This document shows positions 1-22,835 of a stretch of 22,835 nucleotides of DNA, one piece after another. Position 1 is the first letter of the stretch, and each line of letters starts with the position of its first letter. This stretch comes from a virus. The notes beneath the pieces were generated by a model. That model made no database searches and was not told the DNA's origin. It worked only from the letters and a program-made list of their open reading frames with translations. The stretch lies in the IMG/VR virus record IMGVR_UViG_3300025137_004281, positions 1 through 22,835 of that record, one strand, 5' to 3'. Both the position numbers and the translations under genes were made by a program.

Positions 1-658
1 CAACCACACCAGTGTTATCTGCTTTAACTTGATATGAAGGATCTCCTACAGCAACCCTAATTGTTTCGATTGCCATGTTAGGATATATGTTCTCACCAAT
101 CTTCATCAATAGTGGCACTCGTCTTACAACACCATCTATTTCTGGTGCTGTGTTAATAACACCTACACCTGCTGCACATTGACTTAAAAATAATTCTGGA
201 CCAACCATACCAGGCCACTCATATAAAAAGTTAAGAGGATTGCCTATCTTTGCAACACCTCTTGGTACTGCATTACTAGTTCTCTTTTGTGTCGTACCTA
301 CTTGAGCAATAACTGTGCCGTAACCTAATGCTTCACAGAAATATTCATCATGACCAAATCTATCAGGTTCACTAAACAATATAGGCATGACTATGATACC
401 TGTTTGTGCTTGTCGTAAATCTACAATCAAATCTGCTAGTACGTCTCTAGGCCATGGCCATTGACCATACTTCTCGATTGCTTCTTCGTCTATTGTTATG
501 ATTGTGATGTCTTGGGAAGGTGTGACTTCTTCGTTTGCAAGAAGATAGTCAAATGATTTTAAGCGTAGTGTTTCTTTGAATCCAGGATCCTGTAATCCAA
601 TATATGTCAACAATACCAAAGTAATAAAGGCAGTTGACCAATGGGTCAAATACTTCAT
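1..658 (-). CDS. CHASE2-domain protein, C-terminus outside window
   Basis: An open frame runs from an ATG at 656-658 to the window edge without a stop, giving about 219 residues. Residues 9-22 form a hydrophobic N-terminal segment (signal anchor or first membrane helix). The rest matches the extracytoplasmic CHASE2 sensory domain: an ITIIT-IDEEAI block near residues 51-61, the hallmark GQWPWPRD at 65-72, a later G-V-INTAPEIDGVVRRVP block and then MAIETIRVAVG. In bacteria CHASE2 usually sits ahead of three membrane helices and an output domain (adenylate cyclase, histidine kinase or diguanylate cyclase); here that part is not in view. The gene starts 8 bases after the second curlin-like gene and is the last visible member of the curli-type operon. 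No clear ribosome-binding site is seen. The CHASE2 call is strong; output activity is unknown. Confidence 0.85.
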   Translation of the reverse strand, partial: MKYLTHWSTAFITLVLLTYIGLQDPGFKETLRLKSFDYLLANEEVTPSQDITIITIDEEAIEKYGQWPWPRDVLADLIVDLRQAQTGIIVMPILFSEPDRFGHDEYFCEALGYGTVIAQVGTTQKRTSNAVPRGVAKIGNPLNFLYEWPGMVGPELFLSQCAAGVGVINTAPEIDGVVRRVPLLMKIGENIYPNMAIETIRVAVGDPSYQVKADNTGVV

Positions 659-666
659 ATTACTAT

Positions 667-1041
667 TTAGTTCTGATTAACTGTTAGAGTACAAAATGAA
701 TGACCACACCATAGTGTGTTCGAATAAGATTTGTTATTACCTGTTTGATTGAAATACATTGATGAGTTATTACTTGTTCTACCATCTACATTTACATCAA
801 GGCTATTACCGTCACCTATTTGATTTATAACAAGAATACCGCCATCCATACTCACTATATCAAAATCAATGACATTATTCTCGCCATCTTGTGTTATATC
901 TAAACTACCACCATCTGTTTGATCATCTACTGTTAATGTCAAATCATTTGCTCTAACTGGACTAGTCACGGCTGATAACGTAAGTAAGAACGCCATTAGA
1001 AACAACAAAAGGAGATTTTCTTTTAATATCTTTACGATCAT
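667..1041 (-). CDS. short curlin-like secreted protein
   Basis: A 124-aa protein with an N-terminal hydrophobic stretch and likely signal peptide (about residues 8-31, cleavage after VRA). The mature part carries degenerate curlin-type repeats of the strand-turn-strand pattern Q-x-G-x-x-N: LDITQDGENN, LVINQIGDGN, MYFNQTGNN and a final LTVNQN. Two cysteines near the C-terminus (LWCGHSFC) could form a disulfide. It has only about three to four repeats, fewer than CsgA (five longer ones), so it may be a nucleator or minor subunit by analogy with CsgB; that is inference. It lies in the same operon as csgF and csgG, downstream of the FecR and conserved small genes. An AAAGGA ribosome-binding site lies about 12 bases before ATG. 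Confidence 0.7.
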   Translation of the reverse strand: MIVKILKENLLLLFLMAFLLTLSAVTSPVRANDLTLTVDDQTDGGSLDITQDGENNVIDFDIVSMDGGILVINQIGDGNSLDVNVDGRTSNNSSMYFNQTGNNKSYSNTLWCGHSFCTLTVNQN

Positions 1042-1076
1042 ATTTTGTTTTATCCTTTACTACCCTTTTTCTATAT

Positions 1077-1433
1077 TTAGGTGTTCTTAGGTCTTTGGCT
1101 ATTGGGTTCTGTTTCTTCATTTTTTTCTTTTGTTTTCTTTTTCATTGCATTGATATAACTTCTATATACAGCAGCCTCTGCTGTTTTCCCCATAACTCTT
1201 GCTCTTTGTTCCATTGCAATTGCAGCTTGTATCTTATGTGCATGTGCTTTACCAGAATTTTTAATCTTGTTTACACTTGCTTTTGCTGTTGCAACATCTT
1301 TAAACCCTAGACCTTGTATTGTGCCTTTAGGGTTTTCGTCTGTGTACAAATCACTATGTTTATCTGAACCTGCAGGTTGACCTTTCTTTCTAGGTACTCT
1401 TTTTGCTTCAGTAAACTCTTTAAATGATTTCAT
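1077..1433 (-). CDS. conserved marine T4-like phage protein, basic and helical
   Basis: 118 aa, basic, with no signal peptide or membrane segment. It starts MKSFKEFTEA, a beginning I recognise from many marine T4-like phage proteins, and has a central block (GLGFKDVATAKASVNKI, then AHAHKIQAAIAMEQRAR) predicted to be helical, followed by a lysine-rich tail KKKTKEK. The family is common in cyanophages and related phages; its function is unknown to me. The start overlaps the FecR gene stop as ATGA (1430-1433), implying translational coupling. It is odd to find a cytoplasmic-looking phage core protein in the middle of an otherwise secreted gene set. Confidence 0.8.
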   Translation of the reverse strand: MKSFKEFTEAKRVPRKKGQPAGSDKHSDLYTDENPKGTIQGLGFKDVATAKASVNKIKNSGKAHAHKIQAAIAMEQRARVMGKTAEAAVYRSYINAMKKKTKEKNEETEPNSQRPKNT

Positions 1434-2557
1434 TGTATTTGTAATATATTAATTTCGTTTTCTTGACCTAATAGTTCGAAATCATACATTTCAAACTCAC
1501 CTTGTATAATATTTAGTATATATCCATACTCTTTATCTAATCTTAATTCAATATATGCACCAGAGGCGTCTTCTCGTATCCATACCCATTGTGGATCTTC
1601 ATCTAAGATAATGACACCAGTCTCAGCATTTTTACCTAAGAATATACCATCAGTTGATTGTTGTTTATCAAACTCGTTTCTCATTTGTTTTGCAAGTTCT
1701 TCATTGATCTGATCAAGTATATCTGCCAAGAAATTTTGTTGTAAAAAATCTATATCTAAACCTGTTACATATAAATCTTCTTCTTCCTCTAAGTAGTCAA
1801 CTTCTAAATCATCAAATTGTAAAAAGTCTAGGTCTAATGCGTCTGCAACTTCTTTTAATTTATCTTCATAGTTTTCTTCTTCTAGTTTTTCTGGTTTTGC
1901 AACAATCAACATGTTATTAATCATGTCTAATTCTAAATCTAATTTTACAGGTGGTGATGGTGGATTGACTGGTGAGTTTACTTGTGTTGCTTGAAATGCT
2001 TGATTAAGTATAATTTGACCTGCGTCTGTTTCTACACTAATCTCACCAACTAAACAATTACCTGCTACATCACATGATGGTAATAATATAATTGTACTGC
2101 CACCTAGTTCATCTATTGTCATTGTAAAGTCTGTACCACGAACACCTATGGTTGCTGTAGGTGTTGTTATCTTTATATCTTGTCTTGAATTTTTTGCAAT
2201 TTGTCCTGAGGCATATCTTATAGTACCAAGTTTTGCTTTGAGTGAAAGTTTACCTGTTTTGGTATTAGGGTCATAAACAAATTCATCTATGACAAGTTTA
2301 CTGTGTTGGGTAACATCTACTCTAGTATCATCAAGAAATAATATACCAACTTTACCATTGCCTGTTTTTACTGTATCAAATTGTTCTATTGATGTTTCTT
2401 CTTCTAAAAGAATATTTGTGTTGCCGTCTTTACGATCAACAACACCGTTGCCTTCTATCTGGTCAACGTTTCCTATGCTGGCCCAAGAAGGACCAGCATA
2501 AAATAATATTAATATTATTGTTGTCCACTTAGTCAGTTTGCGATATGTCAATATCAT
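1430..2557 (-). CDS. secreted FecR-domain protein
   Basis: About 375 aa from the ATG at 2555-2557. The frame is open further upstream to TTG/GTG codons, but the ATG gives a clean 26-residue signal peptide ending PSWA. Residues about 28-150 form a FecR-type domain: repeated short strands, DTVKTGNGKVGILFLDDTRV, TGKLSLKAKLGTIRY and the characteristic TPTATIGVRGTDF. A proline-rich linker (VNPPSPPVK) follows, then a very acidic region around residues 215-270 and a C-terminal beta-type segment. Classical FecR has an N-terminal anti-sigma part and an inner-membrane helix; neither is present, so this is a stand-alone periplasmic or exported FecR domain. It overlaps the end of the 226-aa curlin-like gene by 29 bases and the next gene by ATGA. 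In bacteria such FecR proteins often neighbour CHASE2 proteins, as here. Confidence 0.88.
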   Translation of the reverse strand: MILTYRKLTKWTTIILILFYAGPSWASIGNVDQIEGNGVVDRKDGNTNILLEEETSIEQFDTVKTGNGKVGILFLDDTRVDVTQHSKLVIDEFVYDPNTKTGKLSLKAKLGTIRYASGQIAKNSRQDIKITTPTATIGVRGTDFTMTIDELGGSTIILLPSCDVAGNCLVGEISVETDAGQIILNQAFQATQVNSPVNPPSPPVKLDLELDMINNMLIVAKPEKLEEENYEDKLKEVADALDLDFLQFDDLEVDYLEEEEDLYVTGLDIDFLQQNFLADILDQINEELAKQMRNEFDKQQSTDGIFLGKNAETGVIILDEDPQWVWIREDASGAYIELRLDKEYGYILNIIQGEFEMYDFELLGQENEINILQIQ

Positions 2558-3209
2558 GGTTGTCACCAACAGTTGTCAAGTTTATTATGTTATCATAAAC
2601 ACCACTTTGTGTGATATCTACGTCTGCGATTGAACCAGTATGGCTGTGAACTAAGGTGTGTCCGTTTACATCACCATTACCATTTATGTCAATTAAATAA
2701 TTATTTGTATCACCGTTTACAGTTAAAGTTAAGATAGCTGAAGTACCATCAATAGTGGCAGCAACAACGTTGCTATCACTTCCTGAGGCACCTGTTATAC
2801 TTACAGTAGCATTTGCAGCGTCAGCAGTCTCACCAATATCAATATCTATATCGTTACTACTACCTGCCCATACAATGGACGCTGTAGCAGTAGCACATGA
2901 GGAACCTGTCCCTGCGCTATCACAATTGAAATCAATATCGTTTGAGTTACCAGTCACATTAAATGTTCCTGTAAAACTTGCACCGTTTACGTCAAACTTT
3001 AAAACGTTACTATTACCAACTTGATCAATGTCGATAGTGGTAGTTGCACCAATCACGCTTGAAGCGGTTGTACTATTACCAACAGTATTGTTTTGTCCGT
3101 CTTGGGTAATGTCGAGGTCTAACGTAGCACCTGATTGTGTCACATAGATATCATTTGCCATTACCGGTAAGGTAAACAATATTAACAATGCGATTATTTT
3201 AGCGTACAT
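2529..3209 (-). CDS. curlin-like repeat protein, main secreted subunit candidate
   Basis: 226 aa. The signal peptide is residues 1-18 (cleavage after VMA). The mature chain is built of roughly nine degenerate strand-turn-strand repeats of 20-26 residues with the pattern hydrophobic-x-x-x-x-x-G-x-x-N, for example ITQDGQNN, IDQVGNSN, FNVTGNSND, VNGDTNN and ITQSGVYDN. This resembles the curlin repeats of CsgA/CsgB, but many Gln/Asn positions are replaced by Asp and Thr and the protein is strongly acidic. Two cysteines near the middle (NCDSAGTGSSC) are unusual for curlins. The ribosome-binding site is AGAGGAG, about 7 bases before ATG. It lies 4 bases after csgG, as expected for a substrate of that channel. 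An alternative is a non-amyloid beta-solenoid, but the context favours curlin. Confidence 0.8.
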   Translation of the reverse strand: MYAKIIALLILFTLPVMANDIYVTQSGATLDLDITQDGQNNTVGNSTTASSVIGATTTIDIDQVGNSNVLKFDVNGASFTGTFNVTGNSNDIDFNCDSAGTGSSCATATASIVWAGSSNDIDIDIGETADAANATVSITGASGSDSNVVAATIDGTSAILTLTVNGDTNNYLIDINGNGDVNGHTLVHSHTGSIADVDITQSGVYDNIINLTTVGDNHDIDISQTD

Positions 3210-3213
3210 TTTG

Positions 3214-4041
3214 TTACTCCTCTATTTTAAATTGCCATAATTCCTTTTCAATACCTTCATGTATCATATTAAAGATAGCATGTTCTATTGTAGTTCTTAT
3301 GGCGTAGTTAACAGGCTCATTAGTTGCGACACCTGTTTCGATTTCAAGGGCCTTCGTACTCATGTCAAGGAACCTGAATACATCACCACCACTTGAATAT
3401 GACGCTATCGTTTTCGTTGCTGATACTGTCATTAGGATTTCTCCTGTTTGTACTGCAACTATACGAAGCGAAACTGTTACTTGGTCTGTACGATATTGTT
3501 CATTTACACCTAATCCAAAATATCTTGCACCAACACCACCAGATGTAATATTGGAATCATATCCTACAATACCACCCTCTATAATAAGTCCTGCAAACTT
3601 TAGAGGTTTTAATTGATTTTTTACATCACTTTCTCCATCATATAATTCTCTTGTTGATCTGATTAATTGTCTTTCTTTAATAATCGAATCCAAACCTTGT
3701 CTTTCTAAAACTATAAACCATGGATTATAACCACCTACTGCTTTCAAAGCATTGATAACCCAAACTTCAGCACCTTGTGTTACTGCTGTTGATAACTGAC
3801 TAAATTTTTGACTTGGTTTTCTTTGACCTGTTCTATCAGGAAAGTTATAAACTGCAACAGTAATTTGTGCTTGTCCTAGTTCAGGTATTTTCTCTAATCT
3901 TTTCATGGTATCTGTTTCCATGGTGTATGGTGTGTCACCTTGGTAGAAACCATTTTCATTAAGTCCTTTGTTTGAAGCACAGCCACCCAGCATACACATT
4001 AAGGCCATCGCAATGGCGATTTGTGGTATTCCTAATTCCAT
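3214..4041 (-). CDS. csgG: CsgG-like curli secretion channel lipoprotein
   Basis: 275 aa, close to the 277 aa of E. coli CsgG. The N-terminus is a lipoprotein signal with lipobox LGGC (Cys21), which would place it in the outer membrane. Family signatures are visible along the chain: QITVAVYNFPDRTGQRKPS, WFIVLERQGLDSIIKERQLI, LIIEGGIVGYDSN, GGVGARYFGLG, RIVAVQTGEIL and the late ALEIETGVATNEPVNYAIR. CsgG forms a nonameric beta-barrel pore that lets unfolded curlin subunits cross the outer membrane. The start codon is one base past the csgF stop. There is no clear Shine-Dalgarno motif, so translation is probably coupled to csgF. No disabling change is visible. Confidence 0.96.
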   Translation of the reverse strand: MELGIPQIAIAMALMCMLGGCASNKGLNENGFYQGDTPYTMETDTMKRLEKIPELGQAQITVAVYNFPDRTGQRKPSQKFSQLSTAVTQGAEVWVINALKAVGGYNPWFIVLERQGLDSIIKERQLIRSTRELYDGESDVKNQLKPLKFAGLIIEGGIVGYDSNITSGGVGARYFGLGVNEQYRTDQVTVSLRIVAVQTGEILMTVSATKTIASYSSGGDVFRFLDMSTKALEIETGVATNEPVNYAIRTTIEHAIFNMIHEGIEKELWQFKIEE

Positions 4042-4042
4042 A

Positions 4043-4513
4043 TTAAAACTTAAAGTCGCCTACAGGTACTGACATTACTGTCGTTGAACCATCTGGTGAT
4101 GTAATTGTTAATGTGATTATTTCTGTGGTTGCGTCTTTAACCCAGTAGATTGTAGAACCTTCTACTTCCGCTGTACCACTTGATGGACATGTACCAGAAC
4201 ATTCTGTCCCGAACATATTATCTACTAACTGTTTTGATAAATTAGCATAAATTCTACTCTCTACGTTTTTAATAAACTTATTGATTGTAGTATTGTTTTC
4301 TAAACGAGCCGCTGCAGCTGCCGCTGACTTAGCGTCATCTGATACGTTCTTCTCTCTACTATATCTTAATTGTTCAAGTGACAGTACATGTGTACTGTAT
4401 CCACTTCCTGAAAAAGAAGGATTTTTAAAATCGTGTGTTAATTCGCTTGCGATACTAGGTGTCGAATACACATAAAATAATATTCCTAGCACCAAAATTT
4501 TTAGTGCTTTCAT
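4043..4513 (-). CDS. csgF: CsgF-like curli assembly factor
   Basis: 156 aa (E. coli CsgF is 138). The signal peptide is residues 1-22 (PSIAS). The mature N-terminus has the diagnostic HDFKNPSFSGSGYSTHVLSLEQ, matching the CsgF segment that inserts into the CsgG pore and forms a second constriction. The C-terminus ITLTITSPDGSTTVMSVPVGDF matches the CsgF tail. An alanine-rich stretch (KSAAAAAARLE) and a cysteine pair (TECSGTC) are insertions relative to the E. coli protein. CsgF couples secretion to surface nucleation. It is the first gene of the operon. A TATAAATA box ends 5 bases before its ATG, and no ribosome-binding site is seen. Confidence 0.92.
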   Translation of the reverse strand: MKALKILVLGILFYVYSTPSIASELTHDFKNPSFSGSGYSTHVLSLEQLRYSREKNVSDDAKSAAAAAARLENNTTINKFIKNVESRIYANLSKQLVDNMFGTECSGTCPSSGTAEVEGSTIYWVKDATTEIITLTITSPDGSTTVMSVPVGDFKF

Positions 4514-4518
4514 ACTAT

Positions 4519-4526
4519 TATTTATA
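4519..4526 (-). promoter_or_regulatory. TATAAATA late-promoter-like box before csgF
   Basis: The exact T4-type late promoter octamer TATAAATA lies on the minus strand immediately upstream of csgF. With usual late-promoter geometry the transcript would start at or within a base of the csgF ATG. A phage gp33 homologue is present in this window (8020-8238), consistent with a sliding-clamp-linked late transcription system. In such AT-rich DNA a few octamers per strand are expected by chance, so position is the main support. Confidence 0.5.
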
Positions 4527-4605
4527 ATAACATGTAGTCTAATATTGCAACAGTAGTAAAAGTTAATAGTATAATTGTTCCTACTATTATGCCGTTAGTC
4601 TTCAT
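4522..4605 (-). CDS. 27-aa single-pass membrane peptide
   Basis: A small ORF starting at the ATG at 4603-4605 and ending in TAA at 4522-4524. After MKTNG it is an almost unbroken hydrophobic helix (GIIVGTIILLTF, then VAILDYMLL). It overlaps the end of the preceding 104-aa membrane protein gene by 11 bases and ends 8 bases before csgF. There is no family match I recognise and no clear ribosome-binding site, so translation would rely on coupling. Its stop codon lies inside the late-promoter-like box for csgF. Confidence 0.45.
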   Translation of the reverse strand: MKTNGIIVGTIILLTFTTVAILDYMLL

Positions 4606-4909
4606 TATTTGCAGGTAATTTTTCTGCATTTTTACGCTCTCTTGAGCCAATTCTTTTTTCATTTTCTCTCATTTCTAATACAGTATTAAGTTTTGATCTT
4701 AAACGTATCAAGTCATTATCTAGCATTCTAATTCTATCAATTAGCGCTATGGTAGTAATCTGTGCCTTATCTAATTTTTCAATTATTTGTCCTGTAACAT
4801 AATTGTAAATAAAGTAAATAAACCAACCCATGGCAATTGCCGCTACTGTGGCAAATCCATATTGATTTAACATTTCTACAATAGGTGATGTTACTTCAAC
4901 TTCTATCAT
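4595..4909 (-). CDS. small membrane protein with cytoplasmic coiled coil
   Basis: 104 aa: a short N-terminal polar stretch, one strong transmembrane helix (about residues 18-37, ATVAAIAMGWFIYFIYNYV), then a charged amphipathic, probably coiled-coil segment (ALIDRIRMLDNDLIRLRSKL) and a basic tail. It is clearly paralogous to the 93-aa protein at 5006-5287 (same MG-FIY helix and DRI-ML-ND-LI-L pattern). The layout resembles small holin-like or BhlA-type phage membrane proteins, but I cannot assign a function. The start overlaps the end of the 36-aa ORF (ATGATAG around 4907). Confidence 0.8.
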   Translation of the reverse strand: MIEVEVTSPIVEMLNQYGFATVAAIAMGWFIYFIYNYVTGQIIEKLDKAQITTIALIDRIRMLDNDLIRLRSKLNTVLEMRENEKRIGSRERKNAEKLPANNED

Positions 4910-5006
4910 CTTTATCTTTTTCTAATTTTGCTAATAATGTCATTACACCTAAACTAATAGGTAATGCTATTAACAAAAATAATATAGCATGTTCAATAGT
5001 CCACAT
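4896..5006 (-). CDS. 36-aa single-pass membrane microprotein
   Basis: A small ORF between the two paralogous membrane protein genes. ATG at 5004-5006 overlaps the upstream TAA stop by one base (TAATG), and its own TGA at 4896-4898 lies 9-11 bases inside the downstream gene. After MWTIEHA it has a hydrophobic helix (ILFLLIALPISLGVMTLL) and a charged tail (AKLEKDKDDRS), a typical single-pass topology. The tight stop/start overlaps on both sides support it as a real gene. The family is unknown. Confidence 0.65.
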   Translation of the reverse strand: MWTIEHAILFLLIALPISLGVMTLLAKLEKDKDDRS

Positions 5007-5287
5007 TAGTCTTTCCTTGCGTCCTCTTTACCATCTGATCTAGATATTCTATCTAAATCTGGTCTTAACTGTAAGGCACTTGATATTAGTATATCTAGTT
5101 TTATCATGTCGTGGTTCATTGTCTTAATACGATTGTCTAAAGCAGATATTAACATGGTAATTGTTGCAACTTGTCCTACAACACCCGAGAGTATGTATTT
5201 AAGGATGATGTAAATAAAAAGACCCATTACCATAGCAGCGGCAACGGGTAGTCCAAAATCAACTAGTATTGTAAAGAATAGATCCAT
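5006..5287 (-). CDS. small membrane protein, paralogue of its neighbour
   Basis: 93 aa: a hydrophobic N-terminal region (LVDFGLPVAAAMVMGLFIYII, about residues 9-29) followed by a cytoplasmic amphipathic segment (ISALDNRIKTMNHDMIKLD) and a charged tail. It is a tandem paralogue of the 104-aa protein at 4595-4909. It is the first gene after the gp32 hairpin. A TATAAATA box ends 4 bases before its ATG and no Shine-Dalgarno motif is present, the same arrangement as csgF. The function is unknown; holin-like or membrane-scaffold roles are possible. Confidence 0.8.
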   Translation of the reverse strand: MDLFFTILVDFGLPVAAAMVMGLFIYIILKYILSGVVGQVATITMLISALDNRIKTMNHDMIKLDILISSALQLRPDLDRISRSDGKEDARKD

Positions 5288-5291
5288 GTTC

Positions 5292-5299
5292 TATTTATA
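5292..5299 (-). promoter_or_regulatory. TATAAATA late-promoter-like box
   Basis: An exact T4 late-promoter octamer on the minus strand, 4 bases upstream of the ATG of the 93-aa membrane protein gene and just downstream of the gp32 hairpin. It would begin a late unit covering the small membrane proteins and possibly the curli-type operon. The predicted start of transcription coincides with the start codon. Confidence 0.5.
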
Positions 5300-5302
5300 T
5301 GA

Positions 5303-5321
5303 GCGCCTCAGGAAGAGGCGC
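5303..5321 (-). terminator. GC-rich hairpin after gp32
   Basis: Seven-bp perfect stem GCGCCTC / GAGGCGC with a 5-base loop (TTCCT on the minus strand), 29 bases past the gp32 stop. It is among the most GC-rich short stretches in the window. The bases after it are only weakly T-rich (TCATATAAAT), so it may act as a mRNA 3'-end stabiliser or processing stop more than a classical intrinsic terminator. Confidence 0.6.
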
Positions 5322-5349
5322 CCAATCTGTTAGCGAACAGGAGAGAGTA

Positions 5350-6252
5350 TTAGTCGTTAACTAATTTACTAAAGTAATTCATAGTATCGTCCTCATCATT
5401 ACTAGGGGAGGTATCTGATTGAGGAGGTTCACTTACTTTAGGCTCACTAACTGGTACCTCAACAGCACTTACAGGTGGGATATCTATCTCGTCTGCTGTT
5501 GTGGTTTTTCCTGTACCATAAACTACTTTTTCAAACTTGGCTTTCAAGTCGTCATATGATTTGTAGTTCGTGGTAGCAGAAAACTCTTTTAATGGTAATT
5601 GTTTTTTCCACAATTCTTCTATTTGTTCGTCCGTATCTTTTACTCTAGATGGACCTTCAAATTCAGATTTGTCGTAGTTCCAATAACCATCAACTTTTCT
5701 AATTTTTAACTTGAAGTTAGCACCTTCCCAAAAATCAAATGGGTTGATTGCTTTTTCATCAGCAAACTCAGGTTTCATTGCTTCAGTAATCTTATCAAAA
5801 ATTTTCTTACCAAATTTATATAAGAATGTTCTACCTTCATTCTCCGGGTGTGCCGGGTCTGAAACTATAACTATGTTAGTAAAGTAGGAAAGTTTTCTTT
5901 TTCTTTTTCTGGCGATCTCTTTATCTGCCTCGGAACCAGTATTCCATAGTTTAGAATTTTCTTCACTTACTGGATCTTTTTGACCAAGTGTGGTCAAACT
6001 ATTCTCAATATACCAACCACCAGGTCCTTGAAAGGCATGAGACCAAACTCTCGCCCAAGGTAATTCTTCTCCTTCTACGGCAGGTAAAAAACGAATTACT
6101 GCATAACCATTACCAGTTTTATCTAGTTCAGGTTTCCAGAATCTATCGTCACTTGATGAATTTTTGTTTGTTGTTGGGGATGTAACCTTTTCTAACTCTT
6201 TGGTTAGTTTGTCGAAGTTACCACGACTTTGTTTTAGATTTGCGAATGACAT
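5350..6252 (-). CDS. 32: gp32-like single-stranded DNA-binding protein
   Basis: 300 aa, nearly the length of T4 gp32 (301). It starts MSFANLKQSRGNFDKL as in marine T4-like gp32 proteins. The core has the conserved FLPA, PWARVWSHAFQGPGGWYIENSLTTLG, DPVSEEN and IVIVSDPAHPENEG-TFLYKFGKKI blocks of the OB-fold DNA-binding domain. The C-terminus is acidic and Pro/Ser-rich (from about residue 255) and ends DEDDTMNYFSKLVND, the segment that in T4 contacts replication partners. There is no cysteine anywhere, so the zinc site of T4 gp32 (one His, three Cys) is missing. A good AAAGGAG ribosome-binding site precedes ATG. A long structured leader lies upstream (6253-6559). Confidence 0.95.
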   Translation of the reverse strand: MSFANLKQSRGNFDKLTKELEKVTSPTTNKNSSSDDRFWKPELDKTGNGYAVIRFLPAVEGEELPWARVWSHAFQGPGGWYIENSLTTLGQKDPVSEENSKLWNTGSEADKEIARKRKRKLSYFTNIVIVSDPAHPENEGRTFLYKFGKKIFDKITEAMKPEFADEKAINPFDFWEGANFKLKIRKVDGYWNYDKSEFEGPSRVKDTDEQIEELWKKQLPLKEFSATTNYKSYDDLKAKFEKVVYGTGKTTTADEIDIPPVSAVEVPVSEPKVSEPPQSDTSPSNDEDDTMNYFSKLVND

Positions 6253-6282
6253 TATTTTCTCCTTTGTATTCGTTGTATTTGT

Positions 6283-6310
6283 ATAGTGTCTATATTAGCG
6301 ACAATACTAT
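6283..6310 (-). promoter_or_regulatory. hairpin in gp32 leader, possible autoregulatory site
   Basis: On the minus strand the leader can form a stem of ATAGT/ACTAT plus GTC/GAC with a 3-base bulge and 9-base loop, about 30 bases before the gp32 start. Between it and the ribosome-binding site lies an unstructured A/C-rich stretch. T4 gene 32 mRNA is repressed by its own product through a pseudoknot followed by unstructured leader; the layout here is analogous, but the pairing is short and no pseudoknot is proven. Confidence 0.35.
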
Positions 6311-6345
6311 ATATAAAAGTTTTTACTCTGTTCATATAAAAAGTT

Positions 6346-6559
6346 ATCATTCAGCCGTTCGTGGGATTTACCTGGTGGAATACCCACAATTTTTCAGGAA
6401 GAGTCCAGATTCCTAAGAAGATGGTCCCTACTAATAACCTACCCTTGGTGTCTTCAGCCAGTCGGCCCTAACCCTCCTCAAGTAGACTTTACGCCCTCTT
6501 AAACGTTATTCAGCCAGAACGATAAACAAGTTGCAACTTGCTCATTGCTGCTGAATGAT
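6346..6559 (-). ncRNA. candidate structured RNA, about 214 nt, upstream of gp32
   Basis: This 330-base gap between genes has no credible protein ORF (only a 10-codon ATG frame at 6513-6545). A perfect sigma70-type promoter fires directly into it. The first ten transcribed bases, ATCATTCAGC (6550-6559), are exactly complementary to GCTGAATGAT at the other end (6346-6355), giving a closing stem. Inside are a 7-bp hairpin (TTAGGAA/TTCCTGA, 9-base loop, about 6394-6416), a GTGGG/CCCAC stem (about 6361-6387) and a palindrome CAAGTTGCAACTTG (6527-6540). GC content is clearly higher than in the surroundings. A run of five T follows three bases after the closing stem (to about 6338). It could be a free RNA or the leader of gp32 mRNA. 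I do not recognise tmRNA, RNase P, SRP or 6S signatures. Confidence 0.65.
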
Positions 6560-6565
6560 ATCTAT

Positions 6566-6594
6566 ATTATACCATATTCCAGACTAAAAGTCAA
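6566..6594 (-). promoter_or_regulatory. sigma70-type promoter for RNA/gp32 leader
   Basis: TTGACT (-35, 6589-6594), 17-base spacer, TATAAT (-10, 6566-6571). The -35 is embedded in the extended CCCTTGACTTTT shared with other promoters in this window and overlaps the last codons of the upstream gene. Predicted start near 6559-6561, exactly at the 5' strand of the RNA closing stem. Confidence 0.85.
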
Positions 6595-7441
6595 GGGATA
6601 ATTTGGTATAAAACTCACTTTTTTTCAAATAAGATAGATTAATTAGACTATCCCATTGAGGCATTTTCTCTGATAATTTGTTAGTATCATCAGGATTAAC
6701 CTTTATAAACTCTATATCTTGGTATTTAACCATAACACGACCCATTTGTATTACCCAATTTTGTGGTGTTACAGAATTTTCATCATGACTTAGATAGCCA
6801 TATGTACCTTTGTATAAGTTATTAATAAAATCTGTTGTACTGTACATGTCCATACCAATTAAATAGCATTTCTTAGGTTTTTCTACTTGACAACCTATGT
6901 ACATTGCTGTCGCACCAGATGACCAACCTGGATCTTCCGGTCCACTTCTATCACCTTCCCAAGCAGGACCATAATATTCTGCCATTATGTCTTTTAATAA
7001 AGTTATGTTCATATCTGCAAGACCATATGTCCAAGTGATATATACGTTTTCAAAACCATCACCTTTCCATCTATCATTAGGTCTATCTTTATTTACAGTA
7101 GATTGACCATGTATGACAAAATTAGCATACCAATTTTCTGGTGTGTGTTTCCATTCTCTTATGGTTGGTTCTTGCATGTTACTTGTTTGTGCCTCTTTCA
7201 TCATTTCATAATGTTCGTTAGGCATGTTTTCCCAATCACGAAAATATACTTTATTCTCATCACAATAACCACTACGATATATTTCATGTTCTAACATAGG
7301 ATCTACTGCAATAAGACCATCTAGTTTGTGTTCACGATACATGGCATTACAACCATAAACTTTACCTTTTGTTTTAAGTAAATCAACATCAATGTCTTTA
7401 CGACTTTCACCATTACCTAATACAAATAAATTTTCTGTCAT
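6584..7441 (-). CDS. conserved phage protein with GNGxS Rossmann-like start
   Basis: 285 aa from the ATG at 7439-7441. The frame is open 31 codons further up, but this ATG overlaps the gp59 stop as ATGA and gives the natural start MTENLFVLGNGESRKDID. The opening LGNGES-RKDIDVDLLK-KGKVYGCNAMYREHKLDGLIAVDP resembles a nucleotide- or nucleotide-sugar-binding fold such as DUF115 or sialyltransferase-like proteins. A later block (DPGWSSGATAMYIGCQ, then KKCYLIGMDMYS) is also well formed. I recognise the family from T4-like marine phages but know no function. The early promoter for the downstream RNA overlaps its final codons. Confidence 0.75.
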   Translation of the reverse strand: MTENLFVLGNGESRKDIDVDLLKTKGKVYGCNAMYREHKLDGLIAVDPMLEHEIYRSGYCDENKVYFRDWENMPNEHYEMMKEAQTSNMQEPTIREWKHTPENWYANFVIHGQSTVNKDRPNDRWKGDGFENVYITWTYGLADMNITLLKDIMAEYYGPAWEGDRSGPEDPGWSSGATAMYIGCQVEKPKKCYLIGMDMYSTTDFINNLYKGTYGYLSHDENSVTPQNWVIQMGRVMVKYQDIEFIKVNPDDTNKLSEKMPQWDSLINLSYLKKSEFYTKLSLDF

Positions 7442-8019
7442 TTGATCATGTTCCTTAGTGTTAGTTTCATTCTCTCTTTGTTGTATGTTAGAAAAGGTGT
7501 GTATTTTAATATCTTCGTTCTCAAGGTAGGCCATATTATATCATCTGTTATTGTGTTGTTAAATTGTTTTGTATAGTTTAATAAGTTGTTTAATATACAT
7601 AATGTCTCTAACGATATTCTTTTTGCTAAATATGTTTTGATTAAAATTGGATGTTGTCCTCTCGTAACCTTAAATATCTTGTCAAAGTTCTTATCACTCT
7701 TTCGTAATAACTGTTCCATATCTCGTTCAAAGTAATATGCCAATCCATCAACTCTTTTTTGTCTTTCCAAATACACATCATTGTTCATGTCCTTAATGTA
7801 AGGAGATTTATTAGATACGAAATTGCTAACAAAATAGTCCACAATACGATCACCGTATTTTCTTGCAGCCTTAACAAAAAAGTATCTATCATTACGCTGT
7901 ATAAACGTTTCGTATTTAGCATTAGTTTCACCATTATACTTAAAGAAATCGTATCCGTCTTTTGTAAAATGTAACTTAATACTGAGGTACTTTTTATATG
8001 CTTCATATCCTTCATTCAT
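7438..8019 (-). CDS. 59: gp59-like loader of replicative helicase
   Basis: 193 aa (T4 gp59 is 217). The order of features follows T4: AYKKYLSIKLHF-KDGYDFFKYN near the N-terminus, RNDRYFFVKAARKYGD, FVSNFVSNKSPYIKDM, a basic middle and an all-helical C-terminal half (ISLETLCILNNLLNY). In T4, gp59 binds fork DNA and gp32 and loads the gp41 helicase. The gene directly abuts the gp33 stop (TAG then ATG) and overlaps the next gene by ATGA, giving the gp33-gp59 order typical of T4-like phages. Confidence 0.88.
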   Translation of the reverse strand: MNEGYEAYKKYLSIKLHFTKDGYDFFKYNGETNAKYETFIQRNDRYFFVKAARKYGDRIVDYFVSNFVSNKSPYIKDMNNDVYLERQKRVDGLAYYFERDMEQLLRKSDKNFDKIFKVTRGQHPILIKTYLAKRISLETLCILNNLLNYTKQFNNTITDDIIWPTLRTKILKYTPFLTYNKERMKLTLRNMIK

Positions 8020-8238
8020 CTATACAGGTAGTGTTGCTGTTTTAGGTAAAAAATTTAATTCCTGTGCGTTCATTTTAATTTTATCTTTTAGTGTTCTATT
8101 AATTAAATGTGTAATCTGTTCTGGTTCTATTTCTTTTTCTTTACAATAATCTAATACTGCGTCCATGTGTGAAAGTCTTTTTTTACTTGCTAATTTCTCT
8201 ATTACTAGAGCAAATTGTTTAGGTGTCATAGTTTTCAT
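8020..8238 (-). CDS. 33: gp33-like late-transcription accessory protein
   Basis: 72 aa, all-helical and charged: MTPKQFALVIEKLASKKRLSHMDAVLDYC, EKEIEPEQITHLINRTLKDKI and a C-terminal ELNFLPKTATLPV. This matches small gp33 proteins of marine T4-like phages. In T4, gp33 bridges RNA polymerase and the sliding clamp to allow transcription from TATAAATA late promoters. ATG at 8238 or three codons later (8229, MTPKQ) are both possible. The 5' end overlaps the upstream gene by 20 bases, and it sits directly before gp59. Confidence 0.75.
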   Translation of the reverse strand: MKTMTPKQFALVIEKLASKKRLSHMDAVLDYCKEKEIEPEQITHLINRTLKDKIKMNAQELNFLPKTATLPV

Positions 8239-8602
8239 CTTTCGGATAATTTATTTTATGTTCTCTCGTGAGACCATCATCAAAATTAACATAATTTGCT
8301 TTATGTTCTTTTGTTTCATCATAAAGAATAGCACAAATTATAGCATAGTTTGCCATATCAATAAGTGTGTCTCTTATGCTCTCGTCTTTTACTTTTAGTT
8401 CTTCTTGTTTAACAAACGACATCAAGCGACTAAATTTATCACCTATTCTTATTGCACAACCTTTCCATGCAGGTATGCCACCCATTTCACAAGTTCTAAA
8501 ATTTTTAAATACATCTTCTTGTGAGGCATAATCATGTCGTTTCATATCATGAACCTCTTTCATATTTTCTAATAGACTATAAAATGATTCACTTTGTTTC
8601 AT
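8219..8602 (-). CDS. nucleotide modification-associated (DUF1599-like) protein
   Basis: 127 aa. Conserved features are MKRHDYASQEDVFKNFRTCEMGGIPAWKGCAIRIGDKFSRL (in short blocks: KRHDYA, NF-C, IRIGDKFSRL) and KDESIRDTLIDMANYAIIC. This is the pattern of the Nmad1/DUF1599 family, found in many phages and thought to relate to nucleotide metabolism through a MazG-like all-alpha fold. No membrane segment. It overlaps the 45-aa ORF upstream by 14 bases and gp33 downstream by 20. The catalytic role is not proven from sequence. Confidence 0.75.
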   Translation of the reverse strand: MKQSESFYSLLENMKEVHDMKRHDYASQEDVFKNFRTCEMGGIPAWKGCAIRIGDKFSRLMSFVKQEELKVKDESIRDTLIDMANYAIICAILYDETKEHKANYVNFDDGLTREHKINYPKDENYDT

Positions 8603-8726
8603 TATTTTTCCTAACTACTGGATTATAAATTTCTCTTGCTGCGTCTGAACCAGATAAGTATCCAATTCCATATGCACATAGTACCAGAATAAAAACTGGC
8701 AACATTATTTCAATTACTTCCATCAT
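8589..8726 (-). CDS. 45-aa single-pass membrane microprotein
   Basis: A small ORF with an excellent AAAAGGAG ribosome-binding site about 5 bases before ATG ATG (8721-8726). It has an N-terminal hydrophobic helix (IEIMLPVFILVLCAYGIGYL) followed by a polar tail (SGSDAAREIYNPVVRKNNETK). It ends in TGA at 8589-8591, 14 bases inside the next gene. The strong ribosome-binding site and overlap make this a confident small gene; its family is unknown. Confidence 0.75.
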   Translation of the reverse strand: MMEVIEIMLPVFILVLCAYGIGYLSGSDAAREIYNPVVRKNNETK

Positions 8727-8762
8727 ATCTTCTCCTTTTATTGGTATCCCTTGCTACGTTTT

Positions 8763-9197
8763 CTATTCCACCTTTTCAGGTAGTTTACTTGCATTAGCAA
8801 GGGAAGTGTTTACTATATCTAATAGCAATTCTGTGTTAAAGTTCCAATTTATACCATATGACAATAAACAAGTCTCATTTGTTTGTGGTAGGGTTAAATA
8901 AAAAACACCTTTTCTAGTATCCGTATTATACCACATTGACATAGTTCCTAAAAATTGTCCATCAGGTTGACCTTGTGCTGTTACATCACTACTGCCTAAA
9001 AACAACATGTTAAATGTGTTCATGGTAGTTAGTAAAACATTATATGAATTACCACAATAGACTGGTACTGGTTGTACTCTTAACAAATCTGGTGGAAAAA
9101 TTTCATCAGATTGTGCTTTGTTTAATCCTGCATACACCAAACCTAAAAACAATATTATTGCACTTATACCTAATGTTGATTTAACAAATTGTTTCAT
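8763..9197 (-). CDS. secreted or membrane-anchored hypothetical protein
   Basis: 144 aa with an N-terminal hydrophobic segment (about residues 10-24, LGISAIILFLGLVYAG) followed by AGLNKAQSD, a plausible signal peptide or anchor. The exported part contains two cysteines (VYCGNSY and NETCLLSYG) that could form a disulfide, plus a beta-type pattern (GTMSMWYNTDTRKGVFYLTL). The ATG overlaps the upstream TAA (TAATG). Not recognised beyond a general resemblance to hypothetical marine phage proteins. Confidence 0.7.
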   Translation of the reverse strand: MKQFVKSTLGISAIILFLGLVYAGLNKAQSDEIFPPDLLRVQPVPVYCGNSYNVLLTTMNTFNMLFLGSSDVTAQGQPDGQFLGTMSMWYNTDTRKGVFYLTLPQTNETCLLSYGINWNFNTELLLDIVNTSLANASKLPEKVE

Positions 9198-9499
9198 TAC
9201 ATTATTAACTTTGTATCAGGTTGTACCAAATTTGTAGTATTTGATTCATATGCTTTAAGTATATTTTCACCTGGATTAGTTGTACAAATTATGTTATCTT
9301 TTTTTACCATAATAATCTCATCTTCACTATAAGGTATGTATGGTTGAAAACCTATTCTTGTATTCTCACCTGGTTTACCTTGTATAGGTATTAATACAAA
9401 AGGTTTTTTAATTGCCGTATGTGTTGTTGTGTGTTCTTTTCCTTGTGGTGCGCCTACAACGTCTTCACCTGTCGTTAATCTGTATAATTTAATTGACAT
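9197..9499 (-). CDS. conserved phage protein, small beta-barrel type
   Basis: 100 aa, mostly short beta strands: IKLYRLTTGEDVVGAP, KKPFVLIPIQ, IGFQPYIPYSEDEIIMVKKDNI, and a C-terminal LVQPDTKLIM. This is the layout of a small Sm/SH3-like barrel protein that I recognise as widely conserved in marine T4-like phages; its role is unknown. The start lies 11 bases inside the end of the exonuclease gene; the stop overlaps the next start (TAATG). Confidence 0.75.
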   Translation of the reverse strand: MSIKLYRLTTGEDVVGAPQGKEHTTTHTAIKKPFVLIPIQGKPGENTRIGFQPYIPYSEDEIIMVKKDNIICTTNPGENILKAYESNTTNLVQPDTKLIM

Positions 9500-10178
9500 T
9501 ATTTTCCTCTATCCATTTGTAAAAGTTTTCTACTGCTTCTTTTAATCTAGGCAAGTAATCAACTTTGTTTTTCTTAAATACTTGTGTTGTACCTTCTTCC
9601 GTAGTAACTAATATTACAACTTGTGTAGGTTCTTCACCAAAATGCTCTTTATACATTTCAGCATAAGCACTACCTTGAATAAAGTAGTTCTCAATCCAGT
9701 CTTCTTTTTTTTCTTTTGTAGATGTTTTAAAATCTATTATTGATAAGACACCATCATATTCTCCAATACAATCTACACGACCTGCGACAGTATAATTTTC
9801 TGAAAACATTTGTGCTTCTTGTAATCGTATATTATTTATTTTTGCTAGTTCAGGTTTTAATACATCAAACATCATTCTAGGTAAGAATTGTTTTTTATAT
9901 TTGTCAACCTGTGTTAAATCAACATTATTTAAATAGTCTTCGACCATGTTATGTACTGCTGTGCCACGATTGGCAGCCTGTATCATTACATGATTGGCAA
10001 CTTCTTCACCAACTCTTTTTCTCCACTCATGTAATCCTTTCTTATCTCTAATTGATAAGACGGTTGTAATTGATGGATATGCTTTTTTAGTTTCTTGGTG
10101 TTCGTAAAATCTCTTGCCATTTACATTTTTGGCTTTGAGTGGTGGTAAATCTCTTATTGGTGGTTGGTGTATAAACAT
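9489..10178 (-). CDS. PD-(D/E)XK exonuclease (Cas4/MGME1-like)
   Basis: 229 aa. Nuclease motifs are visible in order: NRGTAVHNMVEDYL (His motif of Cas4/RecB-type nucleases, about residue 72), QEAQMFSENYTVAGRVDCIGEYDG with the catalytic Asp at GRVD, LSIIDFKTS with the D-x-K core, and IQGSAYAEMY (Q-x-x-x-Y motif). There are no clustered cysteines, so it lacks the Fe-S cluster of Cas4. Such exonucleases are common in marine T4-like phages and presumably process DNA ends or degrade host DNA. It is the first gene after a strong promoter (10203-10231), with ATG about 20 bases after the predicted start of transcription. Confidence 0.85.
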   Translation of the reverse strand: MFIHQPPIRDLPPLKAKNVNGKRFYEHQETKKAYPSITTVLSIRDKKGLHEWRKRVGEEVANHVMIQAANRGTAVHNMVEDYLNNVDLTQVDKYKKQFLPRMMFDVLKPELAKINNIRLQEAQMFSENYTVAGRVDCIGEYDGVLSIIDFKTSTKEKKEDWIENYFIQGSAYAEMYKEHFGEEPTQVVILVTTEEGTTQVFKKNKVDYLPRLKEAVENFYKWIEENNVN

Positions 10179-10202
10179 TATATTCTCACTTATTTAAATT
10201 AT

Positions 10203-10231
10203 ATTATATCAGGTCTTGACTAAAAAGTCAA
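10203..10231 (-). promoter_or_regulatory. sigma70-type promoter before exonuclease gene
   Basis: TTGACT (10226-10231), 17-base spacer, TATAAT (10203-10208), with the extended CCCTTGACTTTT context. The -35 and the spacer together form an inverted repeat, TTGACT-TTTT-AGTCAA, which could be an operator. It lies just past the stop of the 53-aa ORF and drives the exonuclease operon. Confidence 0.85.
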
Positions 10232-10234
10232 GGG

Positions 10235-10396
10235 TTAATCTCTAGTAAAAAACGGATCTGGTTTTTTATTAGTTTTCTGTATTTCTTGTAATACTTTCAT
10301 AAACTTGTCAAACTCTTTATGTGCGGTATATCTACCCACTTTATATGCAATAAAAAGAGATAAACAAGCAATAATTGTATGTGTTACTGCGTCCAC
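10235..10396 (-). CDS. 53-aa membrane protein directly after endolysin
   Basis: A small ORF starting at GTG (10394-10396), 13 bases inside the 3' end of the endolysin gene, stop TAA at 10235-10237. It has a hydrophobic helix THTIIACLSLFIAYKVG (residues 5-21), then a charged helical tail with KEFDKFMKVLQEIQKTNKK and PDPFF near the end. The position after the endolysin suggests a lysis role (holin or regulator), but single-pass membrane proteins are frequent throughout this window, so this stays inference. Confidence 0.65.
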   Translation of the reverse strand: MDAVTHTIIACLSLFIAYKVGRYTAHKEFDKFMKVLQEIQKTNKKPDPFFTRD

Positions 10397-10896
10397 GTTT
10401 TTGCCTTTTCAGTTACTTCATCAACTCGTCTAGTCCAACCTCTACCAAAAGTCTCAAATGTAGATAGACTTCCGTAATAGTTATGTCTAGCGGATTGATA
10501 TTGGTCTATTGTAGTAGAAACACCATATTTCTCTACATGGTCATTAATACATTTTATAGTATTTGGACCTATGCCGCCATCAACTGTGGTATTTACTAAT
10601 CGTTGTATAAATTTTGCAGCACGACCAGGACCAGCATTGACAGCAAAGTCAAAGATACATAAATCTAAACCTTCTGGTAGATCGTCACCTTTTACTCTAT
10701 CCCAATAATTTTTTTTATATATTGGTTCAACATCTTCTTTTACTAATTCTTTCATTTCTTTTTCACCACCAAAGTCTTCGTAAACTCTTTTAGTTACGCC
10801 AAGGTTTGTTTCGCCACCTGGATCTTTTGGATGATTTACATATCCACCTTCATGGTGTAATATGACTTCTAATGCTTCTGAAAATTTATTACTCAT
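10384..10896 (-). CDS. endolysin, GH108-type N-acetylmuramidase
   Basis: 170 aa. The N-terminal catalytic domain has the diagnostic ILHHEGGYVNHPKDPGGETNLGVT (Glu of HEGGY is the predicted catalytic residue; DPGG-TNxGVT binds substrate), followed by YKKNYWDRVKGDDLP and LCIFDFAVNAGPGRAAKFIQR. The C-terminal part (VDGGIGPNTIKCIN) matches the peptidoglycan-binding domain that usually completes GH108 proteins. There is no signal peptide, so export would need a holin. The start overlaps the phoH stop region by 8 bases; the 53-aa membrane ORF follows. Confidence 0.92.
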   Translation of the reverse strand: MSNKFSEALEVILHHEGGYVNHPKDPGGETNLGVTKRVYEDFGGEKEMKELVKEDVEPIYKKNYWDRVKGDDLPEGLDLCIFDFAVNAGPGRAAKFIQRLVNTTVDGGIGPNTIKCINDHVEKYGVSTTIDQYQSARHNYYGSLSTFETFGRGWTRRVDEVTEKAKTWTQ

Positions 10897-11602
10897 TGTA
10901 GTGTAATCCCATCTTTATTTTTTCTATTAGATAACTTTTTAACATACCACTTCGTACTATGTCACCAAGATCAAATTCAATACAATCAATTTCTTTCATT
11001 GCTTGCATTATATTAACAAAATCTAATATACCGTTTCTGTCATTTGTTTTTGTTAAGTCTGTTTGCTGAATATCTCCAGCAAATATTATTCGTGTATTCT
11101 GACCAACTCTAGTCATAATAGTATCTAACTCGTGAAAGTTTAAATTTTGACATTCATCTACTATTATTACACCATTATCAATTGTAATACCTCGTAAGAA
11201 ACTTGTTGATAAAAAATCAACTGTTCCTTGGTTTCTTAAATCTGTATATAATCTATCAAACTCAGCGTCTGAGCCTCGTTGAAACATAAATCGTACCATG
11301 TTTTGATATGGTACTTGATACAGATATGATTTGTCCTCCTCATCACCAGGTAAGAAACCTATGTCTCTTGTTGGTAATAATGAGCGAACAATGTAAACTC
11401 GTTCTCGTGGTGATTTAGGATCCAACACATCTTTTAATGCATTATATAACGCAACAAAAGTTTTACCTGTTCCTGCCACACCATAAAGAAAAAGGTTCTG
11501 ACCTTTTTCATAAGAAGCAAATACTTCTTTTTGATTATCGGTTATTGGTTTTATCGTGTTTAATTCGTTTGACGATATATTTAATTTTTTTTTACTTACC
11601 AT
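10889..11602 (-). CDS. phoH: PhoH-like ATPase
   Basis: 237 aa. Walker A is LYGVAGTGKTFVAL (about residues 38-51) and Walker B is GVIIVDECQN (about 143-152), followed by the family's ITRVGQNTR/IIFAGDIQQTDL region (here MTRVGQNTRIIFAGD). RERVYIVRSLLPTRDIGFLPGD is the characteristic PhoH block. The family is an RNA helicase-like NTPase common in marine phages; it is not a reliable phosphate-stress marker. A weak GGTG ribosome-binding site lies 8 bases before ATG. About 100 bases without an ORF separate it from the gene upstream. Confidence 0.95.
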   Translation of the reverse strand: MVSKKKLNISSNELNTIKPITDNQKEVFASYEKGQNLFLYGVAGTGKTFVALYNALKDVLDPKSPRERVYIVRSLLPTRDIGFLPGDEEDKSYLYQVPYQNMVRFMFQRGSDAEFDRLYTDLRNQGTVDFLSTSFLRGITIDNGVIIVDECQNLNFHELDTIMTRVGQNTRIIFAGDIQQTDLTKTNDRNGILDFVNIMQAMKEIDCIEFDLGDIVRSGMLKSYLIEKIKMGLHYNE

Positions 11603-11703
11603 AATTTTTTCACCGTTTTAATGAGCGACAACTCAGCTTACGTTTCGGATTCTGTTTACCAGTGTATGATATTCCTACCAATGTGCTGTTGTCTATCTAA
11701 TTC

Positions 11704-11711
11704 TATTTATA
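11704..11711 (-). promoter_or_regulatory. possible TATAAATA late promoter before phoH
   Basis: An exact TATAAATA octamer overlapping the stop of the upstream gene, about 100 bases before phoH. The ORF-free stretch 11603-11703 between them shows nothing else I can name. It could start a late transcript for phoH and the endolysin; a chance match is equally possible in AT-rich DNA. Confidence 0.3.
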
Positions 11712-12018
11712 TTTTTGCCTTTGCTCTGGCTCTATGTTTTTCTAAAACCTGTTTTGTTCTCGCTTCTTTTATACCTTTTCGTCTATATCTATCTGCTAAA
11801 TTACTACTAGGATGTTTCTCTGCGATACGATTTAAATGATCTTTCCAACCACTATCTGTTTTACTATCAATTTGCCCTACATTTGATACAATGTTCATTT
11901 GTGTAGGTGGTAATAAAGTAATATGTTTCTTTTCAATAAACTCTTCCATTTCTGCAATAGTCATTAACTCCTCATATTCTTCTTTTGTCTTTTTATTATA
12001 AAATCTATATGTTGGCAT
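11707..12018 (-). CDS. conserved phage protein, FmdB-like start without zinc cysteines
   Basis: 103 aa. The N-terminus MPTYRFYNKKTKEEYEELMTIAEMEEFI resembles (in two short parts, PTYRF-NK and EEYEELM) the beginning of FmdB-type zinc-ribbon proteins and of a family common in marine T4-like phages, but there is no cysteine in the protein. The middle contains SKTDSGWKDHLNRIAEKH and the C-terminus is very basic (RRKGIKEARTKQ, EKHRARAKAK), suggesting nucleic acid contact. It overlaps the DUF2061-like gene by 14 bases. Function unknown. Confidence 0.75.
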   Translation of the reverse strand: MPTYRFYNKKTKEEYEELMTIAEMEEFIEKKHITLLPPTQMNIVSNVGQIDSKTDSGWKDHLNRIAEKHPSSNLADRYRRKGIKEARTKQVLEKHRARAKAKI

Positions 12019-12208
12019 ATTTTGTTATCACCTTATCTAGTATATAATACCATACTCCATTTATTGCTGGTTCTATTAATGCAACTGTTCCTGCTTCAAT
12101 CCAATCTGCACCTGTTATGCCTCTTACTACAAACGCAGCAATCAGAATATGACCACAAGTATAAACTCCAGCACGACCTAAACTTGTTCTTAATATTTTC
12201 TTAATCAT
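12005..12208 (-). CDS. DUF2061-like small membrane protein
   Basis: 67 aa. RTSLGRAGVYTCGHILIAAFVVRG and ADWIEAGTVALIEPAINGVWYYILDKVI follow the DUF2061 pattern of two short membrane helices with a conserved C-terminal YY region. The function of DUF2061 is unknown. Its start overlaps the upstream stop (ATGA, 12205-12208), and its end overlaps the next gene by 14 bases. Confidence 0.75.
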   Translation of the reverse strand: MIKKILRTSLGRAGVYTCGHILIAAFVVRGITGADWIEAGTVALIEPAINGVWYYILDKVITKYANI

Positions 12209-12510
12209 AATCCTGCTATCTCATATTTTCTAATTACATTTTTTGTAGGTATAACAGTAGTGTTACCACCATCTGCCAAGTTACCTTTATCGTCATAATT
12301 ATAATCAGACATTAATACATGTACTTTTTTATCGTTCTTAACTAACCAACCTGTTGATACACAAATTGCTGGTTTAGAATCCTGTATATCTTTTAAATCA
12401 CGCCAACCACTATCGCTTTGTATATCTTCCCAATAGACAAGATAAAATTTAAAATGAAATGGTATTGGTGGTTCGTTCTTATGAAATTCTTTATGATTAT
12501 TTTTTTTCAT
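12205..12510 (-). CDS. conserved hypothetical phage protein
   Basis: 101 aa, soluble. Conserved-looking blocks are FYLVYWEDIQSDSGWRDL, KPAICVSTGWLVKNDKKVHVLM and GNLADGGNTTVIPTKNV, a compact beta-rich domain of the sort seen in many tailed-phage hypothetical proteins. No catalytic motif is evident. Its start is inside the 3' end of the 32-aa membrane ORF (14-base overlap), and its stop overlaps the next gene by ATGA. Confidence 0.7.
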   Translation of the reverse strand: MKKNNHKEFHKNEPPIPFHFKFYLVYWEDIQSDSGWRDLKDIQDSKPAICVSTGWLVKNDKKVHVLMSDYNYDDKGNLADGGNTTVIPTKNVIRKYEIAGL

Positions 12511-12595
12511 TCATTTTTTCCCCAATTGCATACAACATTAATGTTATGAATAATAAATCTGCTAGTATAAATCCTAATAATATATGTGTTATCAT
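12497..12595 (-). CDS. 32-aa single-pass membrane microprotein
   Basis: ATG at 12593-12595 overlaps the upstream TGA as ATGA; TAA at 12497-12499 lies 14 bases inside the next gene. The peptide is MITHI then a hydrophobic helix (LLGFILADLLFITLMLYAIG) and a short charged tail EKMNEKK. The stop/start overlaps on both sides support a genuine coupled gene. Confidence 0.65.
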   Translation of the reverse strand: MITHILLGFILADLLFITLMLYAIGEKMNEKK

Positions 12596-13149
12596 GCCAC
12601 TCCTTCAGCAAACCATTCTGGCGTATCTCGTTTTGTCCACTTAGCAAAATATGCCTTTGCTTCTATATAGTAGTTTTTATAAGATTGTATAGAATCCCCT
12701 GGCACTATACATTGTGGATAATGTTTCATTGCAGGTGGTGGATCTTTCCAATCTACTACTGGTATTTTATTTGGTACATTTTCTAACAATTGATTTAACA
12801 ATAAATTAGTGGAATGAACCTTACCATATCTATGTGTGTACTCATGACCTAGTTTTTTAAATAACCTATATAACCATTGATAGTGTAATTTGTTTTCTCT
12901 AACCCAAACTGCTGAAGGATGATTATAATGACATGCCTTGTAAATAACTTTATCTGCATTTGGATTTTCTAATTTATATCTTTTTATTTTTCTATTATTT
13001 TTACCATAATCTATCCACTCAACACCATCTAACATTCTTTGTGCTGTCGATAATAATTGAGCATATTCAACAATCATTTTTACAACATGTTTATCAACAT
13101 GTTCTTTGGCTGCTTGTTCTGGGTCTTTAGATAGAAAAAAGATATTCAT
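12592..13149 (-). CDS. conserved hypothetical protein, His-rich
   Basis: 185 aa from the ATG at 13147-13149; the frame is open three codons further (GTG), but this ATG overlaps the upstream TAA (TAATG). The start MNIFFLSKDPEQAAKEHVDK, followed by HVVKMIVEYAQLLSTAQR, is a pattern I recognise from phage and bacterial hypothetical proteins. Other blocks are CHYNHPSAVWVRENKLHYQW and PPPAMKHYP. Many conserved-looking His, Trp and Tyr residues suggest an enzyme, but no named catalytic motif fits. Confidence 0.7.
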   Translation of the reverse strand: MNIFFLSKDPEQAAKEHVDKHVVKMIVEYAQLLSTAQRMLDGVEWIDYGKNNRKIKRYKLENPNADKVIYKACHYNHPSAVWVRENKLHYQWLYRLFKKLGHEYTHRYGKVHSTNLLLNQLLENVPNKIPVVDWKDPPPAMKHYPQCIVPGDSIQSYKNYYIEAKAYFAKWTKRDTPEWFAEGVA

Positions 13150-13418
13150 TATTGACACTCCTTATTTTTATAGTTATCTGGTTGCAATGAGCATTTATAT
13201 TCTTTATCTGCCTTCATTCTTATTTCTGCTGAAATACTATCGAAGATAGCAGGTAAACTTTTAAATAGTTCATTTGTAATGTTAATTGACATTTGATGTA
13301 TTAATCTAGCTGTTTCATCTTTAACGACTTCACCTGTTTCGTGTGATTTTACATTATGAGCAAAAAACAATACCCAACAAAATAAACTTAACGCTAGTAT
13401 ACCATATAATTTCTTCAT
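13149..13418 (-). CDS. small secreted hypothetical protein
   Basis: 89 aa from the ATG at 13416-13418 (a TTG two codons earlier is less likely). Signal peptide MKKLYGILALSLFCWVLFF (residues 1-19), cleavage near AHNVKSHE. The exported part is helical (LIHQMSINITNELFKSL, ISAEIRMKADKEY) and ends with two cysteines (YKCSLQPDNYKNKEC), a likely disulfide. AGGGG about 7 bases before ATG may be the ribosome-binding site. Unknown family. Confidence 0.65.
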   Translation of the reverse strand: MKKLYGILALSLFCWVLFFAHNVKSHETGEVVKDETARLIHQMSINITNELFKSLPAIFDSISAEIRMKADKEYKCSLQPDNYKNKECQ

Positions 13419-13424
13419 TGTCAA
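13396..13424 (-). promoter_or_regulatory. possible sigma70 promoter over a start codon
   Basis: TTGACA (13419-13424), 17-base spacer, TATACT (13396-13401). The spacer contains the start codon of the 89-aa secreted protein, so a transcript from here would begin within its coding region and serve genes from 12592 downward. It lacks the CCCTTGACTTTT context of the other promoters. The hexamers are good but it may be chance. Confidence 0.35.
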
Positions 13425-13427
13425 CCC

Positions 13428-13556
13428 CTAATAATATTTAACATTTAACATCATAGCATACAACTTATGAAACCAGATATACTTCATGTCTTCTGGTGCA
13501 TTGTTATATGCATTTTCAAGATTTGAAACTCTTTTCCAAAATAAATTATAATTCAT
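13428..13556 (-). CDS. 42-aa conserved-looking small protein
   Basis: A small ORF with a GAGGG ribosome-binding site 5 bases before ATG (13554-13556), overlapping the end of the glucosaminidase gene by 11 bases; stop TAG at 13428-13430. The soluble helical peptide starts MNYNLFWKRVSNLENAYNNA and continues PEDMKYIWFHKLYAMM. The charge pattern and ribosome-binding site suggest a real small phage protein; function unknown. Confidence 0.65.
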   Translation of the reverse strand: MNYNLFWKRVSNLENAYNNAPEDMKYIWFHKLYAMMLNVKYY

Positions 13557-14175
13557 ATTTTCCCTCTATGTTATATTTGATTACTTTTTTTACTAATTCT
13601 GTATATGTTTTTTTTGTTGCATAACCATCTAGAGTATCCACAAGATCATAAACATTAGCATTTTGTGCTCTCAACTCTCTAAATTTTTCATAGGCAAAAA
13701 CTGTATTTAATATTCTAACATATGCTTTTACGCTATCACATTTTGTATCGTAAACTTTTACACCCCAACCAATCCATTTGTTTTGATCCCAGGTTACTGG
13801 TAATAACCATTTACTATCTTTACTAAATGTACGAATACCAAATAGATTATTACCTTCGTTGGCAAATCTACTTGACCCCCAACCAGTTTCCAATACTGAT
13901 TGTGCGATTAATATTTCTTTTGGTATGTGTTGTGATACTGGTAAGTCTTTGTAGATATAATCTACACAAGCATTTAAACTTGAAACAAATGTATCTTTAT
14001 TTGTCGTATCAATAACTGGTTCTAAATCTACCATTGATACTTTTTCGACAGGTACCTTAATTGTAATTTCAAGTGGTACTGAAACTGTCTGTACGTCTTT
14101 ATGTTTTATATCTGTAAATGCAACCAAGTAACAACCTGCAATTGCAATTAGAGATAATAAGATTTTCATTTTCAT
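13546..14175 (-). CDS. Bax-like glucosaminidase, probable lipoprotein
   Basis: 209 aa. The N-terminus is a hydrophobic signal with possible lipobox IAGC (Cys15). The C-terminal half has the GH73/Bax-family signature IPKEILIAQSVLETGWGSSR followed by FANEGNNLFGIRTF; the Glu of ETGWG is the predicted catalytic acid. Such enzymes cleave the glycan strand of peptidoglycan. This is the second wall hydrolase in the window, but unlike the GH108 endolysin it carries its own export signal. AGAGAGG lies about 9 bases before ATG. It could act in lysis, in wall remodelling for secretion, or against superinfection. Confidence 0.85.
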   Translation of the reverse strand: MKMKILLSLIAIAGCYLVAFTDIKHKDVQTVSVPLEITIKVPVEKVSMVDLEPVIDTTNKDTFVSSLNACVDYIYKDLPVSQHIPKEILIAQSVLETGWGSSRFANEGNNLFGIRTFSKDSKWLLPVTWDQNKWIGWGVKVYDTKCDSVKAYVRILNTVFAYEKFRELRAQNANVYDLVDTLDGYATKKTYTELVKKVIKYNIEGKYEL

Positions 14176-14193
14176 AGTCGACCTCTCTACTAT

Positions 14194-14385
14194 TTATTTA
14201 ACACCTTCAAGGTATTCTTCTACCTCGTCAACATCATTAAAACCAATTAAGTCCCAGGCAATATCTGCCTCTTTACATTTTACCATTGCGTCTGCAACTG
14301 ATAAAACACCTGACTTAACTTTCTTTTCGATACCAAACAGAAAATCCTCTGCTTGATCCCATAACCAATTTTTAACTTGTCCCAT
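14194..14385 (-). CDS. small acidic hypothetical protein
   Basis: 63 aa, MGQVKNWLWDQAEDFLFG followed by IEKKVKSGVLSVADAMVKC and an acidic C-terminus (DVDEVEEYLEG). Soluble and helical. An AAAGGA ribosome-binding site lies before ATG, in the leader context GAAAGGA-N6-TTATG shared with the small genes at 14403 and 19645. It is part of the promoter unit starting at 14713. Unknown function. Confidence 0.7.
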   Translation of the reverse strand: MGQVKNWLWDQAEDFLFGIEKKVKSGVLSVADAMVKCKEADIAWDLIGFNDVDEVEEYLEGVK

Positions 14386-14402
14386 AATGTATATCCTTTC
14401 GA

Positions 14403-14657
14403 TTAATATTTGTTATAAAGTGAGAAATTTGAAGCATAGTTCATATGCATATAAGAAGGGTCTCGTCTATAATTAGACGTTGAAGCACCTCTATATCTAA
14501 TTCTAATAGGTAATTTAAATTTTGAAATAAGTTCTTTGACAGTTTTTAGATATTTAATGTCAATTTTTTTAGCAAGGGAAACCTCACTACCCATAGGGAA
14601 ATAAAATGGGATTTGTTGTTCGTATAACGTTTCAAATAGTTTTGTTTTATAATTCAT
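14403..14657 (-). CDS. small basic early-type hypothetical protein
   Basis: 84 aa starting MNYKTKLFETLYEQQIPFY. The frame is open 13 codons further, but that upstream ATG would lie inside or before the -10 region of the promoter, and this ATG has a proper GAAAGGA ribosome-binding site 6 bases before it. The protein is basic, with VKELISKFKLPIRIRYRGAS and a Tyr/Asn-rich C-terminus. It is the first gene after an early-type promoter. Possible host-takeover protein by position only; the family is unknown. Confidence 0.65.
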   Translation of the reverse strand: MNYKTKLFETLYEQQIPFYFPMGSEVSLAKKIDIKYLKTVKELISKFKLPIRIRYRGASTSNYRRDPSYMHMNYASNFSLYNKY

Positions 14658-14684
14658 AATGATTCCTTTCGATTTCATAAGACT

Positions 14685-14713
14685 ATAATACACCATTTAG
14701 GGGTAAAAGTCAA
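14685..14713 (-). promoter_or_regulatory. sigma70-type early promoter
   Basis: TTGACT (14708-14713), 17-base spacer, TATTAT (14685-14690), inside the extended CCCTTGACTTTT element. It lies directly downstream of two terminator-like hairpins, so it begins a fresh transcription unit (genes 14657 down). Confidence 0.85.
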
Positions 14714-14740
14714 GGGAAAAACCAAATAAAACCAAGAAAT

Positions 14741-14763
14741 AAACCCTTGAAAAACAAGGGTTT
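14741..14763 (-). terminator. intrinsic terminator-like hairpin
   Basis: A 9-bp perfect stem AAACCCTTG / CAAGGGTTT with a 5-base loop, flanked by T-rich DNA on both strands, so it may work in both directions. It ends the transcription unit of the gene at 14806-15270 and insulates the promoter at 14685-14713. Confidence 0.75.
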
Positions 14764-14782
14764 TTGAAAAAAAACAAGGGGG

Positions 14783-14799
14783 TGCGACAGAATGTCGCA
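14783..14799 (-). terminator. hairpin with downstream T-tract after 14806 gene
   Basis: A 7-bp stem TGCGACA / TGTCGCA with a 3-base loop, 6 bases past the stop of the gene at 14806. On the minus strand it is followed by CCCCCTTG and then a run of eight T, a plausible intrinsic terminator in tandem with the hairpin at 14741-14763. Confidence 0.65.
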
Positions 14800-14805
14800 T
14801 GTAAT

Positions 14806-15270
14806 TTAGGTGTTTTTTCGCATAAAATCGTCATTCCAATTAAATGCCTCTTTGATTAAATTTGCGGTTAACCCTTTATAGTGTTTATTTAAATCACCAT
14901 CTTTTGCCCATATCAGCATTTCTGCTTCCTCTTGACATAAACCCTCTAACATCTGAATAAACATATTGTCTCTTTTCATCTGCGATAATTGTGGGTTGCC
15001 ACCTTTTAGGAAATGGAACATTCTTTTTACTTCTTGTTTTAACCAAGTATGTTCTGTGCCTACTGGTGCTTCATTTGGTTTGTATGGTGGTTTACCTTCA
15101 GGCATTGCCCACTCTAGTGTTGGACTAAACCCACCTTTCAAAAACATTCTTAATTCATTAGTATCATATTTTCTTAATACTTCAATCTTCTTTGGTTTAT
15201 CTTTTGCATTATTTACTTTTGTTAGTATTTCGTGAAATGATAAATTATATGTTGCGTCATTTATTGCCAT
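14806..15270 (-). CDS. DUF6433-like conserved T4-like phage protein
   Basis: 154 aa. Blocks typical of a family I recognise from marine T4-like phages: NLSFHEILTKVNNAKDKPKK, VLRKYDTNELRMFLKG, LEWAMPEGKPPYKPNEAPVG, KRMFHFLKGGNPQLSQMKRD and LTANLIKEAFNWNDDF. Soluble; function unknown. In related phages it tends to lie by replication genes, as here directly after the RNase H gene (one-base gap). Two hairpins follow its stop codon. Confidence 0.8.
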   Translation of the reverse strand: MAINDATYNLSFHEILTKVNNAKDKPKKIEVLRKYDTNELRMFLKGGFSPTLEWAMPEGKPPYKPNEAPVGTEHTWLKQEVKRMFHFLKGGNPQLSQMKRDNMFIQMLEGLCQEEAEMLIWAKDGDLNKHYKGLTANLIKEAFNWNDDFMRKNT

Positions 15271-15271
15271 T

Positions 15272-16138
15272 TTAAAACTCCTCTATTTTTCCAATCAATT
15301 CTTTCAAGTCATGTTGTATCATGTAAGGCAAAATTTTACTGCGACTTGTTACAGTAGCCTTTTCATACTCTTTATATATATCTGTTTGAATATCATCAGG
15401 TATATAATCAAAGTCTATTAGTCTTCGGTTACGTTGAAAATTTCTATAATGGTATTCATTACAAAAATCTTGTGGATCATTACCTCTCATAAGGCTATCA
15501 ATCCATCCTGCTAGTTTTTTCTTAGAAACAGGTTTCTGCTTTATTCTATTGACGAATGTGTCATCTGGTGATAAAAAGTTTGGTACACCATCTGAGGTAT
15601 CACCTCTTAGTATATGTTCATAGATATATTCTTGTGGACTATCTGTTTCTACATATTTTTTTTGTATAGGTGAATATTGAAATACATCAGGATATTTTTG
15701 TAGTTGTTGAAAATCTTTATCACCTGAAATAATTAAAATCTTTTTACCGTGGTTCTTTTTACATATAATCGCAATGATATCATCTGCCTCGACTTTATCT
15801 AACTGCACAACCTTATATGGAAAGTTATCTCGTATTTCTTCTTTGATTGTGTGAATTAAACCAAATACACTTTCCCAATCTCTATCATCATTGTTTCTAC
15901 CTTCTCTACGTTTTGCTTTGTATTGCTCGAAGATATCTCTACGCCATGGATCTGGTCCATCAACACATATAACAATCTCTCCAGGATACTCACTTTTAAA
16001 TCTGTGTATGTAACCTCTGATAGAATTAAGTATCATGTGCCTAACCATAGGTACAGATAAAACATTCTTATCCTTACTCATTGCAAGTTGTACAGCAATG
16101 TTGGAAATAGCTACTTGGGAATAATCAATCAGTATCAT
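15272..16138 (-). CDS. rnh: T4 RNase H-like 5'-3' exonuclease
   Basis: 288 aa (T4 RNase H is 305). FEN/5'-nuclease active-site motifs are present: MILIDYSQ (first Asp), YKAKRREGR, VEADDIIAII, LIISGDKDFQQLQKY and RGDTSDGVPN; all the expected acidic metal ligands are present. In T4 this enzyme removes RNA primers from lagging strands. The C-terminal half is helical and basic. It overlaps the upstream gene by 14 bases and is followed after one base by the conserved 154-aa gene. Confidence 0.93.
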   Translation of the reverse strand: MILIDYSQVAISNIAVQLAMSKDKNVLSVPMVRHMILNSIRGYIHRFKSEYPGEIVICVDGPDPWRRDIFEQYKAKRREGRNNDDRDWESVFGLIHTIKEEIRDNFPYKVVQLDKVEADDIIAIICKKNHGKKILIISGDKDFQQLQKYPDVFQYSPIQKKYVETDSPQEYIYEHILRGDTSDGVPNFLSPDDTFVNRIKQKPVSKKKLAGWIDSLMRGNDPQDFCNEYHYRNFQRNRRLIDFDYIPDDIQTDIYKEYEKATVTSRSKILPYMIQHDLKELIGKIEEF

Positions 16139-16544
16139 TTAAATCAATATCACTTTCAAATTCTATAACATTTTCTTCTTTTACAGGAACCTTAACAATC
16201 TCTGTACCTGAATAATTAACAACAGAATATGTCCTGCCTTTAACTTTTTCAATATACATCATTTTATCTGTGATATCATGAAACGGATGTTTTAAATCAA
16301 ATTCACGATAGATCATAGCACGAAATGCTTCTAGAAATATTCCTACATCTAAAAATGTTTTTGTGCCTTTTTTTGAACCAATTTCCAAACCTTCTGATTG
16401 TAAAGATGATATTATTTGTATAACCGTATCATCTGCCAATGAATCAGCAAATTTCTTAGATTGATGATCTGCAATACTTTCCTTTGATTTCGTTTTCGAA
16501 ATAGGAACCTCTGCACCATCGGGGAATGATAAAACTCTACCCAT
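16125..16544 (-). CDS. conserved hypothetical phage protein
   Basis: 139 aa. MGRVLSFPDGAEVPI at the start, a mixed middle (DTVIQIISSLQSEGLEIG, FLDVGIFLEAFRAMIYREF) and an acidic C-terminus (EFESDIDLNDTD). I recognise the general form from marine T4-like phages, where it also neighbours RNase H, but no function is known to me. Overlaps on both sides (8 bases with glutaredoxin, 14 with RNase H). Confidence 0.72.
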   Translation of the reverse strand: MGRVLSFPDGAEVPISKTKSKESIADHQSKKFADSLADDTVIQIISSLQSEGLEIGSKKGTKTFLDVGIFLEAFRAMIYREFDLKHPFHDITDKMMYIEKVKGRTYSVVNYSGTEIVKVPVKEENVIEFESDIDLNDTD

Positions 16545-16827
16545 GTATTGTTTCGCCTTTAAAGTTCAATTTACCTTCATTGATAAAATGTTCTCGTAAG
16601 TCTGTGTATCCACCAATGAGCATATCGTCTCTCATTATCTGTGGCATTGAACGGACTTGTTTACCTATCATTTCAAACATTTGCTCAATGGTAACTTCGT
16701 AATCTCCATCACCACCAGACATACCTGAAGATAGTTTATATTCCTCAAACGGAATATTTAAAGTGCCTAACAATGCCTTTGCTTTTGTACAATAAACGCA
16801 ATTGGGCTTTGTAAAGACTTTGTACAT
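16537..16827 (-). CDS. glutaredoxin
   Basis: 96 aa from the ATG at 16825-16827 (the open frame extends 18 codons more, overlapping the preceding gene, but this ATG gives MYKVFTKPNCVYCTKAKALL and has GAGGAG about 10 bases before it). Active site CVYC (Grx normally CPYC), cis-Pro region SMPQI, and the GSH-binding GGYTDLREH. An insertion SSGMSGGDGD lies between strand and helix two. A likely electron donor for ribonucleotide reductase in phage nucleotide synthesis. Confidence 0.9.
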   Translation of the reverse strand: MYKVFTKPNCVYCTKAKALLGTLNIPFEEYKLSSGMSGGDGDYEVTIEQMFEMIGKQVRSMPQIMRDDMLIGGYTDLREHFINEGKLNFKGETIHG

Positions 16828-16828
16828 A

Positions 16829-17413
16829 TTATAATATCTCCTCTTCAAATTCCTCAATGGACTTATCCATTGTCTCTGCACTATTTATACTATGTTGTAA
16901 TGCGATTTCTTGTTGTATCATATCATACAATTTGTTCGCCTCACCCATAGGTAGTTTTAGGCCTATATAAACTCTATATTCACCTAATCCTGTAATAGTA
17001 ACAACCGTTTGCCAGTTTTCATAACCTTGAACCTTAGTGTTCTTAATTATGTTAATGGTGGTAATCTCTGTTTTAGATACTGCTGTTTTATTACCTGTAC
17101 CTATTTCTGCATTACCAATCTCTGTTCTATGTAATGATGTTTTCTCATTCATTTCACCGTGCATAATGTCAGCAATTTCTGCCTTAGCAATTAATGTTGC
17201 TTTTTCTTTTGCAAGTTGTAAGTCAGGACTTGTTGATGTTCCTGCACCATAGATAAAGTTTTTATCTTTTTTCTTATCAGGATATTCCAAATACCAATCT
17301 GGTACAACCTCTGTAAGATTACTTCCATTAGATTTTTCTTTTTTTATCTTTGTTGTATTACTACATGATACAGCAAATAAAGATATTATTAATATTAATA
17401 TTATATTTTTCAT
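16829..17413 (-). CDS. LPP20-family-like lipoprotein
   Basis: 194 aa with lipoprotein signal and lipobox AVSC (Cys17). The body begins VPDWYLEYPDKKKDKNFIYG followed by AGTSTSPDLQLAKEKATLIAKAEIAD, the signature of the LPP20/FlgO-like lipoprotein family, and ends in a helical acidic tail. Family members are outer-membrane associated and generally of unclear role. Finding one in a phage is unusual. Ribosome-binding site AAGGAGG. ATGA overlap with the upstream 43-aa ORF, glutaredoxin just after. Confidence 0.8.
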   Translation of the reverse strand: MKNIILILIISLFAVSCSNTTKIKKEKSNGSNLTEVVPDWYLEYPDKKKDKNFIYGAGTSTSPDLQLAKEKATLIAKAEIADIMHGEMNEKTSLHRTEIGNAEIGTGNKTAVSKTEITTINIIKNTKVQGYENWQTVVTITGLGEYRVYIGLKLPMGEANKLYDMIQQEIALQHSINSAETMDKSIEEFEEEIL

Positions 17414-17541
17414 TTGGTTTTTACCTCCTTCAAGTTTTCAAATATATTCATCATACCATTCCATATGTTGTTGAATACATCTAATCCAAATACACTTACT
17501 AGGACATAACATAAAAACATGCCTAATACAAATTTAATCAT
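17410..17541 (-). CDS. 43-aa single-pass membrane microprotein
   Basis: ATG (17539-17541) overlaps the upstream TGA as ATGA, and its TGA (17410-17412) overlaps the LPP20-like ATG as ATGA. Ribosome-binding site GGAGGT 4 bases before ATG. Peptide: MIKFVLGMFLCYVLVSVFG membrane helix, then DVFNNIWNGMMNIFENLK amphipathic helix and VKTK. It fits exactly between two genes, so it is very likely real. The amphipathic second half could lie along the membrane. Confidence 0.78.
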   Translation of the reverse strand: MIKFVLGMFLCYVLVSVFGLDVFNNIWNGMMNIFENLKEVKTK

Positions 17542-17864
17542 GGGTACCTCCAAGTTCCGTCTTTATTTAAACAAACCTTTTTTGGTAGTTTAAATATATT
17601 TTCACCTTTTACATAACGACAATATTCTTGTTCAGATACGCCGGCATAATAAAATTCAGCAAATAGTTCCCAATAACTAGGACCTACATTGCCGTCTCTA
17701 CACACCATTTTTGTTTCGACTAATGTTTCACCATCAGGTGTGTAAATCTTTTGTATAACACAAGCACTTTCCATAGTATGGCCATGTGCTTTATTTACCA
17801 CACTATAAACACATATTATAGTAATGACAATTGCAAATAAAAATGCATAATTTATTGGTCTCAT
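17538..17864 (-). CDS. membrane-anchored or secreted hypothetical protein
   Basis: 108 aa. N-terminal membrane segment (about residues 6-23, YAFLFAIVITIICVYSVV), then an exported domain with four cysteines (SACVIQKI, MVCRDG, EYCRYV, KVCLNKDGTWRY). The last motif, C-x-x-x-DGxW, recurs at the end of the next protein downstream, suggesting a shared small domain. ATGA overlap with both neighbours. Unknown function; probably envelope-related. Confidence 0.72.
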   Translation of the reverse strand: MRPINYAFLFAIVITIICVYSVVNKAHGHTMESACVIQKIYTPDGETLVETKMVCRDGNVGPSYWELFAEFYYAGVSEQEYCRYVKGENIFKLPKKVCLNKDGTWRYP

Positions 17865-18217
17865 AAAACTCTTTCAATTACTTGCCAACGACCATCAGGT
17901 AATTGACACGCTTTTCCAAACTCTGTACTTCTATCTAAAGAACCTACGAAGTTCATAGGCCAAGTGTCTTGAATAGATACAGTTGACGTATAATCAACAC
18001 ATTTAAAATGGTTTTCTATATATGATCTCGTAACTTTGATATCACCATGATTACCTGTTTTAGGATTATGCCATAACAAATAAGTTGATTTACCTGAGGG
18101 CATACCATTTAAATGATCTACAAACATTTGACTATGTACAGTTCTATCACTCATACTTGAGCATGAGAATATGAAAGGTAATAGTAGTAAACTATATAAG
18201 TGCTTCAAGTTCTGCAT
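17861..18217 (-). CDS. small lipoprotein, 17-kDa-antigen-like tail
   Basis: 118 aa with lipoprotein signal and lipobox IFSC (Cys19). The exported domain ends GKACQLPDGRWQVIERVL, the C-x-x-PDGxW pattern often found at the C-terminus of proteobacterial surface-antigen-type lipoproteins. One more cysteine (FKCVDY) is available for a disulfide. It neighbours two other exported proteins and an LPP20-like lipoprotein. Unknown role. Confidence 0.72.
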   Translation of the reverse strand: MQNLKHLYSLLLLPFIFSCSSMSDRTVHSQMFVDHLNGMPSGKSTYLLWHNPKTGNHGDIKVTRSYIENHFKCVDYTSTVSIQDTWPMNFVGSLDRSTEFGKACQLPDGRWQVIERVL

Positions 18218-18512
18218 GTGTTAATGGTTTATCATCCATAGTAGTCACCACTTCGGTGCCACCATCAGACAAAATGTTTTCGTCTTTTTCATTCTTATCT
18301 TTTTTAGCAAATTTGTAAGAAGGCCAAGGTTTAGAACCTTCATGACATTGTGCAAGATTTTCCCACTTGATGTCGTAAGGTAAATTAAGTTGACCCATTT
18401 CTCTTAGAAATTTTGCTTTTTGTTTACCAGTCTTGTAAGAATGTAACTCTTTGTTAATATCTTCGATTGATAAACTGTTTTCCATAATCGTTTGTTTTCT
18501 AGTTTTTTTCAT
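18192..18512 (-). CDS. soluble hypothetical phage protein
   Basis: 106 aa. The likely core is LSIEDINKELHSYKTGKQKA followed by KFLREMGQLNLPYDIKWENL, helical and basic, then an acidic flexible C-terminus with LSDGGTEVV. The start MKKTRKQTIMENSL follows a GGGAG about 10 bases upstream; an internal Met ten residues in is the alternative. It overlaps the small lipoprotein gene by 26 bases. No function recognised. Confidence 0.68.
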   Translation of the reverse strand: MKKTRKQTIMENSLSIEDINKELHSYKTGKQKAKFLREMGQLNLPYDIKWENLAQCHEGSKPWPSYKFAKKDKNEKDENILSDGGTEVVTTMDDKPLTHAELEALI

Positions 18513-18518
18513 AATGTA

Positions 18519-18908
18519 TTATCTCCCTATGTCTTTGATTGATGATCTTGGTATTACTTGATACGCCCCCTTATTATAAGCAGGTGCAACAGTAAACTTT
18601 TTACTTTCTTCTAGGCGCCAGTTGTGATTTGGTTTAGTACCACCTGACTTCTGGCGAGGACGATGGGATTCGAACCCACGACCTCCTGCGTGACAGGCAG
18701 GCGTTCTAACCGGCTGAACTACGCCCTCATTTCTTTGGTCATACCAATTAGGAATAACCTTGAAATTCTTTTTACTTATCTTTCTATCTGGATCAATGCC
18801 CAATGATTGAAGATATTTTCTCTGTTCTAGTTTGGCTTTAATCAAACTATCTGTTTGAGGTAATCTGTTTCTCTTTTTCTTCTTAAATGATGTATAAAAT
18901 ATTGCCAT
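18519..18908 (-). CDS. conserved-type phage ORF containing a tRNA gene
   Basis: A 129-codon open frame. Residues 1-60 (MAIFYTSFKKKKRNR, QRKYLQSLGIDPDRKIS) and the C-terminal part (KKFTVAPAYNKGAYQVI, then PRSSIKDIGR) look like a small protein family that I recognise from marine T4-like phages, especially the APAYNKGAYQVI tail. Codons 61-86 are simply the translation of the tRNA-Asp gene lying in the same direction. The frame stays open and in phase through it. Either an insertion-bearing protein is made, or the tRNA has split the gene and processing destroys the message. The ATG lies only 2-3 bases after the predicted promoter start. Confidence 0.5.
   Translation of the reverse strand: MAIFYTSFKKKKRNRLPQTDSLIKAKLEQRKYLQSLGIDPDRKISKKNFKVIPNWYDQRNEGVVQPVRTPACHAGGRGFESHRPRQKSGGTKPNHNWRLEESKKFTVAPAYNKGAYQVIPRSSIKDIGR
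18652..18728 (-). tRNA. tRNA-Asp (GUC), CCA encoded
   Basis: A full 77-base cloverleaf on the minus strand: acceptor GAGGGCG / CGTCCTC, D arm GTTC...GAAC with GG in the loop, anticodon arm CCTGC-CTGTCAC-GCAGG giving anticodon GTC, T arm GTGGG-TTCGAAT-CCCAT, discriminator G and encoded CCA. Anticodon and discriminator G fit Asp. Encoded CCA and its phage context suggest a functional gene. It lies within the 129-codon ORF, downstream of a good promoter. Confidence 0.97.
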
Positions 18909-18916
18909 GTTTCTAT

Positions 18917-18945
18917 ATACTATCAGGAGTTGATCTGATTGTCAA
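18917..18945 (-). promoter_or_regulatory. sigma70-type promoter before tRNA-Asp ORF
   Basis: TTGACA (18940-18945), 17-base spacer, TAGTAT (18917-18922), with CCCTTGAC context shared with other promoters. It overlaps the end of the upstream gene (stop at 18923). Predicted start near 18910, about 180 bases before the tRNA 5' end. Confidence 0.75.
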
Positions 18946-19420
18946 GGGTTAAATTGGTCAAGATTGTCGCACCTTTTTGACTATTTCGTCTTTCATATTC
19001 TGCTTCTATCATTTCTGAGGTCCAATCTTTACCATACCATGTGTATGCTTCATCATCATCATGGATTAACATGAATTGACATTTTTGACCATAACTGTGG
19101 TAATAATCTTCTTTCTCTGGTATTAAACCAGAAGGTCCGTTATAAACATCAGGATACTCATCTTTGTAAGTTTTGAAATAGTCTTTATCATCTACCACAT
19201 AAACTTCGGACATATAAAATTGTTCAGGATCTGATTTATGTTCTTGTTTACTCTCATATTCAGCATATGTTTTATCTGCTTGCTCTTTGAGTTCAGTACA
19301 TTTACCACTTAAAAAACCTATTTGAGAATAATCAATATTTCTGTATAGAGTCCAAGTATTCGCAAATGTACCTTGATCCTCTGTATCCCAATAGTGTCTA
19401 GAATAAACTACATGAAACAT
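18923..19420 (-). CDS. soluble hypothetical phage protein
   Basis: 165 aa from the ATG at 19418-19420, chosen for the perfect GGAGG 6 bases before it and the TAATG overlap with the small ORF upstream. The frame runs five codons further. Acidic and aromatic-rich: MFHVVYSRHYWDTEDQGTFA, SEVYVVDDKDYFKTYKDEYP and FMLIHDDDEAYTWYGKDW. No known family or catalytic motif. Its last codons overlap the promoter of the tRNA unit. Confidence 0.65.
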   Translation of the reverse strand: MFHVVYSRHYWDTEDQGTFANTWTLYRNIDYSQIGFLSGKCTELKEQADKTYAEYESKQEHKSDPEQFYMSEVYVVDDKDYFKTYKDEYPDVYNGPSGLIPEKEDYYHSYGQKCQFMLIHDDDEAYTWYGKDWTSEMIEAEYERRNSQKGATILTNLTLDNQINS

Positions 19421-19485
19421 TACAGACCTCCACATTGATTTAATAAAATTAATAATAATAAAATAACAACAGTAAACTTAAACAC
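19420..19485 (-). CDS. 21-aa hydrophobic micropeptide
   Basis: GTG start (19483-19485) overlapping the upstream TAG (TAGTG) and preceded by GGAGG; TAA overlaps the next ATG (TAATG). The peptide is one hydrophobic helix (KFTVVILLLLILLNQC) ending GGL, with a single Cys that does not form a standard lipobox. The ribosome-binding site and double overlap are the only support; it might just be a coupling device. Confidence 0.4.
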   Translation of the reverse strand: MFKFTVVILLLLILLNQCGGL

Positions 19486-19628
19486 TACTGACCTCCTGCC
19501 ATTAAGTGAAGAACATACCACCAAGTATATTCTTTTGAGTTTTCAACACCAAACATCCATAAAGTGTCGATAAATCCTAAACCTAATAAAGTCATAAAAC
19601 TTAAAACGAAATATTCTGATTTTGTCAT
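19485..19628 (-). CDS. 47-aa membrane microprotein
   Basis: ATG at 19626-19628 with a strong AGGGAGG ribosome-binding site 8 bases upstream; stop TAG at 19485-19487. Two short hydrophobic stretches (YFVLSFMTLLGLGFIDTLWM and WWYVLHLMAG) separated by VENSKEYT, so a possible hairpin or two-pass peptide. It follows the 90-aa early-type gene with a 16-base gap. Unknown family. Confidence 0.65.
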   Translation of the reverse strand: MTKSEYFVLSFMTLLGLGFIDTLWMFGVENSKEYTWWYVLHLMAGGQ

Positions 19629-19644
19629 TATATTGCCCTCCCTA

Positions 19645-19917
19645 TTAAAGACGTCCTAAATATGAATCACCTCTTTCTAAGGCCCTCCATATTAAAGACA
19701 TTGTGTTATAAAGTTCTTCATTCTTTTGAATAACAAATTTCATTTCGTCTCTAGGAAAAGTATCTAGACCGTCAATGAATTGTGCGGCAGCAGCAAATTG
19801 ATTGCCTTTGATAAGACCTGCTGCGGTCTCATAATCTTGACCGTCAAGAGGAGTATGTCTCATACTATCTAATTCATAGATAGTGTCTAAATTTGATACG
19901 TTGTTCATAATATTCAT
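19645..19917 (-). CDS. small early-type hypothetical protein
   Basis: 90 aa from the ATG at 19915-19917, with GAAAGG about 7 bases before it; the open frame extends 12 codons higher but into the promoter region. Starts MNIMNNVSNLDTIYELDSM; the middle is Ala/Gln-rich (GNQFAAAAQFIDGLDTF), soluble and acidic. First gene of the promoter unit at 19978, with the same leader layout as the gene at 14403. Function unknown; position suggests an early host-interaction gene. Confidence 0.65.
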   Translation of the reverse strand: MNIMNNVSNLDTIYELDSMRHTPLDGQDYETAAGLIKGNQFAAAAQFIDGLDTFPRDEMKFVIQKNEELYNTMSLIWRALERGDSYLGRL

Positions 19918-19949
19918 AATGTAACCTTTCTTTTTCATAATATAGTTAT

Positions 19950-19978
19950 ACACTACACTAAAAAAGGTCTAAAGTCAA
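19950..19978 (-). promoter_or_regulatory. early-type promoter, weaker -10
   Basis: TTGACT (19973-19978) in TCCTTGACTTTA context. At 17-base spacing the -10 would be TAGTGT (19950-19955), a weaker match than at the sister sites. The flanking DNA is homologous to the promoter module at 14685-14763, which supports function. Confidence 0.6.
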
Positions 19979-20002
19979 GGAAATAACCAAATTAATTTGA
20001 AG

Positions 20003-20027
20003 AAAAAACCCTTATTTATCAGGGATT
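20003..20027 (-). terminator. hairpin with T-tract
   Basis: On the minus strand a short stem CCCT / AGGG (with flanking AA/TT pairs after one mismatch) is followed by a run of six T. It sits just upstream of the promoter at 19978, in the same place as the strong CCCTTG hairpin of the sister module at 14741-14763. The stem is weak, so termination may rely on the neighbouring hairpin at 20033-20056. Confidence 0.5.
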
Positions 20028-20032
20028 TATAT

Positions 20033-20056
20033 AGGGTGCGTCAAACCGCTCACCCT
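20033..20056 (-). terminator. hairpin AGGGTG/CACCCT
   Basis: A 6-bp stem AGGGTG / CACCCT with a 12-base loop, between the 30-aa ORF and the T-tract hairpin. No T-run follows directly (ATATAAAT does). Probably part of the tandem end of the 22.8-20.1 kb transcription unit, as with the paired hairpins near 14.75 kb. Confidence 0.45.
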
Positions 20057-20072
20057 TTGTTCTTGTTTTGTT

Positions 20073-20165
20073 CTAGAAAAATAGGGTAAAAATGCCGTAT
20101 GTTCCACCAGATAAGATGAGAGTTACTGCAACAATGCCAAAAAATGTATAAATTTTATCTAACAC
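20073..20165 (-). CDS. 30-aa membrane micropeptide, tentative
   Basis: GTG start at 20163-20165 (or the GTG just before it), inside the end of the ParB-like gene; stop TAG at 20073-20075. Sequence LDKIYTF then a hydrophobic helix (FGIVAVTLILSGGTYGIFTLFF). An AGGAG lies too close (2 bases) for an ideal ribosome-binding site. It follows the pattern of other membrane microproteins in the window, but alone is weakly supported. Confidence 0.35.
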   Translation of the reverse strand: MLDKIYTFFGIVAVTLILSGGTYGIFTLFF

Positions 20166-20577
20166 CACTCCTATTTACCAATCTCTTACCTTCATCCAAC
20201 CAGAGGTTCTGCGAAACGTTGTTAGTCTTTGTAGGTATCTGCATTTCTTCACATAAGGCGTCTTTTATGATGTGGTCAACTACCACACAATCTATGTGGG
20301 TATAGTTATGTTTCTTTGCATATCTAAATCTATTGTTACCATACCAGATAACATAATCCGTACTTATCTCATGTTGGTGTTTTTTCCATATATGAAAAGA
20401 CTTCTCTGTGATTAGTAAAGGATGTAGCATACCTTCGTCTGGTATTCTTTTTTCTAACATGGCTGCCATTGCATTTTTTTCATTCCAATTAGTATCATCA
20501 TCTATATTAGATAATGTTGTTATGGAGAATGGTAATACCTCTACACCAAACGTATGTTTTGCTTTAAGCAATCTCAC
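20155..20577 (-). CDS. ParB-like domain protein, GTG start
   Basis: 140 aa. The middle has the ParB/Srx-like pattern: EGMLHPLLI, then after a strand VIWYGNNRFRYAKKHNYTHI and DCVVVDHI, corresponding to the G-hxP-hhV and GNHRhxAxk blocks of ParB-type nucleotide-binding domains. There is no DNA-binding HTH, so it is a single domain of the type scattered in phages. Start is GTG overlapping the dehydrogenase stop as GTGA (20574-20577). Its role in the sugar/NAD gene set is unknown. Confidence 0.6.
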   Translation of the reverse strand: MRLLKAKHTFGVEVLPFSITTLSNIDDDTNWNEKNAMAAMLEKRIPDEGMLHPLLITEKSFHIWKKHQHEISTDYVIWYGNNRFRYAKKHNYTHIDCVVVDHIIKDALCEEMQIPTKTNNVSQNLWLDEGKRLVNRSGVR

Positions 20578-21764
20578 TTTTCAGTTCTAGTATTACCGTA
20601 ATGTTTTATTACACAATGTTTTGTTGCGTCTGAATGTTTTAATGTTCTATATGGATCAATAATACAACTACCTGGATTAAACTGTTTAGGTATTAATCCT
20701 TTATCATGTATAAGATAAGTGTGGGCACTTTCATCTGGCACTTGATCATAATATACTTTCATACTACTATCAAGGTTTTCAATATACCAACCAACTAACA
20801 TAGAAGGACTACCTATTGTCTGATCAATACCTGGTTTAAATGCCTTACCTAATATTACTACAGGCATTTGATACTGCATAACATATCGTGCCATGTTATA
20901 TGCTTGTTGTTCTCTTACTTTCATAATACTATCAAACAAGTCATAACCTAAATTTAATCTTTTTGCCATGTGTCGTAATGCTATATTATCTCTAGGATGA
21001 CAAGCACCACCATCACCAAAACCTGCCATCATGTAACTAGGTCCCATTATTCTTTGTGTAGAATGTTTTAATGCATTTGTGACAACATCAACATTTATAT
21101 TACCTACTTTCATTGCCACATCTTGTATCATATTTACTAAACATAACTTGGCTGTAATAAAAGTATTATAGAAAACTTTTAATGCTTCTATTTCTTCCCA
21201 TGTGCCTATCTCATATCTTGTCGTTTGTTTTTCTAGTATAGGGTCGTATAAATCATAAAGCATTTCTACATCTTTATCTTTTTTACCTGTTGATGTGCCT
21301 ATCATAATCATTTCAGGATGTCTCATATCCCACTTTACTGTGCCTTGTGCAATTAGATATGGATTGTAAATAAACTTACCATTTTTAATTAATGGTAAAA
21401 TTTCTCGTCTTACTGTTCCGGGCAATACTGTTGATATAACTGCAATCAATGTACCTTTATTAACTCGTTCATCAACATCTTTTACTGCCTGAATAAGATG
21501 TGTATAATCAAAATCTTTAGATTCTAAATGAGAAGTAGGTGTTTCGCCTCCATACTTTGGATCATGTGGTGTTTGTACTGCAATCAATACAACATCTTTA
21601 TTTTTACATGTATTATCTAAACTGTCTATGTTAACATTAAAGTCTGTGTTTAAATCATTTAAAAGTTTTGTATTAATATCATAACCAGTTACTTCGTGTT
21701 TTTCTGCTAAAACTGAAGCTGCGTCTTGTCCTAGTTTACCTAGTCCTATAAATCCTACTTTCAT
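20574..21764 (-). CDS. ugd: UDP-glucose/GDP-mannose dehydrogenase family
   Basis: 396 aa, normal length. N-terminal NAD-binding motif GFIGLGKLGQ, GYDIN, then VVLIAVQTP and VISTVLPGT. Central helix EALKVFYNTFITAKLCLVN carries the conserved Lys/Asn, and GFGDGGACHPRDNIAL contains the catalytic Cys in the usual GxGxGG-C-P-D block (here with Asp for one Gly). C-terminal VILGKAFKPGIDQTIGSPS completes the family. The probable product is a UDP-sugar acid, although the exact substrate cannot be read. ATGA overlap with nadE and GTGA with the ParB-like gene. Confidence 0.9.
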   Translation of the reverse strand: MKVGFIGLGKLGQDAASVLAEKHEVTGYDINTKLLNDLNTDFNVNIDSLDNTCKNKDVVLIAVQTPHDPKYGGETPTSHLESKDFDYTHLIQAVKDVDERVNKGTLIAVISTVLPGTVRREILPLIKNGKFIYNPYLIAQGTVKWDMRHPEMIMIGTSTGKKDKDVEMLYDLYDPILEKQTTRYEIGTWEEIEALKVFYNTFITAKLCLVNMIQDVAMKVGNINVDVVTNALKHSTQRIMGPSYMMAGFGDGGACHPRDNIALRHMAKRLNLGYDLFDSIMKVREQQAYNMARYVMQYQMPVVILGKAFKPGIDQTIGSPSMLVGWYIENLDSSMKVYYDQVPDESAHTYLIHDKGLIPKQFNPGSCIIDPYRTLKHSDATKHCVIKHYGNTRTEK

Positions 21765-22516
21765 AATTTCTCCATATTACATACCGGCGGCATGTTCATC
21801 TTATGTTTATTTTTTGATCTCAATGTTCTAAATTTTTCTATGACGTTTATAAGATGTGGATCCTCAACTAGTTCACCACTTATATCTGCTTTCATAGCCT
21901 TTTCTAAATCATCATAGGTGTAACCCAATTGTTGTTCATCTGTTCTACCATCTTCCCATAAACCATCTGTTGGTGGTGCGTCCATAATCTTTTTAATAAT
22001 ATCTAAATGTTCTGCCATGTGATAGACTTCACTTTTATATAGGTCTGCAATAGGTGAGATATCTACACCACCATCACCATACTTAGTATAAAAACCTACA
22101 CCAAAGTCTTCGCATTTGTTTCCTGTACCTACAACTAATCCATTATTACTTTGTGCAATCTGATACAACATCATCATTCTTAATCTACTGCGACTATTGG
22201 CAAATGCTAGTTCACCATCTGCACCTAGATAATTACTTGCATGTTCAAATTCATGGAATATCTTTTCTAGATTTATTACTCTGCGACTTACATTATTAAA
22301 TTTTTCATCTAACCACCATGTATGTTCTAATGCTAGAATATCTTTATTACGAATAGACATAACAATAGGCATAGTTCGTAAACCAGTCATAGCACATAAG
22401 GTTGAAGTAACTGCACTATCTATACCACCAGATACGCCTACAACTAATGTATCAAAGTTATTTTGTTTAGCATAGTTTTTTATCCAATTTACAACATGTT
22501 CTATTTTATCTTTCAT
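21761..22516 (-). CDS. nadE: ammonia-dependent NAD synthetase
   Basis: 251 aa from the ATG at 22514-22516 with GGAG 9 bases upstream (the open frame has a TTG five codons earlier). PP-loop VVGVSGGIDSAV, then NSRSRLRMMM, GTGNKCEDFGVGFYTKYGDGG in family order and ISPIADLYKSEVY, then PTDGLW and TDEQQLGYTYDDLE. There is no glutaminase domain, so it would use ammonia. It converts nicotinate adenine dinucleotide to NAD+. Overlaps the carbamoyltransferase end and is coupled (ATGA) to the dehydrogenase, which consumes NAD+. Confidence 0.93.
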   Translation of the reverse strand: MKDKIEHVVNWIKNYAKQNNFDTLVVGVSGGIDSAVTSTLCAMTGLRTMPIVMSIRNKDILALEHTWWLDEKFNNVSRRVINLEKIFHEFEHASNYLGADGELAFANSRSRLRMMMLYQIAQSNNGLVVGTGNKCEDFGVGFYTKYGDGGVDISPIADLYKSEVYHMAEHLDIIKKIMDAPPTDGLWEDGRTDEQQLGYTYDDLEKAMKADISGELVEDPHLINVIEKFRTLRSKNKHKMNMPPVCNMEKL

Positions 22517-22835
22517 AAATTTCATCTCCAATAATTAATGCGTCAACATGACCCATGTTTGCATATGTTTCTAATGCGTTATCAGGTGTCTCTACAATAG
22601 GTTCCTGATAATTAAAACTTGTATTTAAAACTGCTGGTAATCCACTTGCTACAATTATATTATATAGTATTGGATTATGTTCTTTCTTTAATATCTGTGG
22701 GCGTGTTGTATTGTCAACATGATTAACACCTCCCAATCTTTCTCTATATTCTTCTTTGATTATAGCGCTAGTCTGCATATAAGGTGACCACTCGTTATAG
22801 TCTTCTAGCATTTCCTCAGCATATTCTTCTAATAT
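22506..22835 (-). CDS. carbamoyltransferase (NodU/CmcH type), C-terminal part
   Basis: The frame is open to the window edge and continues through an internal Met, so this is the C-terminal about 109 residues of a longer protein. Features match the C-terminal domain of NodU/CmcH/TobZ carbamoyltransferases: YRERLGGVNHVDNTTRPQIL (R-P-A/Q region), NPILYNIIVASGLPAVLNTSFN and EPIVETPDNALETY. These enzymes transfer a carbamoyl group to sugars or other hydroxyls. With the sugar dehydrogenase downstream, modification of a polysaccharide or nucleotide sugar is a reasonable inference. Confidence 0.88.
   Translation of the reverse strand: MLEEYAEEMLEDYNEWSPYMQTSAIIKEEYRERLGGVNHVDNTTRPQILKKEHNPILYNIIVASGLPAVLNTSFNYQEPIVETPDNALETYANMGHVDALIIGDEIYER

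What the first reader, a model, noticed from the sequence alone, without database searches (positions are those of the whole stretch)
1..4513. Phage-encoded curli-type secretion operon with its own cargo
Seven consecutive, tightly packed minus-strand genes encode CsgF, CsgG, a 226-aa curlin-like protein, a FecR-domain protein, a small phage protein, a second short curlin-like protein and a CHASE2 protein, inside what is otherwise a T4-like phage genome. CsgG and CsgF are seen clearly. Accessory curli genes (csgB, csgC, csgD, csgE) are absent. Established: CsgG forms an outer-membrane pore and CsgF caps it to nucleate fibres. Inferred: the phage builds an export channel late in infection and coats the host or progeny with amyloid-like fibre. 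Possible uses are superinfection exclusion, cell aggregation or weakening of the outer membrane at lysis. I recall CsgG-like genes being noted in marine T4-like phages; the full set with sensory proteins may be new.
Basis: partly seen in the sequence, partly recalled or inferred. Interest (0 to 1): 0.9.

Follow-up and report, generated by a model that had tools for sequence, protein, structure and literature searches.

The report
Pelagiphage late-expressed curli secretion module
This marine T4-like virus carries a known set of genes for building sticky curli-type fibres on the cell it infects; new here are signs that the genes are switched on late in infection and that one fibre protein carries an exchangeable, sugar-binding-type tip.

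Summary
In detail: seven packed minus-strand genes encode CsgF, CsgG, two curlin-like proteins, a FecR-domain protein, an inserted phage protein and a CHASE2 protein. Two small membrane proteins upstream (4595-5287) belong to the same module. The contig is not chimeric: the order recurs in about 80 viral contigs, HTVC008M and Melnitz.

It is not a discovery. Zaragoza-Solas 2020, Buchholz 2022 and Wittmers 2022 describe this pelagiphage type VIII secretion module, FecR and adenylate cyclase included.

What I add:
(1) An exact T4 late promoter (TATAAATA) precedes csgF in 32 of 33 dereplicated loci, so the operon is late.
(2) The first curlin is the most constrained gene (median dN/dS 0.10). The second is fast (0.35) and modular: near-identical phages swap its N-terminal domain between a conserved signal peptide and conserved curlin repeats; HTVC008M carries PA14 there.
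(3) The FecR protein ends in the same C-terminal signature as the first curlin, so it is probably exported or fibre-associated, not an iron regulator.
(4) The ORFs in the published 'histidine kinase' position have no kinase domain.
(5) CsgF keeps its CsgG-anchoring motif.

Best reading: a late-built channel displaying an adhesive fibre with exchangeable payload. Function is untested.

The parts
2..658 (-). CHASE2 domain, N-terminal part of a CHASE2 + class III adenylate cyclase (truncated by the window edge)
   Evidence: Pfam CHASE2 1.9e-28; phrog_35576, 681-aa profile; complete relatives carry Guanylate_cyc with the KYMGD and SVIGDAVNLAARLE motifs
667..1041 (-). curlin2: short variable curlin-like cargo (124 aa), signal peptide, C-terminal C-x4-C...NQN
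   Evidence: Curlin_rpt 18.8 bits, below cut-off; NCBIfam CsgA 5e-5; same position as the long domain-bearing curlin2 of relatives
1077..1433 (-). inserted phage protein (phrog_727); core about 84% identical to the N-terminal part of Synechococcus phage Bellamy gp123, two genes after a putative tail fibre; absent from the HTVC008M and Melnitz modules
1430..2569 (-). signal-peptide-led FecR-domain protein with a curlin-like C-terminus; an internal ATG at 2557 is a possible start
   Evidence: Pfam FecR 4e-9; phrog_37870; C-terminal signature in 51 of 52 homologues
2529..3209 (-). curlin1: fixed-length (226 aa) curlin-like cargo
   Evidence: AF2 model all-beta, pLDDT 72.9; best BFVD matches 'Curlin associated'
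3214..4041 (-). CsgG outer-membrane secretion channel lipoprotein (lipobox LGGC)
   Evidence: Pfam 5e-52; E. coli CsgG structures E 4e-52
4043..4513 (-). CsgF with conserved F-x-N-P-x-F CsgG-anchoring motif
   Evidence: Pfam 1.7e-11; alignment with E. coli CsgF
4519..4526 (-). T4-type late promoter TATAAATA, 13 nt before the csgF ATG
4522..4662 (-). 46-aa single-TM microprotein overlapping the 3' end of the upstream ORF; its stop codon overlaps the late promoter
   Evidence: a similar ORF in 45 of 76 loci; annotated as a 41-aa hypothetical in HTVC008M
4595..4909 (-). TMb: small membrane protein with a helical tail (phrog_18771); occupies the position called HK in the literature but has no kinase domain
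5006..5287 (-). TMa: paralogue of TMb; found only in phages with the curli module
5292..5299 (-). T4-type late promoter TATAAATA before TMa
5350..6252 (-). gp32 single-strand DNA-binding protein: phage core gene flanking the module
   Evidence: Pfam gp32 2e-44

Best explanation
This is the pelagimyophage type VIII secretion module. Shown: the genes, their order, T4 late promoters in front of csgF and of the small membrane proteins, purifying selection on the components (weakest on curlin2), a cyclase domain with standard motifs in complete pelagimyophage relatives, and cassette exchange in curlin2. Inferred: after DNA replication the phage sigma factor gp55 reads the operon. CsgG, docked by CsgF, forms an ungated outer-membrane channel. 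Curlin1 is exported as the fixed fibre subunit or base. Curlin2, whose N-terminal domain is exchangeable (PA14 in HTVC008M, two other domains elsewhere), is displayed on it as the variable adhesive payload. The FecR protein, which ends in the same C-terminal signature as curlin1, attaches to the fibre or its base and, with the CHASE2 cyclase in the inner membrane, reports envelope or fibre state as cAMP. The infected cell or its debris becomes sticky shortly before lysis, so progeny are released close to new host cells.
For: Family hits. Syntenic module in about 80 viral contigs, HTVC008M and Melnitz. Exact TATAAATA before csgF in 32 of 33 dereplicated loci, before TMa in 17 of 29, and in none of the sets for the other six module genes tested; random stretches 6%. 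In HTVC008M the motif is 20:1 strand-biased, precedes 5 of 28 structural and 0 of 20 replication genes, with csgF spacing identical to that of gp2 and gp25. Curlin1 is the most constrained gene tested (median dN/dS 0.096, gp32 0.148) and curlin2 the least (0.348). PA14 above its cut-off fused to curlin repeats in HTVC008M. Cassette swap between L072 and L073: FecR DNA 99.4%, curlin2 signal peptide 98.5%, N-domain about 25% aa, repeats 97.7% DNA. C-terminal signature in curlin1 64/65 and FecR 51/52, but 0/523 unassigned ORFs. CsgF keeps F26, N28, P29 and F31 of E. coli; F24, F26 and F31 substitutions disrupt CsgG binding (PMC10133297).
Against: No clumping was seen in Melnitz-infected cultures (PMC9004378). 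CsgE is absent, which in E. coli raises curli release almost 20-fold (PMC7029224). The window's own curlin2 is short (124 aa) with no recognisable payload domain. The AF2 model of FecR failed (pLDDT 31.8), and curlin1 has no significant match to a solved structure. Most Pelagibacter genomes sampled have no recognisable cAMP effector (cNMP-binding domain in 8 of 81), so the cyclase output has no obvious target. Melnitz has lost a catalytic cyclase residue. PMC7029224 reports that late-promoter prediction was unsuccessful in pelagimyophages.
Confidence: 0.5

Rival explanations
1. Lysis timing: phage CsgG acts as a pinholin- or secretin-like outer-membrane pore that helps depolarise or open the envelope, and CsgF has diverged to another role (Buchholz 2022).
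For: Late expression fits lysis; no CsgE gate; no clumping in Melnitz cultures (PMC9004378).
Against: Does not explain why curlin1 is the most constrained gene, why FecR and curlin1 share a C-terminus, or why curlin2 swaps domains. CsgF keeps the CsgG-docking motif. The window encodes peptidoglycan-cleaving enzymes elsewhere (10384-10896, 13546-14175).
Confidence: 0.13
2. Superinfection exclusion: the exported fibre coats the infected cell and blocks competing phages.
For: Surface location; a variable payload could reflect an arms race. Proposed in PMC9599517.
Against: Late promoters would leave most of the infection unprotected; T4's exclusion genes imm and sp are expressed early (own knowledge).
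Confidence: 0.15
3. Uptake pore: ungated CsgG lets in macromolecules, cofactors or siderophores, with FecR as an iron regulator.
For: Absence of CsgE; FecR domain name; proposed in PMC7029224 and PMC9599517.
Against: The FecR protein has a signal peptide and a curlin-like tail; Pfam finds no anti-sigma part and the module has no ECF sigma factor. Uptake late in infection is of little use, and it does not explain the curlins.
Confidence: 0.07
4. The secreted curlin proteins decorate released virions (a virion accessory fibre made through the host outer membrane) rather than the cell.
For: Late expression together with structural genes; a virion-type gene pair (507 and 1446 aa, tail-fibre-like by inspection) is inserted in the same slot in L045.
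Against: Virions are assembled in the cytoplasm while the cargo has signal peptides and an outer-membrane exporter; contact would be only after lysis.
Confidence: 0.1

Closest known systems
Pelagiphage T8SS/curli module (HTVC008M, Melnitz, HTVC023P-type podophages; PMC7029224, PMC9004378, PMC9599517)
   Same: Same genes in the same order: two small upstream ORFs, CsgF, CsgG, curlin, FecR, curlin, CHASE2 adenylate cyclase.
   Different: The window has an inserted phrog_727 protein and a short curlin2 (124 aa against 441 in HTVC008M). The small upstream ORFs lack any kinase domain, against the published HK label.
E. coli curli system (CsgABCDEFG)
   Same: CsgG (180 bits), CsgF N-terminal motif, curlin-type repeats.
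   Different: CsgE absent, and no CsgC or CsgD among the module ORFs scanned. CsgG constriction residues Y51/N55/F56 are not conserved (S or Q, Q and L in the alignment; numbering from own knowledge). FecR and cyclase added.
Hyphomonas TMED17 chromosomal locus (L100)
   Same: CsgF-CsgG-curlin-FecR-CHASE2/cyclase on a 705-kb bacterial contig.
   Different: No TMa or TMb; a single 504-aa curlin; FecR lacks the curlin-like C-terminus. The only one of 105 genomes of its family with this FecR type.
CHASE2 adenylate cyclases of Sinorhizobium meliloti (CyaD1, CyaD2, CyaK) with the outer-membrane barrel NsrA (PMC13001267)
   Same: CHASE2 cyclase linked to an outer-membrane barrel protein.
   Different: The S. 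meliloti pathway acts through the CRP-family regulator Clr; most sampled Pelagibacter genomes have no cNMP-binding protein. A functional analogy only.

Membership tests
Type VIII secretion system (curli) | CsgG outer-membrane lipoprotein | tested here: met
   PF03783 176.7 bits, cut-off 20.8; lipobox LGGC by inspection; E 4e-52 to E. coli CsgG
Type VIII secretion system (curli) | CsgF with N-terminal CsgG-anchoring motif | tested here: met
   PF10614 44.8 bits, cut-off 25.8; F26, N28, P29 and F31 retained, F24 replaced by H
Type VIII secretion system (curli) | secreted curlin-repeat cargo (CsgA/CsgB) | tested here: inconclusive
   Window proteins are below the Pfam cut-off but their motifs exceed shuffles; the HTVC008M curlin2 homologue is above it
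Type VIII secretion system (curli) | periplasmic gate CsgE | tested here: not met
   PF10627 absent in the window, HTVC008M and Melnitz; the published pelagiphage modules also lack it, and it is not essential for curli (PMC9599517, PMC7029224)
Type VIII secretion system (curli) | amyloid fibre formation by the exported proteins | not testable with these tools
   Curlin1 AF2 model all-beta but only moderately confident (pLDDT 72.9), no solved-structure match at E <= 0.001
FecR-type iron/ECF-sigma regulator | cytoplasmic anti-sigma domain plus partner ECF sigma factor | tested here: not met
   Signal peptide by inspection, Pfam finds only PF04773 at 65-158, no sigma factor in the module
Histidine kinase (published label of the upstream ORFs) | HisKA/HATPase domains | tested here: not met
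   93 and 104 aa; no Pfam or NCBIfam kinase match. That these are the published HK ORFs rests on position; the paper's supplement was not read.
Class III adenylate cyclase | catalytic motifs intact | tested here: inconclusive
   The window protein is truncated before the domain; complete relatives have K(Y/F)MGD and YSV(I/V)GD(A/S)VNLAARLE. Melnitz has VSTAAR in place of VNLAAR.
T4-type late operon | TATAAATA promoter at operon head | tested here: met
   4519-4526 and 5292-5299; 32 of 33 dereplicated csgF loci

The most novel reading that the evidence does not exclude
Curli has been turned by these phages into a late-expressed surface-display platform: a fixed curlin scaffold (curlin1) and an exported FecR-curlin protein carry an interchangeable lectin-like payload (curlin2), exchanged between near-identical phages as receptor-binding tips are, so that a dying host cell captures specific neighbours or particles.
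Probability: 0.3. Interest if true: 0.85.

Novelty: new member of a known kind. Interest (0 to 1): 0.45.

Why it matters
Pelagiphages infect some of the most numerous bacteria on Earth, whose genomes lack curli (CsgG in 3 of 147 family genomes, all on phage-type contigs). If infected cells become adhesive just before lysis, it would change how phage encounter rates, aggregation and recombination in dilute ocean water are understood. The late promoter and the swappable payload turn a stalled question (what is phage curli for?) into specific tests on an isolate already in culture, HTVC008M.

Tried and rejected
A capsid-targeting reading of the MKSFKEFTEA start of the 118-aa protein was dropped: no annotated head protein of HTVC008M begins with such a motif, and the core is shared with a cyanophage protein near a putative tail fibre. 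A defence-system reading: no PADLOC match for any module protein. Structure of the FecR protein: the model failed. Curlin1 against solved structures: nothing at E <= 0.001 and no profile hit. A phage-encoded cAMP receptor: none in HTVC008M or Melnitz. A chimeric contig was rejected by synteny. The OR851715 'Salmonella phage' hit was set aside: an unverified, unannotated 1.5-kb contig. Two genome searches failed because they named a locus where a genome handle was needed and were repeated with handles.
Full report
WHAT IS THERE. The window is a 22.8-kb virus record from a T4-like phage related to pelagiphage HTVC008M. Window genes include gp32, PhoH, RNase H, NAD synthase, UDP-glucose dehydrogenase and two peptidoglycan-cleaving enzymes. 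The two curlin-like proteins are weak by Pfam (18.8 and 14.6 bits against a cut-off of 20.7) but have a signal peptide by inspection and more Q.G..N motifs than shuffles (p about 0.001).

PRIOR ART. The module is published: CsgF/CsgG in pelagimyophages (PMC7029224), Melnitz (PMC9004378), and the full set with curlins, FecR and adenylate cyclase in podo- and myo-pelagiphages (PMC9599517). HTVC008M and Melnitz have the same gene order. The finding as given is therefore a new member of a known kind.

EXTENT. The order gp32-TMa-TMb-CsgF-CsgG-curlin1-FecR-[insert]-curlin2-CHASE2/cyclase holds in about 80 viral contigs wherever the contig reaches. Exceptions: FecR is split in L020, and no curlin2 was recognised in L025. 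In some clades other phage genes sit between gp32 and TMa. TMa occurs in 6 of 50,697 phage records, all of them curli phages. Neither TMa nor TMb has a kinase domain, although ORFs in that position are called histidine kinases in PMC9599517. A small membrane microprotein (46 aa in the window) lies before csgF in 45 of 76 loci.

TIMING. An exact TATAAATA lies just upstream of the csgF start in 32 of 33 dereplicated loci and of TMa in 17 of 29; it is in none of the dereplicated sets for TMb, CsgG, curlin1, FecR, curlin2 and CHASE2 (random 170-mers 6%). The motif also precedes gp32 in 14 of 21. In HTVC008M it is found 20 times on the + strand and once on the minus strand. It precedes structural genes gp2, gp25, gp8, gp18 and gp20 and none of 20 replication genes, with the csgF distance equal to that of gp2 and gp25. 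In the window, on the minus strand, it sits at 4519-4526 and 5292-5299; only two other copies occur. PMC7029224 states that late-promoter prediction was unsuccessful in these phages.

CARGO. Median pairwise dN/dS: curlin1 0.096, TMa 0.106, TMb 0.141, gp32 0.148, cyclase 0.152, CsgF 0.160, FecR 0.191, CsgG 0.199, curlin2 0.348. These are pairwise medians on related sequences. Curlin1 is nearly fixed at 226 aa; complete curlin2 copies run from 117 to 497 aa. HTVC008M curlin2 has PA14 (27.7 bits, cut-off 24) before its curlin repeats. L072 and L073 differ in this gene chiefly in the N-terminal domain: FecR DNA 99.4%, signal peptide 98.5%, N-domain about 25% aa, last 650 nt 97.7%. Two N-domain types, one ThuA-like only below cut-off, alternate in two phage groups.

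FecR. The protein begins with a signal peptide. Its C-terminus matches a signature shared with curlin1 (51/52 and 64/65 homologues) and with none of 523 unassigned ORFs. The pattern was drawn from these proteins, so the specificity rather than the sensitivity is informative. The bacterial Hyphomonas homologue lacks it.

CHANNEL. CsgF keeps F26, N28, P29 and F31 of E. coli CsgF. Substitutions at F24, F26 or F31 disrupt CsgG binding (PMC10133297). This speaks against the suggestion that phage CsgF no longer pairs with CsgG.

SIGNALLING. Complete relatives carry a cyclase domain with standard motifs; Melnitz has lost the Asn. The sampled Pelagibacter genomes have no class III cyclase (0 of 81) and mostly no cNMP-binding protein (8 of 81), and HTVC008M and Melnitz encode none. 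What reads the cAMP is unexplained. In S. meliloti CHASE2 cyclases respond through an outer-membrane barrel protein (PMC13001267), a possible analogy.

ORIGIN. Canonical alphaproteobacterial curli loci fetched have CsgG, mostly with CsgF, and several curlins, without FecR or CHASE2. One Hyphomonas MAG contig (705 kb) has CsgF-CsgG-curlin-FecR-CHASE2/cyclase, the only one of 105 family genomes with this FecR type. This fits the published alphaproteobacterial origin. Phage-type modules also turn up on contigs binned as Flavobacteriaceae, Saprospirales, Sphingobacteriales and Rhodobacteraceae, probably misbinned phage.

VERDICT. The added evidence favours a late, cargo-exporting display role over uptake or decay, but no functional test exists.

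Noticed in passing
L065:5739-6482 and L062:5704-6447: A SoxY-SoxZ fusion protein (Pfam 2.4e-25 and 5e-16 in L065) is inserted between FecR and curlin2 in L065, with a near-identical ORF in L062: a sulfur-oxidation carrier inside the curli module.
   Followed up: partly
L045:10601-16473: The slot between FecR and curlin2 holds a 507-aa extended phrog_727-type protein and a 1446-aa tail-fibre-like protein (by inspection): virion-type genes inside the curli module.
   Followed up: no
window 4522-4662: 46-aa single-TM microprotein whose stop codon overlaps the csgF late promoter; a similar ORF in 45 of 76 loci.
   Followed up: partly
window 4896-5006: A further 36-aa single-TM ORF between TMa and TMb (MWTIEHAILFLLIALPISLG...).
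   Followed up: no
L083 (Melnitz) CHASE2 cyclase: The catalytic Asn of the class III cyclase motif is replaced (VSTAAR instead of VNLAAR); the cyclase may be inactive in this phage.
   Followed up: no
L096, L108, L156, L091, L175, L176: Phage-type curli modules on contigs binned as Flavobacteriaceae, Saprospirales, Sphingobacteriales, Rhodobacteraceae and Pelagibacteraceae genomes; probably misbinned phage contigs.
   Followed up: partly
window 1077-1433: phrog_727 core is about 84% identical to a Synechococcus phage protein, much closer than expected for pelagiphage against cyanophage: a recently exchanged unit.
   Followed up: partly

Follow-up and report, generated by a model that had tools for sequence, protein, structure and literature searches.

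The window analysed here is a stretch of viral DNA of 22,835 bases, at one end of which a run of minus-strand curli genes leads up to a truncated sensor gene. Read towards that gene, the run opens with a pair of small membrane proteins, followed by CsgF, CsgG, curlin, FecR, a small ORF, another curlin and finally CHASE2; the main features are listed below by position.

2..658, minus strand: predicted CHASE2 class III nucleotidyl cyclase, N-terminal 219 aa (PF05226; full-length relatives are 611-683 aa long, with PF00211)
667..1041, minus strand: second curlin-like subunit, 124 aa, with a signal sequence and the C-terminus ...TLTVNQN (PF07012, E 0.0016)
1430..2569, minus strand: secreted FecR-domain protein, 379 aa, with a putative curlin-like C-terminal strand (GQENEINILQIQ; PF04773, E 4.1e-9)
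2529..3209, minus strand: first curlin-like subunit, 226 aa, C-terminus ...GDNHDIDISQTD (PF07012, E 0.033, under the cut-off)
3214..4041, minus strand: CsgG outer-membrane curli pore (PF03783, E 5e-52)
4043..4513, minus strand: CsgF curli assembly factor (PF10614, E 1.7e-11)
4595..4909, minus strand: small membrane protein, 104 aa, conserved upstream of csgF (phrog_18771, E 4e-37)
5006..5287, minus strand: small membrane protein, 93 aa, paralogue of the 4595..4909 product (phrog_18771, E 2e-39)

Both CsgG and CsgF lie above the Pfam cut-off, whereas the two curlin candidates fall below it. The product of 667..1041 comes just under the PF07012 cut-off and far below that of the NCBIfam CsgA model (E 5e-5), and shares the C-terminal motif; the HTVC008M gene in the position of 2529..3209 is annotated as curlin-associated. 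The two small membrane proteins occupy the place upstream of csgF that PMC9599517 calls a histidine kinase, yet neither Pfam nor NCBIfam finds a kinase domain in them. The 118 aa ORF at 1077-1433, between FecR and the second curlin, has a weak match to phrog_727; relatives carry either nothing or at least one unmatched ORF at this position. Elsewhere in the window a tRNA-Asp gene (anticodon gtc; 18652-18728, minus strand) lies inside ORF 18519-18908, so at least part of that ORF is probably miscalled.

The ORF at 2..658 starts with an ATG and is cut by the record's end after 219 aa. Since the record comprises only these 22,835 bases, the remainder of the gene lies outside it: the window encodes the membrane helix and most of CHASE2, some 390 C-terminal residues fall past the end, and everything said below of the cyclase half is read from relatives. 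The match of the fragment to Pfam CHASE2 (PF05226) is far beyond chance (E 1.9e-28; score 100 bits, the cut-off being 26.3), with residues 16-204 aligned to positions 3-141 of the 257 in the profile. PHROG 35576, a family of 681 positions with no assigned function, covers the whole fragment (1e-105). A first-pass annotation, made from the sequence alone, had placed a CHASE2 domain behind a membrane segment on the strength of three motifs (IDEEAI, GQWPWPRD and EIDGVVRRVP), and this is borne out. All three are present, their residues fall mostly in invariant or nearly invariant columns among 16 viral relatives with identities down to 39%, and a single N-terminal helix precedes the domain at residues 8-23 in the structural model of a close relative (L041).

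The same annotation had proposed to look for an output domain in the missing C-terminus and for homologues in other pelagimyophages, and relatives supply both. By tblastn the gene is found in two records of the Pelagibacter phage HTVC008M (82% identity over 219 aa) and in four OM43 phages (61%), annotated as adenylate/guanylate cyclase, and IMG/VR holds about 300 stretches that encode relatives. In full-length relatives Pfam places CHASE2 (PF05226) at about residues 15-320 and Guanylate_cyc (PF00211) at about 420-607, giving an architecture of one membrane helix, CHASE2, three further membrane helices and a nucleotidyl cyclase of class III. The L041 protein, from a 146 kb contig, was modelled with AlphaFold2 (pLDDT 86.6, pTM 0.66), and the model agrees with this arrangement: helices at 8-23, 307-327, 330-355 and 362-394, a mixed alpha/beta domain after the N-terminal helix and a cyclase fold last. 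Among solved class III adenylyl cyclases, its cyclase half resembles Pseudomonas aeruginosa CyaB (3r5g; TM 0.88 by target) and CyaC, and among the matches listed for the full model Foldseek gave class III cyclases, or fusions thereof, throughout. A sequence search for a solved CHASE2 structure found none.

The catalytic residues are intact in the relatives. Both metal-binding Asp residues, the purine-reading Lys and the catalytic Arg are present in all 102 full-length viral relatives; the transition-state Asn is found in 78, with a Ser in the other 24, which are Melnitz-like. Between the cyclase halves of L041 and L048, dN is about 0.06 against a dS of about 1, and dN is far below dS in each of the six pairs computed, although dS is often near saturation. 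Comparison with relatives thus indicates that this half is under purifying selection. The product is presumably cAMP, judging from the conserved Lys and from family membership; NCBIfam offers no equivalog for the cyclase. Phage-type genes with 58-67% identity also occur on three contigs binned with Flavobacteriaceae or Pirellulales (L144, L145 and L146). Misbinning of phage contigs is the probable explanation, and the three were excluded from the bacterial set.

The family has been seen before, although the first-pass annotation was aware of no phage-encoded CHASE2 proteins. The HTVC008M protein stands in GenBank as 'adenylate/guanylyl cyclase' (AGE60353), one viral entry in BFVD is named as a COG4252 sensor, and Wittmers et al. 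2022 (PMC9599517) describe, for both pelagiphage families, FecR, adenylate cyclase and 'histidine kinase' genes that accompany the curli genes, and report CsgE as missing from pelagiphages. The word "CHASE" does not occur in the text of that article. The pelagimyophage curli cluster had been described by Zaragoza-Solas 2020 (PMC7029224) and a lysis role proposed for it by Buchholz 2022 (PMC9004378), where OM43 phage infection produced no clumping in culture; the main texts of these two papers do not contain the word "cyclase". A literature search on CHASE2 and phages returned no paper that, judged by title, appears to concern this gene. The fragment belongs to an already known family of phage cyclases, one that the literature searched does not describe as CHASE2.

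The setting of the gene is conserved too. Viral loci that offer 6.5 kb or more of upstream sequence number 59; in 57 of them CsgF, CsgG and FecR stand in that order ahead of the CHASE2 gene (the exceptions are L107 and L109), and the order is kept even where the sensor is only 36-39% identical. The cassette in viral loci runs CsgF-CsgG-curlin-FecR-curlin-cyclase, with the cyclase last. Within the gene itself, the sensor and cyclase halves have been swapped between phages at the last membrane helix, a finding that is new here. L111 and L110 share 94% identity in the sensor and 43% in the cyclase, while L254 and L122 share 34% and 74%, respectively; identity switches at about residue 360-400, which is the last membrane helix. 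Quick trees with long branches were built for each half. In the sensor tree a well-supported branch (99) parts bacterial from phage sensors, with two contigs from SAR11 MAGs falling on the phage side; the cyclase tree groups the phages otherwise. The output is thus replaceable, yet in the set examined it is always an intact cyclase.

The neighbouring FecR gene offers a candidate link between this sensor and curli. In a structural model of the window protein, a domain like the signalling domain of PupR spans residues 62-212 (Z 15.1). The C-terminal part gives no clear structural match, but this region of the model is of low confidence, so the missing match is no evidence either way. The extreme C-terminus bears the motif [ILVM]x[ILVM]xQ in 100 of 102 phage FecRs and in 151 of 159 annotated curlins. 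The motif is found in none of 283 CsgF, CsgG and small membrane proteins, in one of 142 CHASE2 proteins and in none of 36 bacterial FecRs, several of whose ORFs are fragments. The Pfam curlin repeat does not match the isolated FecR tails, and a residue-scoring scan for curlin units, in which N and Q are fixed by construction so that the scores are only supportive, gave clear scores in part of the FecR set. From these comparisons the phage FecR appears to close with a short curlin-like strand that is missing from the 36 other FecRs, which is likewise new here.

FecR divergence follows the sensor half of the CHASE2 protein (r 0.89) more closely than the cyclase half (r 0.63), and with CsgG controlled for the partial correlations are 0.67 and 0.06. 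It correlates equally well with CsgG and with CsgF. As the cyclase half sits at the cassette edge, linkage accounts for the FecR/sensor correlation as well as contact does. Physical contact between FecR and CHASE2 may nonetheless occur; the co-variation is suggestive of it, if confounded by linkage.

A pairing of these two genes is also seen beyond phages. Nine of ten SAR11 loci have a FecR gene no more than four genes away from CHASE2, as do 24 of 67 loci from other bacteria; these are raw proportions, obtained with a profile that included three of the SAR11 FecRs counted. The outputs of bacterial CHASE2 relatives are cyclases in 55 of 63 cases and SpoIIE in four, the others being HD or kinase domains. 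Comparison across phages, SAR11 and other bacteria thus points to a recurrent FecR/CHASE2 pairing with differing outputs. In four alphaproteobacterial loci the FecR domain lies within a protein of 800-1,400 aa, mostly with cadherin or RTX-like repeats. The closest bacterial relative of the phage gene (L147, 41%) is in an operon with an adhesin, an ABC transporter and HlyD. More generally, cadherin or RTX adhesins, several with an internal FecR, were observed beside CHASE2 cyclases in five alphaproteobacterial loci (L161, L167, L204, L211 and L147), with HlyD or ABC exporter genes near some of them.

SAR11 bacteria are among the most abundant in the ocean, and their capacity to read cAMP bears directly on what the phage enzyme could do. 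The host sample comprised 117 genomes of the family that contains two genomes that each match all four SAR11 16S probes exactly. A single 16S probe recognised no SAR11 among small genomes, probably because few assemblies hold a 16S gene. The cNMP-binding domain PF00027 is found in six of the 117 genomes and has no match in 111, an absence that is statistical given that many of these are incomplete assemblies; its carriers are an FNR-like protein, long ABC-transporter-like proteins and a fragment. No class I cyclase occurs in the 117 genomes. Class III cyclases score above the family cut-off in two of them, both being CHASE2 cyclases on phage-like contigs, and one further weak class III match lies on an odd contig (G450). 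PF00027 has no match in HTVC008M, Melnitz-3 or the L041 phage. Cyclic-nucleotide-binding domains are thus rare in the sampled SAR11-family genomes and absent from three phage genomes, an observation new to this study. A host CHASE2 protein other than a cyclase is encoded in ten of the 117 genomes (about 9%); nine of these ten loci have FecR close by, and the output is SpoIIE in all three loci scanned. Among these SAR11-family loci (L260 to L269), L261 also has STAS-like, HATPase_c_2 and pilin-like genes nearby. The FecR/CHASE2-SpoIIE pair is apparently an envelope-sensing system of the host.

We are now able to propose a mechanism for the phage protein, building on a domain architecture, intact catalytic residues, purifying selection and a conserved gene order that are all shown by comparison with relatives. 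We lean, with slightly better than even confidence, towards a class III adenylyl cyclase of the CHASE2 type that stands last in a phage curli cassette and senses curli export via FecR. In an infected cell, the phage CsgG/CsgF pore and curlin subunits would be made, and the secreted FecR could join exported or growing curli through its curlin-like C-terminal strand. Curli-associated FecR would then contact the periplasmic CHASE2 domain of the inner-membrane cyclase, which might relay the state of curli export via its membrane helices to the dimeric cyclase and so switch cAMP production on or off. That curli are the signal for CHASE2 is suggested by the setting, and sensing of their state through FecR seems to us the best-supported mechanism. 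Weighing against this reading are the failure to find a cAMP receptor, the chance that linkage alone explains the FecR/sensor correlation, a FecR tail that is short and below Pfam detection, the lack of clumping in phage-infected OM43 cultures, and the position of the window's own cyclase half beyond the record. The first-pass annotation had likewise envisaged an envelope signal, such as curlin, being fed into host signalling. Its envelope half gains indirect support from the curli cluster and the curlin-tailed FecR neighbour; its other half, an input into existing host cAMP signalling, is not supported, given the scarcity of cAMP receptors and cyclases in the sampled SAR11-family genomes. With no cyclic-nucleotide-binding domain in the three phage genomes and in most of the SAR11-family genomes, a non-canonical receptor, encoded by phage or host, is the likeliest remaining option. 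It is possible, if doubtful, that SAR11 phages run a circuit of their own from curlin-tailed FecR through CHASE2 and cyclase to such a receptor, timing curli secretion or lysis.

The same scarcity of receptors would also fit a bacterial curli cassette that is kept for its pore or fibre and carries the cyclase as cargo, its cAMP being useless in SAR11. The position of the cyclase at the cassette edge agrees with such a history, as does the predominance of cyclases among bacterial CHASE2 relatives. We nevertheless think it unlikely that the enzyme is a passenger: its catalytic core is retained in every full-length copy, dN is far below dS, and where the cyclase half has changed it has been swapped for another intact cyclase, not lost. 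Alternatively, cAMP or a cyclic pyrimidine nucleotide might serve as an infection-stage alarm or exclusion signal, acting non-transcriptionally on a membrane effector that alters the envelope or blocks a second phage. The small membrane proteins would be candidates, since most loci have two conserved proteins of a single family ahead of csgF, and an envelope sensor on the cyclase together with the missing CRP-type receptor would suit this arrangement. The conserved Lys is, however, the usual reader of adenine, and the small proteins carry no effector domain recognised by Pfam or NCBIfam; we regard the idea as improbable.

There is little likelihood, in our estimation, that phage cAMP works through an existing host cAMP pathway, as the earlier annotation proposed. 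The cyclase is intact and six of the 117 SAR11-family genomes do encode a CRP/FNR-like or other cNMP-binding protein, but the remaining 111 lack PF00027, class I cyclases are missing throughout and both class III cyclases sit on phage-like contigs. Finally, the phage FecR or CHASE2 could interfere with the host FecR/CHASE2-SpoIIE system, the cyclase being secondary. Such host pairs, with their non-cyclase CHASE2 proteins, provide a conceivable target, but they are missing from most sampled genomes, and the conserved core of the phage cyclase also speaks against this explanation, which we consider highly improbable.

Sensing of curli export through FecR, the reading we prefer, has wider implications. 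Uses proposed for the curli cassette of SAR11 phages include sibling capture, a pore, lysis timing and exclusion, and the sensor cyclase would be a readable output of that cassette: detection of cAMP in infected cells would mark it as a signalling device. A predicted cAMP-making enzyme is odd in phages of a host that seems almost devoid of known cAMP-reading machinery, and the scarcity of known receptors in phage and host alike predicts either a novel receptor or a non-signalling use. Across systems, FecR and CHASE2 are joined to a cyclase (phages and many bacteria), a phosphatase (SAR11) or a kinase (Burkholderia). These varied outputs, together with fusions of FecR to adhesins or to a curlin-like tail, suggest a general monitoring of surface-polymer export.

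The nearest known system is the pelagiphage T8SS cluster itself (PMC9599517; HTVC008M AGE60353), which has the same gene, neighbours and phage group, the window being another member. The swapping of sensor and cyclase halves, the curlin-like end of FecR and the rarity of receptors for cAMP are seen here and were not found in the available part of PMC9599517. Sinorhizobium meliloti CyaD1 (PMC5498481) is likewise a CHASE2 cyclase, rendered constitutively active by removal of CHASE2, and the cAMP/Clr targets of that organism include a FecR gene. S. meliloti, however, reads cAMP through the CRP-like receptor Clr, with no curli operon involved, whereas no receptor is recognised in the phage or in most of the SAR11 genomes sampled. 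The Campylobacterota cluster of PMC9239204, as far as the accessible portion of that source goes, also combines FecR and a CHASE2-adenylate cyclase; it further includes a phosphodiesterase and a TPR protein, and no curli genes are described there. In a Burkholderia operon (PMC5192318) FecR, as a FecR/LysM protein, again lies next to a CHASE2 sensor, in a biofilm context. There the output is a histidine kinase encoded on a bacterial chromosome, whereas the phage pairs its sensor with a cyclase.
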